Source: Streptomyces rochei (GTDB taxonomy: Bacteria > Actinomycetota > Actinomycetes > Streptomycetales > Streptomycetaceae). From it: a stretch of 58,383 bases of DNA. The stretch's first letter is position 1; every line of letters begins with the position of its first letter. The stretch spans positions 1 through 58,383 of the forward strand of contig MUMD01000146.1 of assembly GCA_002155895.1 (NCBI GenBank), written 5' to 3'. Under the pieces are notes generated by a model. That model did no database searches. It worked only from the letters and a program-made list of their open reading frames with translations, and had not been told where the DNA came from. The position numbers and the translations under genes were made by a program. Shown piece by piece: positions 1 through 58,383 of the stretch.

Positions 1-418
1 TGTCGGTACTGCGGCGCGGGGTGGTGGGCAAGGGGTCGCGGAGCGTGGCCACCGGCGGTTCACTTTCGCCTCGGGCCGTGCACCTACGGGAAGGAAGGAG
101 CGGCTCCGGGCGCCGGGCGCCGGTAGCAGCACCCTCTCGCAGTCCACGGCGATCGACAGGAGCGTCACCACCGCGGGCGATCGGGCTCGCGGAGCCCCGT
201 ACGGGACTCCGCCCACCGTTGCGGGTCAGCGCCGGATTTCGACCGGACTTCCCCCGCGGGGCGTTGGCAGCTTAACGCCTGACCGGTGCCCCGGTGCCTC
301 CCGTCCGCCCCGCCGCGTGCACGTGAGACCGGTCACCCGCCTCCGTCCGGCCGGGCCCCGTGAGCAACGCGACATTGTAGGGTGAGGCCCGGTCGGACCC
401 TGGCTCGGAGGAGCGCGC
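1..418. other. Upstream stretch without a supported gene
   Basis: No open frame here has a convincing start, ribosome binding site or recognisable protein; the short frames are low-complexity Arg/Gly/Pro translations typical of GC-rich shadow frames. The right end should hold the promoter of the GntR gene: GACATTG at 371-377 runs into a TAGGGT -10-like hexamer at 378-383, about 36 bases before the ATG, and GGAGGAG sits just before the start. The left end may be the edge of a gene lying outside the window, but nothing proves that. Confidence 0.5.
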
Positions 419-1135
419 ATGCCTCATCTCACGTCGCGGGCGATCCCGGCTCAGGCGCATCTGCGCGACCAGGTGGCCGACGCCGTCCGCGCCGCGCTCA
501 TCGCCGGCGAACTGCGTCCCGGCGTCGTCTACTCCGCTCCCCGCCTGGCGGCGGAACTCGGCGTCTCCGCGACCCCGGTGCGCGAGGCCATGCTCGACCT
601 GGCCCGGGAGGGTCTGGTCGAGGCGGTCCGCAACAAGGGTTTCCGCATCACCGAGTTGACCGACCGTGACCTGGACGAGTACACGGACATCCGTACCCTG
701 ATCGAGGTCCCCACCGTGGGCCTGGTCGCCCGGACGGTGCCGGCCGAGCGCCTGGAGCGGCTGCGCCCCCTCGCGCGGCGGATCGTGACGTCGGCCCAGG
801 AGCACGACGTCCTCCAGTACCTGGAGGCCGACCACCGTTTCCACCTGGAGCTGTTGTCGCTCGCCGGGAACCGGCGTCTGGTCGAGGTCGTGGCCGACCT
901 GCGCAAGCGTTCGCGGCTGTACGGACTGGGCGACCTCGACGAGTCGGGCCGGCTGGTGGCCTCCGCCCGGGAGCACATCGAACTGCTCGACCTGGTCGTG
1001 GCCGGACGGGCCCGGGAGGCGGAGGAGTGCATGCGCCGTCACCTCTCGCACATCCGCACCCTGTGGGCCGAGGGCCCGGCGGGTGCGGACGGCGGCGAAG
1101 GGGATGCCGCTCAGAGGGTGAAGCCCGCCGGGTAG
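419..1135 (+). CDS. GntR family (FadR/FCD type) transcriptional regulator
   Basis: Probable local repressor of the hydroxyproline catabolic operon. The 238-residue protein has an N-terminal winged helix-turn-helix (about residues 14-80, with the typical run PRLAAELGVSATPVREAM) and a C-terminal all-helical FCD ligand domain (about 85-215). The FCD metal/ligand positions look present: Asp and His in EADHRFH, His in AREHIELL and His in MRRHL. The ATG is preceded by GGAGGAGCGCGC, a strong ribosome binding site. It is convergent with the epimerase gene and overlaps its end by about 25 bases, a common arrangement for Hyp regulators. The ligand (hydroxyproline or a pathway intermediate) is inferred from the neighbours, not from the sequence. 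The heptamer GACATTG just upstream recurs in front of the operon it may control. Confidence 0.9.
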   Translation: MPHLTSRAIPAQAHLRDQVADAVRAALIAGELRPGVVYSAPRLAAELGVSATPVREAMLDLAREGLVEAVRNKGFRITELTDRDLDEYTDIRTLIEVPTVGLVARTVPAERLERLRPLARRIVTSAQEHDVLQYLEADHRFHLELLSLAGNRRLVEVVADLRKRSRLYGLGDLDESGRLVASAREHIELLDLVVAGRAREAEECMRRHLSHIRTLWAEGPAGADGGEGDAAQRVKPAG

Positions 1136-2112
1136 GGGTCCGTCGGGTCGAGCAGGTACTGGGCGGTCCCGGTGATCCAGGCGCGTCCGGTGACCGACGG
1201 GAGGACGGCGGGGCGGTCCCCCACCGTGGTGGCGCCGAGGATCCGGCCCACGAAGCGGGAGCCGATGAACGACTCGTTGACGAAGTCCCGGCCGGCCGGC
1301 AGCAGGCCCCGGGCGTGCAGTTGGGCCATGCGCGCGCTGGTGCCCGTGCCGCACGGCGAACGGTCGAACCAGCCGGGGTGGATGGCCATGGCGTGCCGGG
1401 AGTGCTCCGCCGTCGACCCGGGTGCTTCCAGGTAGACGTGGTGGCACACGTCGATCTCGGGGTGCTCCGGGTGGGCCACCGGGTTCTGGGTGTTGACGGC
1501 CTCCATGACGGCCAGTCCGGCGTCGAGCATCCGCTGCTTGTGCGCCCGCGCGAAGGGGATGCCCAGGTCCTCCAGCCGGACGAAGGCGTAGAAGTTGCCG
1601 CCGTAGGCGATGTCGTAGCGCACCGGCCCGTAGCCGTCGACGTCGACGACCTGATCGAGGGCGTGGCAGTAGGAGGCGACGTTCTCCAGGGTCACCGACT
1701 CGGCGTGGCCGTCGCGTACGCGCACCCGGGCCGTGACCAGTCCGGCGGGGGTGTCGAGGCGTACCGACGTCTCCGGTTCGACGGCCTCGACCATCCCCGT
1801 CTCGACGAGGACCGTGGCGACGCCGATCGTGCCGTGCCCGCACATCGGCAGGCAGCCGGACACCTCGATGTAGAGGACGCCGAAGTCGGCGTCCGGCCGG
1901 GTCGGTGGCTGCAGGATCGCGCCGGACATCGAGGCGTGTCCGCGGGGTTCGCACATGAGCAGGGTGCGCAGACGGTCGCGTTCCTCGACGAAGCGGCGGC
2001 GCCGTTCGGCCATCGTCGCCCCGGGGAGGGTCCCGATGCCGCCGGTGATTACGCGGGTCGGCATGCCCTCGGTGTGGGAGTCCACGGCGTGGTAGCAGAC
2101 GGTGGAGCGCAC
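1111..2112 (-). CDS. 4-hydroxyproline 2-epimerase (proline racemase family)
   Basis: Converts trans-4-hydroxy-L-proline to cis-4-hydroxy-D-proline, the first step of the bacterial hydroxyproline pathway, in the cytoplasm. The 333-residue protein has both catalytic cysteines of the epimerase/racemase branch, Cys91 in MCGHGT and Cys254 in SPCGTGTSA; the related trans-3-Hyp dehydratases usually lack one of them. The GTG start lies two bases after the stop of the DapA-type gene (TGAccGTG), so translation is probably coupled; the longer frame extending upstream is just overlap with that gene. Last gene of the five-gene minus-strand operon. Proline racemase itself is the alternative, but the dehydrogenase and deaminase neighbours make the hydroxyproline role much more likely. 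Confidence 0.9.
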   Translation of the reverse strand: MRSTVCYHAVDSHTEGMPTRVITGGIGTLPGATMAERRRRFVEERDRLRTLLMCEPRGHASMSGAILQPPTRPDADFGVLYIEVSGCLPMCGHGTIGVATVLVETGMVEAVEPETSVRLDTPAGLVTARVRVRDGHAESVTLENVASYCHALDQVVDVDGYGPVRYDIAYGGNFYAFVRLEDLGIPFARAHKQRMLDAGLAVMEAVNTQNPVAHPEHPEIDVCHHVYLEAPGSTAEHSRHAMAIHPGWFDRSPCGTGTSARMAQLHARGLLPAGRDFVNESFIGSRFVGRILGATTVGDRPAVLPSVTGRAWITGTAQYLLDPTDPYPAGFTL

Positions 2113-2114
2113 GG

Positions 2115-3011
2115 TCAGCTCACCCCGGCGTCGACGAGCGCCCGGACGGTGGCGCGCAGGGCCTCCTCCGTCCGCGGGTCGAGCGGCCGCCGCGGCGGCC
2201 GGCAGACACCGCCGCGGCGTCCCGTCATGTCCTGGCCGAGTTTGATCGCCTGGACGAACTCCGTCCTGCTGTCCCAGCGCAGGACCGGGTGGAGCCGCCG
2301 ATAGAGGGGCAGGGCGGTGCCGAGGTCGCCGGCGAGCGACGCCTCGTACAGGGCGAGGCAGGCGCGGGGGAAGACCTGCGGGAAGCCGGCGACCCAGCCC
2401 TTGGCGCCCGCGGTGCCGACCTCCAGCACGGTGTCGTCGGTGCCGATGACGAGGTCCAGTCCCGGGGCCAGTTCGGAGATCTCGTAGCAGCGCCGCACGT
2501 CGCCGGAGAACTCCTTGACGCCGACGACGAAGCCCTCGGCGTGCAGTGCGGCGAGCAGTTCGGGGCGCAGGTCGACCTTGGTGTCGACGGGGTTGTTGTA
2601 GGCGACGACGGGGAGGCCGGCCGAGGCGACCAGCTCGAAGTGTTCGAGGACGGCGCGGTCGTCGGCCCGGTAGGAGTTGGGCGGCAGGCACATGACCGCC
2701 TGACAGCCCGCCTCCTTGGCGAACCGGGCGTGCCGCCTGGCCTCGACGCCGCCGTAGGCGCCGACGCCGGGCATGACGGTGAACCCGTCGGGGGCCGCGG
2801 CGAGGGCGGTCTCGACGACGCGGTCGCGCTCCTCGTACGTCAGTGTCTGGTACTCGCCGAGCGAGCCGTTCGGCGCGACGCCGTGCACGCCCTCGGCGGC
2901 GAGCCGGGCGACGCTCTCGGCGTAGGCGCCGTGGTCGACGGTGAGGTCGGCGTTGAAGGGCAGGCTCGTGGCGACGACGACGCCGTGCCAGGGCTTGCGG
3001 TGCTCACTCAT
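2115..3011 (-). CDS. DapA-family aldolase/deaminase, probable 1-pyrroline-4-hydroxy-2-carboxylate deaminase
   Basis: Member of the dihydrodipicolinate synthase/N-acetylneuraminate lyase superfamily (298 residues, TIM barrel). The Schiff-base Lys166 (VGVKEFSG) and the conserved Tyr138 (VVAYNNP) are present, along with a GSLGEY loop near residue 49. In hydroxyproline operons this family member removes ammonia from 1-pyrroline-4-hydroxy-2-carboxylate, giving 2-oxoglutarate semialdehyde; that assignment is from context. The start is the ATG preceded by AGGAGGAGCAGCCC. The start region overlaps the end of the FAD protein gene by 8 bases, consistent with coupling. Confidence 0.87.
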   Translation of the reverse strand: MSEHRKPWHGVVVATSLPFNADLTVDHGAYAESVARLAAEGVHGVAPNGSLGEYQTLTYEERDRVVETALAAAPDGFTVMPGVGAYGGVEARRHARFAKEAGCQAVMCLPPNSYRADDRAVLEHFELVASAGLPVVAYNNPVDTKVDLRPELLAALHAEGFVVGVKEFSGDVRRCYEISELAPGLDLVIGTDDTVLEVGTAGAKGWVAGFPQVFPRACLALYEASLAGDLGTALPLYRRLHPVLRWDSRTEFVQAIKLGQDMTGRRGGVCRPPRRPLDPRTEEALRATVRALVDAGVS

Positions 3012-4464
3012 GGGCTGCTCCTCCTGTGTTCTCACGGGCGTGGTCCAGGTCGGCGAGGGCCCCGAGGGTGAGGGGCGTCGCCACGAGCCGTTCGGTGGGT
3101 GTGTAGCTCCGGTGCGGTGCGACCAGGCAGTGCACGGCGGGACCGCAGACGCGGCCCTGGCACCACCCCATGCCGGCCCGGGTCAGTTGCTTGACCTGCC
3201 GGTGGTCGCGTGCCCCGCCGTCGGTGCGGGCGGCGCGGACGGCGCCCGCGGTCACCTCCTCGCACCGGCACACCACGGTGTCGTCGGTCAGCCACCGGGA
3301 CCAGGCCGACGGGACCGGGTGGGCGCGGGCCAGGGCGCGGGCGAAGGCCCGGTGCCGCTTCACCGTCGCGCGCACGGCGGCCCGGCGTCCGCGCCCGAGG
3401 ACGGGGGCGGCTCCGTGGTCGGCGAGGACCGACTCGGCGGCGAGGCGTCCCTCGGCGAGCGACAGGCGCGCCCCGCCCACCCCGCACACCTCGCCCGCCG
3501 CGTAGAGCCCGGGCACGGTGGTGCGTTGCCCCGCGTCGACGGCGACGACCGTGCTTCCGTCGTCGGAGTCGGCGAGGGCGCAGCCGAGCGGCACGAGCAG
3601 GTCGAGTTGGGGCACGAACCCCCACCCGACCCCGACCGTGTCGGCCTCGACGCGTCGTTCGGTGCCCGGGCGGGGGCTGCCGTCCGCCGCCAGGGAGGCG
3701 ATCTCGACCGATGTCACGCGGTCGGTGCCCTCGGCCGCGACGATCGCCGTGCGCGGGCGGAACCGGACGCCGTGGCGGGCGAGCGTCAGCCCGTACCGCG
3801 CTCCCTCGGCCCCTTTGGCGGGGTTGCGCAGCAGGGGGCCGGGAGACCGCAGCCACGCCGACGGGCCGGCGGCCTCGCACACCGTGACCACTCGCGCGCC
3901 GCGGGCGGCGAGGGCGGCGGCGACCGGCAGCAGGAACGGGCCGGTGCCGCCCAGGGCCACCCGGTCGCCCGCCACGACTCCCCCGCCCTTGAGCAGTGCC
4001 TGGAGGCCGCCGAGGGTGAGCACTCCGGGCAGGTCCCAGCCGGGGAAGGGCAGTTGGCGGTCGTACGCCCCGGTCGCCACCAGCAGTCGTGGCGCCCGCA
4101 GCGTCACGGCGGTCTCCTCGGGGGCCCTGCGCCGGTCGACGGTGTGCACCGTGAAACCGTCCTCGTCGCGGGTCACGGACCAGACGTGGTGGGCGAGGCG
4201 CAGGTCGAGCCTGCCCCGGTCACCGGCCGCCGCCAGCGCCTCGCGCAGGGCCCGGTAGTCGCGCAGACCGTGGTGGAGGTCCGCGGTGGGGATCGCCGCT
4301 CGTGCGGTGTCCGGCGGGTGCCGCCAGAACTGGCCGCCGACGGTGCCGGCCGAGTCGACCAGCGCGACGCGCAGCCCTCCGGCGAGGGCCGTGACCGCCG
4401 CGGCCAGCCCGGCCGGTCCCGCTCCCACGACGACGAGGTCCGCCGTCTCACCCGTCGTCCCCAT
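3004..4464 (-). CDS. FAD/NAD(P)-dependent oxidoreductase with BFD-like 2Fe-2S tail, D-hydroxyproline dehydrogenase subunit
   Basis: 486 residues. The N-terminal dinucleotide-binding loop is VVVGAGPAGLAAAV and a second nucleotide-binding region follows mid-protein, as in the HcnB/SoxA-like alpha subunits. Near residues 400-440 four cysteines (CRC and CQGRVC) form a BFD-like [2Fe-2S] site. This subunit partners the 2Fe-2S protein and the glycine-oxidase-like protein encoded just upstream; together they should oxidise cis-4-hydroxy-D-proline and pass electrons to the respiratory chain. It overlaps the 2Fe-2S gene (17 bases) and the DapA-type gene (8 bases). HCN synthase or opine dehydrogenase subunits are related, but the neighbours point to hydroxyproline. 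Confidence 0.87.
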   Translation of the reverse strand: MGTTGETADLVVVGAGPAGLAAAVTALAGGLRVALVDSAGTVGGQFWRHPPDTARAAIPTADLHHGLRDYRALREALAAAGDRGRLDLRLAHHVWSVTRDEDGFTVHTVDRRRAPEETAVTLRAPRLLVATGAYDRQLPFPGWDLPGVLTLGGLQALLKGGGVVAGDRVALGGTGPFLLPVAAALAARGARVVTVCEAAGPSAWLRSPGPLLRNPAKGAEGARYGLTLARHGVRFRPRTAIVAAEGTDRVTSVEIASLAADGSPRPGTERRVEADTVGVGWGFVPQLDLLVPLGCALADSDDGSTVVAVDAGQRTTVPGLYAAGEVCGVGGARLSLAEGRLAAESVLADHGAAPVLGRGRRAAVRATVKRHRAFARALARAHPVPSAWSRWLTDDTVVCRCEEVTAGAVRAARTDGGARDHRQVKQLTRAGMGWCQGRVCGPAVHCLVAPHRSYTPTERLVATPLTLGALADLDHARENTGGAAHE

Positions 4465-4711
4465 CGTCGTCCTCCCGAGTCGTGACGGTCATGTCCGCGC
4501 GGGCCGGGAGCAGGCAGGCCCGCTGGCCCCGTACCCCGTCGACGGTCACCAGGCAGTCGAAGCAGACACCGATCCCGCAGAAGACTCCGCGCGGGCGGCG
4601 TCCGACGCGGGTGGTGCGCCAGGCGACCCGGCCGGCGGCCACCAGGGCGGCGGCGACCGTCTGGCCCTCGGTGAAGTCCAGCGGCTCGCCGTCGACGGTC
4701 ATCCGGGTCAC
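4448..4711 (-). CDS. (2Fe-2S)-binding protein, D-hydroxyproline dehydrogenase small subunit
   Basis: An 87-residue ferredoxin-like protein with the plant-type cysteine pattern FCGIGVCFDC followed by a fourth Cys about 15 residues later (QRAC). It resembles HcnA-type small subunits and probably transfers electrons between the two flavoproteins encoded on each side. The GTG start overlaps the oxidase stop (GTGA) and has GGGAGG upstream; an in-frame ATG three codons later is an alternative. The C-terminus is very acidic (EDDDGDDG). Confidence 0.85.
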   Translation of the reverse strand: MTRMTVDGEPLDFTEGQTVAAALVAAGRVAWRTTRVGRRPRGVFCGIGVCFDCLVTVDGVRGQRACLLPARADMTVTTREDDDGDDG

Positions 4712-5874
4712 CGGGAAGCACCTCCCCGGGAGACGAGGCGGTCGGGCAGCAGCGCGGTGTGCGCCGCCGGATCGGCTCCCCGCCAGGGCCGGCCGAGCAG
4801 ATGGGCCGTCACCAGGGCACCGGTCGCGGGGGCGAGTCCGATGCCGGCGCCCTCGTGGCCGCAGGCGTGGACGACACCGGGGGCGCGCGGGTCCGGTCCG
4901 ACGACCGGGAGGTGGTCCGGGCAGTACGGCCGAAAGCCCCGGTAGGTCCGGATGAGGTGGGTGCCGCGCAGGAAGGGGAAGAGCCGGCACGCCTGCGCGG
5001 CGAGGCGGGTGACGACGGCCGGGTTCAGCCTCGTGTCGAAGCCGACGCGTTCGCGGCTGGCGCCGATGAGGACGGTGCCGCCGCGGGTCCCCTCGACGAC
5101 GCACGAGGTCTCCAGACCCGCGTCGGACGAGGCGACGCCCGCGACATAGTCGGCGGAGTACACCTTGTGCCGGACCATCGGGGGCAGGGGCTCGGTCACC
5201 AGGACGAAGCCCCGGCGCGGCAGCACCTCGACGGGGGCGCCGAGCCGGCGGCCCACCTCGCCGCCCCAGGTGCCGGCGGCGTTGACGACGGCGTCGGCGG
5301 GCAGTACGTCACCGGCCGCCGTCCTGACTCCGGTGAGTGCGCCGTCGCGGCCGGTGACCGCCGCGGCGACCTCGGCCGTCCGGGTGCGGGCCCCGCGCCG
5401 CACGGCGGCGTCCAACAGCGCCACCGCCGCCCGTACGGGCTGCACCTGGGCGTCCTGCGGATAGTGGACGCCGCCCGGCAGTCCCGGTGCGAGGTGGGGT
5501 TCGAGTTCCCGGACGCGGTCGACCGGTTCGACGCGGACGCCGGCCCGTGCCTGGCGGGCGGCGAACACGCCCAGTGCCGCGAGCCCTTCGTCCGTGCGCG
5601 CCACGACGAGGCCGCCCTTGGGTTCCAGCTCGAAGAGGTCCGCGCCGAGTTCCTCCCCGGCCTCGTCCCACAGCGCGCGGCTCAGCCGGGCCAGGTCGAG
5701 TTCGGGTCCCGGTTCCTTGTCGGACAGCAGGACATTGCCCTCGCCGCGGCTCGTGGTGCCGGCACCGACGGGTCCGCGGTCGACGACCGTGACGTCCAGG
5801 CCCGCCGAGGCGGCGTGGAAGGCGCACGCGGCACCGACGACTCCCCCGCCCACGACGACGACCTTCAGCGTCAT
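4708..5874 (-). CDS. FAD-dependent D-amino-acid/glycine oxidase family protein, D-hydroxyproline dehydrogenase catalytic subunit
   Basis: 388-residue DAO-family flavoprotein: N-terminal GGGVVGAACAFHAA Rossmann loop, and a C-terminal segment (GFRPYCPDHLPVVGPDP, then ACGHEGAGIGLAPATG) typical of the glycine/sarcosine/D-amino-acid oxidases. As the first gene of the minus-strand operon with a 2Fe-2S protein and a FAD protein it is most likely the substrate-oxidising subunit acting on cis-4-hydroxy-D-proline. The ATG has AGGAGG seven bases upstream. The final pathway enzyme, 2-oxoglutarate semialdehyde dehydrogenase, is not encoded here. Confidence 0.87.
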   Translation of the reverse strand: MTLKVVVVGGGVVGAACAFHAASAGLDVTVVDRGPVGAGTTSRGEGNVLLSDKEPGPELDLARLSRALWDEAGEELGADLFELEPKGGLVVARTDEGLAALGVFAARQARAGVRVEPVDRVRELEPHLAPGLPGGVHYPQDAQVQPVRAAVALLDAAVRRGARTRTAEVAAAVTGRDGALTGVRTAAGDVLPADAVVNAAGTWGGEVGRRLGAPVEVLPRRGFVLVTEPLPPMVRHKVYSADYVAGVASSDAGLETSCVVEGTRGGTVLIGASRERVGFDTRLNPAVVTRLAAQACRLFPFLRGTHLIRTYRGFRPYCPDHLPVVGPDPRAPGVVHACGHEGAGIGLAPATGALVTAHLLGRPWRGADPAAHTALLPDRLVSRGGASR

Positions 5875-6054
5875 CGAGCCTCCTCGGTGCAATGTCACAT
5901 GCCATCGGATGCCACCGCGCAGGCTATACACCGGCTCTCCCGGAGCACAACGGCCCGGTTCCGGCGGGTCCTCGCCGCGGCGGCACCCCGGTCGGGGAAC
6001 CTGATCCGCTCCGCGGCTCGTCCCGACGGGCAAGGACGAACGGACGGAAGACGC
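5875..6054. promoter_or_regulatory. Divergent promoter region of the hydroxyproline operon
   Basis: About 180 bases separate the minus-strand operon start from the plus-strand EEP gene. Reading towards the operon, TGGCATCCGATGGCATG is followed by TGTGACATTGCA, which contains the small dyad TGTgACA and the heptamer GACATTG that also occurs just before the gntR -10 box. This is a candidate GntR operator; two occurrences of a heptamer are weak evidence. Confidence 0.35.
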
Positions 6055-7101
6055 ATGGTGGAGCAGGCGGAGGAGCGGCGGCGACCGGACGGTGCGGCGT
6101 GGGCGAGGGGGCTGACGGCACGGGTGACGCGCCCGTCGGGCGGGGGGCCGGACCGGCCGGTTCCGGGGGTCCGGCCGGTCCGGGGGCGCGGCCGCGTGAT
6201 CGCCGCGGCCGCGGTGCTGACGGCGGCCCTGATGGTGCTGCACGGGGCGGTACCCAACGCGGTGGGCCGGCTCGGCAGTCTGCTGGAGACGTTCCTGCCC
6301 TGGCTCGGCGCGGTGGTCGTGGTGCTGCTCGTCTGCGCGCTGGTACGCCGGTCGGTGCTCGCGCTGGTGGCCCTCCTGCTGCCGGTCGCGGCCTGGACGT
6401 ACCTCTTCGGACCCCTGCTGCTGCCCGCGCCGGAGCCCGGCGCGGACGAGCTGGTCGTGGTGCAGCACAACGTCAGCGACGAGAACGGCGATCCCGCGGC
6501 CACCGCCCGCGCCCTGGCCGGGGCGGGACCCGACCTCATCGCCCTCCAGGAGCTGGTGTCCCCGGCGCTGGAGGTGTACGCCGGGACGCTCGCCGCCGAC
6601 TACCCGTACCGGACGGTCCGGGGCACGGTCGGGCTCTGGTCGAAGCACCCCCTCACCGGCGCCCGGCCGCTGGACATCAAGCCGCGGGGCATCACGGAGG
6701 AGTGGAACCGGGGCCTGCGGGCGGTGGCCCGCACACCGCGCGGCGAGGTCGCGGTGTACGTCGCGCACCTGCCCTCGGTCCGCGTCGGCGCGGGCGGCCT
6801 CGCGTCGGCCCGCCGGGACGAGAGCGCCGGGCTGCTGGGCGATGCCGTCGCGGCCGAGGAGGTGCCCCGGGTGATCCTGCTGGGCGACCTCAACGGGACG
6901 GTCGACGACCGCGCCCTCGATCCGCTGACCTCCCGGCTGGACGTCGCCGAGCGCGGCGTGGCCCTGAGTTTCCCGGCCGCCTTCCCGGTGGCGCGGATCG
7001 ATCAGGTCATGGCCCGCTCCGCGACCGTGCGCCACATCCGCGCCCTGCCCGCGACCGGGAGCGACCATCTTCCGGTCGCCGCGCGGATCCGGCTGGGCTG
7101 A
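6055..7101 (+). CDS. Membrane-anchored endonuclease/exonuclease/phosphatase family protein
   Basis: 348 residues. After an Arg/Pro-rich cytoplasmic head (about 45 residues) come three hydrophobic segments (about 48-68, 78-98, 103-123) and then an EEP-fold catalytic domain outside the membrane. EEP landmarks are visible in order: VVQHNVS, DLIALQELV (metal-binding Glu), VAHLPSV, LLGDLNGTVD (Asp-x-Asn) and GSDHLPVAA (Asp-His). The architecture matches the actinobacterial proteins of the AmdC/VanJ-like EEP group, some of which are teicoplanin-resistance factors; the substrate cannot be told from sequence. The ATG at 6055 follows a GGACGGAAG ribosome binding site. Confidence 0.85.
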   Translation: MVEQAEERRRPDGAAWARGLTARVTRPSGGGPDRPVPGVRPVRGRGRVIAAAAVLTAALMVLHGAVPNAVGRLGSLLETFLPWLGAVVVVLLVCALVRRSVLALVALLLPVAAWTYLFGPLLLPAPEPGADELVVVQHNVSDENGDPAATARALAGAGPDLIALQELVSPALEVYAGTLAADYPYRTVRGTVGLWSKHPLTGARPLDIKPRGITEEWNRGLRAVARTPRGEVAVYVAHLPSVRVGAGGLASARRDESAGLLGDAVAAEEVPRVILLGDLNGTVDDRALDPLTSRLDVAERGVALSFPAAFPVARIDQVMARSATVRHIRALPATGSDHLPVAARIRLG

Positions 7102-7159
7102 CGGGCGGGCGCCGCCCGGGGCGGGCCACCGGAGGTGACCGTCGCGGTGCGGCACGAGA

Positions 7160-7195
7160 GCAAGCCGTTTGCGGTGCTTGCGTTAGCCTTCCGCT
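7160..7195 (+). promoter_or_regulatory. Promoter/operator of first lacI copy
   Basis: GCAAGCC, TTTGCGG and GCTTGCG half-sites are followed by TAGCCT (7184-7189), only six bases before the GTG start, so the transcript is probably leaderless. The block aligns almost base for base with the promoter of the second lacI copy (12787-12823), including a TTGCG-rich dyad, which suggests shared autoregulation. Confidence 0.5.
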
Positions 7196-8190
7196 GTGAC
7201 GCGACGACTTGCTCAGGTGGCGAAGAAGGTTGGGGTCAGCGAGGCCACGGTCAGCCGGGTCCTCAACGGCAAGCCGGGGGTCTCGGAGGCGACCCGGCAG
7301 TCCGTGCTGAGCGCGCTGGACGTGCTGGGGTACGAGCGGCCGACCCAGCTGCGGGGCGAACGGGCGCGTCTGGTGGGACTGGTCCTGCCCGAGCTGCAGA
7401 ACCCGATCTTCCCGGCCTTCGCCGAGGTCATCGGCGGCGCCCTGGCCCAGCAGGGACTGACGCCGGTGCTGTGCACCCAGACCAAGGGCGGCGTCTCCGA
7501 GGCCGACTACGTCGAACTGCTGCTCCAGCAGCAGGTGTCCGGGGTCGTCTTCGCCGGCGGACTCTTCGCCCAGGCCGACGCCCCGCACGACCACTACCGG
7601 CTCCTCGCCGAACGCAACATCCCGGTCGTCCTGATCAACGCGTCGATCGAGAACCTCGACTTCCCGTGCATCGCCTGCGACGACGCGGTGGCCGTCGAGC
7701 AGTCCTGGCGGCACCTCGTCTCCCTCGGCCACGAGCGCATCGGCCTGGTCCTCGGTCCCTCCGACCACATCCCGTCGCGTCGGAAGCTGGCCGCCGCGCG
7801 GGAGGCGGCCGCCGCCATGGACGCCGAGCTGCCCGGCGAGTTCGTGGAGCGGTCGATGTTCTCCCTGGAGGGCGGCCAGGCAGCCGCCTCCCGCCTCATC
7901 GACCGCGGCGTCACCGGCATCATCTGCGCCAGCGACCCCCTCGCCCTCGGCGCCGTACGCGCCGCCCGCCGCCGCGGACTCGCCGTACCCCACGACGTAT
8001 CCGTCGTCGGCTACGACGACTCCGCCTTCATGACCTGCACCGAACCCCCGCTCACCACCGTCCGCCAACCCATCGAAGCCATGGGACGCGCCGCCGTCGA
8101 CCTCCTCTGCGCCCAGATCCAAGGCACCGAAGTCCCCCACGGAGAGCTGCTCTTCGAGCCGGAACTGGTCGTCCGCGGCTCCACCGCACA
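7160..8190 (+). repeat. About 1-kb direct repeat, copy 1 (promoter plus lacI)
   Basis: This block is repeated in the same orientation at about 12787-13810. Two stretches, roughly 7197-7640 and 7844-8141, are nearly identical at the nucleotide level including third codon positions; the stretch between them (about 7650-7840) is diverged and differs by nine bases in length. The intervening DNA of about 4.6 kb carries the glucanase gene. Confidence 0.85.
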
Positions 8191-8413
8191 GGCCACCACC
8201 GAGTACCGGCCGCACCTCACACATCCCCTTGCCCGCAAAAACTTGCGGGATATGAAAGCCGTGTGCGGCCGTCCGGCAGCGCGCACGAAAGCCCCTGATC
8301 CGAGGCCCGACCCAGGCACCTCGCTGCCACCACGGGGCCCGCCACGGTCACCCGCGGGCCAATTTCCGCTGCACCGGCCGTGGACGGCTCAACAATTCTC
8401 TGCAACTCTCTGA
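7196..8413 (+). CDS. LacI family regulator (copy 1) with 69-residue read-through C-terminal tail
   Basis: LacI/GalR regulator, 405 residues. The N-terminal helix-turn-helix and hinge (VGVSEATVSRVLNGKPGVS, about residues 10-30) lead into a periplasmic-binding-protein-like effector domain ending in ELVVRGSTAQ. Residues 1-336 match the second copy (333 residues) except for a diverged patch around residues 150-220. At the position of the TAA stop of copy 2 (AAGTAACCGGC) this copy has GAGTACCGGC, one A fewer, so the stop is lost and translation runs 69 codons further through Pro/Arg-rich sequence with no domain character. GTG start, probably leaderless. It most likely controls the adjacent glucanase and alpha-glucoside transport genes; whether the tailed protein folds is unknown. 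Confidence 0.88.
   Translation: MTRRLAQVAKKVGVSEATVSRVLNGKPGVSEATRQSVLSALDVLGYERPTQLRGERARLVGLVLPELQNPIFPAFAEVIGGALAQQGLTPVLCTQTKGGVSEADYVELLLQQQVSGVVFAGGLFAQADAPHDHYRLLAERNIPVVLINASIENLDFPCIACDDAVAVEQSWRHLVSLGHERIGLVLGPSDHIPSRRKLAAAREAAAAMDAELPGEFVERSMFSLEGGQAAASRLIDRGVTGIICASDPLALGAVRAARRRGLAVPHDVSVVGYDDSAFMTCTEPPLTTVRQPIEAMGRAAVDLLCAQIQGTEVPHGELLFEPELVVRGSTAQATTEYRPHLTHPLARKNLRDMKAVCGRPAARTKAPDPRPDPGTSLPPRGPPRSPAGQFPLHRPWTAQQFSATL
8232..8249. promoter_or_regulatory. Palindromic LacI-type operator CCCGCAAaaacTTGCGGG
   Basis: Seven-base perfect arms around four bases. The GCAA/TTGC core matches the half-sites in both lacI promoters. A possible promoter, TTGCCC (8229-8234) and TATGAA (8251-8256) with a 16-base spacer, overlaps it, suggesting control of the glucanase gene from a leader of roughly 200 bases. 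It lies inside the read-through tail of lacI copy 1. Confidence 0.5.
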
Positions 8414-8421
8414 GCGCTCAG
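8410..8421. promoter_or_regulatory. CebR-like palindrome CTGAGCGCTCAG
   Basis: Perfect 12-base palindrome 39 bases before the glucanase ATG and overlapping the stop of lacI copy 1. Its GAGCGCTC core equals the centre of the CebR box (TGGGAGCGCTCCCA) known in Streptomyces. It could be a second LacI-family operator; a chance palindrome is possible. Confidence 0.35.
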
Positions 8422-8459
8422 CGTAAATGCCAGAGAACCGAGGCGGAGATCGGGGACAG

Positions 8460-11400
8460 ATGAGAAACCGGAACGGGAGATCACGTGCCCTGTGCACCGT
8501 GGTCGCGGCCAGTCTCCTGGCGTGGGGAGGTCCGCTGCTGTCGGCCACGGCAGCCGGAGGTCCCAACATCGCCGTGGGGGACCCCACGGCGGCGAGCAGC
8601 TCGCACGGCGAGTACGGCGCCGCCAACATCACCGACGGCAACCAGGCTTCGTACTGGCAGAGCGGGGGTGACGGGCTGCCCCAGTGGGTGCAGACCGACC
8701 TCGGTGCCACCGAGCGGATCGACGAGGTCGTCCTGAGACTGCCCGCCGGCTGGGAGCGCCGCGACCAGACGCTCTCCGTGCAGGGCAGCACGGACGGCAC
8801 CGGCTTCAGCACGCTGAAGAGTTCGGCCCGGTACACCTTCAGCCCGGGGTCGGGCAACACGGTCACCGTGAGCTTCCCCGCCACCGGGACGCGGTACGTG
8901 CGGATCGCCATCACCGCGAACACCGGCTGGCCGGCGGCCCAGCTCTCCGAACTGGAGGTCCACGCGGCCGGGGAGTCGTCCGCGAACCTCGCCGCCGGAC
9001 GGACCCTGACGGCGAGCGGCTCCACCGGGCAGTACACCCCCGGCAACGGCAACGACGGCGACCGGGCCACCTACTGGGAGAGCACCAACAACGCCCTGCC
9101 GCAGTGGCTGCGGGCCGATCTCGGCTCCTCCCGGCGTGTCGACCGCGTCGTGCTGCGGCTGCCGGACGGCTGGCCGAGCCGCAGCCAGACCCTGAAGATC
9201 CAGGCGAGCGACAACGGAACGGACTTCACCGACCTGACCACCGCCCAGGCGTACCGCTTCGACGCGGCGGGCGGTCAGTCGGCCACGATCACCTTCGGCG
9301 CGACCACCACGCGCTACGTGCGCGTCCTGGTGACGGCCAACACCGGTCATCCGGCCGCCCAGGTCTCCGAGCTGGAGGTCTACGGCCCGGCGACCGGCGA
9401 CACACAGGCCCCGAGCGCCCCGGCCGGCCTCGCCCTCACCGAGCCCGCCACCGACCGGATCAGACTGACCTGGAACGCGGCCACCGACGACCAGGGCGTC
9501 ACCGGCTACGACATCTACGCCGACGGGAACCTGCTGACGTCGGTCGCGGGCGACGTCACCACGTACACCGACACCCGGCCGGCCCGCACGACCGTCACCT
9601 ACTTCGTGCGGGCCAGGGACGCGGCCGGCAACCAGTCGGCCGACAGCAACTCCGTGACCCGACGGGCCGACACCGGCGACACCCAGGCGCCCACCGCGCC
9701 CGCCGGCCTCGCCCTGACCGAGCCGTCCACCGGGCGGATCGAACTGACCTGGGACGCGTCGAGCGACGACAGGGGCGTCACCGCCTACGACGTCTACACC
9801 GACAACCGGCTGCGCGCGAGCGTCCCCGGTGACGTGACCACCTACACCGACACCCAGCCCGCCTCCGCCCACGTGACGTACTTCGTGCGGGCGAAGGACG
9901 CGGCCGGCAACCAGTCGGCCGCCAGCAACTCCGTGACCCGCACCGGTACCGGGGGCGGCTCGAACATGGCCGTCGGCAAGCCGATCAGCGCCTCGTCGGT
10001 CATCCACACCTACGTCGCCGAGAACGCCAACGACAACAGCACCTCGACCTACTGGGAGGGCGCCGCGGGCAGTTACCCGAACACGCTCACCCTGAAGCTG
10101 GGCGCCGACGCGGACGTCGACCGCGTCGTCCTCAAGCTCGATCCCGGCACCAGCTGGTCGAAGCGCACCCAGCGGATCGAGGTCCTGGGCCGCGAGCAGG
10201 ACGCCTCCGGCTTCACCGGCCTGGTCGGCGCCGAGGACTACGTCTTCGACCCGGCGAGCGGCGGCAACAGCGTGTCGATCCCCGTCGGCGACCGGGTCGC
10301 GGACGTCCAGCTCAGGTTCACCGCCAACAGCGGGGCGACGGCCGGGCAGATCGCCGAGTTCCAGGTGATCGGCACGCCCGCGCCCAACCCCGACCTCGAG
10401 GTGACGGGGCTGACCACCTCGCCCGCCTCGCCCGTGGAGTCCGACGAGATCACCGTGTCCGCCACCGTCCGCAACAGCGGCGCGGCCGACGCCCCGGCGG
10501 GCCGGGTGGCCCTGCGCCTGGGCGGCAGCGAGGTCGCCACCGCCGAGGTGGGTGCCCTCAAGGCGGGTGCCGAGGAGACGGTCAGCGCCTCCATCGGGGC
10601 CCGGGACGCCGGTTCGTACGAGCTGAGCGCGGTCGCCGACGCGGCGGACGAGATCATCGAGCAGAACGAGACCAACAACACCTACACCCGGTCCGAGCCG
10701 CTGGTGGTCAAGCCGGTCCAGAGCTCCGACCTGGTGGCCGCCGCGGTCACCACCTCGCCCTCCAGCCCGGCCGCGGGTGACGACGTGACCTTCAAGGTCG
10801 CGCTGCGCAACCAGGGCACCCGGGACTCGGCGGGCGGCAGCCACCCGGTGACGGTCGCACTGGTCGACTCCGAGGGCGCCACCGTCAAGACCCTGACCGG
10901 CGCGCACGACGGTGTCATCGCCGCCGGCGCGACGACTCCCGCGCTGAACCTCGGCACCTGGAAGGCGGCCGACGGCTCGTACACCCTGAAGGTCGAGGTC
11001 GCCGACGACGCGAACGAGCTGCCGGTCAAGCGGGAGAACAACACCTCCGAACAGCCGCTCTTCGTCGGGCGCGGCGCCGACATGCCGTACGACACGTACG
11101 AGGCGGAGGACGGCACGGTCGGCGGCGGCGCGCAGGTGGTCGGCCCCAACCGGACCATCGGCGACATCGCGGGCGAGGCGTCCGGCCGCAGGGCCGTGCA
11201 CCTGGACGCGACCGGTGAGTACGTCGAGTTCACCACCCGCGCCGAGACCAACACACTGGTGACCCGCTTCTCGATACCGGACGCGCCGGGCGGCGGGGGC
11301 ATCGACTCCACCATCAACGTCTACGTCGACGGCGTCCTGCGGAAGGCGCTGCCGCTCACCTCGAAGTACGCCTGGCTGTACGGCGCCGAGGCCGCGCCCG

Positions 11401-12749
11401 GCAACGCGCCGAGCGCGGGCGCGCCGCGGCACATCTACGACGAGGCGCACATCATGCTGGGCGGGACCGTCCCGGCGGGAAGCAAGATCCGGCTGCAGAA
11501 GGACGCCGCCAACACCACCGACTACGCGATCGACTTCGTCGACCTGGAGCAGGTCGCCGCAGTGCCCAACCCGGACCCGGCGGCGTACGCCGTGCCCGCC
11601 GGCTTCACGCACCAGGACGTGCAGAACGCCCTCGACCGGGTGCGCATGGACTCCACGGGCAAGCTGGTCGGCGTGTACCTGCCGCCCGGCGACTACCAGA
11701 CGTCCAGCAAGTTCCAGGTGTACGGCAAGGCGGTCAAGGTGGTCGGCGCGGGTCCGTGGTTCACGCGGTTCCACGCGCCCGCCACGCAGGACAACACCGA
11801 CGTCGGCTTCCGGGCCGACGCGAGCGCCAAGGGTTCGTCGTTCGCGAACTTCGCGTACTTCGGCAACTACACCAGCCGCATCGACGGGCCGGGCAAGGTG
11901 TTCGACTTCTCCAACGTGTCGGACATCGTCATCGACAACATCTGGAACGAACACATGGTGTGCCTCTACTGGGGCGCCAACACGGACCGGGTCACGATCA
12001 AGAACTCCCGGATCCGCAACATGTTCGCCGACGGCGTCAACATGACCAACGGCTCGACCGACAACCTCGTCTCCAACAACGACGCCCGGGCCACCGGTGA
12101 CGACAGCTTCGCGCTGTTCTCGGCGATCGACGCGGGCGGCGCGGACATGAAGAACAACGTCTACGAGAACCTGTCGACGACGCTGACCTGGCGCGCCGCG
12201 GGGCTGGCCGTCTACGGCGGCTACAACAACACCTTCCGCAACATCCACATCGCCGACACCCTGGTCTACTCGGGCATCACCATCAGCTCGCTGGACTTCG
12301 GCTACCCGATGAACGGTTTCGGCACCGATCCGACGACCTTCGAGAACATCTCGATCGTCCGGGCCGGCGGCCACTTCTGGGGCAACCAGACCTTCCCGGG
12401 CATCTGGGTGTTCTCGGCCTCCAAGGTCTTCCAGGGCATCAGGGTCACCGACGTGGACATCGTCGACCCGACCTACAGCGGCATCATGTTCCAGACGGAC
12501 TACGTCGGAGGACAGCAGCAGTACCCGATCAAGGACACGATCTTCACCGACGTCACCGTCTCGGGCGCGCGCAAGAGCGGTGACGCGTTCGACGCCAAGT
12601 CCGGCTTCGGCCTGTGGGCGAACGAGATGCCGGAGGCCGGGGAGGGCCCGGCGGTCGGTGAGGTCGTCTTCAACAACCTGACGCTCGAGGACAACGCCGT
12701 GGACATCAGGAACACCACGTCCACCTTCAAGATCATCCGCAACCCCTAG
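8460..12749 (+). CDS. Secreted multi-domain GH87-type alpha-1,3-glucanase (mutanase/mycodextranase)
   Basis: 1,429 residues with a signal peptide (about 1-32). Domains in order: two F5/8-type C (discoidin) carbohydrate-binding domains (about 34-172 and 177-309), two fibronectin type III repeats (318-400, 409-495), a third discoidin domain (501-639), two CARDB adhesion-type domains (644-752, 756-871), a CBM35/CBM6-like beta-sandwich (876-1034) and a C-terminal right-handed beta-helix (about 1042-1429). The helix carries FADGVNMTNG and ATGDDSFALFSA; Asp1191, Asp1214 and Asp1215 have the 23/24-residue spacing I recall for the GH87 acidic cluster. GH87 enzymes cut alpha-1,3-glucan into nigero-oligosaccharides. 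Start chosen at the ATG with GGGGACAG before it and directly ahead of the signal peptide; an in-frame ATG at 8427 has no ribosome site. Flanking LacI and alpha-glucoside genes fit this role. Confidence 0.83.
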   Translation: MRNRNGRSRALCTVVAASLLAWGGPLLSATAAGGPNIAVGDPTAASSSHGEYGAANITDGNQASYWQSGGDGLPQWVQTDLGATERIDEVVLRLPAGWERRDQTLSVQGSTDGTGFSTLKSSARYTFSPGSGNTVTVSFPATGTRYVRIAITANTGWPAAQLSELEVHAAGESSANLAAGRTLTASGSTGQYTPGNGNDGDRATYWESTNNALPQWLRADLGSSRRVDRVVLRLPDGWPSRSQTLKIQASDNGTDFTDLTTAQAYRFDAAGGQSATITFGATTTRYVRVLVTANTGHPAAQVSELEVYGPATGDTQAPSAPAGLALTEPATDRIRLTWNAATDDQGVTGYDIYADGNLLTSVAGDVTTYTDTRPARTTVTYFVRARDAAGNQSADSNSVTRRADTGDTQAPTAPAGLALTEPSTGRIELTWDASSDDRGVTAYDVYTDNRLRASVPGDVTTYTDTQPASAHVTYFVRAKDAAGNQSAASNSVTRTGTGGGSNMAVGKPISASSVIHTYVAENANDNSTSTYWEGAAGSYPNTLTLKLGADADVDRVVLKLDPGTSWSKRTQRIEVLGREQDASGFTGLVGAEDYVFDPASGGNSVSIPVGDRVADVQLRFTANSGATAGQIAEFQVIGTPAPNPDLEVTGLTTSPASPVESDEITVSATVRNSGAADAPAGRVALRLGGSEVATAEVGALKAGAEETVSASIGARDAGSYELSAVADAADEIIEQNETNNTYTRSEPLVVKPVQSSDLVAAAVTTSPSSPAAGDDVTFKVALRNQGTRDSAGGSHPVTVALVDSEGATVKTLTGAHDGVIAAGATTPALNLGTWKAADGSYTLKVEVADDANELPVKRENNTSEQPLFVGRGADMPYDTYEAEDGTVGGGAQVVGPNRTIGDIAGEASGRRAVHLDATGEYVEFTTRAETNTLVTRFSIPDAPGGGGIDSTINVYVDGVLRKALPLTSKYAWLYGAEAAPGNAPSAGAPRHIYDEAHIMLGGTVPAGSKIRLQKDAANTTDYAIDFVDLEQVAAVPNPDPAAYAVPAGFTHQDVQNALDRVRMDSTGKLVGVYLPPGDYQTSSKFQVYGKAVKVVGAGPWFTRFHAPATQDNTDVGFRADASAKGSSFANFAYFGNYTSRIDGPGKVFDFSNVSDIVIDNIWNEHMVCLYWGANTDRVTIKNSRIRNMFADGVNMTNGSTDNLVSNNDARATGDDSFALFSAIDAGGADMKNNVYENLSTTLTWRAAGLAVYGGYNNTFRNIHIADTLVYSGITISSLDFGYPMNGFGTDPTTFENISIVRAGGHFWGNQTFPGIWVFSASKVFQGIRVTDVDIVDPTYSGIMFQTDYVGGQQQYPIKDTIFTDVTVSGARKSGDAFDAKSGFGLWANEMPEAGEGPAVGEVVFNNLTLEDNAVDIRNTTSTFKIIRNP

Positions 12750-12785
12750 ACCCGTCCCTGTCTTGTCGGACGGATCGACGACTGG

Positions 12786-12823
12786 CGCAAGCCTCTTGCG
12801 GGGCTTGCGCTAGTCTTGCGTTC
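12786..12823 (+). promoter_or_regulatory. Promoter/operator of second lacI copy
   Basis: CGCAAGcctCTTGCG (12786-12800) is a perfect six-base dyad around three bases, followed by another CTTGCG and by TAGTCT (12811-12816), seven bases before the GTG: a probable leaderless, autoregulated promoter. It is closely similar to the first lacI promoter. Confidence 0.55.
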
Positions 12824-13810
12824 GTGACGCGACGACTTGCTCAAGTAGCGAAGAAGGTTGGGGTCAGCGAGGCCACGGTCAGCCGGGTCCTCAACGGCAA
12901 GCCGGGGGTCTCGGAGGCGACCCGGCAGTCCGTGCTGAGCGCGCTGGACGTGCTCGGGTACGAGCGGCCGACCCAGCTGCGGGGCGAGCGGGCGCGTCTG
13001 GTGGGACTGGTCCTGCCCGAGCTGCAGAACCCGATCTTCCCGGCCTTCGCCGAGGTCATCGGCGGCGCCCTGGCCCAGCAGGGACTGACACCCGTGCTGT
13101 GCACCCAGACCAAGGGCGGCGTCTCCGAGGCCGACTACGTCGAACTGCTGCTCCAGCAGCAGGTGTCCGGGGTCGTCTTCGCCGGCGGACTCTTCGCCCA
13201 GGCCGACGCCCCGCACGACCACTACCGGCTCCTCGCCGAACGCAACATCCCCGTCGTGCTGATCAACGCCTCCATCCCGGACCTCGACTTCCCGTGCATC
13301 GCCTGCGACGACGCGGTGGCCGTCGAGCAGTCCTGGCGGCACCTGGCCTCCCTCGGCCACGAGCACATCGGCCTGGTGCTGGGACCGGGCGACCACATCC
13401 CCTCCCTGCGCAGGCTCCAGGCAGCCGTACGGGCCGCGGGCGGCTCCATGCCCCAGGAGTACGTGGAGCGGTCGATGTTCTCCCTGGAGGGCGGCCAGGC
13501 AGCCGCCTCCCGCCTCATCGACCGCGGCGTCACCGGCATCATCTGCGCCAGCGACCCCCTCGCCCTCGGCGCCGTACGCGCCGCCCGCCGCCGCGGACTC
13601 GCCGTACCCCACGACGTATCCGTCGTCGGCTACGACGACTCCGCCTTCATGACCTGCACCGAACCCCCGCTCACCACCGTCCGCCAACCCATCGAAGCCA
13701 TGGGACGCGCCGCAGTCGACCTCCTCTGCGCCCAGATCCAAGGCACCGAAGTCCCCCACCGGGAACTGCTCTTCGAACCGGAACTGGTCGTCCGCGGCTC
13801 CACCGCTCAA
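12787..13810 (+). repeat. About 1-kb direct repeat, copy 2 (promoter plus lacI)
   Basis: Partner of the repeat at about 7160-8190, same orientation. The two long near-identical blocks here are about 12825-13268 and 13462-13760. The arrangement could support recombination that would remove the glucanase gene and leave one hybrid lacI. Confidence 0.85.
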
Positions 13811-13825
13811 GCCGTCGCCAAGTAA
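12824..13825 (+). CDS. LacI family regulator (copy 2), probable regulator of the alpha-glucoside operon
   Basis: 333-residue LacI/GalR protein of normal length, with the HTH (KVGVSEATVSRVLNGKPGVS) and effector domain ending in VVRGSTAQAVAK. The DNA-binding part is identical to copy 1, so both should read the same operators. The effector-side patch differs (HIPSLRRLQAAVRAAGGS here against HIPSRRKLAAAREAAAAM in copy 1), a region that in PurR/LacI lines the ligand pocket, so inducers could differ. It lies directly upstream of and codirectional with the binding-protein gene. Related to Streptomyces MalR-type regulators. Confidence 0.92.
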   Translation: MTRRLAQVAKKVGVSEATVSRVLNGKPGVSEATRQSVLSALDVLGYERPTQLRGERARLVGLVLPELQNPIFPAFAEVIGGALAQQGLTPVLCTQTKGGVSEADYVELLLQQQVSGVVFAGGLFAQADAPHDHYRLLAERNIPVVLINASIPDLDFPCIACDDAVAVEQSWRHLASLGHEHIGLVLGPGDHIPSLRRLQAAVRAAGGSMPQEYVERSMFSLEGGQAAASRLIDRGVTGIICASDPLALGAVRAARRRGLAVPHDVSVVGYDDSAFMTCTEPPLTTVRQPIEAMGRAAVDLLCAQIQGTEVPHRELLFEPELVVRGSTAQAVAK

Positions 13826-13866
13826 CCGGCTCTCAACCGACCCTCAACATCTACGGGAGACTGTCG

Positions 13867-13897
13867 CGCAATTACGAAATCAGCGCGAGATATTGCG
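13867..13897. promoter_or_regulatory. Candidate operator upstream of the sugar-binding protein gene
   Basis: CGCAAT (13867-13872) and ATTGCG (13892-13897) form six-base inverted arms 19 bases apart. The CGCAA/TTGCG half-sites resemble those at the lacI and glucanase promoters. They lie about 90-120 bases before the ATG, in AT-richer DNA likely to hold the promoter. Confidence 0.4.
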
Positions 13898-13987
13898 TTC
13901 ACATGTTCACGGTGGTTGAGTGTGCGGCGCCCCACAACGCATCGGCGGTGGGGCGCCTTCCACGTTCATGCCCGAAGGGGACCACCC

Positions 13988-15403
13988 ATGAGAAGTGCTC
14001 GGTTCCGCCGTACCCGTCGTGCCGGCGCCATCACGCTCGTCTCCGCTCTCACCCTGACCGCTCTGGCCGCCTGCGGCACGAGCAGCAGCGACGACGGCGG
14101 CGGTTCCGAAGGCGGGAGCGGGTCCTCCGACCCGGCCGCTCCCCTGGACCCGAAGACCAAGGTGACCATCACCATCGACTGCATGCCCCCGGCGGCGAAG
14201 GCGGCCGAGCTGAAGGAGTGGAAGGAGGACGTCGCCGCTTTCAACAAGAAGTACCCCAACGTCACCATCGACGGCCGCTCCACCCCCGGCCAGTGCCTGG
14301 AACCCCCGCGCTTCACCGCGATGCTGAAGGCCAAGTCACAGCCCGACGTCTTCTACACGTACTTCACCGATCTGCCCCAGGTGCTGGACAACGACGGCGC
14401 CGAGGACATCACCGCGTACGTCAACGACAGGACCGTGCCGGCCCTCGCGGACATCGATCCGAACGTCCTCGGCCAGCTCAAGCACGAGAACAAGCTGTAC
14501 GGCCTGCCGACCAGCAACTACACGATGGGCCTGCTGATCAACCGCAAGCTCTTCGAGAAGGCCGGACTGGACCCGGACAACCCGCCGCGCACCTGGGACG
14601 AGGTCCGCACCGCCGCCAAGAAGATCTCCGATCTGGGCGACGGCATCGCCGGCTTCGGTGAGTACAGCGCGGGCAACACCGGCGGCTGGCACTTCACCGC
14701 CCAGATGTACAGCGTCGGCGGGGACGTGGTCGACGCGAGCGGCAAGAAGGCCGCCTTCAACGACGAGCTGGGCAAGCAGGTCGCCGAGAACCTCCACGCG
14801 ATGCGCTGGGAGGACGGGAGCATGGGCAAGACCCAGCTGCTCAAGTGGGGCGACCTGCAGAAGCAGATCGCGACCGACAAGCTCGGCATGTTCCTCGCGG
14901 CGCCCGACGACATCACGTACATGGTCCAGCAGCTCGGCGCCCACTACGAGAACTTCGGTATGGGGCCGATGCCGGGCGCCGAGAACACCCTGGCCGGCGG
15001 CAACAGCTACATGATCAAGAAGGGCATCTCCCCTGACAAGATCAAGGCCGCGGTCGCCTGGCTCGCCTTCCAGAACCTCACCGTCGGCGAGGGCCAGTTC
15101 AACTGGGAACGCAAGAAGAGGGACGACCTGCCGGTCGGTCTCCCCCAGCCCAACTTCTGGCTGAACGAGTCGAAGAAGAAGGACGACGCGGCCCGCGTCC
15201 AGCACGCCACCATGCCGGTCGAGAACTTCAAGACGTTCATGGACAACCCGGTCCCGGGCAAGGCCGAGCCGCCGAAGGCGCAGGAGGTCTACAAGGTCCT
15301 GGACAACGTGATGTCCGGCATCCTCACCAACGAGGACGCCGACATCGACAAGCTGCTCGACACGGCCGAGCAGCAGGTCGACCAGGTTCTGGCCACGCAG
15401 TGA
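13988..15403 (+). CDS. Sugar ABC transporter substrate-binding lipoprotein (MalE-like, CUT1)
   Basis: 471-residue extracellular solute-binding protein (SBP_bac_1 type). The signal peptide has twin arginines (RRTRR) and a lipobox LTALAAC, putting the lipidated Cys at residue 29, followed by a Ser/Gly/Asp-rich linker. It should capture alpha-gluco-oligosaccharides released by the GH87 enzyme and present them to the two permeases encoded downstream. Start chosen at the ATG with GAAGGGG upstream; the longer frame from 13916 has no such signal. A hairpin follows the gene, as is common after binding-protein genes. Exact ligand is inferred from context. Confidence 0.9.
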   Translation: MRSARFRRTRRAGAITLVSALTLTALAACGTSSSDDGGGSEGGSGSSDPAAPLDPKTKVTITIDCMPPAAKAAELKEWKEDVAAFNKKYPNVTIDGRSTPGQCLEPPRFTAMLKAKSQPDVFYTYFTDLPQVLDNDGAEDITAYVNDRTVPALADIDPNVLGQLKHENKLYGLPTSNYTMGLLINRKLFEKAGLDPDNPPRTWDEVRTAAKKISDLGDGIAGFGEYSAGNTGGWHFTAQMYSVGGDVVDASGKKAAFNDELGKQVAENLHAMRWEDGSMGKTQLLKWGDLQKQIATDKLGMFLAAPDDITYMVQQLGAHYENFGMGPMPGAENTLAGGNSYMIKKGISPDKIKAAVAWLAFQNLTVGEGQFNWERKKRDDLPVGLPQPNFWLNESKKKDDAARVQHATMPVENFKTFMDNPVPGKAEPPKAQEVYKVLDNVMSGILTNEDADIDKLLDTAEQQVDQVLATQ

Positions 15404-15411
15404 CCGGCTCT

Positions 15412-15441
15412 CCCGGGGGGCGGGCCGCACCGCTCCCCGGG
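15412..15441 (+). other. Intercistronic hairpin between binding-protein and permease genes
   Basis: CCCGGGGGGC and GCTCCCCGGG pair over ten bases with one G-U and a ten-base loop. No T-run follows. Such structures usually protect the upstream mRNA or attenuate the permease genes, giving more binding protein than permease. Confidence 0.5.
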
Positions 15442-15470
15442 GCCCATGAGATCAGTACCGAGGAGCGACG

Positions 15471-16430
15471 ATGTCGGCCCCCAGCCTCACCCCGAGCAAG
15501 ACGGCGAGTGCCCGCCACGCCCAGCCGCCGCCGGACGGCCCGCCCCCGCCCGGCGGCTCCTTCGCCCGCAGCCTGAAGCGCAACCTCACCGCGCACGGCT
15601 TCCTGATCGGCGCGGTCCTCTGCTTCGCGTTCTTCTCCTGGTACCCGATGGTCCGGGAGTTCCTCCTCGCCTTCCAGAAGACGGACCAGGGCGAGGTCTC
15701 CTGGGTCGGCCTGGACAACCTGCGCACGGTCTTCAACGACCCGGCCTTCTGGCAGGCCTGGCGCAACACCCTGCTCTTCACCGTGCTGGCCCTGGTGCTC
15801 GGCTTCGCGGTGCCGTTCGCCGTCGCGCTCGTCATCAACGAACTCAGGCACGGCAAGGGCTATCTGCGGCTGCTGGTCTACCTGCCGGTGATGCTGCCGC
15901 CGGTCGCCGCCGTCCTGCTCTTCAAGTACCTGTACGACCCCGGTTACGGCCTGCTCAACGAACTGCTCGGCTCGGTGGGACTGCCCGAGCAGCAGTGGCT
16001 GCAGGACCCCGACCTGTCCATGCTCTCCGTGGTGATCGCGTCGACCTGGATGAACATGGGCGGCGCGGCCCTCATCTACCTGGCCGCGCTCCAGGGCATC
16101 CCCGGGGAGCTGTACGAGGCGGCGGAGCTGGACGGTGCCGGACTGTTCCGCAAGATCTGGCACGTGACGATCCCGCAGACGCGGCTGATCCTGTCGCTGC
16201 TGCTGCTGATGCAGATCATCGCCACCATGCAGGTCTTCGTGGAGCCCTTCCTGCTCACCGGCGGCGCCGGCCCCGAGGGTTCGACCACCACGGTCGTCTA
16301 CCTGATCTACCAGTACGCCTTCAACTTCAACAACTACGGCGCCGCGGCGGCCCTCGGCCTGCTGCTCCTCGTACTGCTCGCCGGTTTCTCGGCGGCGTAC
16401 GTGAAGCTCAACCGCGCCGAGAACGAGTAG
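15471..16430 (+). CDS. Sugar ABC transporter permease (MalF-like)
   Basis: 319-residue inner-membrane permease of the CUT1 class with six predicted transmembrane helices after a Pro-rich cytoplasmic head. The EAA loop that contacts the ATPase is EAAELDGAGLFRKIWHVTIP. The ATG has GAGGAG upstream. It forms the import channel with the next gene product; no ATPase is encoded nearby, so it probably uses the shared Streptomyces ATPase MsiK, as known for other CUT1 systems. Confidence 0.92.
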   Translation: MSAPSLTPSKTASARHAQPPPDGPPPPGGSFARSLKRNLTAHGFLIGAVLCFAFFSWYPMVREFLLAFQKTDQGEVSWVGLDNLRTVFNDPAFWQAWRNTLLFTVLALVLGFAVPFAVALVINELRHGKGYLRLLVYLPVMLPPVAAVLLFKYLYDPGYGLLNELLGSVGLPEQQWLQDPDLSMLSVVIASTWMNMGGAALIYLAALQGIPGELYEAAELDGAGLFRKIWHVTIPQTRLILSLLLLMQIIATMQVFVEPFLLTGGAGPEGSTTTVVYLIYQYAFNFNNYGAAAALGLLLLVLLAGFSAAYVKLNRAENE

Positions 16431-16447
16431 GCCGGGGGAATCCACCG

Positions 16448-17323
16448 ATGTCCACACGCACGCTCATCTCGCCGGCCCAGCTCGCCCGGCCGCGCGGCAA
16501 GCGCCTGTACTGGCTGACGTTCGGTCTGGTCGTCACGGTGTTCACCGTGGTCTTCCTCGGCCCGATGTACTGGATGGTCTCCAGCGGCTTCAAGGACACC
16601 CAGGAAGCGGTCGCGACCCCGCCGACGCTGGTCCCCGAGTCCTTCCAGCCGGACAACTACACGCAGGCCTGGAACGTCATGGACCTGGCCGGCCTGCTGG
16701 GGAACACGCTGTACTACGCGTTCGGCGCCCTCGCCTTCCAACTGGTGCTGGACGTGGCCGCGGCCTACTCGCTGTCCAAGCTCCGCCCGGTCTTCGGCAA
16801 GGCCATCCTCGGCATGATGCTGGCCACGCTGATGATCCCGGCGACCGTGCTGGTCGTTCCGCAGTACCTGACGGTGCTGGACGTGCCGGTCTTCGAGCGC
16901 AATCTGCTGAACACACCGTGGGCGATCTGGCTGCCCTCGGTGACCAACGCCTTCAACATCTTCCTGCTGAAGCGCTTCTTCGACTCGATCCCGAGGGAGC
17001 TGCTGGACGCCGCGTCCATGGACGGCGCCTCACCGATGCGCACGCTGTGGTCGATCGTCCTGCCCATCTCCCGGCCGATCCTCGGCGTGGTGTCCATCTT
17101 CGCGATCGTGGGTGTCTGGAAGGACTTCCTCTGGCCGATGCTCACGCTGCCCGACCCGGCCAGGCAGACCCTGAACGTCGGCATCTACTCCTTGTCCAAC
17201 GGTGTGCCCGTCAACGTGCTGATCGCCGCGCTCACCATGGCCTCGCTGCCGACTCTGATCATCTTCCTGATCTTCCAGCGCAACATCATGAGCGGACTCA
17301 CCGCCGGCGGACTCAAGGGCTGA
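16448..17323 (+). CDS. Sugar ABC transporter permease (MalG-like)
   Basis: 291-residue CUT1 permease, six predicted transmembrane helices, EAA-type loop DAASMDGASPMRTLWSIVLP. It starts 17 bases after the MalF-like gene with GGGGGA upstream and is surely cotranscribed. The longer frame reaching back to 15446 is a shadow over the MalF-like gene. Confidence 0.92.
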   Translation: MSTRTLISPAQLARPRGKRLYWLTFGLVVTVFTVVFLGPMYWMVSSGFKDTQEAVATPPTLVPESFQPDNYTQAWNVMDLAGLLGNTLYYAFGALAFQLVLDVAAAYSLSKLRPVFGKAILGMMLATLMIPATVLVVPQYLTVLDVPVFERNLLNTPWAIWLPSVTNAFNIFLLKRFFDSIPRELLDAASMDGASPMRTLWSIVLPISRPILGVVSIFAIVGVWKDFLWPMLTLPDPARQTLNVGIYSLSNGVPVNVLIAALTMASLPTLIIFLIFQRNIMSGLTAGGLKG

Positions 17324-17365
17324 GGCGCCCCGCGCCGCCCGCTCCCTGGGCCCGTCCCCGTCAAC

Positions 17366-17416
17366 CTTCGCCGCCGGCCCGTCCGACGCCCCGCCCTGTC
17401 CGGGCCGGCGGCGAAG
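17366..17416. terminator. Strong hairpin between permease and alpha-glucosidase genes
   Basis: Perfect 16-base inverted repeat (arms 17366-17381 and 17401-17416, CTTCGCCGCCGGCCCG and its complement) with a 19-base loop, 43 bases after the permease stop and 27 before the GTG. It could terminate or attenuate the transport operon, or stabilise processed mRNA; no T-run is present. Confidence 0.55.
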
Positions 17417-17443
17417 ATCCGACCTGCCCGAAAGGACCGTCAC

Positions 17444-19048
17444 GTGGCAGCCCCCAACTCGCACCCCACCGACGACTGGTGGCGCGACGCCGTCATCTAC
17501 CAGGTGTACCCCCGCAGCTTCGCCGACGGCGACGGCGACGGCACCGGCGACCTCGCGGGCGTGAGGGCGAGACTGCCCTACCTCGCCGAACTCGGCGTGG
17601 ACGCTGTCTGGTTCACCCCCTGGTACGTCTCACCGCTCGTCGACGGCGGCTACGACGTCGCCGACTACCGCACCATCGACCCGGCCTTCGGCACCCTCGG
17701 CGAGGCCGAGAAGCTGATCGCCGAGGCGCGGGAGCTGGGCATCCGCACCATCGTCGACATCGTCCCCAACCACGTCTCGGACCAGCACGCGTGGTTCCGG
17801 GCGGCGCTGGCCGCCGGCCCCGGCAGCGCGGAGCGCAAGCGTTTCCACTTCCGTCCCGGACGCGGGGAGAATGGCGAACTGCCGCCCAACAACTGGCCCT
17901 CGCAGTTCTCCGGCCGCACCTGGACGCGGGTCCCGGACGGCGAGTGGTACCTCCACCTGTTCACCCCGGAGCAGCCCGACCTGAACTGGGCCCACCCCGA
18001 GGTGCGGCGGGAACACGAGGACGTGCTGCGCTTCTGGTTCGAGCGCGGGGTCGCGGGCGTGCGCATCGACTCCGCCGCCCTGCTCGCCAAGGACCCCGCG
18101 CTCGCGGACTTCGAGGAGGACGTCGACCCCCACCCCTACATCGACCAGGACGAGCTGCACGACATCTACCGCGCCTGGCGGGCCGTCGCCGACGAGTACG
18201 GCGGCGTCTTCGTGGGCGAGGTGTGGCTGCCGGACGCCGAGCGCTTCGCCCGCTATCTGCGGCCCGACGAGCTGCACACCGCGTTCAACTTCAACTTCCT
18301 GTCCTGTCCCTGGGACGCGGACCGGCTGCGCCGCACCATCGACGACACGCTCGCCGAACACGCCCCGGTGGGCGCCCCCGCGACCTGGGTGCTCTGCAAC
18401 CACGACGTGACCCGCACCGTCACCCGCTACGGCCGCGAGGACACCGGCTTCGACTTCGCGAAGAAGACCTTCGGCACCCCGACCGACCTGGCGCTCGGGA
18501 CGCGGCGCGCCCGGGCCGCCGCGCTGCTGACGCTGGCCCTGCCCGGGTCCGTCTACCTGTACCAGGGGGAGGAACTCGGTCTGCCCGAGGCCGACGTCCC
18601 GCTGGATCGCATACAGGACCCGATGCACTTCCGCTCCGGGGGTGTCGATCCGGGCCGGGACGGCTGCCGGGTGCCGCTGCCGTGGACGGCCGACGCCCCG
18701 TACTGCGGCTTCGGCTCCGAGACGGAACCCTGGCTGCCGCAGCCCCCGGGCTGGTCGGCGTACGCGGCGGACCGCCAGAGCGCCGATCCGGAGTCGATGC
18801 TGAACCTCTACCGGCGGGCCCTGTCCCTGCGGCGCACCACGGACGGTTTCGGCGACGGTCCGCTCGACTGGCTGCCCTCCCCGGACGGCGTCCTCTCCTT
18901 CCGCCGGCCCGGCGGGCCGACCTGCGTGGTCAACCTGTCCCCGAGGCCGGTCGACCTGCCGGAACACGGCACCCTCCTGCTCCGCAGCGGGCCCCTCGAC
19001 GCGGACGGGCGGCTGCCGCGTGACACGGCGGTGTGGCTGCGCGCCTGA
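17444..19048 (+). CDS. GH13 alpha-glucosidase
   Basis: 534-residue alpha-amylase-superfamily hydrolase with no signal peptide, so cytoplasmic. Catalytic residues are visible: nucleophile Asp209 (GVRIDSAALL), acid/base Glu259 (FVGEVWLPD) and Asp321 (CNHDVTRT). The opening DDWWRDAVIYQVYPRSFAD is typical of oligo-1,6-/alpha-glucosidase-like GH13 enzymes that split imported malto-, isomalto- or nigero-oligosaccharides. Gene order (regulator, binding protein, two permeases, glucosidase) implies it finishes degradation of the imported sugars. GTG start with GAAAGGA upstream. Confidence 0.9.
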   Translation: MAAPNSHPTDDWWRDAVIYQVYPRSFADGDGDGTGDLAGVRARLPYLAELGVDAVWFTPWYVSPLVDGGYDVADYRTIDPAFGTLGEAEKLIAEARELGIRTIVDIVPNHVSDQHAWFRAALAAGPGSAERKRFHFRPGRGENGELPPNNWPSQFSGRTWTRVPDGEWYLHLFTPEQPDLNWAHPEVRREHEDVLRFWFERGVAGVRIDSAALLAKDPALADFEEDVDPHPYIDQDELHDIYRAWRAVADEYGGVFVGEVWLPDAERFARYLRPDELHTAFNFNFLSCPWDADRLRRTIDDTLAEHAPVGAPATWVLCNHDVTRTVTRYGREDTGFDFAKKTFGTPTDLALGTRRARAAALLTLALPGSVYLYQGEELGLPEADVPLDRIQDPMHFRSGGVDPGRDGCRVPLPWTADAPYCGFGSETEPWLPQPPGWSAYAADRQSADPESMLNLYRRALSLRRTTDGFGDGPLDWLPSPDGVLSFRRPGGPTCVVNLSPRPVDLPEHGTLLLRSGPLDADGRLPRDTAVWLRA

Positions 19049-19058
19049 GCCACGCCCC

Positions 19059-19124
19059 GGCGGCGCCGGGCCGGCGGGGCCCGTCGAACACGGCGGCGCC
19101 GGGCCGGCGGGGCCCGTCGATCAC
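19059..19124. repeat. Tandem 33-base repeat, two copies
   Basis: Two copies of a 33-base unit (19059-19091, 19092-19124) differ at one base and lie just after the glucosidase stop. Each contains the hairpin-prone core CCGGGCCGGCGGGGCCCG, so the block could act in termination. Confidence 0.6.
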
Positions 19125-19193
19125 GGCGCCGCCGTCGCCGCCCGTCCCGAGGCGAGGCAGAATCGGGGCAGTAGGCGTGGGAGGAGGCGACGC

Positions 19194-20981
19194 GTGCGGG
19201 AGCGACCGTGGCGGCGCGAGGTGCGCCGTCCTGCGAATCCCCTGGTCGGCGGGCGCCGTGCGCTGCGGGGCGCGTTGCGGCCGATGACGGAGGCGCTGGG
19301 CGCGCGGCGCCGGCTGGCCTGGCTGAACGAGGCCGGAACGCGGATCGGCACCACGCTGGACCTGCGGCGCACCGCGGAGGAGCTGGCCGAGTTCACCGTC
19401 CCGGAGCTGGCCGACGGCTCCGCGGTGGACCTGCTGGACCGGGTGCTGCGCTTCCAGGAGGGCGACCGCGCCCGGGGCAGCGAACCCCCGCGGCTCAGGG
19501 CCATGGCGGTGTCGGAGATCGACGGCCTGGACCTGGCGCCGGACCCGGTCGGCGAACTGTCGGTGCACGGCGCCGACCGGCTGGGGCTGCGGTGCCTGAC
19601 CACCCGCGAGCCGGTGCTGATACCGCGGATGACCCGGTCGGACTTCGCCGTCGTCGCCCCCACCCCCGAGTCGGCCGACATCATGCGCCGCGCGGGGGTG
19701 CACTCCTATCTGGTGGTCCCGCTGGTCGCCCGGGGGGTGCTGCTGGGACTGGCCGACTTCGTCCGGGCCGGCAGCCGGGCGCCGTTCACCGAGGCCGACG
19801 TGGCGCTGGCCATGGAACTGGCCTCCAAGGCGGCCGTGTCCATCGACAACGCCCGGCTCTACGGGAGGGAGCGCGAGCACGTGGTCACGCTGCAGCGCGC
19901 CCTGCTCCCCCGGTCCAGTCCGAGCACGCCGGGGCTCGCGGTGTCCTCCTGCTACGACCCCGCGGCCGATCCGGCCGCCGTGGGCGGCGACTGGTTCGAC
20001 GTGGTGGCGCTGCCCAGCGGGCGCACCGCGCTGATGGTGGGCGACGTGATGGGACGCGGGCTGGCCGCCGCCGCGACCATGGGCCGGTTGCGCACGGTGG
20101 CCCGCACGCTGATGGCGCTGGACATCGCGCCCGAGCGGCTGCTGGCCCGGCTGGACCTGGCCGCCCGCGACCTGGAGGAGGACCAGTACGCCACCTGCCT
20201 GTGCGCGGTCTACGACCCGTACGGCTCGTCCTTCCGCATCGCCAGCGCCGGTCATCCGCCCCCGCTGCTCACCGGCGCCGACGGCGACGCCGCCTATCTG
20301 GACGTGCCGGCCGGCGCCCCGCTGGGCGCCGGGGTGATCCCGTACGACCCGGTGGACTGTCCGGCACCCGAGGGGAGCCGGCTGACGCTGTACACGGACG
20401 GCCTGGTCAGGTCGCGCACCACAGGGCTCGCCGAGCGGATGGAGCGGCTGCGCGAGGCGGTCGGCGGCGCCGCGCCCGAGGACGGCGCCGCCTGTCGTGC
20501 GGTCACCGAGCGGGTCGGTGGCGACCGGTCCGACGACGCCATCGTGCTGGTCGCCGGAGCGCGCCCGCTGGGTCCGGAGGGGGCCCTATACGTACGGGCG
20601 CTGCCGCCCGACGGCAAGGCCGCCGGCCAGGCGCGGACGGCGGTGCGCGAGCAGCTGGCGAAGTGGGGGCTCCAGGAGCTGGTCGACACGACGGAGCTGG
20701 TCGTCAGCGAGTTGGTGGGCAACGCGCTGCGGTACGGGAACGCCCCGGGGGAACTGCGGCTGATGCGGCACGAGCGGCTGTCCGTGGAGGTCTCCGACTC
20801 CGGGCCGGACCTGCCGCAGATCCAGCACGCGGACGTGAGCGACGAGAGCGGGCGCGGGCTCCAGCTGATCAACATGCTGTGCCGGCGCTGGGGTTCGTGC
20901 CGTACACCGACCGGCAAGGTGGTCTGGGCGGAGCAGGACCTGCCCGTGCGGACCTCTCCCGACGGCCCGCACGGGCGGTAG
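19194..20981 (+). CDS. SpoIIE/PP2C phosphatase with GAF sensor and RsbW-like kinase domain
   Basis: 595 residues, soluble. A GAF-like sensory domain (about 60-225) is followed by a PP2C/SpoIIE serine phosphatase domain (about 235-440; metal sites in GGDWFDVV, VGDVMGRG, LYTDGLV and RSDDAIVLV) and a C-terminal HATPase_c domain (about 465-585) of the anti-sigma-factor kinase type, with its N box ELVVSELVGNALRYG and a GRGLQLI G-box. Such hybrids in Streptomyces act in partner-switching cascades on STAS-domain anti-anti-sigma factors; no sigma factor or antagonist lies next to it, so the target is unknown. GTG start chosen because GGAGGAG sits seven bases upstream; longer in-frame starts lack this. 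Confidence 0.88.
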   Translation: MRERPWRREVRRPANPLVGGRRALRGALRPMTEALGARRRLAWLNEAGTRIGTTLDLRRTAEELAEFTVPELADGSAVDLLDRVLRFQEGDRARGSEPPRLRAMAVSEIDGLDLAPDPVGELSVHGADRLGLRCLTTREPVLIPRMTRSDFAVVAPTPESADIMRRAGVHSYLVVPLVARGVLLGLADFVRAGSRAPFTEADVALAMELASKAAVSIDNARLYGREREHVVTLQRALLPRSSPSTPGLAVSSCYDPAADPAAVGGDWFDVVALPSGRTALMVGDVMGRGLAAAATMGRLRTVARTLMALDIAPERLLARLDLAARDLEEDQYATCLCAVYDPYGSSFRIASAGHPPPLLTGADGDAAYLDVPAGAPLGAGVIPYDPVDCPAPEGSRLTLYTDGLVRSRTTGLAERMERLREAVGGAAPEDGAACRAVTERVGGDRSDDAIVLVAGARPLGPEGALYVRALPPDGKAAGQARTAVREQLAKWGLQELVDTTELVVSELVGNALRYGNAPGELRLMRHERLSVEVSDSGPDLPQIQHADVSDESGRGLQLINMLCRRWGSCRTPTGKVVWAEQDLPVRTSPDGPHGR

Positions 20982-21009
20982 CGGCCCCTTCCCACCGTTT
21001 CCGGCCCGC

Positions 21010-22890
21010 CTACGCCGCCTTCTCCATCGCCCGCCGGCCGAACTGGGTGCGGTGCAGCTGGGCGTAGCGTCCGCCCGCGCCGAGGAGTTCGTCGTGGGTG
21101 CCGCGTTCCACGATGCGGCCGGCCTCGACCACCAGGATCTGGTCGGCCGACCGGACGGTGGACAGCCGGTGCGCGATGACCACGGCGGTCCTGCCTTCCA
21201 GGGCCTCGGCCAGGGCCTCCTGGACGGCGGCCTCGGAGGTGTTGTCGAGGTGGGCGGTGGCCTCGTCGAGGATGACGACGCGCTGGCGCGCCAGCAGCAG
21301 CCGGGCGATGGTCATGCGCTGGCGCTCGCCGCCGGAGAGCCGGTAGCCGCGCTCGCCGACCACGGTGTCGAGGCCGTCGGGCAGGGACCGGACGAGGTCG
21401 GTCAGGCGGGCGCGGCGCAGGGCGTCCCACAGCTCGGTGTCGGAGGCGTCGGGCCGGGCCAGCAGCAGGTTGGCGCGGACGGTGTCGTGGAAGAGGTGGC
21501 CGTCCTGGGTGACCATGCCGACGGTGTCCCGCAGGGAGCGGGCGCTCAGGTCGCGGACGTCGACGCCGCCGATCCGCACGGCGCCGCCGTCGGTGTCGTA
21601 CAGGCGCGGCAGCAGCTGGGCGATGGTGGACTTGCCGGCACCGGAGGAGCCGACCAGGGCGACGGTCTGGCCGGGTTCGGCGCGGAAGGAGAGGCCGTGC
21701 AGGACCTCGTCGCCGCCCCGGGTGTCGAGGGAGGCGACCTCTTCCAGGGAGGCGAGGGAGACCTTGTCGGCGGACGGGTAGCCGAAGCGGACGTCGTCGA
21801 ACTCGACGGCGACCGGGCCCTCGGGGACCGGGCGGGCGTCGGGCTTCTCGTCGATGAGCGGGGTCAGGTCCAGCACCTCGAAGACCCGTTCGAAGCTGAC
21901 GAGGGCGCTCATGACCTCCACGCGGGCCCCGGCGAGCGCGGTGAGCGGCGCGTACAGGCGGGTCAGCAGCAGCGCCAGCGCGACGACGGCGCCCGGGTCC
22001 AGGGTGCCGCGCAGGGCGAAGAAGCCGCCGAGGCCGTAGACGAGGGCCAGCGCGAGGGCGGAGACCAGGGTGAGGGCGGTGATGAAGGCGGCCTGGGCGG
22101 TGGCGGTGCGCACCCCGATGTCGGCGACGCGGCGGGCCCGGTCGGCGAACTCGGCCGACTCCTCCTCGGGGCGGCCGAACAGCTTGATCAGCGTGGCGCC
22201 GGGTGCGGAGAAGCGCTCGGTCATGCGGGTGCCCATCGCGGCGTTCAGGGTGGCGGCCTCGCGCTGCATGCGGGCCATGCGGCGGCCCATGCGCCGGGCC
22301 GGGAGCACGAAGACGGGGAGCAGGACCAGGGCGAGCAGGGTGATCTGCCAGGACAGGGTGAGCATCACGGCGAGGGTGAGCACCAGCGTGACCAGATTGG
22401 TCACCACGCCGGAGAGGGTGTTGCTGAAGGCGCGCTGGGCGCCGATGACGTCGTTGTTGAGACGGGAGACCAGGGCGCCCGTACGCGTGCGTGTGAAGAA
22501 CGCGACCGGCATGCGCTGCACATGATCGAACACAGCCGTGCGCAGATCGAGGATCAGTCCCTCCCCGAGCATCGCCGACAGCCTCCGGGAGAGGATGCCG
22601 AGTGCCGCCTCGGCGACCGCGATCAGCGCGATCAGCAGGGCGAGCCGGACGACGGTGCCCTCGTCGCCGCCCGACACGATCGTGTCCACGACGCGTCCGG
22701 CGAGTACGGGGGTGGCGACGGCGAGGAGCGCGGTCACCACCCCGAGCAGGACGAACCGTGCGATGCGGGTGCGGTGCGGGCGGGCGAAGGTGCCGATGCG
22801 GCGCAGCGTCGCGCGGGCGAGGGGACGGCGGTCCTGCTCGGCGTTCATGACGCTGTGCAGCTGGGTCCAGGCGGTGGTCTCCATGCTCAT
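21010..22890 (-). CDS. ABC transporter ATP-binding/permease protein (exporter half-transporter)
   Basis: 626-residue fused exporter: six-helix ABC_membrane domain (about 40-330) and ATPase domain (about 370-610). Walker A GSSGAGKST, signature LSGGERQR, Walker B VVILDEAT and the H-loop HRLST are intact. No second half-transporter is adjacent, so it probably works as a homodimer. Substrate unknown; lipid, drug or peptide are all possible. There is no clear ribosome site before the ATG at 22890; an internal ATG two codons later is an alternative. Convergent with the phosphatase gene, 28 bases apart. Confidence 0.9.
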   Translation of the reverse strand: MSMETTAWTQLHSVMNAEQDRRPLARATLRRIGTFARPHRTRIARFVLLGVVTALLAVATPVLAGRVVDTIVSGGDEGTVVRLALLIALIAVAEAALGILSRRLSAMLGEGLILDLRTAVFDHVQRMPVAFFTRTRTGALVSRLNNDVIGAQRAFSNTLSGVVTNLVTLVLTLAVMLTLSWQITLLALVLLPVFVLPARRMGRRMARMQREAATLNAAMGTRMTERFSAPGATLIKLFGRPEEESAEFADRARRVADIGVRTATAQAAFITALTLVSALALALVYGLGGFFALRGTLDPGAVVALALLLTRLYAPLTALAGARVEVMSALVSFERVFEVLDLTPLIDEKPDARPVPEGPVAVEFDDVRFGYPSADKVSLASLEEVASLDTRGGDEVLHGLSFRAEPGQTVALVGSSGAGKSTIAQLLPRLYDTDGGAVRIGGVDVRDLSARSLRDTVGMVTQDGHLFHDTVRANLLLARPDASDTELWDALRRARLTDLVRSLPDGLDTVVGERGYRLSGGERQRMTIARLLLARQRVVILDEATAHLDNTSEAAVQEALAEALEGRTAVVIAHRLSTVRSADQILVVEAGRIVERGTHDELLGAGGRYAQLHRTQFGRRAMEKAA

Positions 22891-23022
22891 GAGGGCGACG
22901 GTAGAACCTCGACTTTCCTTGAGGTCAAGCGCGCGGGAGCGGTCCGGGCGCCCGCGGCCCGTAAGGCGTCGTCCGCGCGTCGGCCATCCGTAGTTGGCGC
23001 GGGTCGGGGAATCTCTTGTGGT

Positions 23023-24051
23023 GTGACAGCGGTAGGTGTTCCCCAGGAGTCCGCCCCGGAGGGGTCCGTCGCCGGGACGCGGGTCGCCCGACCCGCGTCG
23101 GTCCGCGTCCGCCGTGCGGGCGGTGACCGGCTGGTGCGTCGGGTGTGCTGCGTGCTTCCGCTGCTGCTGGTGACCGTGGTCGCGGTACGGCACCGGTCGG
23201 TGCTGGCCGAGGGGTTCGGCCATCTGACGACCGCCCGGTGGCCGTGGCTGCTGGCGGCGGCCTGTGCCACCTGCCTGACCTGGGTCGCGGCGGCCTGCAC
23301 CCGGCAGGGCGCGGTGGTCCGGCGGCTGCCCCGGCGGCGGCTGCTCGCCACCCAGTTCGCGGCGGGCGCGGCCAACCACCTGCTGCCGACGGGGCTGGGC
23401 GCGAGCGCGGTCAACCTGCGGTTCATGACGGTGTGCGGGTTGCCGCTGGCCCGCGCCTCGGCGGCCCTCGCCCTGTACCTGCTGGCGGAGAGCGTCGGCC
23501 GCGTCGCACTGCTGGGCGCCCTGGTGCTCGCCTTTCCCGGCGCGCTACGGCTCGGCACGCTGCTTCCCGAGGGCGCCGTGGGGCCGCTGCTGGTCGCCGC
23601 GGGCGCGGTGCCGGTCGTCGCGGCGGGCGTACTGGCACTGGCGCCGCGGCTGCGCGGGGCGGTGGAGTCCTTCCTGCGGACGGCGCTGGGCGAGGCACGC
23701 TCGGTGCACGCCCGTCCGGCGCGGGCGCTGGCCCTGTGGGGCGGGGCCCTGGCCTTCCCGGCGCTCCAGACGGCGGTCCTGGTCATGGTGGGCAAGTCGC
23801 TGGCGCTCGACGTGCCGGCCGGGCACATGGCGGTGGCGTACCTGGCGGCGACGGTCGCGGTCGCGCTGGTGCCGACGCCGGGCGGCATCGGTTCGGTCGA
23901 GGCGGCGCTGGTGGTGGCCCTGGTGGCGGCGGGCGGCCCGGCGGCCGTGGCCACGGCGGTGGTGCTGGCCTTCCGGCTGCTGACCGTCTGGCTGCCGCTG
24001 CTGCCGGGGGCGCTGACGCTGGCGGCGCTGGTGCGGCTCCGAGTGATCTGA
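23023..24051 (+). CDS. Flippase-like lysylphosphatidylglycerol synthase transmembrane family protein (YbhN/UPF0104)
   Basis: 342-residue integral membrane protein with about eight hydrophobic segments. Landmarks of the LPG_synthase_TM family include the segment NHLLPTGLGASAVNLRFM and, near the C-terminus, VPTPGGIGSVEAALV. It lacks the soluble catalytic domain of MprF, so a lipid or polyprenyl translocation role is more likely than amino-acyl transfer. GTG start; the ribosome site is weak. Divergent from the ABC exporter gene, 132 bases apart. Confidence 0.82.
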   Translation: MTAVGVPQESAPEGSVAGTRVARPASVRVRRAGGDRLVRRVCCVLPLLLVTVVAVRHRSVLAEGFGHLTTARWPWLLAAACATCLTWVAAACTRQGAVVRRLPRRRLLATQFAAGAANHLLPTGLGASAVNLRFMTVCGLPLARASAALALYLLAESVGRVALLGALVLAFPGALRLGTLLPEGAVGPLLVAAGAVPVVAAGVLALAPRLRGAVESFLRTALGEARSVHARPARALALWGGALAFPALQTAVLVMVGKSLALDVPAGHMAVAYLAATVAVALVPTPGGIGSVEAALVVALVAAGGPAAVATAVVLAFRLLTVWLPLLPGALTLAALVRLRVI

Positions 24052-24193
24052 GCCTCACCGCCGCGCACCGCCCCGCCCTGCCCGGCGACGCGGTACGGAG
24101 CACAACCCGGCATACGGCAGGATGAACGCTCGCGCCGGTCGAACTGCCTTGCGGACCGGCGCAGTCGAGCATCCCGAGACCCCGAGGTGACCG

Positions 24194-25273
24194 GTGACGG
24201 AAGACCTGACCATGGACCATCTGGTGCCCGCCGGCATCGCGCTGGCGGCCGGCCTGGTGGCGGCGTTCCTGCTGCGCGTGCTGCTGCGCTGGCTGGCCGG
24301 GCACGCCGGGCGCACCCGCTGGAGCGGCGACGACGTGATCGTGGCCGCGCTGCGCACGGTGGCGCCCTGGGCGGCGGTCGCGGGCGGGGTGGCGGGGGCC
24401 GCGGCGGCCCTGCCGCTGACCCGGACCGTGCAGCACAACGTCAACCAGGCGCTGACGGTCCTGCTGATCTTCGTGACGACCGTCTCGGCGGCCCGGGTGA
24501 TCGCCGGTCTGGTGCGCACGCTGACCACGTCCCGCTCCGGCGTCGCCGGGTCGGCCACGATCTTCGTCAACATCACCCGCGTCCTGGTGCTGGCCATCGG
24601 CTTCCTGGTGATGCTCCAGACGCTGGGCGTCTCCATAGCGCCGATGCTCACCGCCCTCGGCGTCGGCGGTCTGGCGGTCGCGCTGGCCCTCCAGGACACG
24701 CTGGCCAACCTCTTCGCCGGCATCCACATCCTGGCCTCGAAGACCGTGCAGCCGGGTGACTACATCCAGCTGGACAGCGGCGAGGAGGGCTACGTCGAGG
24801 ACATCAACTGGCGGCAGACCACCGTCCGTGAGCTGTCCAACAACCTGATCGTGATCCCGAACGGGCAGCTCGCCAAGTCGAACATGACCAACTTCATGCG
24901 GCCCGAGCAGAAGCTGACCATCATGGTGCAGGCCGGGGTCGCCTACGACAGCGACCTGGACCACGTGGAGCGGGTCACGACGGAGGTGGTCGCGGAGGTG
25001 ATGACGGAGATCACGGGCGCGGTGCCGGACCACGAGCCCGCCGTCCGCTTCCACACCTTCGGCGACTCCCGGATCGGCTTCACGATCATCCTGGGCGTGG
25101 GCGAGTTCAGCGACCAGTACCGGATCAAGCACGAGTTCATCAAGCGCCTGCACAAGCGGTACCGCGCGGAGGGCATCCGCATCCCGGCGCCCGCCCGTAC
25201 GGTCGCGCTCCAGCAGGGCGGTGTGGCGTTCCCGCAGCAGCGTACGGGTGAGGACGCCGCCGCACACCTGTGA
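24194..25273 (+). CDS. Mechanosensitive ion channel family protein (MscS type)
   Basis: 359 residues. Transmembrane helices lie at about 8-28, 56-76, 86-106 and 130-165; the last pair contains the pore-lining helix, rich in Gly/Ala (LTALGVGGLAVALALQDTLANLFAG). The MscS beta domain follows (KTVQPGDYIQL, then VVIPNG-type loop LIVIPNGQLAKSNMTNF) and an alpha/beta C-terminal domain. It should open on membrane tension during hypo-osmotic shock. GTG start with GAGGTGACCG upstream. Monocistronic by appearance. Confidence 0.9.
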   Translation: MTEDLTMDHLVPAGIALAAGLVAAFLLRVLLRWLAGHAGRTRWSGDDVIVAALRTVAPWAAVAGGVAGAAAALPLTRTVQHNVNQALTVLLIFVTTVSAARVIAGLVRTLTTSRSGVAGSATIFVNITRVLVLAIGFLVMLQTLGVSIAPMLTALGVGGLAVALALQDTLANLFAGIHILASKTVQPGDYIQLDSGEEGYVEDINWRQTTVRELSNNLIVIPNGQLAKSNMTNFMRPEQKLTIMVQAGVAYDSDLDHVERVTTEVVAEVMTEITGAVPDHEPAVRFHTFGDSRIGFTIILGVGEFSDQYRIKHEFIKRLHKRYRAEGIRIPAPARTVALQQGGVAFPQQRTGEDAAAHL

Positions 25274-27622
<2,349 letters not shown>

Positions 27623-27657
27623 TCCTCACCGGGGCCCGCGAAGGGCTCACGGCCGTG

Positions 27658-27690
27658 ACACCCCGTCTCCGCGCACCGGAGGCGGGGTGT
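27658..27690. terminator. Terminator after icd
   Basis: ACACCCCG, one mismatch, CTCCG on the left pairs with CGGAG and CGGGGTGT on the right around a short loop. It lies 36 bases after the icd stop and before the next gene, fitting a Rho-independent-like hairpin of GC-rich actinomycetes. Confidence 0.75.
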
Positions 27691-27737
27691 CCGTCTGTCC
27701 CCACCCCCGCTTCCGTTCGCACCTTGCGAGGCACCCC

Positions 27738-28535
27738 ATGAGCGACGCCCCGGCGTCCTTCGAGACCGTCCCCGGCGACCCCGCCTCCCCCGTGATCCTC
27801 CACGTGCCGCACTCCTCCCGGCACATCCCCGCCGACGTCCGGGCCGGCATCGTACTGGACGACGCGGCGCTGGAGCGGGAGCTGGACCACATCACCGACG
27901 CGCACACGGCCGAGATCGCCCGGGCGGCGGCCGGGCTCGCCGGGCTCACCCCCTGGCGGTTCGTCAACCGGACGTCGCGCCTGGTCGTCGATCCGGAGCG
28001 GTTCCCGGACGAGCGGGAGGAGATGACGGCCGTCGGGATGGGCGCGGTGTACACGCGGACCACGCACCGCGAGGTCCTGCGGTCCGACGGCACCGCCCCC
28101 GAGCCGCTGATCGAGCGCTGGTTCCGGCCCTACGCGCGGGCGATGACCGAGGCGGTCGCGGGCCGGCTCGCCGCCACCGGCCGGGCGGTGATCATCGACG
28201 TGCACTCCTACCCCACCGAACCGCTGCCCTACGAACTGCACGGCCAGGGCCCGCGCCCGCCGGTCTGCCTGGGCACCGACGGCTTCCACACGTCGCCGAA
28301 GCTGCTGGCCGCGGCCCGCGACGCGTTCGCGCCGTGCGGGGAGACCGGGCTGGACAGCCCGTTCGGCGGGACGTACGTGCCGCTGGACTTCTACGGAAAG
28401 CGGGCCGAGGTCGGCGCGCTGATGGTGGAGATCCGCCGGGACACCTACATGAGCGAGCCGGGCGGACCGGCCGGACCCGGTCTGTCCCGCCTCGCCGAGG
28501 CGCTGGCGACGCTGGTCGACGCCGTGTCCGGCTGA
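27738..28535 (+). CDS. N-formylglutamate amidohydrolase family protein
   Basis: 265 residues, FGase/HutG-type zinc hydrolase fold. Family landmarks are [10 protein letters not shown] near the start, the [12 protein letters not shown] segment and [13 protein letters not shown] in the middle, which supply likely metal ligands. Related enzymes hydrolyse N-formyl-L-glutamate at the end of the five-step histidine pathway, but no hut genes are near, so the actual substrate is uncertain. ATG at 27738 is preceded by GCGAGG; an upstream in-frame start at 27687 has no signal and would overlap the icd terminator. Confidence 0.85.
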
Positions 28536-28618
28536 TCCGGCGGGCCCCGGAGCCCGCGCGCCCACCGGCTGGAGCACTCCCGCGCGACAGCCGCCGGGCG
28601 CGCGGCCAGGGTGGGTGC

Positions 28619-29845
28619 ATGACGCAGGAGACCACCACGCTGACCGGCCAGTCCCCGCCCCCGGTACGGGACTGGCCCGCCCTCGACCTGGACGGACCGG
28701 AGTTCGACCCCGTCCTCGCCGACCTGATGCGCGAGGGGCCGCTGACCCGCGTACGGCTGCCGCACGGCGAGGGCTGGGCGTGGCTGGCCACCCGCTACGC
28801 GGACGTGAAGGCCATCACCAACGATCCGCGGTTCGGGCGCGCGGAGGTGACGAGGCGTCAGGTGACGCGGCTCGCGCCGCACTTCAAGCCGCGCCCCGGC
28901 TCGCTCGCCTTCGCCGACCAGCCCGACCACAACCGGCTGCGGCGCGCGGTCGCGGGGGCGTTCACCGTGGGCAGGGCGAAGGCGCTGCGCCCGAGGGCGC
29001 AGGAGATCCTCGACGGCCTGGTGGACGGGGTGGTGGCGGACGGCCCGCCCGCGGATCTGGTCGAGCGGGTCCTGGAGCCCTTCCCGATCGCCGTCGTCAG
29101 CGAGGTGATGGGCGTTCCGCCCGCCGACCGGGAGCGGGTGCACGCCTGGACCCGGCAGATCATCTCCACCTCCGGCGGCGCCGAGGCCGCCGAGCGGGCC
29201 AAGCAGGGCCTGTACGGGTGGATCACCGAGACGGTGCGCGCCCGTGCCGGCAGCTCCGGTGACGACGTGTACGCGATGCTCGGCGCCGCGGTGGGCCGGG
29301 GCGAGGTCGACGAGACGGAGGCGGTCGGCCTGGCCGGACCGCTGCAGATCGGCGGCGAGGCCGTCACGCACAACGTCGGGCAGATGCTGTACGTGCTGCT
29401 CACCCGGCCGGAGCTGATGGCCAGGATGCGCGACGACCGCCCCGGGGTCCGGGGCGCCCTCCTGGACGAGCTGCTGCGCTGGATCCCGCACCGCACCTCG
29501 GTGGGGCTCGCCCGCATCGCCCTGGAGGACGTCGACCTGCACGGAACGCGCATCCGCGCCGGCGACCCCGTGTACGTCTCCTACCTCGCCGCCAACCGGG
29601 ACCCGGAGGTCTTCCCCGACCCGGACCGGATCGACCCGGACCGCGACCCCAATCCGCACCTGTCCTTCGGCAACGGGCACCACTACTGCACGGGTGCCGT
29701 CCTCGCCCGGATGCAGACCGAACTGCTCGTCGACACGCTGCTGGAGCGGCTGCCGGGGCTGCGGCTCGCGGTCCGGCCCGAAGAGGTCCGGTGGCGGCGC
29801 CGGACCATGATCCGCGGCCCGCGCACCCTGCCCTGCGCCTGGTGA
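28619..29845 (+). CDS. Cytochrome P450, CYP158A1-like (flaviolin-coupling family)
   Basis: 408-residue soluble bacterial P450. Heme ligand Cys357 lies in FGNGHHYCTG; the ExxR of the K helix is ELLRW. The I helix reads IGGEAVTHN (from Ile244), where the usual AG-x-D/E-T acid-alcohol pair is replaced by Ala/Val. CYP158A1 and CYP158A2 of S. coelicolor, which couple flaviolin into biflaviolins, share this loss of the conserved Thr, and CYP158A1 (SCO6998) sits close to the isocitrate dehydrogenase gene as here. The N-terminal residues (MTQETTTLTGQSPPP) also agree with my memory of CYP158A1. The tetrahydroxynaphthalene synthase that makes the flaviolin precursor is not in the window. Confidence 0.92.
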   Translation: MTQETTTLTGQSPPPVRDWPALDLDGPEFDPVLADLMREGPLTRVRLPHGEGWAWLATRYADVKAITNDPRFGRAEVTRRQVTRLAPHFKPRPGSLAFADQPDHNRLRRAVAGAFTVGRAKALRPRAQEILDGLVDGVVADGPPADLVERVLEPFPIAVVSEVMGVPPADRERVHAWTRQIISTSGGAEAAERAKQGLYGWITETVRARAGSSGDDVYAMLGAAVGRGEVDETEAVGLAGPLQIGGEAVTHNVGQMLYVLLTRPELMARMRDDRPGVRGALLDELLRWIPHRTSVGLARIALEDVDLHGTRIRAGDPVYVSYLAANRDPEVFPDPDRIDPDRDPNPHLSFGNGHHYCTGAVLARMQTELLVDTLLERLPGLRLAVRPEEVRWRRRTMIRGPRTLPCAW

Positions 29846-29855
29846 GAGCGGCGGT

Positions 29856-30407
29856 TCAGGCCCGCAGCCACTCCGTGACCACCACGTCCCCACCGGTCCG
29901 CAGCCGCAGCGCGAACGGGCCGGAGGGCGGGGCCTCGCCGGTGAAGCGCCCCAGGTCGTCCGCCGTGAGCCGGGCGTGGGCCCGCGGACCGCTCAGCACC
30001 TCGACGTCGGCCGGGCCCGGCGGCAGCAGCTGACCGATCAGGCCGTCCTCCGTCACCTCGACGTCGACGGTCACGTCGTCCACGCGGAAGGTCAGCATCC
30101 GCGGCGGGTCCTCCGCTCCCCTGACCGGGATGGCGTCGACCAGCGAGTCGAAGGTCAGCTCGGCGACGCGGGCGTCCAGGTCGTGCAGCGCGAAGGCGTC
30201 GACGGCGATCCGCCGCAGCTCGGCCGGGACCGGGTCCAGGATGGCGGCGGCCTGCCGCAGCTCCTCCTCCAGCAGTCCGGTGTCGAGTGCGTCGTCCGTG
30301 AAGTGCGTGGAGTCAGTGGAGTCCGAGGAATCCGTGAGGTCCGTGAGGTCCGCGAATGCCTCGTCGGACCCGTCGTCCCCGAACGCCTCGTCGTGTGTGC
30401 CGCTCAT
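29856..30407 (-). CDS. Acidic sigma-associated protein of unknown function
   Basis: 183 residues. Residues 1-45 are acidic and Ser/Thr/Asp-rich with repeated TD-x-TDS units, apparently disordered; residues 50-85 look helical (EEELRQAAAILDPVPAELRRIAVDAF); the rest is a beta-rich domain (LTFRVDDVTVDVEV, GQLLPPGPADVEV, then LGRFTGEAPPSGPFALRL). I recall this protein type beside sigma factors in actinobacteria, but know no function. It overlaps the end of the sigma-factor gene by four bases (ATGA-type overlap) and so is translationally coupled; a regulatory partner or substrate of the neighbouring proteases is a reasonable guess. Confidence 0.8.
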   Translation of the reverse strand: MSGTHDEAFGDDGSDEAFADLTDLTDSSDSTDSTHFTDDALDTGLLEEELRQAAAILDPVPAELRRIAVDAFALHDLDARVAELTFDSLVDAIPVRGAEDPPRMLTFRVDDVTVDVEVTEDGLIGQLLPPGPADVEVLSGPRAHARLTADDLGRFTGEAPPSGPFALRLRTGGDVVVTEWLRA

Positions 30408-30982
30408 GTCGTCGTCCCCCGTGCCTCTAGCCGGGCCCGCAGCCGGCGCAGACAGCGCTGGCGCATCGGCCCGATGCTGCCCACCGCGATTCCCAGCGCG
30501 GCGGACACCTCCTGGTAACTGGGCGGTGGCGAGGAGATCAGCACGCGCAGCAACTGGCGGCACCGCTCGCCCAGTTCCTCGAACTCCTGCCACAACCGCC
30601 GCACGCGCTCGGTCTGCGCCGCGGCCTCCTCGGAGTCGAGCACCGACTCCTCGGGCGTACGCTCCTCGCTCGGCCGGTCGAGCAGCTGCGGGTCGTCGGT
30701 CGGGGTCCACCGCTTCGACGCCCTCAGCAGCTTCAGGCACTCGTGCCGTGCCGTGCTCGCCAGCCAGGAACCGGTCTTCTCGGGCTCGCGGATGCGCCCC
30801 AGGTGCTGGGCGAACCGGAACCAGGCGGTCTGGTACACCTCGTGCGCGTCGGCGTCGGACAGCCCGTGCGAGCGCGCGACGGACCACACCAGCGGGCCCA
30901 GCCCGTCCACCAACTGCTTCCAGGCCGCCGCGTCCCCGTCGGCGGCCAACTGGACGAGCACCCCGACATCTGCACGGTCCAC
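30404..30982 (-). CDS. RNA polymerase sigma-70 (ECF-like) factor
   Basis: 192 residues with sigma region 2 (about 20-85; WLVWSV-like core LGPLVWSVARSHGLS, then DAHEVYQTAWFRFAQHL) and region 4 (about 130-185; CRQLLRVLIS, SYQEVSAALGIAVGSIGPMRQRCLRRLR). The linker contains a DDPQLLDRPSEERTPEE segment. No transmembrane anti-sigma factor is encoded; instead an acidic soluble protein overlaps its 3' end. GTG start chosen at the codon after AGGGGTGGGACC. A TACGAT -10-like hexamer lies about 30 bases upstream, so it may have a promoter separate from the subtilase gene 71 bases before it. Confidence 0.9.
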   Translation of the reverse strand: MDRADVGVLVQLAADGDAAAWKQLVDGLGPLVWSVARSHGLSDADAHEVYQTAWFRFAQHLGRIREPEKTGSWLASTARHECLKLLRASKRWTPTDDPQLLDRPSEERTPEESVLDSEEAAAQTERVRRLWQEFEELGERCRQLLRVLISSPPPSYQEVSAALGIAVGSIGPMRQRCLRRLRARLEARGTTT

Positions 30983-31053
30983 GGTCCCACCCCTCGTGTA
31001 CGACAGGCCATCGTACGCCGTGGAGTGGGTGGTTCCGCCGGGCATCGGGCCGC

Positions 31054-32487
31054 TCACGCCCCGTCGGCCGGCACCTCGACGGTGACCGGGTGCCAGGTGG
31101 GCGGCAGCAGCGCGGGCACGTGCGCCCCGCGCACCTCCGCGTACTCGGTGTTGGCGGCGAGCAGGCGGCGGCGCGCCACGCGCGGGTCCCGCTCCTTCGT
31201 CTCCGTCATGTGCGAGGCGACCAGGCCCGCGACGACGGGGGTCGCGAAGGAGGTGCCGCTCCACTGCGCGTGCCCCTCGAACATCACCTGGTCCGGCTTG
31301 GCCGGCGCCTCGCCGGGTTCGCTGAGGACGCCGTTGTGCCGGGGGTACCGGCAGGTGCAGGCGTAGCCGAAGCCGTACCGGCAGGCGTCGTAGGTGGAGT
31401 GCTGGTAGACGTAGGGCACGGGTGATCCGAAGCCGGTGAGGGCGCTGGTGAGGCGCTCGCCCGGGGCGTAGACCTTGACCCAGCCGCCGTGGTTGCTGAA
31501 GCAGGCGCCGAACTCGCCGTCGGCGCGCAGCGCGCCGACCGACAGCACCGAGCGCTCCCAGCCGGGGAGTTCCGCGTAGGCGGCGGGCCAGAAGGGGGTG
31601 GCGCTGCCGTTGTTGCCGGCGGCGGCGACCAGCAGGGTGCGCTGGTCGCGCAGCTCCTCCATGAAGGCGTGCACGCCGAGCAGGCCGTCGGTGCGGCCGT
31701 TGGAGGTGCCGGCGGAGAGGCTGAGGATCTCGGGCCAGCCGTCGCGGTCGACGGCCTCGAAGAGCTTCTCGCCCAGTTCGGACTCCAGGATGGCGCCCGC
31801 GTCGTTGAGCGTGTTGCGGACGGTCACGTGGGTGTTGGGGGCGACGGCGGCGACGAGTCCGGCGATGAAGGTGCCGTGGCCGACGTACTGCTGGAGGACG
31901 CCGTCCTCGTCGCACTCCTTGATCTGCGGGTCGCCCTCGGTGTGGGCGAGCAGCGGGGAGGACCGGTAGTCGTGCATCAGGCCGGTGTCGATGACGAGGA
32001 CGCCCACGGCGGTTCCCGCGTCGTACGGCGTGTCGGCGGGCGCCGGGTTCGGCGGTGCGCCCACCGGGACGGGCACGGGTTCGTCGCCGGGGCAGGCGTT
32101 CACGGCGATGGAGACGACGTGGTTGCGGCTGACGAGCCGGCGGCCCGCGCGCCCCTCCATGGTTCTGAGGGAGCGCAGGGCGTGCGCGACGGTGGGGTCG
32201 CCGCTCCCGTCGCCCTCGCCCGGGTCACCGACCCGGATGCGGGTGATGCCCGTGCGGTTGGCAGCGGGGCTCGCCCGGCGCACCTGGTCCGGGGTCAGGC
32301 CGTCCGTCGCGGTGAAGTGGTCGCGCACGGTGTCCTCGACGAGGCGGGCCTCCTCGCCGTCGCGGGCCAGGACGACGCCCTTCTCGTAGAGGAACTCGGC
32401 GGAGTCGTCCGGCCCCATCACCAGCGGGACGTCCGGCATCGAGCGCTGGATCTGGTCGAACTGCTCACGGAATCGCTGTGGTGCCAT
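31054..32487 (-). CDS. S8 family serine peptidase (subtilase), cytoplasmic
   Basis: 477 residues. The catalytic triad is intact: Asp167 (VLVIDTG), His204 (YVGHGTFIAG) and Ser413 (WSGTSFATP), with the oxyanion Asn near 292 (AAAGNNGS). There is no signal peptide or membrane segment, so it should act inside the cell, unlike most Streptomyces subtilases. An insertion before the Ser motif (about 355-405) has three closely spaced Cys (369, 377, 379) and resembles no domain I know. The first 150 residues may be a recognition or inhibitory domain. It is divergent from the TPR-CHAT gene and upstream of the sigma factor, suggesting a shared pathway. ATG with GGAGGG upstream. Confidence 0.9.
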   Translation of the reverse strand: MAPQRFREQFDQIQRSMPDVPLVMGPDDSAEFLYEKGVVLARDGEEARLVEDTVRDHFTATDGLTPDQVRRASPAANRTGITRIRVGDPGEGDGSGDPTVAHALRSLRTMEGRAGRRLVSRNHVVSIAVNACPGDEPVPVPVGAPPNPAPADTPYDAGTAVGVLVIDTGLMHDYRSSPLLAHTEGDPQIKECDEDGVLQQYVGHGTFIAGLVAAVAPNTHVTVRNTLNDAGAILESELGEKLFEAVDRDGWPEILSLSAGTSNGRTDGLLGVHAFMEELRDQRTLLVAAAGNNGSATPFWPAAYAELPGWERSVLSVGALRADGEFGACFSNHGGWVKVYAPGERLTSALTGFGSPVPYVYQHSTYDACRYGFGYACTCRYPRHNGVLSEPGEAPAKPDQVMFEGHAQWSGTSFATPVVAGLVASHMTETKERDPRVARRRLLAANTEYAEVRGAHVPALLPPTWHPVTVEVPADGA

Positions 32488-32629
32488 GGCATGCCCTCCA
32501 CTGAGGCGGCGGTGTGACGGCGGTCGTGGCCACGGTGGTGGCGACAGTCGTCAATCAGAGTCCGGGGGTGGCCGATTGATACAGACTCGGCCCTGTGGGG
32601 TGTGGTTCCGGACCACTACCATCCGTGGG

Positions 32630-35329
32630 GTGACAGCGGGAAACGACGCGGTGCTCCAACTCCTGCCGATGGTGTTCGCCGCCCCCGGCGAAGCGCTGGC
32701 CCGCGCGGAGGAACTGCTCGGGGCCGATCCCTCACCGCTGCACGCCTCGGTCGCCCATCAGGTGATCGGCATCTGGCAGCGGGACTTCGGCGACACCCGG
32801 CGGGCGCTGGCCCATCTGCGGCGCGCCCGTGAACTCGCGGCCCGCGCGGACTCGGCCGAGCGGGAGGCGGACGTACTGGCCACCCTGGGCGTGGCGCTGG
32901 TGCACGCCGGCCGCACCCGGGACGGGCTGGCGGCCTTCGAGCGGGGCGTCGCGCGCGGCACCGGGCACACCCGGGCACGGGTGCTGTACCGGCGGGCGTA
33001 CGTCTGGTGGGTGCTGGGGCGGCACGGCGAGGCGCTGGAGGACGTACGCCGGGCGGTCCCGGTGCTGCGGCAGGCCGACGACGTGATCTGGACGGCGCGG
33101 GCGCTGACCCTGCGGGCGACCGTGCACCTGGCGCTCGGCGCGGTGGAGCGGGCGGACGCCGACTTCACGGCGGCGGAGGCGCTGTGGGACACCACCGGCC
33201 AGGAACACGACAAGGCCGACGCGGTGGAGAGCCGGGGGCTGGCGGCGTTCCGCTCGGGCGACGTGCCGGCGGCTCTGAGGCTCCTGGACGAGGCGGAGGA
33301 GCGGTACGCGAAGCTGGGCACGCCGACGTTCATGCTGTCCATCCGCCGCTGCGAGGTGCTGATGGCGGCGGGGCTGGCGACGGAGGCACTGGCCGAGGCG
33401 GACGGGGCGATCGCGGCGCTGGACGGGATCGGCGGGCAGTCCACCCGCAAGGCGGAGCTGCTGCTGGTGGCCGCGCGGGCGGCCCGGCTGGCGGGCGATC
33501 CGCAGACCTCGCTGGCGCGCGCGGCCCTGGCGGTGCGGCTGTTCGCCGGGCAGCGGCGCACCTGGTACGAGACGCACGCCCGGCTGGTGCTGATCGAGGC
33601 GCGGGTGGCGACGGGGCGTGCCTCGGGGCGGCTGGTGGCGGACGCGGCGGCGGTGGCGGAGCGGCTGGCCGCCTTCGGTGCGCCGGCCGCCCCGGAGGCG
33701 TCGCTGCTGGCGGGACGGATCGCGCTGGGGCTCGGCTGGACGGCGGACGCGGAGCGGCATCTGGCGGTCGCCGCGCGCAGCCGGCACGGCGGGCCGCCGT
33801 TGGCCCGGATGACGGGCTGGGCGGCGCAGGCGCTGCGGGCGCGGGCTGCCGGGTCGGCGCGCGGCGTGCTGGAGGCATGCCGACGGGGTCTGGACGTCCT
33901 CGACGACCACCGGATGACGCTGGGCGCCTCGGAGTTGCGGGCGCGGGCCACCGCCCAGGGCGCGGAGCTGGCGGCGCTGGCGCAGCGGGCGAGCCTGGTG
34001 TCGGGCGGGCCGCGGCGGCTGCTGGTGTGGAGCGAGCGGTGGCGGGCGACGGTGCTGTCGGCGCCGCCGACCCGGCCGCCGGCCGATCCGGTGCTGCTGA
34101 GCACCATGACGGCGTTCCGGGAGCTGGCCGCCCGGGCGGAGGAGGCGCGCACGGACGGTGGTCGTCCCGCGCCCGCCCTGGAGCGCGAACAGCGCCGCCT
34201 GGAGCGGGAGATCCGCTCCCGCACCCTGCACATGCGGGGCGAGGGGCGCGGTGACGGCGACGGCGGCCGGTTCGACGTCGGGCGTCTGCTGGACCGGCTC
34301 GGTGACGAGCTGCGCCTGGTGGAACTGGCCGTGCTCGACGGGCGCGTGCACGTACTGCTGTGCGGGCAGGGGCGGGTACGGCGGTTCGAGGCGGGGTTGC
34401 TGGCGGAGGCGGAGCGGGAGGCCGAACACGTGCAGGCCGGGCTGCGCCGGCTGGCCCATCCCGGGGCCGAGGCCCGGCTGCCCCTGGTGGAGGCGGCCGG
34501 CGCGCGCCTCCAGGAGCTTCTGCTCGGTCCCGCCGCCGCTCACCTCGGCAACGGCCCGGTCGTCGTGGTCCCGCCCGGCAGGCTGCACCGCGTGCCGTGG
34601 GCCCTGCTGCCCGTGCTGCGCGACCGGGTGCTGAGCGTCTCGCCGTCGGCGAGCAGCTGGCTGCGCGCGAAGGACACCGCCCCGCCGCCCGGCGGCCGCC
34701 GGGTGCTGGTGCGCGGCCCGGGGCTGGCCAGCGGCGGCGCCGAGGTACCGGAACTCGCGGACCGCCACGCGGGCCCCCCTCCCCCGGCGCGCTCCGGGGA
34801 GAGTCCCCGGCGGGATACGGGGGCCCGGTCGGGCGGCGCGGGACCGCTCGACGGCCGGCCCGTGCTGCTGGAGGGGGACGAGGCGAGCGTGCCCCGGGTG
34901 CTGCGGGAGCTGGACGGGGCGGCGCTGGCGCACATCGCCGCGCACGGCGCCTTCCGCGCGGACAGCCCCTTGTTCTCGTCGCTGCGGATGGCGGACGGGC
35001 CGCTGATCGTGCACGACTTCGAGCGGCTGGACCGCAGCCCGTACCGGATCATCCTGTCCTGCTGCGACACCGCCCGTCTCGCCTCGGTCGGCGCGGACGA
35101 GCTGCTCGGGCTGGTCACCGCGCTGCTGCCGCTCGGCACGGCCGGGGTGGTGGCGTGCAGCGCGCCGGTCAACGACGCCGCGGTGGTGCCGTTGATGCTC
35201 GCGCTGCACAAGGGCCTGGACGCCGGGCTGTCCCTCGCGGAGGCGCTGCGCGACGCGCGGGCCGCGCTGCCGGGCGACGCCGTGCACCAGGCGACGGGGT
35301 GGGCGTTCTCCGCGTTCGGGGCGGCCTGA
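32630..35329 (+). CDS. TPR-repeat CHAT-domain protease (caspase-like)
   Basis: 899 residues. Roughly residues 1-480 are helical TPR-like repeats (for example GDTRRALAHLRRARELAARA). A basic linker is followed by a C-terminal CHAT domain (about 560-899; caspase HetF associated with TPRs). The His/Cys dyad is present: His772 in AHIAAHGAF and Cys812 in ILSCCDTA, followed by the conserved GADELLGLVTALLPLGTAGVV stretch (residues 820 on). CHAT proteases are soluble cysteine peptidases used in regulated cleavage. It is divergent from the subtilase-sigma genes. Start: GTG at 32630; no ribosome site, but TACCAT seven bases upstream could give a leaderless mRNA; an in-frame GTG at 32600 is possible. Confidence 0.88.
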   Translation: MTAGNDAVLQLLPMVFAAPGEALARAEELLGADPSPLHASVAHQVIGIWQRDFGDTRRALAHLRRARELAARADSAEREADVLATLGVALVHAGRTRDGLAAFERGVARGTGHTRARVLYRRAYVWWVLGRHGEALEDVRRAVPVLRQADDVIWTARALTLRATVHLALGAVERADADFTAAEALWDTTGQEHDKADAVESRGLAAFRSGDVPAALRLLDEAEERYAKLGTPTFMLSIRRCEVLMAAGLATEALAEADGAIAALDGIGGQSTRKAELLLVAARAARLAGDPQTSLARAALAVRLFAGQRRTWYETHARLVLIEARVATGRASGRLVADAAAVAERLAAFGAPAAPEASLLAGRIALGLGWTADAERHLAVAARSRHGGPPLARMTGWAAQALRARAAGSARGVLEACRRGLDVLDDHRMTLGASELRARATAQGAELAALAQRASLVSGGPRRLLVWSERWRATVLSAPPTRPPADPVLLSTMTAFRELAARAEEARTDGGRPAPALEREQRRLEREIRSRTLHMRGEGRGDGDGGRFDVGRLLDRLGDELRLVELAVLDGRVHVLLCGQGRVRRFEAGLLAEAEREAEHVQAGLRRLAHPGAEARLPLVEAAGARLQELLLGPAAAHLGNGPVVVVPPGRLHRVPWALLPVLRDRVLSVSPSASSWLRAKDTAPPPGGRRVLVRGPGLASGGAEVPELADRHAGPPPPARSGESPRRDTGARSGGAGPLDGRPVLLEGDEASVPRVLRELDGAALAHIAAHGAFRADSPLFSSLRMADGPLIVHDFERLDRSPYRIILSCCDTARLASVGADELLGLVTALLPLGTAGVVACSAPVNDAAVVPLMLALHKGLDAGLSLAEALRDARAALPGDAVHQATGWAFSAFGAA

Positions 35330-35350
35330 CCGGCCGACCGGCCGTCGCTC

Positions 35351-37162
35351 TCAGGCCGGCTGCGGCTGGGGCGGCTCCACCAGCCAGGGCAGGGCGCCGC
35401 GGTCACCGGCACCGAGGCGGGTGTAGGCGCCGTAGAGGTGGTTGCCGACGGTGCGGACGGAGAGGGTGAGCCGCTCGGCGATCTGCCGGTTGCTGAGCCC
35501 GGCGGCGGCGAGCGTGACGACCTGCCGCTGGCGGGCGGTGAGTTCGCCGAGGACCAGGCCGGACAGGGCGGGGGTGCGGGCGCCCTCGCAGCGCCGGGCG
35601 AGGGCGACGGCACGGGTGCGGGCGGTGCGCGCGGCGCTCGGGTCGCGGTGGACCCGTACCGCCTGGGCGTGGGCCTCGGCCGCGAAGAGCAGGAAGCCGC
35701 GCCGTTCCAGTTCCCCGGCCACCTCGTCCAGCGCCGGTCCGTCACCCCGTGCCAGGGCGTCGGCGTGCGCGGCGAAGACGCCGGTCAGCCGGCCGGCCGC
35801 GCGTTCGGGCGCGCCGAGCCGGACGGCGTCGTAGGGGTCGCCCGCGGCGGCCGACCGGACCGCCTCGTCGAGGTCGCCGCGGACGGCGGCGGCCCAGGCG
35901 GCGACCGTCCCGGCGCACCGCCGCGGCTCCCGGTCCCCCGCGGTCGCGTCGCCCGACTGCGCCGCTGCCAGGGCGAGTTCGTCGCGGCAGGAGGTGTCCC
36001 GCGGGTCGGTCCGCAGGCCCTCCCGCGCCCAGGCCGCCGCCTCGGCCAGCCGTCCGCCCAGGCGGGCGAACCGGGCGCGCAGCGCCGCGTGCCGGGCCGG
36101 CAGCGGGACCCCCTCGGCCGCCAGCCACTCCCCGACGGGCGCGGACGGCTCGCGTACGTCGGCCCGCTCGATGCGGCGGGCCAGGGCGGCCGTCTCGGCG
36201 TTCAGGGCAGGCCCGCAGCGCTCCGGGGCGCGCGCCAGGCGCCGTGCCCGCAGCCGGCCCGCGGCGGCCCGCAGCACCGGCCCGTGCAGGGGGTGCGCGA
36301 GGCGGGTGGCGCCGTGGTCGTCGACGGTGACCAGGCCCTTGCCCTCCAGGCCCTCCAGGACGGACACGTCCAGGGTGTCCAGGCCGAGGGGCAGGGGTTC
36401 GGCGAAGGCGAGGCGTTCGAGCGTCTCGCGTTCCTCGGGCCGGACACGGTCCAGTACGTGGGCGGTGCGCTCCCGCACGGCCGCGGTGACCGGCACCGGC
36501 CCCCGCCAGGCCCACCGGCCGGTCTCCGGGACCGCGGTGAGCAGCCCCCGGCCGCGCACGGCGGTGAACAGCTCGCGCAGCAGGCGCAGATCGCCCCGGC
36601 TCAGCCGGTGCAGCCGGCGTGCGGTGAGGGGGTCGGGGGCGACTCCCTCGGCGGCCGTGAGCAGGTCGGCGGTCTCGTCGCGGGACAGCGGCGGCAGGGA
36701 GAGGCGGGGCAGCAGCTCCCCGGACCACAGCCGGGACACGGCGCCCGGCACGGGCACGCCCTCCGCGGCGACGACCAGGAGCCGGGTGCGGCCGTGCACG
36801 GCGAGCTGGTGCACGAGGGCCGCGGAGGCGTCGTCGAGCAGGTGGGCGTCGTCGACCAGCAGCAGGCGTACGCCGGACAGGAGCTGTACCGCCCGGTGCA
36901 GGGTGACGGACCCGGGCAGGAGGTGGGCGAAGGCGGCGAAGGGGATGTCCCGGGTCGCGGGCGTCCCGGCCGCCCGGGCGCAGTCCGTGCCGCGGACCGC
37001 CTCGGTCACGAGCCGGGTCTTGCCGCAGCCGGCCGGGCCGGTCACCACGATGCCGCCGCGTCCGGCGGTCACCGACCGTCGTACCAGTTCCAGTTCGTCC
37101 GTCCGCCCGGTGAACGGCCAGGGCGTCCGCAGTGCTCTCACGTCCCGCTCAGAAGTCGTCAC
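35351..37162 (-). CDS. LuxR family AAA-ATPase transcriptional regulator
   Basis: 603 residues, a compact LAL-like regulator. Walker A GPAGCGKTRL (near residue 41) and Walker B RLLLVDDAHLL (near 100) define the N-terminal ATPase; the middle is helical, probably TPR-like; the C-terminus is a LuxR helix-turn-helix (about 535-595, ELTARQRQVVTLAAAGLSNRQIAERL). GTG start without a ribosome site, probably leaderless. It ends close to the CHAT gene (convergent) and is divergent from the metzincin-like gene, sharing a 97-base intergenic region with an elaborate dyad that it may bind. Confidence 0.9.
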   Translation of the reverse strand: MTTSERDVRALRTPWPFTGRTDELELVRRSVTAGRGGIVVTGPAGCGKTRLVTEAVRGTDCARAAGTPATRDIPFAAFAHLLPGSVTLHRAVQLLSGVRLLLVDDAHLLDDASAALVHQLAVHGRTRLLVVAAEGVPVPGAVSRLWSGELLPRLSLPPLSRDETADLLTAAEGVAPDPLTARRLHRLSRGDLRLLRELFTAVRGRGLLTAVPETGRWAWRGPVPVTAAVRERTAHVLDRVRPEERETLERLAFAEPLPLGLDTLDVSVLEGLEGKGLVTVDDHGATRLAHPLHGPVLRAAAGRLRARRLARAPERCGPALNAETAALARRIERADVREPSAPVGEWLAAEGVPLPARHAALRARFARLGGRLAEAAAWAREGLRTDPRDTSCRDELALAAAQSGDATAGDREPRRCAGTVAAWAAAVRGDLDEAVRSAAAGDPYDAVRLGAPERAAGRLTGVFAAHADALARGDGPALDEVAGELERRGFLLFAAEAHAQAVRVHRDPSAARTARTRAVALARRCEGARTPALSGLVLGELTARQRQVVTLAAAGLSNRQIAERLTLSVRTVGNHLYGAYTRLGAGDRGALPWLVEPPQPQPA

Positions 37163-37170
37163 GGAAACAT

Positions 37171-37221
37171 GAGTCGGCCTACTCGCCCCTGATACAGGGC
37201 GACTTGAGTAGACCCCGACTC
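37171..37221. promoter_or_regulatory. Nested dyad between the LuxR and metzincin-like genes
   Basis: GAGTCGG/CCGACTC, CTACTC/GAGTAG and CGCCC/GGGCG arms lie in order around a central TGATACA, with small insertions on the right side. This is a large interrupted palindrome in a divergent promoter, a plausible operator for the LuxR regulator; a cruciform or RNA hairpin is also possible. Confidence 0.45.
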
Positions 37222-37258
37222 AGGCGACCGCACCCGCCCGGACGGCATGCTGGGGGTC

Positions 37259-38338
37259 ATGACCGCACGCTACTGCTCGCTGGCGCGGCAGCCCGCTCCC
37301 GTGTTGCCACCGGGACTGGCCGCCGAGCGCGTCGCCGCGCTGGTCGGCGGGCAGCGGATGTGGGTCAACGGCACCGTGCTGCACTACTGCTTCCTCGGCG
37401 GGGACACCGACTCCTCCGTGGTGCCGATGCCGGGCACCGGCCGCCCGCGGCGGGGGTCGTGGGCGGGGACCGAGGAGCAGCGGGACGTGGTCCGGGACTG
37501 CTTCCGGCAGTGGCAGGACCTCGGCATCGGGCTGGTCCTCACCGAGGTGGGCGACCGGTCGGAGGCCGAGCTGCGGATCGGCTTCCAGCCCGGCGACGGC
37601 TCGTGGTCGGCGGTGGGCAAGGACGCGCTGCGGGTCGGTCTGAACGACCGCACGATGAACTTCGGCTGGGACCTGACCGCGCCCGGGGAGCGCGCGACGG
37701 CCCTGCACCAGATCGGGCACGCGCTCGGCATGCTGCACGAGCACCAGAGCCCGTACTCCGGCATCCTCTGGGACGACGAGGCCGTCTACGCCGAGCTGGC
37801 GGGCCCGCCGAACCACTGGAGCCGGGAGCGGACCTTCCACAACATCCTGCGCAAGCTCGACGGCGACGAGGCCAACGGTCCGGTCTGGGACCCGCAGTCG
37901 ATCATGGAGTATCCCTTCCCGTCCGGGCTGATACTCGAGCCGGAGCACTACCGCTCGGGTCTGCACCCGCCCGGCACCCTCTCCGCCGCCGACAAGGAGT
38001 TCGCCCTGCGCTGGTACCCGCCCCTCGGCCGGCCGGGCCCGCTGGTGCCGTTCCGTTCGGTGCCGCTGGGGCTCGGGCCGGGCGAGCAGGCCGACTTCCG
38101 GGTGGACCCGCCGGAGACCCGCGAGTACACCGTGGGCACCTTCGGCGACAGCGACGCCGTCGTGGTCGTCTTCGAGGTGCGGGACGGCCGGCCCCGCTAC
38201 CTGGCCGGGCACGACGACGGCGGCACACCCCGCAACGCCACGATCAGGGCCCGTTTCGTCAAGGGCCGCCGCTATGTCGTCCGGGTGCGCCTGTACTCCT
38301 CGTGGGGTGCGGGCGAGACGGCGGTCATGTACTGGTGA
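37259..38338 (+). CDS. Metzincin-like (matrixin/astacin-type) protein with catalytic Glu replaced by Gln
   Basis: 359 residues. The zinc motif reads HQIGHALGMLH (His150, His154, His160), so the zinc ligands are kept, but the general base Glu is Gln151 (codon CAG at 37709-37711; one change from GAG). A Met-turn (SIMEYPFP) and the HEHQSP continuation match the M10/M12 peptidases, whose usual form is HExxHxxGxxH. It probably binds zinc and peptide without cutting, or cuts very slowly. A C-terminal beta-rich domain (about 255-359) follows. No clear signal peptide. The start could also be the ATG at 37247; neither has a strong ribosome site. Confidence 0.82.
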   Translation: MTARYCSLARQPAPVLPPGLAAERVAALVGGQRMWVNGTVLHYCFLGGDTDSSVVPMPGTGRPRRGSWAGTEEQRDVVRDCFRQWQDLGIGLVLTEVGDRSEAELRIGFQPGDGSWSAVGKDALRVGLNDRTMNFGWDLTAPGERATALHQIGHALGMLHEHQSPYSGILWDDEAVYAELAGPPNHWSRERTFHNILRKLDGDEANGPVWDPQSIMEYPFPSGLILEPEHYRSGLHPPGTLSAADKEFALRWYPPLGRPGPLVPFRSVPLGLGPGEQADFRVDPPETREYTVGTFGDSDAVVVVFEVRDGRPRYLAGHDDGGTPRNATIRARFVKGRRYVVRVRLYSSWGAGETAVMYW

Positions 38339-38456
38339 CCGCACGGCTCCGAGGCACCCGGGCGCCGCGGCCACAGGCCGGCGCCGGGGGCGGCCGGGGA
38401 GGCCACCCGCGGGGGACGGTGTCGCCGCGACACCGGACACGGGTGGCACCCCGGCC

Positions 38457-38498
38457 GGCCGGGCCCCGCTTCTTCGGGGGAGGAAGCGGGGCCCGGCC
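38457..38498. terminator. Bidirectional terminator hairpin
   Basis: GGCCGGGCCCCGCTTC at 38457-38472 pairs perfectly with 38483-38498 over 16 bases around a ten-base loop, about 120 bases after the metzincin-like gene. The remainder of the 38339-38607 gap is GC-rich and holds no gene that I can support. Confidence 0.75.
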
Positions 38499-38561
38499 GT
38501 GCGCCGTCGGGAGCCTCGCCCGGGCGCGCCACGTCGGGGACCACCATGGGCACGACGCGCG

Positions 38562-38599
38562 CAGGGCCCTCGCGGAGCTGCTGCCCGCGAAGGCCCTGT
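38562..38599 (-). terminator. Terminator of the first tRNA-Pro gene
   Basis: CAGGGCC-x-TCGCGG pairs with CCGCGAAGGCCCTG just beyond the 3' end of the tRNA. A related hairpin (sharing CCCGCGAAGGCCC) follows the second tRNA-Pro copy. Confidence 0.65.
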
Positions 38600-38607
38600 C
38601 ACGTCCG

Positions 38608-38681
<74 letters not shown>

Positions 38682-38911
38682 GTGCGCGCCACCCGTCCCG
38701 GCGTGATCGCGCTGGTCAAGCCTACCTCATCGGCGGGCCCGGGTGCGGCCGCCCGCCGCCCCCTCCGATGGGGCCGGTACGTGCGCAAGGCGTCCTGGAC
38801 GGTCACCGGCGACGGAACGGCCGTTACCCGCCTTTTCCTTCCGGCGCCACCCGATGATCACATCGCGAGACGGCGTTGCGCCGGGCCGTCCACCGGGCGT
38901 TACCTCGCACG

Positions 38912-39871
38912 GTGCGAACCGAACGACCCGAACACCTCAGCGCCCCCGCCGACGGTGACCGCTCCGCGCGGCGTGCCGTGACCGTCTTCCCGATCCTCGT
39001 CCTGCTGGCCGGCGCCCTCGGCCTGCTGCTCCCCGGGAGTTTCACCGGAGGGAGCGAGGCGGTTCCGTATCTGCTGGGCGTCGTGATGTTCTGCATGGGC
39101 ATCACCATGACCCCGGAGGACTTCCGTGGGGTCGTGAAGCGTCCGTGGGCGGTGGCCCTCGGTCTCGTCGCGCACTACGTGATCATGCCGGGGCTCGGCT
39201 GGGCCGTCGCCCACCTGCTCGACCTCCCGCCGCAGCTCGCGGCCGGTGTCATCCTCGTCGGCTGCGCGCCCAGCGGCACCGCCTCCAACGTGGTGACGTA
39301 CCTGGCCCGGGGCGACGTCGCCCTGTCGGTGTCCGTCGCGACGGTCTCCACCCTGGTCGCGCCGCTCGTCACGCCGCCCCTGACGCTGCTGCTGGCCGGT
39401 GAGTACCTTCCGGTCGACGCCGGGTCCATGGTCACCGACATCCTCAAGACGGTGCTGCTGCCCGTCCTCGCGGGGCTGGCCGTACGGCTGCTGGCGGGGC
39501 GGTACGTGGAGCGGGCGCTGCCGGTTCTGCCCTGGCTGTCGGCGGTCACCGTCTCGGTGATCGTGGCGGTCGTGGTGGCGGGCAGCGCCGAGGCCATCAA
39601 GTCGGCCGCGGCGATGGTGTTCCTCGCGGTGGTGCTGCACAACGGCCTGGGCCTGGCGCTGGGGTACGGGGCCGGACGCCTGGGCCGCCTGGGCGAGCCC
39701 GCGAGCCGTGCGATGGCCTTCGAGGTCGGCATGCAGAACTCCGGTCTGGCGGCTTCCCTGGCCACGGCGCACTTCAGCCCGCTCGCGGCCCTGCCGGCGG
39801 CGGTGTTCTCCGTCTGGCACAACGTCTCCGGCGCGGTGGCGGCGGCCTGGCTCTCGCGCCGGGGGCGGTGA
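38912..39871 (+). CDS. Bile acid:sodium symporter family protein
   Basis: About 319 residues, SBF/BASS fold with nine to ten transmembrane helices. Family landmarks are LGVVMFCMGITMTPEDF, GVILVGCAPSGTASNVVTYLARG (crossover helix region) and FEVGMQNSGLAASLA. Bacterial members import sodium with organic anions such as pantoate, 2-oxo acids or bile acids; substrate unknown. The start is uncertain: GTG at 38912 or 38978 are possible and none has a good ribosome site; the hydrophobic part starts after 38978. Confidence 0.83.
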   Translation: MRTERPEHLSAPADGDRSARRAVTVFPILVLLAGALGLLLPGSFTGGSEAVPYLLGVVMFCMGITMTPEDFRGVVKRPWAVALGLVAHYVIMPGLGWAVAHLLDLPPQLAAGVILVGCAPSGTASNVVTYLARGDVALSVSVATVSTLVAPLVTPPLTLLLAGEYLPVDAGSMVTDILKTVLLPVLAGLAVRLLAGRYVERALPVLPWLSAVTVSVIVAVVVAGSAEAIKSAAAMVFLAVVLHNGLGLALGYGAGRLGRLGEPASRAMAFEVGMQNSGLAASLATAHFSPLAALPAAVFSVWHNVSGAVAAAWLSRRGR

Positions 39872-39903
39872 CGTGTCCCGCGGCAGGCCGAGCGGTGCGA
39901 CGC

Positions 39904-39943
39904 TCCACAGGGCCACGTAGGACGATCCACAGGGCCACGTAGG
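39904..39943. repeat. 22-base-period direct repeat
   Basis: TCCACAGGGCCACGTAGG occurs twice (39904-39921 and 39926-39943), 22 bases apart, in the gap between the symporter and cupin genes. No function apparent; possibly slippage. Confidence 0.6.
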
Positions 39944-40085
39944 CGGAGAGGCCGCCGCCGGCGTCGTGGGCGGTGTTCACGTCGCCGTGCCTCGTCGCAG
40001 GAGCGACGAAGTGTCCGCGCGCGCCCCCGGATACGCCACACACTGTCGGCCCCGGAGCCGCCGCCGCCCCGGCTAGCGTCACGGC

Positions 40086-40433
40086 ATGACCCACAGTTTC
40101 GTCGTGCACGTCCCCGAGGCCGAGCTCGAACCCGAGCCCCTCTCCCCCGAGCAGATCGTCTCCGGCACCCCCGAGGTGACCGGCAAGGTGGTCTGGGAGT
40201 CGGCGGACGGCCGCCGGGTGCGCGGGGTCTGGCAGATCACCCCGGGGGTGGTCACCGACACCGAGGCGGACGAGATGTTCGTGGTGCTCAGCGGCTCGGC
40301 CACCATCGAGGTGGCGGGCGGCCCGACGCTGACGGTCGGTCCGGGCGACCTGGCCGTGCTGCGCGAGGGCGACCGCACGACGTGGACGGTGCACGAGACG
40401 CTGCGCAAGGCGTACGCGATCGACCTGGGTTAG
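40086..40433 (+). CDS. Cupin domain-containing protein
   Basis: 115-residue single-domain beta-barrel of the (DUF861-like) cupin group: central EMFVVLSGSATIEVAGGPTL and GPGDLAVLREGDRTTWTVHETLRKAY. The usual metal-binding His of motif 1 is replaced (DTEADEMF), while WTVHE keeps a His in motif 2, so metal binding is doubtful. Function unknown; (S)-ureidoglycine aminohydrolase-like cupins and sugar-binding regulators share this form. The ATG lies close after a TAGCGT -10-like box, possibly leaderless or nearly so. Confidence 0.8.
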   Translation: MTHSFVVHVPEAELEPEPLSPEQIVSGTPEVTGKVVWESADGRRVRGVWQITPGVVTDTEADEMFVVLSGSATIEVAGGPTLTVGPGDLAVLREGDRTTWTVHETLRKAYAIDLG

Positions 40434-40451
40434 CGCGACGCCCGCTGGGCT

Positions 40452-40473
40452 TTGTCCTGTCAAAAGGTTGACA
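40452..40473 (+). promoter_or_regulatory. Candidate operator/-35 before the Gfo/Idh gene
   Basis: TTGTCCTGTCAA (40452-40463) followed by TTGACA (40468-40473), 65-85 bases before the ATG. The reverse strand reads TTGACAGGACAA, one base different from TTGTCAGGACAA at 43494 and similar to TTGTCAAGACAT at 51275, pointing to a shared regulator. Confidence 0.5.
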
Positions 40474-40537
40474 TGATGCCGACGCTCCGCACAGGGTGGG
40501 CGGGACAGCGCAGGGACCGGTCCGAAGAAGGGCTCTC

Positions 40538-41701
40538 ATGGTGGACGCACTCGGTGTCGCCGTCGTCGGTTTCGGCTGGATGGGCCGGGTGCACACCCAG
40601 GCGTACGCCCGGGTCCGCCACCACTATCCGCGGCTGGCCCTCCGTCCCGAGCTGATCACCGTCGCCGAGGAGGTGCCGGGACGGGCCGAGGAGGCCGCCG
40701 CGCAGTTCGGCTTCGTCTCCACGACCCGCGACTGGCGCGAGGTGGCCGCGGACCCGCGGGTCCGGGCGGTCAGCATCACCGCGCCGAACTTCCTGCACCG
40801 GGAGATCGCCGTCGCCATGGCCGAGGCGGGCAAGCACATCTGGATCGAGAAGCCGGTCGGTCTCTGCCTCGACGACGCGCGGGCCGTGGCGGACGCGGTC
40901 GCCGAGGCCGGGGTGCAGGGCGCGGTCGGCTTCAACTACCGCAACGCGCCCGCCGTGGAGGCCGCCCGCGCGCTGATCGCCGACGGGGAGATCGGCACGG
41001 TCACCCATGTCCGCATCCGCCTCTTCAGCGACTACGCCGCCCATCCCGAGGGGGCGCTGACCTGGCGCTACGAGCGTGAGCCCGGCGGCAGCGGGGTGCT
41101 CGGCGACCTGGCCTCGCACGGCGCGGACCTGGCCCGTTTCCTGCTCGGCGACATCGCGTCGCTGACCGCCGACACGGCCGTGTTCGTGCCGCGACGGGCC
41201 CGCCCCACCGCCGCCACCGCCGGGCACGCGCGGGCCGCCGGCGGCGACATGGGGCCGGTCGAGAACGAGGACTACGTCAACTGCCTGCTGCGCTTCGCCT
41301 CCGGCGCCCGCGGCGTCCTGGAGGCCAGCCGGGTCTCGGTCGGCGAGCAGAACAACTACGGCTTCGAGGTGCACGGCACCACGGGGGCGGTGTTCTGGGA
41401 CTTCCGGCGCATGAACGAACTGCGCGTCAGCCGCGGCACCGCCTACCAGGACCAGCCGGTCAGCACGGTATACGTCGGCCCGGCGCACGGCGAGTTCGCG
41501 GCCTTCCAGCCGGGTGCCGCCAACGCCATGGGCTACGACGACCTCAAGGTGGTGGAGGCCCACCGTTTCCTGCGCTCGATCGCCGAGTCGACCCCGTACG
41601 GCGCCACCCTGCCGGACGCCGTGCACAGCGCGGCCGTGCTGGAGGCGATGGTCCGGTCGGCGGAGCAAGGCACCTGGGTCAGCCCCGCGCTCGACGGGTG
41701 A
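40538..41701 (+). CDS. Gfo/Idh/MocA family oxidoreductase
   Basis: 387 residues. N-terminal Rossmann loop VVGFGWMGRVHTQAY, conserved IEKPVGL (Lys of the EKP catalytic motif) and C-terminal beta-sheet domain with GDLASHGADLARFLLG (His/Asp of the active site). These NAD(P)-linked enzymes oxidise polyols such as inositols or sugars; with inositol genes nearby a scyllo- or substituted-inositol dehydrogenase is plausible. ATG preceded by AAGAAGGG. It ends convergently with the TMEM175 gene, overlapping by 23 bases. Confidence 0.88.
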   Translation: MVDALGVAVVGFGWMGRVHTQAYARVRHHYPRLALRPELITVAEEVPGRAEEAAAQFGFVSTTRDWREVAADPRVRAVSITAPNFLHREIAVAMAEAGKHIWIEKPVGLCLDDARAVADAVAEAGVQGAVGFNYRNAPAVEAARALIADGEIGTVTHVRIRLFSDYAAHPEGALTWRYEREPGGSGVLGDLASHGADLARFLLGDIASLTADTAVFVPRRARPTAATAGHARAAGGDMGPVENEDYVNCLLRFASGARGVLEASRVSVGEQNNYGFEVHGTTGAVFWDFRRMNELRVSRGTAYQDQPVSTVYVGPAHGEFAAFQPGAANAMGYDDLKVVEAHRFLRSIAESTPYGATLPDAVHSAAVLEAMVRSAEQGTWVSPALDG

Positions 41702-42320
41702 GGGCGTCCCGGCGGGCCCGCGTCGCCGATCGGCCCAGCAGTCCCTGGACCGGGACCAGCACCAGCCAGCTCCACATGGCCGCCGGGCCGACCGCCAGGG
41801 CGAGCGGAATGCTCAGCGCGAAGACCACCACCGTCGCCGCGATGTCCAGGCCGAAGAGGAGGAACCCCTCCTCGGGGGCCGCGCCGCCGCGCAGCCAGGG
41901 CCGGGTGGCCAGCACGGCGAGCAGGGCGAGGTGGGAGGCGCCCAGGGCGGCGATCGCCGCCGCGTAGACGGCGACGGAGACCGGCTCGTTGCCGTACTCG
42001 GCGAGGAGCTTGGTGGGGAAGGGGAGCAGGGCCGCGACGCCCAGGCCGAGCAGGGACAGGGTGATCACCTGGCCGTCGACCTGCTCCACGTAGCCGAAGA
42101 TGCGGCGGTGGTCGCGCCAGAAGACCCCGAGCACCAGCAGACTCAGCACGTACGCCCCCAGGTTGGGCGCGAGGTCGCGCAGTTCGGCGTGGTAGGCGGC
42201 GGAGTCCAGACCGCTGGGGACGGAGAAGTCGAGGACGAGCAGGGTGATCGCGATCGCGAAGACGCCGTCGGCCAGCGCGACCACCCGCTCGGGGCCGCCG
42301 GCCGGAGTCGATTTCCACAT
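41679..42320 (-). CDS. TMEM175 (DUF1211) family membrane protein, putative potassium channel
   Basis: 213 residues with six hydrophobic segments. The first helix has the family signature ADGVFAIAITLLVLDF (usual form F-SDGVFAIAITLL), which forms the pore constriction of bacterial TMEM175 potassium channels. Function in Streptomyces is not established. ATG start; no operon partner. Convergent with the Gfo/Idh gene. Confidence 0.86.
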   Translation of the reverse strand: MWKSTPAGGPERVVALADGVFAIAITLLVLDFSVPSGLDSAAYHAELRDLAPNLGAYVLSLLVLGVFWRDHRRIFGYVEQVDGQVITLSLLGLGVAALLPFPTKLLAEYGNEPVSVAVYAAAIAALGASHLALLAVLATRPWLRGGAAPEEGFLLFGLDIAATVVVFALSIPLALAVGPAAMWSWLVLVPVQGLLGRSATRARRDALTRRARG

Positions 42321-42383
42321 GCGCCCGACGGTACGAGCGGCCGCGCGAACACCCTTGTCACACGCCCGGGGCGGCGGTGCGCG

Positions 42384-43418
42384 TCACACGGTCGCGGTGT
42401 CGGGAGGCAGGTTGTGCGGGGTGACGACCTGGATCGCCGACGGCCGCGCGGGACCGGCGGGCGGCAGGGCGCCGTGGGCCCGCATCACGTGGCGGCACGC
42501 CTCGCGCAGGTCCTGGCGCAGGTCGTGGTGGAGGACGACGGACAGGCGCCGCTCGCGCAGCAGGCGGGTGTTGTCCTGGTCGAGGTCGTGGGCGACGAAC
42601 ACCTCGCAGACGCGGCCGAGGTCCTCGAAGGCGCGCAGGGTGGCGATGTTGCCGCCGCCGATCGAGTAGACGGCCCGGATGTCCGGATCGCGTTCCAGCG
42701 CGGCCCGCACCAGGTCGTACTGGGTGGCGTCCAGGCCCTGCCCCTCGGCGATCTCGACGAGGGCCCGCCCGGGGTGGCGGGCCCGCATCAGGCCCCGGAA
42801 ACCCATCTCCCGCTCCTCCTCGTTGCGGAAGAAGCCGCTGCTGAGGCTGGTGAGGACGTTGCCGGGACGGTCGCCGAGCCACTGGCCCATGAGGTAGGCG
42901 GCGGTCGCGCCGGCCGCCCGGTCGTCGATGCCGACGTAGGCGACCCGGGGGGCGGCGGGCAGGTCCGTCGCCAGGGTGACGACGGGGACGCCGGCGGCGG
43001 TCAGCCGGGTCACGGCGGCGTTCACCTCGGGGACGTCCGGGGCCTTGAGGATCACCCCCTGGGAGCCGCGCCGGGCGATCCGGTCCAGGGTGGCGGTCAG
43101 CTCCCCGGCCGGGTCCGTCTCGCGGAAGTGGAAGCGGCAGCGCACCACCGCCGGGTGCAGCGCGGGCAGTTCGGCCTCCAGAGCGGCCCGCACGGCGGTG
43201 GTGAAGCGTTCCGGGGCCTGCATCACGATGTCGCACATGAACGTGCGGCCGACCAGCCGGACCTGGGTGCGCTGACGGTCCAGGTCGGCGATGGCCCGGC
43301 GCACCTCGTACGCGGTGCTCTCGCGCACGCCGCCGCGGCCGTTGAGCACCCGGTCGACGGTGGCCTCGCTCAGACCCGCCTGCCGGGCGATCTCCCGGAT
43401 CGGGAAGGGGTGTCCCAT
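42384..43418 (-). CDS. LacI family transcriptional regulator (RbsB-like effector domain)
   Basis: 344 residues. HTH and hinge: PIREIARQAGLSEATVDRVLNGRGGVRE (residues 5-32 as position guide). The effector domain resembles type-1 periplasmic binding proteins of the ribose/inositol class (YVGIDDRAAGATAAYLMG, YSIGGGNIATLRAFED). It is divergent from the dioxygenase gene and probably controls it, and perhaps the sugar ABC transporter, through the TTGTCAGGACAA palindrome between them. ATG at 43418 has GGAG seven bases upstream; an earlier in-frame start at 43448 lacks one. Confidence 0.9.
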   Translation of the reverse strand: MGHPFPIREIARQAGLSEATVDRVLNGRGGVRESTAYEVRRAIADLDRQRTQVRLVGRTFMCDIVMQAPERFTTAVRAALEAELPALHPAVVRCRFHFRETDPAGELTATLDRIARRGSQGVILKAPDVPEVNAAVTRLTAAGVPVVTLATDLPAAPRVAYVGIDDRAAGATAAYLMGQWLGDRPGNVLTSLSSGFFRNEEEREMGFRGLMRARHPGRALVEIAEGQGLDATQYDLVRAALERDPDIRAVYSIGGGNIATLRAFEDLGRVCEVFVAHDLDQDNTRLLRERRLSVVLHHDLRQDLREACRHVMRAHGALPPAGPARPSAIQVVTPHNLPPDTATV

Positions 43419-43493
43419 GACCGGCTCCTCGGCTTCCTCCCGCGGCACGCTCTGAGGGGTTTTTGATGGCCGCCTGCTGGTTGTTCGACGCGT

Positions 43494-43505
43494 TTGTCAG
43501 GACAA
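43494..43505. promoter_or_regulatory. Operator palindrome TTGTCAGGACAA
   Basis: Perfect five-base arms (TTGTC/GACAA) around two bases, in the 129-base gap between the divergent LacI and PhyH genes. Close matches lie at 40452 and 51275. ATGACAG follows, giving a possible further half-site. Confidence 0.55.
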
Positions 43506-43547
43506 GAATGACAGCACCGCGTCGCCCCTGTCAGCGAAAGGACGACG

Positions 43548-44720
43548 ATGTCCACCACGCCCCTGCCCGCCCCGCGCTCCCGGCTGTCCGAACAGGACTG
43601 CGACCTCGACGCTTTCCGCGCCCTGGTCGAGCAGTCGACCGACCCGGCCACCCACCCGCGGGCCACCGCCGTGGAGCACAACGTCCCCCTGTACGACGCG
43701 GGGGAACTGCGCGACGACGAGGGGACGGCGGCCGAACTCGTCCACGCCCTCGCGGACGGCCCCGGCATCGTCGTCCTCAAGGGCGCCTTCCCGGACGCGT
43801 CGGTGGTCGACCGGGCCACCGCCGTCTTCGACGCGCTGATCGAAGAGCAGCGCGCCTCGGGCGCCACCGCCGGCGACCACTTCGCCGCGCCGGGCGCCAA
43901 CGACCGGGTGTGGAACGCGCTGGAGAAGGCCGCCCTGCACGACCCCGACACCTTCGCCGACTACTACGCCAACGACGTCCTGGCCCTGGTCGCCCGGGCC
44001 TGGCTCGGTCCCGGCTACCAGGTCACCTCGCAGATCAACGTGGTCAATCCGGGCGGCGCGGCCCAGACGGCGCACCGCGACTACCATCTCGGCTTCCTGT
44101 CGGCCGAGGCGGCGGCGGCCTACCCGGCGCACGTGCACCGCCTCTCCCCCGTGCTCACGCTCCAGGGCGCGGTCGCCCACTGCGACATGCCCGTGGAGTC
44201 GGGGCCGACGATGTACCTGCCGCACTCCCAGAAGTACGAGCCGGGTTATCTGGCCTGGCGGCTCCCCGAGTTCCGGGCCTGCTTCGAGGAGCGACACGTG
44301 CAGTTGCCCCTCGCCAAGGGCGACGCGGTCTTCTTCAACCCGGCGCTGTTCCACGCGGCGGGCACCAACCGCTCCGCCGGCATCCGCCGCATGGCCAACC
44401 TGCTGCAGATCTCGTCCGCGTTCGGCCGCGCGATGGAGAGCGTGGACCGGGAGGCGGTGGTGAACGCCGTCTTCCCGGTGCTGCTGAAGCGCCGGGCCGA
44501 GGGTGCGGGCGAACGGTGGCTGGAGAACGTGGTCGCGGCGAGCGCCGAGGGCTATCCGTTCCCCACCGACCTGGACAGCGATCCGCCGGTCGGCGGTCTG
44601 GCTCCGCCCTCCCAGGCGGACGTCGTACGGCGCGCGTTGCGTGAGGAGTGGACGCCGGACGTGCTCCGTGCCGAGCTGCGCGCCGGGGCCCGGCGCCGGG
44701 AGAGCCGGGGGACGCGGTGA
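43548..44720 (+). CDS. Phytanoyl-CoA dioxygenase (PhyH) family Fe(II)/2-oxoglutarate oxygenase
   Basis: 390 residues, double-stranded beta-helix oxygenase. The iron triad is visible as His-x-Asp in QTAHRDYHLGF and the distal His in ALFHAAGTNRSAG, with Arg in NRSAG for 2-oxoglutarate. Bacterial PhyH enzymes hydroxylate or demethylate small molecules. The stop overlaps the SDR start (GTGA), so the two act together. Near polyol dehydrogenases and inositol genes, a role in breaking down a modified inositol is an inference only. ATG preceded by AAAGGA. Confidence 0.87.
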   Translation: MSTTPLPAPRSRLSEQDCDLDAFRALVEQSTDPATHPRATAVEHNVPLYDAGELRDDEGTAAELVHALADGPGIVVLKGAFPDASVVDRATAVFDALIEEQRASGATAGDHFAAPGANDRVWNALEKAALHDPDTFADYYANDVLALVARAWLGPGYQVTSQINVVNPGGAAQTAHRDYHLGFLSAEAAAAYPAHVHRLSPVLTLQGAVAHCDMPVESGPTMYLPHSQKYEPGYLAWRLPEFRACFEERHVQLPLAKGDAVFFNPALFHAAGTNRSAGIRRMANLLQISSAFGRAMESVDREAVVNAVFPVLLKRRAEGAGERWLENVVAASAEGYPFPTDLDSDPPVGGLAPPSQADVVRRALREEWTPDVLRAELRAGARRRESRGTR

Positions 44721-45493
44721 GTCTGCTCGACGGAAAGGTCGTCCTGGTCAACGGCGGCACCCAGGGCGTCGGCGCCGCGATCGCGCGGGCCGCCGTCCGG
44801 GAGGGGGCGGTCCTGGCCGTCACCGGGCGGCGGCCGGAACCGGGCGAGGCCCTGGTCGCCGAGCTGAGAGCGGCGGGCGGCGAGGCGGTGTTCGTGCGGG
44901 CCGACCTGGCGGACGCCGGGCAGGCGAAGGCGTCCGTGGACCGGGTGGTGGAGACGTACGGCCGGATCGACTGCCTGGTCAACTCGGCGGGGCTGACGTC
45001 CCGGGGGACGCTGCTGGACACCACGCCCGAGCTGTTCGACCAGCACATCGCGATCAACCTCAGGGCGCCGTTCTTCGCGATGCAGGCGGCGGTCGCGGAC
45101 ATGGTGGGCCGGGGCGCGCCCGGCACCGTCGTCAACGTCATCACGTCGTCGGCGCACGGCGGGCAGCCGTTCCTGGCACCGTACGTCGCCGCCAAGGCCG
45201 GCCTGGTGGGCCTGACCCGCAACGCCGCGCACGCCCACCGCTTCGACCGGGTGCGGATCAACGGCCTGAACATCGGCTGGACGGCGACCGAGGGCGAGGA
45301 CGCCACCCAGCGGGCGTTCCACGGCGCCGGGGACGACTGGCGCGAGCGGGCCGCCGCAAGGTTGCCGATGGGCAGGCTCGGGCAGCCGGACGAGATCGCC
45401 GACTTCGTGGTCCTGCTGCTGTCGGACCGGTCCGGTGTGGTCACGGGCTCGGTGATCGACTGGGACCAGAACGTCCTGGGCGGCCTGGACTGA
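44717..45493 (+). CDS. SDR family oxidoreductase
   Basis: 258-residue classical short-chain dehydrogenase/reductase. The cofactor loop is NGGTQGVGAAIA, NSAG precedes the catalytic Ser in ITSSAHGG, and the YVAAK motif carries Tyr and Lys. Its GTG overlaps the dioxygenase stop, so translation is coupled. It probably oxidises or reduces the dioxygenase product or a polyol. Confidence 0.89.
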   Translation: MSLLDGKVVLVNGGTQGVGAAIARAAVREGAVLAVTGRRPEPGEALVAELRAAGGEAVFVRADLADAGQAKASVDRVVETYGRIDCLVNSAGLTSRGTLLDTTPELFDQHIAINLRAPFFAMQAAVADMVGRGAPGTVVNVITSSAHGGQPFLAPYVAAKAGLVGLTRNAAHAHRFDRVRINGLNIGWTATEGEDATQRAFHGAGDDWRERAAARLPMGRLGQPDEIADFVVLLLSDRSGVVTGSVIDWDQNVLGGLD

Positions 45494-45545
45494 GTACCCG
45501 GGCCCGGCCCGGCAGCCGCCCTCCGCACCCCCGGCACGGCCCGCG

Positions 45546-45604
45546 CACACCGCGCTGTCCGGCACGGCACCCCCACACCGCGCGTCCGGCACGGTACGGC
45601 ACCC
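45546..45604. repeat. Imperfect direct repeat, period about 28
   Basis: CACACCGCGC followed by GTCCGGCACGG and GGCACCC occurs twice with small differences in the leader of the inositol dehydrogenase gene. The function is not clear. Confidence 0.45.
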
Positions 45605-45627
45605 ACGCACAAGGAGCAACGAGAACC

Positions 45628-46632
45628 ATGCGCATCGGAATCCTCGGCCTCGGCCGCATCGGCGCCTTCCACGCCGAGACCCTCCACACGCTGGAAACTG
45701 TCGACTCGCTCGTCGTTGCCGACCCGTACGCGGACGCGGCGAAGGCGGCGGCCGAGCGGTTCGGCGCCGAGATCGCGGACTCCCCCGAGGCGTTGCTGGC
45801 CGCCGGGGTGGACGGCGTGGTGGTCGCGGCGGCGACCGACGCCCACCCGGCCCTCATCGTGGCCGCCGTCGAGGCGGGTGTCCCCGTCTTCTGCGAGAAG
45901 CCCGTCGCCCGCACCATGACGGAGGGCGTCGAGGTGCTCAAGGCGGTCGCGGGCCGTGACGTGCCGGTGCAGATCGGCTTCAACCGCCGCTTCGACGCCG
46001 GCTTCGTCGCGGCACGGGAGGCCGTACGGGCAGGGGAGCTGGGCAAGCTGCACACGGTGCGGTCGACCACGCTGGACCCGGCGCCGCCGCCGGCGGCGTA
46101 CATCGCGGCCTCGGGCGGCATCTTCCGCGACTGCTCGGTGCACGACTTCGACGTCATCCGCTGGGTGACGGGCCGTGAGGTGAGCGAGGTGTACGCCATG
46201 GGCGGCAACCGGGGCGCCGACTTCATCCGGGAGGCGGGCGACGCGGACACCACCGGCGCGGTCCTCACCCTGGACGACGGCACGATCGCGGTGGTCTCCA
46301 ACAGCCGGCACAACGCCCGCGGCTACGACGTCCGCATGGAGATCCACGGCTTCGCCGACTCCATCGCGGTCGGTCTGGAGGACAAGCTGCCGCTGCGCTC
46401 GGTCGAGCCCGGCACGGCCTTCCCGGCCGGAGTGCCGCACGACTTCTTCATGGACCGCTTCGCCGCCGCCTACCGCACCGAGCTGACCGCCTTCACCGAG
46501 GTCGTCGCCGGTGCCCGGCCTTCCCCCTGCACCGTCGAGGACGCGCTGGAGGCGGGCTGGATCGCCGAGGCGTGCACCCTGTCGCTGCGGGAGCACCGCC
46601 CCGTGACGGTGGCGGAGGTCAAGCGGGGCTGA
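45628..46632 (+). CDS. iolG: Inositol 2-dehydrogenase-like Gfo/Idh/MocA oxidoreductase
   Basis: 334 residues. Rossmann loop GILGLGRIGAFHAETL, catalytic CEKPVART (Lys), then GGIFRDCSVHDFDVIRWVTG with the Asp/His pair of inositol dehydrogenases. Length and motifs fit IolG, which oxidises myo-inositol to scyllo-inosose with NAD. ATG with AAGGAG upstream. It is separated from the SDR gene by 134 bases that contain a repeat, so it may have its own promoter. Assignment as myo-inositol-specific is likely but not certain because two other polyol dehydrogenases are close by. Confidence 0.84.
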   Translation: MRIGILGLGRIGAFHAETLHTLETVDSLVVADPYADAAKAAAERFGAEIADSPEALLAAGVDGVVVAAATDAHPALIVAAVEAGVPVFCEKPVARTMTEGVEVLKAVAGRDVPVQIGFNRRFDAGFVAAREAVRAGELGKLHTVRSTTLDPAPPPAAYIAASGGIFRDCSVHDFDVIRWVTGREVSEVYAMGGNRGADFIREAGDADTTGAVLTLDDGTIAVVSNSRHNARGYDVRMEIHGFADSIAVGLEDKLPLRSVEPGTAFPAGVPHDFFMDRFAAAYRTELTAFTEVVAGARPSPCTVEDALEAGWIAEACTLSLREHRPVTVAEVKRG

Positions 46633-46664
46633 GCGGGGTCATAACGGGCCGGCGGGGTGCGCGG

Positions 46665-47078
46665 TCAGCCCGCCGGCTCACTGATGTTCACCATCCAGGG
46701 GACGCCGAACCGGTCGGTGCACATGCCGAAGACGTCCCCCCACATCTGCTTCTCCAGCGGCACGGCCACGGTGCCGTCGGCGGACAGCTTCTCCCAGTAG
46801 CCGCGCAGCTCGCCGGCGTCGTCGCCGCTGAGGCTCACCGAGAAGTTGGTGCCCGGGGTGTACTCCATGCCGGGCGGCGTGTCGGAGGCCATCAGGGTGA
46901 AGCCGCTCGGCGTCTCCAGCAGGGCGTGCATGATCTTGTCGGTGTAGGCGCTGTCGGGCATGCCGGACTCGCCGAAGGTGTTCAGCGACAGGGTCCCGCC
47001 GAACACCTGCGCGTAGAACTCCATCGCCTCTCGGGCGTCGCCGTCGAAGCTCAGATAGGGATTGAGACGCGAGGTCAT
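46665..47078 (-). CDS. VOC family protein (PhnB/glyoxalase-like)
   Basis: 137 residues, vicinal-oxygen-chelate fold of the PhnB group: NPYLSFDGDAREAMEFYAQVFGG at the start and MWGDVFGMCTDRFGVPWMVN at the end are family-typical (residues 6-28 and 110-130). Members are often annotated as 3-demethylubiquinone-methyltransferase-like but the function is not known. Convergent with iolG and not clearly part of the inositol system. Confidence 0.87.
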   Translation of the reverse strand: MTSRLNPYLSFDGDAREAMEFYAQVFGGTLSLNTFGESGMPDSAYTDKIMHALLETPSGFTLMASDTPPGMEYTPGTNFSVSLSGDDAGELRGYWEKLSADGTVAVPLEKQMWGDVFGMCTDRFGVPWMVNISEPAG

Positions 47079-47193
47079 GACTGCCTCCCTGGACGGGACG
47101 AAGGGCCAGTGCTCCGCACGCTAGCGCGCGGCACCGGCGACGGCCCGCCGAGCGGCGCGCCGGCGGGACCCGTCCCCGCCGGCGCCGTCGCGA

Positions 47194-48096
47194 TCAGGCT
47201 CCGCAGGAGCGCAGGAAGTTCCTGGTGCGCACCGCGATCGGCAGGGGCCGGTCCGGTTCGCAGGGGTACATGTCCTGTTCGACGATGGCGAAGAGGTCGA
47301 CGTCGAGCCGCTGGGCCGCGGTGAGCACCGCCCCCAGCTCCGGCACCCCGGCGGGCGGCTCGCACATCACGCCGCGCTGCACGGCCGGTCCGAAGGGGAC
47401 GCCGTTGGCGCGCACGTCGGCGAGGATCTCCGGGTCGACCTGCTTGAGGTGGAGGTAGCCGATGCGCTCGCCGTAGGTCTCGATCAGCTTGACGCTGTCG
47501 CCGCCGCAGTAGGCGTAGTGGCCGGTGTCCAGGCAGAGGCTCACCCGGTCGGAGTCGGTGGCGTCGAGGAAGCGCTCGACGTGCTCCTCGGTGTCGATGT
47601 GGGTGTCGGCGTGGGGGTGGACGACGATGTCCAGGCCGTAGCGCTCCTTCACCTCGTGGCCGAGGCGTTCCATGCCCTTGGTGAGGTGGGCCCACTGCTC
47701 GCCGGTCAGCTCCGGCGGCTCCAGGATCTCGGCGGTCTTGTCGTCGCGCCAGAAGGACGGGATGACGACGAGGTGCTTCGCGTCCATGGCCTGGGTGAGG
47801 GCGGCGACGCGGCTGACCTGTTCCCAGGTGCTCTCCCACTCGGAGGGGCCGCGGTGCAGCCCGCAGAAGATGGTGCCCGCCGAGACCTTGAGGCCGCGCC
47901 GGGCCACCTCCTCGGTGAGGCGGGCGGGGTCGGTGGGGAGATAGCCGTAGGGGCCGAGTTCGATCCACTCGTAGCCGGCCTCGGCGACCTCGTCCAGGAA
48001 GCGTTCCCAGGGGACCTGGCGCGGGTCGTCGGGGAACCAGACGCCCCAGGAGTCGGGGGCCGAGCCGACGCGGATGCGGTCCAGGGCAGCGGGCAT
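47194..48096 (-). CDS. iolE: Inosose dehydratase-like TIM barrel protein (IolE family)
   Basis: 300 residues, sugar-phosphate isomerase/epimerase fold (AP_endonuc_2). IolE landmarks: GSAPDSWGVWFPDD near the start, WIELGPYGYLP, VVHPHADTHIDTEEHVE, LCLDTGHYAYCGGD and HLKQVDP, which include metal ligands. IolE dehydrates scyllo-inosose to the trihydroxycyclohexane-dione that IolD opens. It is the last gene of the ABC-transporter operon, starting one base after the ATPase stop, so uptake and second step are coexpressed. Confidence 0.87.
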   Translation of the reverse strand: MPAALDRIRVGSAPDSWGVWFPDDPRQVPWERFLDEVAEAGYEWIELGPYGYLPTDPARLTEEVARRGLKVSAGTIFCGLHRGPSEWESTWEQVSRVAALTQAMDAKHLVVIPSFWRDDKTAEILEPPELTGEQWAHLTKGMERLGHEVKERYGLDIVVHPHADTHIDTEEHVERFLDATDSDRVSLCLDTGHYAYCGGDSVKLIETYGERIGYLHLKQVDPEILADVRANGVPFGPAVQRGVMCEPPAGVPELGAVLTAAQRLDVDLFAIVEQDMYPCEPDRPLPIAVRTRNFLRSCGA

Positions 48097-48097
48097 G

Positions 48098-49051
48098 TCA
48101 GGCCTTCCCTTCGGCGGGTGCGGCGGTGTCGGACGCGGGGGTGTCGCCGACCGGGTCGGGTGCGCCGGCCGCGGGGGCTTCCGGCTCCTCGGGGAGGGCC
48201 GCCACGTCCACCCCGCCGACCTGCGCCAGCTCGTGCTTGAGGGCCGCGAGTTCGGCGCCGCCCGCCATGTGGTTGGTGAGTTCCTCCAGGGTGATGTCGG
48301 CGCGGGCCGCGCTCAGCTCGAGGGTGCCCAGGCGCAGCACGCTGAAGTGGTCGCCGACCAGGAAGGCGTGGTGCGGGTTGTGGGTGATGAAGATGACCCC
48401 GAGTCCGCGCTCGCGGGCGGCTGCGATGTACTTCAGGACGACGCCGGACTGCTTGACGCCGAGGGCGGCGGTGGGCTCGTCGAGGATGAGGACACGGGCG
48501 CCGAAGTAGACGGCGCGGGCGATGGCGACGCACTGGCGCTGCCCGCCGGACAGCGTGCCGATGGGCTGCTCCAGGTCGTCCAGGACGATGCCCATGTTGC
48601 GCAGTTCCTCGTCCGCGGTCCGCTTCATGCGGGCGATGTCGAGACGGCGGACCGGCCAGGGGCCCTTGGTCATCTCGGAGCCGAGGAAGAAGTTCCGCCA
48701 CACCGGCATCAGCGGGATCGTGGCGAGGTCCTGGTAGACGGTGGCGATACCGCGGGCGAGGGCGTCGCGCGGGGTGTGGAAGCGCACCGGTTCGCCGTCC
48801 ACCAGGAAGTCGCCCTCGGTGTGCTGGTGCAGCCCGGAGATGATCTTGATCAGGGTGGACTTGCCGGCACCGTTGTCACCGAGGACGCAGGTCACCCGTC
48901 CGGGGTGGACGGCGAGGTCGACGCCGTGCAGGGCGCGGATGTTGCCGTACGCCTTGCCGGCGCCGCGCAGTTCCACGATCGGGCGGCCCTCCCGCTCGGG
49001 TGCGGGGTCCGCGAGGACGGCTCCGTGGGTGCCGGGAGTCTCGCTGGTCAT
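48098..49051 (-). CDS. Sugar (inositol) ABC transporter ATP-binding protein, CUT2
   Basis: 317 residues with one ATPase domain: Walker [10 protein letters not shown], signature [15 protein letters not shown], Walker [13 protein letters not shown], and [11 protein letters not shown] in the H-loop region. Ribose-type CUT2 systems usually have two fused ATPase domains; this half-size form matches the Streptomyces/rhizobial FrcA-like type. The C-terminal 60 residues are Pro/Ala/Glu-rich. ATG preceded by GGAGGTGACAGCG. Confidence 0.9.
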
Positions 49052-49056
49052 CGCTG

Positions 49057-50133
49057 TCACCTCCGGGTCGCCGCGCGGCGCACGTACAGGTTGATGAGGA
49101 CGGCTCCGAGCAGCATCACGCCGAGGAACGCCTTGAACCAGTCGGGGTTCCAGCCGGCGTAGACGATGCCCTGGTTCACCATGCCGAACATGAAGGCGCC
49201 GAAGACGGGGCCGACGGCGGAGCCGTAACCGCCGGTGAGCAGGCAGCCGCCGATGACGGCCGCGGCGATGTAGATCAGCTCCTGGCCGACGCCCTCGCCG
49301 GACTGCACGGTGTTGAAGGAGAAGAGCTGGTGCATGCCGACGAACCAGGCGCCGAAGCCGACCAGCATGAACAGCGTGATCTTGGTGAAGGTGACCGGGA
49401 CGCCGACCGCGCGGGCGGACTCCTTGCTGCCGCCGACCGCGAAGACCCAGTTGCCGTACTTGGTGCGCAGCAGCACCCAGGTGGCGAGGGCCGCGAAGGC
49501 CAGCCACCACACCACCGTGATCTTCACCTGGACGCCGCCGACGTCGAAGGAGGAGGCGAAGAGGGCCTTGGCCTGGTCGAAGCCGTCCATGTCGCTGATG
49601 TCGTCGGTGGCGACGTTGCCGGTGACCAGCTTGGTGACGGCGAGGTTCACACCCTGGAGGATCAGGAAGGTGCCGAGGGTCACCAGGAAGCTGGGCAGGC
49701 CGGTCTTCACCAGTACCCAGCCGTTGAACGCGCCGACCGCGAGGGAGACCACGAGGGCGACGATCACGCCCATCCAGACGTTCATGGTCAGCTGGTAGCT
49801 GAGCATGCTCGCGGTGAGCGCGGAGGTGACCACGGCGACACCGGCGGACAGGTCGAACTCGCCGCCGATCATCAGCAGGGCCACCGGCAGCGCCATGATC
49901 CCGATGGTGGACGACTGGTACAGCACCGTCGCCATGGAGCCGCCCTCGCGGACCGAGGGCGCGGCGATCAGGAAGAAGACGAAGACGGCGACGGCGCCGA
50001 GGAAGACCCCGACCTCGGGGCGGGCGAGCAGGCGCAGTGCCACGGAGCGCTGCCGGGTGCGTCCGTCGGTCTCCTTCGGGCCGGGGGCCGGCGGTGTGGT
50101 CACCGCCGGCTCAGCCTGTCGGGTCATGCTCAT
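49057..50133 (-). CDS. Sugar (inositol) ABC transporter permease, CUT2 (RbsC/FrcC-like)
   Basis: 358 residues, BPD_transp_2 fold with eight to ten transmembrane helices; landmarks are [28 protein letters not shown] and [16 protein letters not shown]. The ATG overlaps the binding-protein stop (ATGA). Works with the ATPase and the binding protein to import an inositol or related sugar. Confidence 0.9.
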
Positions 50134-51155
50134 CACCGGGTGCCCTTCGCGGCGAACTCGGCGACGGCCTTCACGTTGGACTTGTCGACGAAGGCCGGGC
50201 CGGTCAGCACCGGCTGCTCACCGCCGCCGCTGTAGTTGCCGTTGTTCTTGTAGAGCCACAGGCCGTCGACGGCGAGGTAGCCCTGGAGGTAGGGCTGCTG
50301 GTCGACGGCGAACTCGATGTCGCCCTTCTCGATGGCGCCGGTCAGCTCCTTGTTGAGGTCGAAGGTGGCGACCTTCGCCTCGCTGCCGGCCTCGTCCACG
50401 GACTGCACGGCGGTCATGGCGAACGGGGCACCGAGGGTGACGAGGTGGTCGACGTCGCTCGACTGCTTGAGCTTGGCGGTGATCGTCGACTTCACCGAGG
50501 GCATGTCGGTGCCGTTGACGTAGAGGTTCTCGATGGAGCCCTCGAAGGTCTTCTTCACGCCGTCGCAGCGCTGGGTGAGGCCGACGTTGCCCTGTTCGTG
50601 GACGACGCACACGGCCTTCTTCGCGCCGTCCTCGTTCAGCCGCTTGCCGAGCGCCTCGCCGGCCACGGTCTCGTCCTGGCCGAAGAACTCCATCAGGCCG
50701 AGCTGCTTCCAGTCCGCGAGGCCGGAGTTGAGCCCGACGACGGGTATGCCGGCCTGCTCCGCCTTGCCGATGACGCCGCGCAGGGCGTCCGGCTTGGCGA
50801 GGGTGACGGCGATGCCGTCGACCTTCTGGTCGATCGCGTTCTGGACCAGGTTGGCCTGGCTGCCCGCGTTCGGGTCGGCGGAGTAGACCAGCTTGATGTT
50901 GTCCTTGGCGGCGGCGGCCTCGGCGCCCTTGCGGACGATGTCCCAGAAGGTGTCGCCGGGCGCCTGATGGGTGACCAGGGCGACGGTCATGCGCGGGGTG
51001 TTCGCCTTGCCCGCGGACGCACCCGAGTCCCCCTCCTCGTCGGCCTTCTTCCCTCCGGAGCTGCTGGAGCAGCCGGCGAGGGTCAGGGCCGCGGCGGCGG
51101 CGAGGGCCACGGCGGGGGCGATTCTGCGGGAGCGGGCGTGCGAAGAGCGGTCCAT
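50133..51155 (-). CDS. Sugar (inositol) ABC transporter substrate-binding lipoprotein
   Basis: 340 residues. The signal peptide has a lipobox (LTLAGC, Cys29) and a Ser/Gly/Lys linker. The mature part is a ribose-type periplasmic binding protein (Peripla_BP_4): VALVTHQAPGDTFWDIVRKGAEAAA at the start (about 56-80) and YLQGYLAVDGLWLYKNNG near the end. First gene of the minus-strand operon; its promoter is TTGACA-N17-TTGTAT (51270 to 51242) inside the divergent region shared with iolC. Ligand inferred as inositol from the linked iolE and divergent iolC. Confidence 0.9.
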   Translation of the reverse strand: MDRSSHARSRRIAPAVALAAAAALTLAGCSSSSGGKKADEEGDSGASAGKANTPRMTVALVTHQAPGDTFWDIVRKGAEAAAAKDNIKLVYSADPNAGSQANLVQNAIDQKVDGIAVTLAKPDALRGVIGKAEQAGIPVVGLNSGLADWKQLGLMEFFGQDETVAGEALGKRLNEDGAKKAVCVVHEQGNVGLTQRCDGVKKTFEGSIENLYVNGTDMPSVKSTITAKLKQSSDVDHLVTLGAPFAMTAVQSVDEAGSEAKVATFDLNKELTGAIEKGDIEFAVDQQPYLQGYLAVDGLWLYKNNGNYSGGGEQPVLTGPAFVDKSNVKAVAEFAAKGTR

Positions 51156-51241
51156 CTTTCCTGCACCTCACTGTGCGACTGTGCGACGGGGAAGCCGTGT
51201 GCCAGACCGGAGAAGAACGGCTGTTGCTGCGCTGGGTCCGG

Positions 51242-51351
51242 ATACAAGTCCTTGAGACGCCCGCTGTCAATACTTTGTCAAGACATCATTTCACTCACAG
51301 GTCCGAATGTAAGTACAAAGTATTGACATGGCCGTCCGGGAGTCATACACC
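51242..51351. promoter_or_regulatory. Divergent inositol promoters within a perfect 14-base inverted repeat
   Basis: TGTCAATACTTTGT (51265-51278) and its exact complement ACAAAGTATTGACA (51315-51328) flank 36 bases. The left arm supplies the -35 (TTGACA, minus strand) of the ABC operon with TTGTAT 17 bases on; the right arm supplies the -35 (TTGACA) of iolC with TACACC 17 bases on. TTGTCAAGACAT (51275-51286) overlaps the left arm and resembles the sites at 40452 and 43494. A repressor binding both arms, possibly by looping, could control both directions. Confidence 0.65.
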
Positions 51352-51393
51352 TGGGAGGCGGCAGGCCCCCGCCCAGCCCGAGGAGCGTCGCAC

Positions 51394-52356
51394 ATGGCCG
51401 AGTCAGTCCCGCGTTTCGATCTGATCACGATGGGCCGCATCGGGGTCGATCTCTATCCCTTGCAGACCGGCGTGCCCCTGGCGGAGGTCGAGACCTTCGG
51501 CAAGTTCCTCGGCGGTTCGGCCGCCAACGTGGCGGTCGCCGCCGCCCGCCTCGGCCGCACCTCCGCCGTCGTCACCCGCACCGGCGACGACGCCTTCGGC
51601 GGCTATCTGCACCGGGCGCTGAAGGAGTTCGGCGTCGACGACCGCTGGGTCACCCCGGTCGCCGCGTACCCGACCCCCGTCACCTTCTGCGAGATCTTCC
51701 CGCCGGACGACTTCCCGCTGTACTTCTACCGGCGTCCCAAGGCACCCGACCTGGAGATCCACCCGGAGGAGCTGGACCTCGACGCGATCCGTGCCGCCGC
51801 CGTCTTCTGGATCACCGGCACCGGACTGAGCGAGGAGCCGAGCCGCACGGCCACCCTCGCCGCCCTCGCCCACCGCGCCAAGTCCGGCACGACCGTCTTC
51901 GACCTGGACTGGCGCCCCATGTTCTGGACCGACCCCGAACAGGCCCGTTCCCACTACGCCGAGGCGCTGCGGTACGCGACCGTCGCGGTCGGCAACCTCG
52001 ACGAGTGCGAGATCGCCACGGGCGTGCGCGACCCGCGCGCCTGCGCCGAGGCGCTGCTGGCGGCCGGGGTCGAGCTGGCCGTCGTCAAGCAGGGCCCTAA
52101 GGGGGTGCTCGCCGTGCACCGCGACGGCCGCAGCGCCGAGGTGGAACCGGTGCCGGTCGAAGTCGTCAACGGGCTCGGCGCGGGCGACGCGTTCGGCGGC
52201 TCGCTCTGCCACGGTCTGCTCGCCGGCTGGGAGCTGGAGCGGACCATGCGGTACGCCAACGCGGCCGGCGCCCTCGTCGCCTCCCGTCTCGCCTGCTCCT
52301 CCGCGATGCCCACCGTCGCGGAGGTCGACGGCCTCCTCGCGCGAGCCACTCCCTGA
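51394..52356 (+). CDS. iolC: 5-dehydro-2-deoxygluconokinase
   Basis: 320 residues, PfkB/ribokinase family. N-terminal FLGGSAANVAVAAARLGR and C-terminal VNGLGAGDAFGGSLCHGLL (anion hole and catalytic Asp) are present. IolC phosphorylates 5-dehydro-2-deoxy-D-gluconate in inositol catabolism. ATG chosen with GAGGAG upstream, between MAESVPRFDLITMG and the promoter; an earlier in-frame ATG at 51328 lies inside the promoter. First gene of the plus-strand iol operon. Confidence 0.92.
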   Translation: MAESVPRFDLITMGRIGVDLYPLQTGVPLAEVETFGKFLGGSAANVAVAAARLGRTSAVVTRTGDDAFGGYLHRALKEFGVDDRWVTPVAAYPTPVTFCEIFPPDDFPLYFYRRPKAPDLEIHPEELDLDAIRAAAVFWITGTGLSEEPSRTATLAALAHRAKSGTTVFDLDWRPMFWTDPEQARSHYAEALRYATVAVGNLDECEIATGVRDPRACAEALLAAGVELAVVKQGPKGVLAVHRDGRSAEVEPVPVEVVNGLGAGDAFGGSLCHGLLAGWELERTMRYANAAGALVASRLACSSAMPTVAEVDGLLARATP

Positions 52357-52369
52357 ACGGAGCAACGCC

Positions 52370-53257
52370 TTGTCCCTCAGCATCCCCGACCTCACCGCGG
52401 TCAGAGCCCGGCACCCGGAGGCCGTCGCCGAGGCGGCCGCCCGCCGCAGCCGCCGGCCGCTCATCGGCGACTCCGGCCGCCTGATGATCGTGGCCGCCGA
52501 CCACCCGGCGCGCGGAGCGCTCGGCGTCGGAGACCGCGGGCTCGCCATGGCCAACCGGGCCGACCTGCTGGAACGCCTGTGCACCGCGCTGTCCCGGCCG
52601 GGCGTCGACGGGGTGCTCGCCACCGCCGACGTGCTGGAGGACCTGCTGCTGCTCGGGGTGCTGGACGACAAGGTCGTCATGGGCTCGATGAACCGCGGGG
52701 GCCTCGCGGGCGCCGCCTTCGAGATGGACGACCGCTTCACCGGCCACCGCGCCGAGGACATCGCCCGGCTGCGCTTCGACGCGGGCAAGCTGCTGCTGCG
52801 CATCGACTACGACGACCCCGGCTCGCTGTCCACCATGGAGGCGACCGCCCGCGCGATCGACGCGATGGCCGCTCGTGAACTGCCCGTCTTCGTCGAGCCG
52901 TTCATCTCCCGTCGCGTCGGGGGCCGGGTCCGCAACGACCTGTCCGCCGAGGCGGTCACCCGGTCCATCGCCATCGCCTCGGGCCTCGGCGGCACCTCGG
53001 CCTACACCTGGCTGAAACTGCCCGTCACGCAGGACCCGGACGACATGGGCGAGGTCCTGGAGACCTCGACGCTGCCCGCCGTGCTGCTGGGCGGCGACAT
53101 AGGCGGCTCCCCCGCGGACCAGAGCGCCGCCTACGAACGCTGGCGCAAGGCGCTCCGGCTGCCCACCGTGCAGGGCATGGTCGTCGGCCGTTCGCTGCTC
53201 TACCCGGCCGAGGGCAGCGTGGAGCAGGCGGTGGACACCGCGGTCGGACTGCTGTGA
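52370..53257 (+). CDS. Cgl0159 family aldolase-fold protein
   Basis: 295 residues, TIM-barrel protein of the group found in actinobacterial iol clusters (Cgl0159 in Corynebacterium glutamicum). Landmarks: MIVAADHPARGA near residue 38, VMGSMNRGGLAG, LLLRIDYDDPGS and LPAVLLGGDIGG. It probably replaces IolJ as the aldolase that splits 2-deoxy-5-keto-gluconate 6-phosphate; this is inferred from position. TTG start with CGGAGCAACG upstream, 13 bases after iolC. Confidence 0.87.
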   Translation: MSLSIPDLTAVRARHPEAVAEAAARRSRRPLIGDSGRLMIVAADHPARGALGVGDRGLAMANRADLLERLCTALSRPGVDGVLATADVLEDLLLLGVLDDKVVMGSMNRGGLAGAAFEMDDRFTGHRAEDIARLRFDAGKLLLRIDYDDPGSLSTMEATARAIDAMAARELPVFVEPFISRRVGGRVRNDLSAEAVTRSIAIASGLGGTSAYTWLKLPVTQDPDDMGEVLETSTLPAVLLGGDIGGSPADQSAAYERWRKALRLPTVQGMVVGRSLLYPAEGSVEQAVDTAVGLL

Positions 53258-53260
53258 GCG

Positions 53261-53318
53261 GCGTGGAGACGACGAGAGGGGAAGAGGAGGCGTGGGGACG
53301 ACGAGAGGGGAAGAGGAG
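53261..53318 (+). repeat. Tandem 29-base repeat carrying the iolB ribosome binding site
   Basis: Two copies (53261-53289 and 53290-53318) differ at one base (A/G); the second ends exactly at the iolB ATG. Each holds the purine-rich run GAGAGGGGAAGAGGAG and a GTG. The GTG of the second copy (53292) is in frame with iolB, so the duplication created a second possible start. Confidence 0.85.
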
Positions 53319-54212
53319 ATGACGTACCACCTCCCGGCGGGCAAGGCCGCGGACGGGGTCCTGGCGGTCGACGTGACGCCCGAGAAGGCCGGCTGGGGCT
53401 GGTCCAGCCTGCGCGTGCTCGACCTGCCGCCCGGCGGCACCCACACCTTCGACAGCGCCGACAGCGAGTGGATCGTCCTCCCGCTCAGCGGCGCCTGCAC
53501 GGTCGCCACCGCCGACGACTCGGGCCGGGAGACCTTCGAACTCCACGGCCGCGCGGACGTGTTCAGCGGCGTCAGCGACTTCGCGTACGTGCCGCGCGAC
53601 GCCCGTACGACCGTGACGACCGCCGGCGGGGGCCGCTTCGCCCTCACCGGCGCCCGTTGCACCCGCCGCCTGCCCGCCCGCTACGGACCGGCCTCGTCGG
53701 TGCCGGTGGAGCTGCGGGGCAGCGGGAACTGCTCGCGGCAGGTGAACAACTTCGGCGCGGCGGGGACGTTCGAGTGCGACAAGCTGATCGCGGTGGAGGT
53801 CATCACCCCCGGCGGCAACTGGTCGTCCTTCCCGCCGCACAAGCACGACGAGCACCGCCCCGGCGAGGAGTCCGCGCTGGAGGAGATCTACTACTTCGAG
53901 TTCGCGGCCCACGAGGGCACTCCCGGCCTCGGCTACCAGCGCGTCTCCCCCTCTGGCCGGGGGCGGGGCACGGACGTGCTGGCCGAGGTGCGCGACGGTG
54001 ACGTCGTGCTGATCCCCGACGGCTGGCACGGCCCGTCGATGGCGGTCCCCGGCCACCACATGTACTACCTCAACGTCATGGCCGGTCCGGAGCCCGAACG
54101 CGCCTGGCTGATCTGCGACCACCCCGACCACGCCTGGGTCCGCGACACCTGGCCCGACCAGCCCGTCGACCCCCGACTCCCCCTCTACACCGCACCGGAG
54201 AGGTCCGCATGA
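53319..54212 (+). CDS. iolB: 5-deoxy-glucuronate isomerase
   Basis: 297 residues, two-domain cupin (KduI/IolB family). The metal motif FPPHKHDEHRPGEESALEEIYYFEF (His-x-His-x5-Glu-like, residues near 170-195) and the late His in IPDGWHGPSMAVPGHHMYY are intact. IolB converts 5-deoxy-D-glucuronate to the IolC substrate. ATG at 53319 matches the usual IolB N-terminus (MTYHLPAG); the in-frame GTG at 53292 would add nine residues. The stop overlaps the iolD start (ATGA). Confidence 0.93.
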   Translation: MTYHLPAGKAADGVLAVDVTPEKAGWGWSSLRVLDLPPGGTHTFDSADSEWIVLPLSGACTVATADDSGRETFELHGRADVFSGVSDFAYVPRDARTTVTTAGGGRFALTGARCTRRLPARYGPASSVPVELRGSGNCSRQVNNFGAAGTFECDKLIAVEVITPGGNWSSFPPHKHDEHRPGEESALEEIYYFEFAAHEGTPGLGYQRVSPSGRGRGTDVLAEVRDGDVVLIPDGWHGPSMAVPGHHMYYLNVMAGPEPERAWLICDHPDHAWVRDTWPDQPVDPRLPLYTAPERSA

Positions 54213-56083
54213 GCGCCGCCGCCACCCGCCGACTGACCACCGCCCAGGCCCTGGTGCGCTTCCTGGCCGCCCAGCACACCGAACGCGACGGCGTGCGGCG
54301 CCGCCTGATCTCCGGCACCTGGGGCGTCTTCGGCCACGGCAACGTGGCCGGGATCGGCCAGGCCCTCGTCGAGTACGCCGACGTCATGCCGTACCACCAG
54401 GGCCGCAACGAACAGGCCATGGTGCACGCGGCCGTGGGCCACGCCCGTCATCTGAACCGCCTGTCCGCGCAGGCGGTGACGACGTCCATCGGCCCCGGCG
54501 CCACCAACCTGGTGACCGGCGCCGCGCTCGCCACGATCAACCGTCTCCCGGTCCTCCTGCTCCCCGGCGACTACTTCGCCTCGCACGCCGCCGATCCGCT
54601 GCTCCAGCAGCTGGAGCACCCGATCGAGGCCGACGTGTCGGTCAACGACACCCTGCGCCCCGTCTCCCGCTACTTCGACCGCGTCACCCGCCCCGAGGCC
54701 CTCGTCGCCTCCGCGCTCCAGGCGATGCGGGTGCTCACCGACCCGGCCGAGACCGGCGCCGTCACCCTGGCGCTCCCCCAGGACGTGCAGGCGGAGGCGT
54801 ACGACTGGCCCGAGGAGTTCTTCGCCGACCGCGTCTGGCGGGTGCGGCGTCCGGCCCCCGACCCGGTGGAACTGGCCGAGGCGGTCCGCGCGGTCCGCGC
54901 CGCCGAACGCCCGCTGATCGTCGCGGGCGGCGGCGTCCACCACAGCGAGGCCGAGGAGGCGCTGCGGGCGCTGGTGGACGCCACGGGCATCCCGGTCGCC
55001 TCCACCCAGGCCGGCAAGGGCGCGCTGCGCCACGACCACCCGGCCGACCTCGGCGGCATCGGCCACACCGGCACCACCGTCGCCGACGACCTCGCCCGCA
55101 CCGCGGACCTGGTGATCGGCGTCGGCACCCGCTACTCGGACTTCACCACCGCCTCCGGCACCCTCTTCCGGCACCCCGGCGTCCGTTTCCTCAACCTCAA
55201 CATCACCGCCTTCGACGCCCACAAGCTGGCCGCCCGCACCCTGGTCTGCGACGCCCGGGCCGGGCTCACCGCGCTGGCCGAGTCGCTGTCCGGCCACCGG
55301 GTGGACGCGGCGTACGAGTCCGAGTACCGCACCGGCAAGTCCCGCTGGGAGGAGGTCGTGCGGACCGCCTACCGCGCCGAGGACGACAGCGCCGTCCCCA
55401 CCCAGACGCAGGTGCTGGGCGCGCTGGACGCGGTCGTCGGCGACGAGGACGTGGTGATCAACGCGGCCGGCTCGCTCCCCGGCGATCTGCACAAGCTGTG
55501 GCGGGCCCGCTCCCCGCGCCAGTACCACCTGGAGTACGGGTACTCGTGCATGGGCTACGAGATCCCGGCCGCGCTCGGCGTCCAGCAGGCCGCGCCCGGC
55601 ACCCCGGTGTGGGCCCTGGTGGGCGACGGCACGTACCTGATGAACCCGACCGAGATCGTCACCGCCGTCCAGGAGAGACTGCCGGTGAAGATGGTCCTGG
55701 TGCAGAACCACGGCTACGCCTCGATCGGCGGCCTGTCCGAGTCGGTGGGCGCCGAGCGCTTCGGCACGGCGTACCGCCACCGCGCCGCCGACGGCTCCTT
55801 CACCGGGGCTCCGCTGCCCGTCGACCTCGCCGCCAACGCGGCCAGCCTCGGCATGGAGGTGCTGCGCGCCAAGACCGTGGGGGAGCTGCGCGAGGCCCTG
55901 CGGACGGCTCGCGCGTCGGACCGGCCGACGTGCGTCTACGTCGAGACCGACCCGACGCCGACCGCTCCCCCCGCCGAGGCGTGGTGGGACGTGCCGGTGG
56001 CCGAGGTGTCCGCCCGCGAGGCCGCCGCCGACGCCCGCGCGCAGTACGAACGCGCGGTCGCCGACCGCCGCCGCCACCTCTGA
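54209..56083 (+). CDS. iolD: 3D-(3,5/4)-trihydroxycyclohexane-1,2-dione acylhydrolase
   Basis: 624 residues, thiamin-diphosphate enzyme. N-terminal PYHQGRNEQAMVHAA contains the catalytic Glu region; the ThDP signature near the C-terminus is GDGTYLMNPTEIVTAVQE with VLVQNHGYASIG. IolD opens the six-carbon ring to 5-deoxy-glucuronate. It overlaps iolB by four bases. The final steps after IolJ-type cleavage (methylmalonate-semialdehyde dehydrogenase, IolA) are not encoded in this cluster. Confidence 0.94.
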   Translation: MSAAATRRLTTAQALVRFLAAQHTERDGVRRRLISGTWGVFGHGNVAGIGQALVEYADVMPYHQGRNEQAMVHAAVGHARHLNRLSAQAVTTSIGPGATNLVTGAALATINRLPVLLLPGDYFASHAADPLLQQLEHPIEADVSVNDTLRPVSRYFDRVTRPEALVASALQAMRVLTDPAETGAVTLALPQDVQAEAYDWPEEFFADRVWRVRRPAPDPVELAEAVRAVRAAERPLIVAGGGVHHSEAEEALRALVDATGIPVASTQAGKGALRHDHPADLGGIGHTGTTVADDLARTADLVIGVGTRYSDFTTASGTLFRHPGVRFLNLNITAFDAHKLAARTLVCDARAGLTALAESLSGHRVDAAYESEYRTGKSRWEEVVRTAYRAEDDSAVPTQTQVLGALDAVVGDEDVVINAAGSLPGDLHKLWRARSPRQYHLEYGYSCMGYEIPAALGVQQAAPGTPVWALVGDGTYLMNPTEIVTAVQERLPVKMVLVQNHGYASIGGLSESVGAERFGTAYRHRAADGSFTGAPLPVDLAANAASLGMEVLRAKTVGELREALRTARASDRPTCVYVETDPTPTAPPAEAWWDVPVAEVSAREAAADARAQYERAVADRRRHL

Positions 56084-56115
56084 CAGACCGTCACCGACGC
56101 AACGGAGGTACGTCC

Positions 56116-56901
56116 ATGGCCAGAACCGGCGACCGGGTACGTGCCGTGACCGCCCCCGCGATCGGCGGACCGGACTTCACCCTGGACCGCGGCAGCCCGG
56201 TCCCCCTGTACTACCAGCTCGCCCAGCAGCTGGAGGCGGCGATCGAGCACGGCGTCCTCGCCCCGGGCGACCTGCTGGGCAACGAGGTCGACCTCTCCGT
56301 CCGCCTCGGACTGTCCCGGCCGACCGTCCGCCAGGCCATCCAGTCCCTGGTCGACAAGGGGCTGCTGGTCCGCCGGCGCGGGGTGGGCACCCAGGTGGTG
56401 CACAGCCAGGTCCGGCGCCCGCTGGAGCTGAGCAGCCTCTACGACGACCTGGAGGCGGCCGGGCAGGAGCCGTCCACGCGGGTGGTGCGCAACGAGACCG
56501 TCCCGGCCCCCGCCGACGTGGCGGCGGCCCTCGGCATCGCGGAGGGCGGCGAGGTCACCGTCCTGGAACGGCTGCGCCTCACCCACGGCCGGCCGGTGGC
56601 GCTGCTGTGCAACTACCTGCCGACGGGACTGCTGGCCCTGGACGGGGCCCGCCTGGAGTCGACGGGCCTGTACCGCCTGATGCGGGCGTCCGGCATCACC
56701 CTGCACAGCGCCCGCCAGACCGTCGGGGCCCGCACCGCCGGCCGCGAGGAGGCCGCGCGCCTCGACGAGCGGGAGGGCGCCGCCCTGCTGACCATGCGGC
56801 GCACGGCCTACGACGACACCGGACGGCCCGTCGAGTACGGCACCCACGTCTACCGCGCGTCCCGCTACGCCTTCGACTTCCAGCTGCTGGTCAGGGGGTG
56901 A
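56116..56901 (+). CDS. GntR family (HutC/UTRA type) regulator of the iol operon
   Basis: 261 residues. Winged HTH at about 30-95 (PLYYQLAQQLEAAIEHGVLAPGD leading to LSRPTVRQAIQSLVDKGLL) and a UTRA effector domain at about 105-255. ATG with ACGGAGG upstream, 32 bases after iolD and codirectional, so cotranscribed and probably autoregulated. By analogy with corynebacterial IolR and the GntR gene in the S. coelicolor inositol cluster it is the main candidate to bind the 51.2-51.35 kb inverted repeat; the LacI at 42.4 kb is the other. Confidence 0.9.
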   Translation: MARTGDRVRAVTAPAIGGPDFTLDRGSPVPLYYQLAQQLEAAIEHGVLAPGDLLGNEVDLSVRLGLSRPTVRQAIQSLVDKGLLVRRRGVGTQVVHSQVRRPLELSSLYDDLEAAGQEPSTRVVRNETVPAPADVAAALGIAEGGEVTVLERLRLTHGRPVALLCNYLPTGLLALDGARLESTGLYRLMRASGITLHSARQTVGARTAGREEAARLDEREGAALLTMRRTAYDDTGRPVEYGTHVYRASRYAFDFQLLVRG

Positions 56902-56911
56902 CGGGTACGGA

Positions 56912-57673
56912 TCACGGGCGCCCCGCCGGCGCGGTCCCGCCGTCCTCGGCTCCGTCGTCCTCGGCCCCGTCGCCGTCCTCGGCCCCGTCGTCGTTCTCGG
57001 TTCCGCGGCCGGGGAGGGCGAAGGGGCCTTCCAGCGCCGCCCACTGGAGCAGCATGATGGTCTTCGCGTCGGCGATCTCCCCGGTCCGGATCATCGCCAG
57101 GGCCCGGCGGAAGGGCAGTTCGAGGGTCTCGATGTCCTCGCCCTCCTCGTCCAGGCCGCCGCCCTCGTGGGTGCGGGTGGCGGGGCCGTAGGCGGCGGCG
57201 TAGAAGCTGACGCGTTCGGTGACCGAACCGGGGCTCATGTAGACGTCGAAGACGTGCCGGACCTCGCCGACGGTGTGCCCGGTCTCCTCCACCACCTCAC
57301 GCCGTACGGCGATCTCGGGGTGCTCGTCCTCGTCGTCGAGGACTCCGCCGGGGGTCTCGATCAGCATGCCGTCGGGGTGGCCGTTGACGTAGACGGGGAG
57401 CCGGAACTGCCGGGTGAGCAGGACGGTCTCGCGCGCGGTGTCGTAGAGCAGCACGGTGGCGCCGTTGCCGCGGTCGTGGGTCTCGCGTTCCTGGGTGCTC
57501 CAGGTGCCGTCGGCGCGCCGGAAGTCGAAGGTCGTGGCGCGCTCGACGTACCAGTGGCTGGAGAGCAGCCGTACGTCGGTGATCCTGACCCGGGGATTGC
57601 CGGTCAGGTCCTGGCCGGCCCGGTCGAGTCCGGTGCGGCCGCGGCGGTCGGGGGTGTCGATGCCGGCGGTCAC
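56912..57673 (-). CDS. Nudix hydrolase (NudK/ADP-ribose pyrophosphatase-like)
   Basis: 253 residues. The Nudix box runs from ETPGGVLDD to REVVEETG and keeps the REuxEExG core, with one extra residue in its first loop. TFDFRRADGTWSTQERE and GATVLLYDTARETVLLTRQFRLP are typical of GDP-mannose/ADP-ribose hydrolases. The C-terminal 30 residues form a repetitive Asp/Glu/Gly/Ala tail (DDGAEDGDGAEDDGAEDGG). GTG start at 57673; the frame extends upstream without a ribosome site. Convergent with the GntR gene, ten bases apart. Confidence 0.87.
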   Translation of the reverse strand: MTAGIDTPDRRGRTGLDRAGQDLTGNPRVRITDVRLLSSHWYVERATTFDFRRADGTWSTQERETHDRGNGATVLLYDTARETVLLTRQFRLPVYVNGHPDGMLIETPGGVLDDEDEHPEIAVRREVVEETGHTVGEVRHVFDVYMSPGSVTERVSFYAAAYGPATRTHEGGGLDEEGEDIETLELPFRRALAMIRTGEIADAKTIMLLQWAALEGPFALPGRGTENDDGAEDGDGAEDDGAEDGGTAPAGRP

Positions 57674-57792
57674 GGGCGGCCGTCCAGGGGCGCGGGGCGG
57701 GGCGAAGTGGTCATGTCCCGCTTCTACCACGGGGCGTGCCGGCCCCCGCGTCCGTGGCATGGCCCGCCGGACAGGCCCTAGGCTGGGCGCCC

Positions 57793-58221
57793 GTGAACAG
57801 ACGACGGAGGAAGAAGCTGTCGGAGCGACTCGTCACGGCCGTGCTGGTCGGCGACGTCGCCGGGGTGCGGACGTTGCTGCGTTCGGGCGCGCCGGCCGAG
57901 ACGGCCGACGCCGCCGGCACCACGCCGCTGTACCAGGCGTCCGTGAACGGGGCCGCCGACCTCGTCCGCGTGCTGCTGGCGGCCGGCGCCTCCCCCGACA
58001 CGGAGAGCGGGATCGGCTCGGAGGGGACACCGCTGTGCGGCGCCGCCTGCTGGGGTCACACGGAGGCCGTCCGCGCCCTCCTGGAGGCCGGCGCCGACCC
58101 GAACCTCAAGGAGGACCACGGCACGGGCTGGTCCCCGCTGGACTGGGCGGCCCACGGGTCGCACACCGAGACCGCCGACCTCCTGGTCGCCGCCGGGGCC
58201 CGGCCGCGGTCACGGCCGTAG
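57793..58221 (+). CDS. Small ankyrin-repeat protein
   Basis: 142 residues with about three to four ankyrin repeats (for example GVRTLLRSGAPAETADAAGTTPLYQAS, repeated consensus G-TPL--A and LL-AGA-P), residues 12-140, after a basic RRRRKK start. No catalytic domain; a protein-binding adaptor or inhibitor is likely. TAGGCT (57779-57784) lies eight bases before the GTG, pointing to a leaderless mRNA. Confidence 0.84.
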   Translation: MNRRRRKKLSERLVTAVLVGDVAGVRTLLRSGAPAETADAAGTTPLYQASVNGAADLVRVLLAAGASPDTESGIGSEGTPLCGAACWGHTEAVRALLEAGADPNLKEDHGTGWSPLDWAAHGSHTETADLLVAAGARPRSRP

Positions 58222-58228
58222 GGCACGC

Positions 58229-58271
58229 CGAAGGGGCCTCCGCGGGCGGTCGGCCCGCGAAGGCCCCTTCG
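58229..58271. terminator. Terminator between the ankyrin gene and second tRNA-Pro
   Basis: CGAAGGGGCCT-x-CGCGGGC pairs with GCCCGCG-x-AGGCCCCTTCG: an 18-base stem with one mismatch and a five-base loop. It can serve both the plus-strand ankyrin gene and the minus-strand tRNA. Confidence 0.8.
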
Positions 58272-58282
58272 TCATGTCACCG

Positions 58283-58356
<74 letters not shown>

Positions 58357-58383
58357 GTGTGCTCACGCGCGGTGCACCGCGCG

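Follow-up and report, generated by a model that had tools for sequence, protein, structure and literature searches.

Can a sigma factor be controlled by cytoplasmic proteases as part of a chromosomal circuit that has no CRISPR system attached to it? The question is raised by four neighbouring genes on a contig of Streptomyces rochei (MUMD01000146.1, whose 58,383 nucleotides are here called the window), encoding a small acidic protein, a sigma factor, a subtilase and a TPR-CHAT protease. The initial annotation had placed these genes at 29856–35329, where all four are indeed found, and had suggested that they might be a conserved set related to the type III-E CRISPR logic of proteolytic sigma release. 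That annotation had missed that the conserved unit extends as far as absR2, and also a promoter-like dyad present in two copies (Table 1).

Table 1. Features of the module and its surroundings in the window
Feature	Position	Strand	Description
Partner	29856..30407	-	183 aa; candidate anti-sigma; no Pfam match
ECF-type sigma factor	30404..30982	-	192 aa; GTG start
S8 subtilase	31054..32487	-	477 aa; cytoplasmic; D167/H204/S413; accessory module member
Dyad copy 1, TGTATCA-N15-ACTC	32558..32583	-	promoter-like; aimed at the subtilase-sigma-partner operon
TPR-CHAT protease	32630..35329	+	899 aa; H772/C812 dyad; divergent gene
absR2	35351..37162	-	large ATP-binding LuxR regulator; predicted direct sigma target
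Dyad copy 2	37171..37196	-	followed 8 nt later by the GTG start of absR2; leaderless-like
absR1	37247..38338	+	SCO6992 family; divergent neighbour of absR2

Composition and conservation of the module

The sigma factor, whose start was picked by conservation, matches Pfam Sigma70_r2 (1.9e-11) and TIGR02937, the latter spanning residues 40–205 of P0002; region 4 gives no Pfam match and its assignment rests on TIGR02937. The protein thus carries the ECF region 2 and region 4 features expected for group ECF54, and the genes around it (subtilase, CHAT and a 'carboxypeptidase') make up an ECF54-like context, the likeness being one of gene context. The small partner gene lies directly beside that of the sigma factor, as in sigma/anti-sigma pairs, with stop and start overlapping in the sequence ATGA, and the two are presumably co-transcribed. 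The N-terminal tail of the partner itself is variable and acidic, with a net charge of -14 over 44 aa; the protein also has a helical-looking motif, LDPVP...AFALHDLDARxAELTFDS, and a C-terminal part of CarboxypepD_reg type, a family matched by 7 of 10 partners, every one below the cut-off. A search of the PDB with partner profiles found, by sequence, no solved homologue among anti-sigma factors or Csx30.

The subtilase matches Pfam Peptidase_S8 (8.4e-18), and its divergent neighbour matches CHAT (1.7e-25) and TPR_12 (1.2e-7). The catalytic residues of both enzymes had been described as intact, and each set, Asp167/His204/Ser413 in the subtilase and His772/Cys812 in the CHAT protein, is the same in all 51 aligned rows, drawn from loci L121–L200 and the window with short pieces excluded, about 20 of the rows being from Streptomyces. 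The intracellular location ascribed to the subtilase also agrees with a simple scan, which detected no hydrophobic signal or membrane segment.

The four genes form a real conserved module. Among 179 sigma loci, the partner lies directly downstream of the sigma gene in 159, and in 107 both proteases are found within 9 kb as well, in eight gene orders; around the 159 pairs, CHAT occurs within the same distance at 119 and the subtilase at 115. These fractions describe the sample, for which 160 regions were picked by sigma similarity and 32 by CHAT match, seven regions judged to be the same genome place being removed, and not all genomes. Conversely, 19 of the 20 sigma factors that have no partner also have neither protease in the retrieved region, and in the sigma tree the partnerless proteins do not make up a single clade (9 changes). 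Independent scattering of the four genes in other genomes had been named as the outcome that would speak against a set; the results favour the set, which in some genomes is split into two pairs. In all 14 genomes tested that carry the sigma-partner pair and no neighbouring proteases, a single CHAT match adjoins a top-scoring subtilase elsewhere (proteases at a distance were sought only in these 14; of the 32 loci with the pair alone, some lie on short contigs).

Across 296 genomes of the class, the partner profile matches 61, of which 60 have CHAT, and the subtilase occurs in 74, all of them with CHAT. The first partner profile had given no match in 32 genomes that do have CHAT and a sigma factor; a diverged partner was recovered in 20 of 20 regions retrieved from this group, covering 20 of the 32 (G248, G279, G355 and G422 lie outside the sample). 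The co-occurrence p-values, for which the sigma set runs to genome G467, ignore kinship and are not used as evidence. At 1e-50 no subtilase match was obtained in five genomes that do have partner and CHAT, and the subtilase is therefore not a universal release protease.

A promoter-like dyad before the sigma operon and absR2

No consensus sigma-70 promoters or terminators were found at 29–36 kb of the window. The dyad TGTATCA-N15-RCTC has two exact copies in the genome, both inside the window, one upstream of the sigma operon and the other upstream of absR2. The former location holds in 13 of 13 Streptomyces and the latter in 10 of the 11 that have absR2, while among all retrieved absR2 genes the dyad precedes 16 of 17. 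The retrieved DNA (2.93 Mb) contains 131 sites vs 3 for a reversed-letter control; counted genome-wide in the 13 Streptomyces, the dyad shows no large excess (32 vs 19 for the control) and only its locations are striking. Outside Streptomyces, the exact dyad occurs in 28 of 213 regions upstream of subtilase and sigma genes and in 34 of 1417 regions of other nearby genes, presumed targets included; 23 module genomes of other genera gave 32 exact matches vs 15 for the control, six genomes having none. When 30 of these sites in other genera were inspected, 3 proved to precede an AAA-LuxR gene and 10 a family subtilase or sigma gene. In the retrieved loci of other genera, the dyad lies ahead of AAA-LuxR genes at L123, L124, L126 and L128. 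Across gene orders and genera the spacer is constant at 15 nt and the direction is always toward the sigma operon. Location and conservation together suggest that the dyad is recognised by the module sigma factor, and as a putative promoter upstream of both the sigma operon and absR2 it is new here. The dyad also occurs in a third group of places, at L323 and L341 and, judged by similarity, at L339. This group was set aside, as it lies in convergent intergenic DNA with no clear target; it follows a gene that, naming by eye, resembles SigE and is transcribed divergently from an AfsQ1-like regulator.

The window proteins AbsR1 and AbsR2 exceed the NCBIfam equivalog cut-offs (for AbsR2, NF050132 with 1009 bits vs a cut-off of 850), and AbsR2 is present in 25 of 28 module-positive genomes vs 0 of the 172 other genomes of the family sampled. 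The AbsR1/SCO6992 family has been reported as a beta-glucuronidase (PMC9705864). The S. coelicolor counterpart of AbsR2, SCO6993, is presented in its published account as a LuxR-type repressor of antibiotics, with actinorhodin 9-fold higher on its loss, and as binding positions -54 to -37 of its own promoter as well (PMC9628970). The four module genes presumably correspond to SCO6994–SCO6997, with SCO6997 as the presumed partner. For the presumed subtilase counterpart, SCO6995, the available report states that extra protease inhibited antibiotic production and that AdpA influences it (PMC2936110). The literature searched, available in part, yielded no tie between these SCO6993 and SCO6995 phenotypes and the module sigma factor, and no sigma factor linked to SCO6993.

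Relation to ECF54 and to CRISPR-linked proteases

The initial annotation knew of no function for the locus in Streptomyces, a view that has to be revised, since data on S. coelicolor SCO6993, SCO6995 and SCO6996 are in print and the sigma-subtilase-CHAT context has already been described as ECF54 (PMC8999054). According to the portion of that review at hand, this actinobacterial group has a subtilase, CHAT and 'carboxypeptidase' neighbourhood, the same as that seen here, is proposed to be under proteolytic control, and is placed among the sigma factors without an anti-sigma (PMC8999054). As CarboxypepD_reg is matched in 7 of 10 partners, albeit below the cut-off, the 'carboxypeptidase' of ECF54 is probably the small partner that adjoins the sigma factor here. 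Neither the dyad nor absR2 as a target appears in the part of the published description of ECF54 consulted (PMC8999054). For a group catalogued without an anti-sigma, our analysis proposes a likely one and also supplies a predicted promoter.

The suggested resemblance to Csx29, Csx30 and the CASP sigma factor holds in part. The logic is alike, with a TPR-CHAT protease bearing a His/Cys dyad, an ECF sigma factor and a partner protein, and among the solved relatives of the CHAT profile are chains of Craspase and Csx29 (E 1e-7 to 3e-7), the top PDB match being the CHAT protein 8rot; binding motifs of the CASP sigma factor within its own locus are likewise described in the published text available (PMC10028731). 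Unlike the type III-E systems, however, the module has no CRISPR-like array or repeats at 15–50 kb of the window, its 183-aa partner shows no sequence match to Csx30 in the PDB search, it contains a second, serine protease, and its predicted target is a LuxR regulator. In the CalpL/CalpT/CalpS system, too, a protease is described as cleaving an anti-sigma in complex with an ECF sigma factor (PMC11417357, as far as available). That system relies on a Lon-type protease, a SAVED sensor and a cA4 signal, with neither CHAT nor subtilase. The SAVED-CHAT cascade uses a SAVED sensor and cA3, and its second protease is a caspase, whereas that of the present module is a subtilase. What the two share is a CHAT protease working through a cascade of proteolysis, as set out in the accessible part of the report (PMC11229360).

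A proposed protease-gated switch and its alternatives

We consider it reasonably probable that the four genes constitute a cytoplasmic, CRISPR-free, protease-gated sigma switch that drives its own operon and the LuxR repressor gene absR2, a reading supported by the conserved module, the linked presence and absence of its members, the conservation of the catalytic residues, the presence of the dyad at both promoters, and the association of absR2 with the module within the family sample. In such a switch the acidic, CarboxypepD_reg-like partner would keep the sigma factor inactive until the TPR repeats sensed a signal and activated the CHAT protease, which would cleave the partner or first activate the subtilase to do so. 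We infer this binding and cleavage. The sigma factor thus set free would read the dyad, transcribing its own operon in positive feedback together with a LuxR-family regulator gene, in Streptomyces absR2, whose product would then repress antibiotic pathway activators, as published for SCO6993 of S. coelicolor. The pathway from protease through partner and sigma factor to absR2 and the antibiotic clusters is testable for an orphan sigma group in a model genus, and would also account for the lowered antibiotic output under extra SCO6995.

Proteolysis might instead act on the sigma factor itself, without any anti-sigma, the partner serving as an adaptor or chaperone; this follows the proposal made for ECF54 from gene context in the review, as far as its text was available (PMC8999054). 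The partner shows no sequence homology to known anti-sigmas in the PDB, which suits such a role. Yet the sigma-partner pair is the most constant element of the module, its two genes overlapping or separated by short gaps as is usual for a sigma factor and its anti-sigma, and what the review calls a carboxypeptidase looks small and CarboxypepD_reg-like in the gene beside the sigma factor, so that we regard degradation of the sigma factor as unlikely. More improbable is that the partner is chiefly a CHAT substrate with active fragments, or a sigma co-activator, cleavage ending the response: the joint presence of partner and CHAT in 60 of 61 genomes would fit, as would the Csx30 system, in which, by the published text available, how cleavage frees the sigma factor is still unclear (PMC10028731), but an inhibitor is the better fit for a small acidic protein that is presumably co-transcribed, and for the positive feedback that the dyad appears to provide. 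Contact between sigma factor and partner was also sought by coevolution (mean-field DCA), whose top inter-protein scores exceeded those of shuffled pairs and were nevertheless uninformative: sigma-CHAT, sigma-subtilase and CHAT-subtilase scored alike, so the signal reflects relatedness, not contact. No natural fusions were found in 166 sigma-partner pairs.

We likewise give little credence to the dyad being read by another sigma factor or a repressor while the module sigma controls other genes. Most upstream regions outside Streptomyces lack the exact site, and the AdpA influence on SCO6995, as given in the available report (PMC2936110), would be in keeping with it; the constant spacer and direction, however, persist through varied gene orders and genera, and the pairing of site and LuxR gene recurs beside a partnerless sigma factor of the same family (L128).

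A tentative extension of the favoured switch, to which we assign slightly less than even chances, is that a caspase-like protease/anti-sigma/sigma device, chromosomal and CRISPR-free, is old in Actinomycetota and directly activates a LuxR antibiotic repressor, so that CHAT gates secondary metabolism. The protease-sigma logic of CRISPR type III would then appear to exist across Actinomycetota as an ordinary regulatory module; if true, type III-E and SAVED-CHAT would either have branched off from a far more widespread device or have converged on it, and the anti-sigma of that device would have gone unrecognised under the label 'carboxypeptidase'.

It seems very improbable that the module is a protease cascade for defence or cell suicide in which the sigma factor is a minor reporter. 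Proteases of the CHAT and S8 types are found in defence, the nearest solved CHAT chains include CRISPR-linked ones, and PADLOC gives a weak subtilase match (7.6e-11); in the same scan of six proteins, however, no model matches the partner, the sigma factor or CHAT and there is no Cas effector match, no CRISPR-like array is seen at 15–50 kb, and the apparent target is an antibiotic regulator. The earlier guess of phage defence gained no support, the promoter evidence pointing to a regulator of secondary metabolism. The PADLOC CARF3 matches in AbsR2 are limited to the C-terminal region that holds its LuxR HTH.

The module and its conservation

The initial annotation described four adjacent genes at 29856-35329, among them a divergent TPR-CHAT protease with a His772/Cys812 pair, and the arrangement is borne out here. 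The genes for the sigma factor and its small acidic partner overlap in ATGA, and no hydrophobic signal or membrane segment was seen in the subtilase. Across 51 aligned rows for each protease, H772 and C812 of the CHAT protein and D167, H204 and S413 of the subtilase are invariant. Since absR2 and absR1 come next to the module, the locus is placed by sequence beside the counterparts of SCO6992/SCO6993 of S. coelicolor, and by gene number alone the module would be SCO6994-SCO6997. The window also carries two short tandem duplications, at 19058-19123 (33 nt, 97% identical) and 39899-39942 (22 nt, 95% identical).

Genes of the module and its neighbours in the window
Gene	Position	Strand	Match
Small acidic partner	29856-30407	minus	no Pfam match
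ECF sigma factor	30404-30982	minus	Pfam Sigma70_r2
Subtilase	31054-32487	minus	Pfam Peptidase_S8
TPR-CHAT protease	32630-35329	divergent from the other three genes	Pfam CHAT, TPR_12
absR2	35351-37162		NF050132, 1009 bits (cut-off 850)
absR1	37247-38338		NF050131

Among 200 genomes of the family, the partner is matched in 29, of which 28 are real (the match in genome G059, weak and only 57 residues long, was discounted), and the sigma factor is found at 75% identity or more in the same 28. At class level, profiles detect the sigma factor in 125 of 394 genomes (57 of 137 genera), the partner in 61 of 296 (33 of 114 genera), the CHAT protease in 103 of 296 and the subtilase in 74 of 296. CHAT is present in 60 of the 61 partner genomes and in all 74 subtilase genomes, as raw counts that ignore kinship. 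Our first partner profile had no match in 32 genomes with CHAT and sigma; a refined one found the partner in all 20 of these that were retrieved.

In 179 non-redundant sigma loci, a chosen rather than random sample, the partner lies directly downstream of sigma in 159, and within 9 kb there is a CHAT gene in 119, a subtilase in 115 and both proteases in 107, with the four genes in eight arrangements; the conserved set that the initial annotation had supposed is thus confirmed. The partner is missing downstream of 20 sigmas, and at 19 of these loci the retrieved region holds no CHAT or subtilase gene either; the exception is locus L222, where a partner lies about 4 kb away on the opposite strand. 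On a tree of the sigma factors, those that lack the partner do not group into a single clade (9 changes). Where the proteases stand apart from the sigma-partner pair, the sole CHAT match adjoins a top-scoring subtilase elsewhere in 14 of 14 genomes tested. The shuffled gene order, the division of the set into two halves and the linked presence of its members argue for function over chance, and we regard the module as real with near certainty.

The pair is set apart in family f19, which includes Jiangella, and in some others (for instance loci L130, L135, L144, L147, L151 and L152), the subtilase and CHAT genes lying together elsewhere, at times with two subtilases. Several of these separate pairs stand beside a gene that we take to be SepH-like.

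A promoter-like dyad and its presumed targets

Alignment of 19 Streptomyces loci revealed a conserved TGATACA element in the subtilase/CHAT intergenic region, and enumeration across genera yielded TGTATCA and the dyad TATC-N16-GCTC, refined to TGTATCA-N15-RCTC. The dyad points at the first gene of the operon, be it subtilase or sigma. In the retrieved DNA the relaxed form GTATC[AT]-N15-[AG]CTC occurs at 131 sites, against 3 for a reversed-letter control run on 2,930,236 bases that excluded the window, the loci being related and the sites not independent; 36 sites precede a subtilase, 35 a sigma and 37 other genes. Outside Streptomyces, the exact form is found in 28 of 213 regions upstream of subtilase and sigma and in 34 of 1417 regions of other nearby genes (absR2 and other presumed targets included), so that at many loci the dyad is weaker or missing.

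Genome-wide, 13 Streptomyces genomes hold 32 exact matches against 19 for the control: at the sigma operon in all 13, upstream of absR2 in 10 (11 of the genomes have this gene), with the other 9 matches elsewhere. In other genera, 17 of 23 module genomes carry it (32 matches, control 15). Thirty of these sites were inspected: 10 lie in front of a subtilase or sigma factor belonging to the family, and 3 in front of an AAA-LuxR gene. The draft genome of S. rochei has exactly two exact copies, at 32558-32583 and 37171-37196. We consider it likely that the dyad is the promoter of this sigma factor.

The LuxR-type gene absR2 lies within 17 of 21 retrieved Streptomyces loci and is preceded by the dyad in 16, the seventeenth carrying a near copy; in most, the dyad ends about 8 nt before the GTG. 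Of the 28 family genomes that have the module, 25 also have absR2, as against 0 of the 172 others sampled. In other genera, too, AAA-LuxR genes are preceded by a dyad, at a distance of about 33 nt at L123 and L124 and of 46 nt at L126. Dyads also stand before response-regulator-like genes, identified by eye, at L136 and L246. At L128 a sigma of this family that has no partner is directly followed by a dyad 10 nt upstream of an AAA-LuxR gene, which suggests that the partner is not required for a link between sigma and LuxR gene to exist.

Copies before absR2 (L182-L199 and window 37171-37196) share a GAGT(A) within the 15-nt spacer, absent from the sigma-operon copy and perhaps the site of a second regulator. 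At L323, L339 and L341 a dyad lies just past a presumably SigE-like sigma gene, divergent from what we take to be an AfsQ1-like regulator, and has G-rich repeats after it, in the intergenic DNA between convergent genes. In two genomes of one genus (G340 and G252, loci L367 and L368), a gene for a secreted protein has a near-identical dyad about 49 nt ahead of it and may be a further member of the regulon.

Relation to known systems and a proposed model for sigma release

The locus does not qualify as type III-E: no CRISPR-like array was found in 15-50 kb of the window, and nothing resembling a Cas effector turned up among the six proteins scanned. Among solved structures, the CHAT profile has matches to 8rot (3e-10) and to chains of Craspase/Csx29 (about 1e-7), by which the protease domains are judged to be related. 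The module would work like Csx29/Csx30/CASP-sigma (PMC10028731), CalpL/CalpT/CalpS (PMC11417357) and the SAVED-CHAT cascade (PMC11229360). Its sigma very probably belongs to ECF54. A review of non-canonical ECF sigmas describes this group as encoded near genes for carboxypeptidase, subtilase and CHAT proteins and classes it under proteolysis, among the sigmas without an anti-sigma (PMC8999054).

The partner has a variable, acidic N-terminal tail (net -14 over 44 residues), after which follow a conserved stretch that looks helical and then a C-terminal part. Out of 10 diverse partners, 7 give a Pfam match to CarboxypepD_reg (E 0.0002-0.034), every one below the curated cut-off. We infer that the 'carboxypeptidase' of ECF54 is this partner, which would then be the missing anti-sigma of the group; that it acts as an anti-sigma is probable. 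Partner profiles found no detectable relative among solved structures, and coevolution scores for sigma and partner were no better than those for other gene pairs of the module. In one Streptomyces genome (L200 of G198; L030, L032, L038), two short reading frames after the partner repeat its last 59 residues (56% identical to those of the window copy), so that the C-terminal part is duplicated in tandem.

We propose that the partner would restrain the sigma factor until the CHAT protein, sensing through its TPR repeats, cuts it either directly or via the subtilase, and that the freed sigma would transcribe its own operon and absR2. Release by CHAT-driven cleavage has, in our estimate, an even chance of being correct. 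The subtilase looks accessory, since 11 sigma-partner-CHAT loci have none within 9 kb and five partner and CHAT genomes (G313, G358, G366, G389 and G412) have no subtilase match at all at 1e-50.

The published data fit this model in sign: extra expression of SCO6995, an AdpA-dependent 'putative intracellular serine protease', inhibited antibiotic production (PMC2936110) and deletion of SCO6993 raised actinorhodin 9-fold (PMC9628970). SCO6993, suspected as a repressor in an earlier paper of the same group (PMC9705864), binds the promoters of actII-ORF4 and redD as well as its own; on its own promoter the bound site is -54 to -37 (PMC9628970), just upstream of the dyad position in relatives. In the available text of the open-licence literature we found no published link between the sigma factor and SCO6993. 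The sigma factor SCO6996 has been detected as a protein, more abundant in phosphate-replete cells (PMC9739823).
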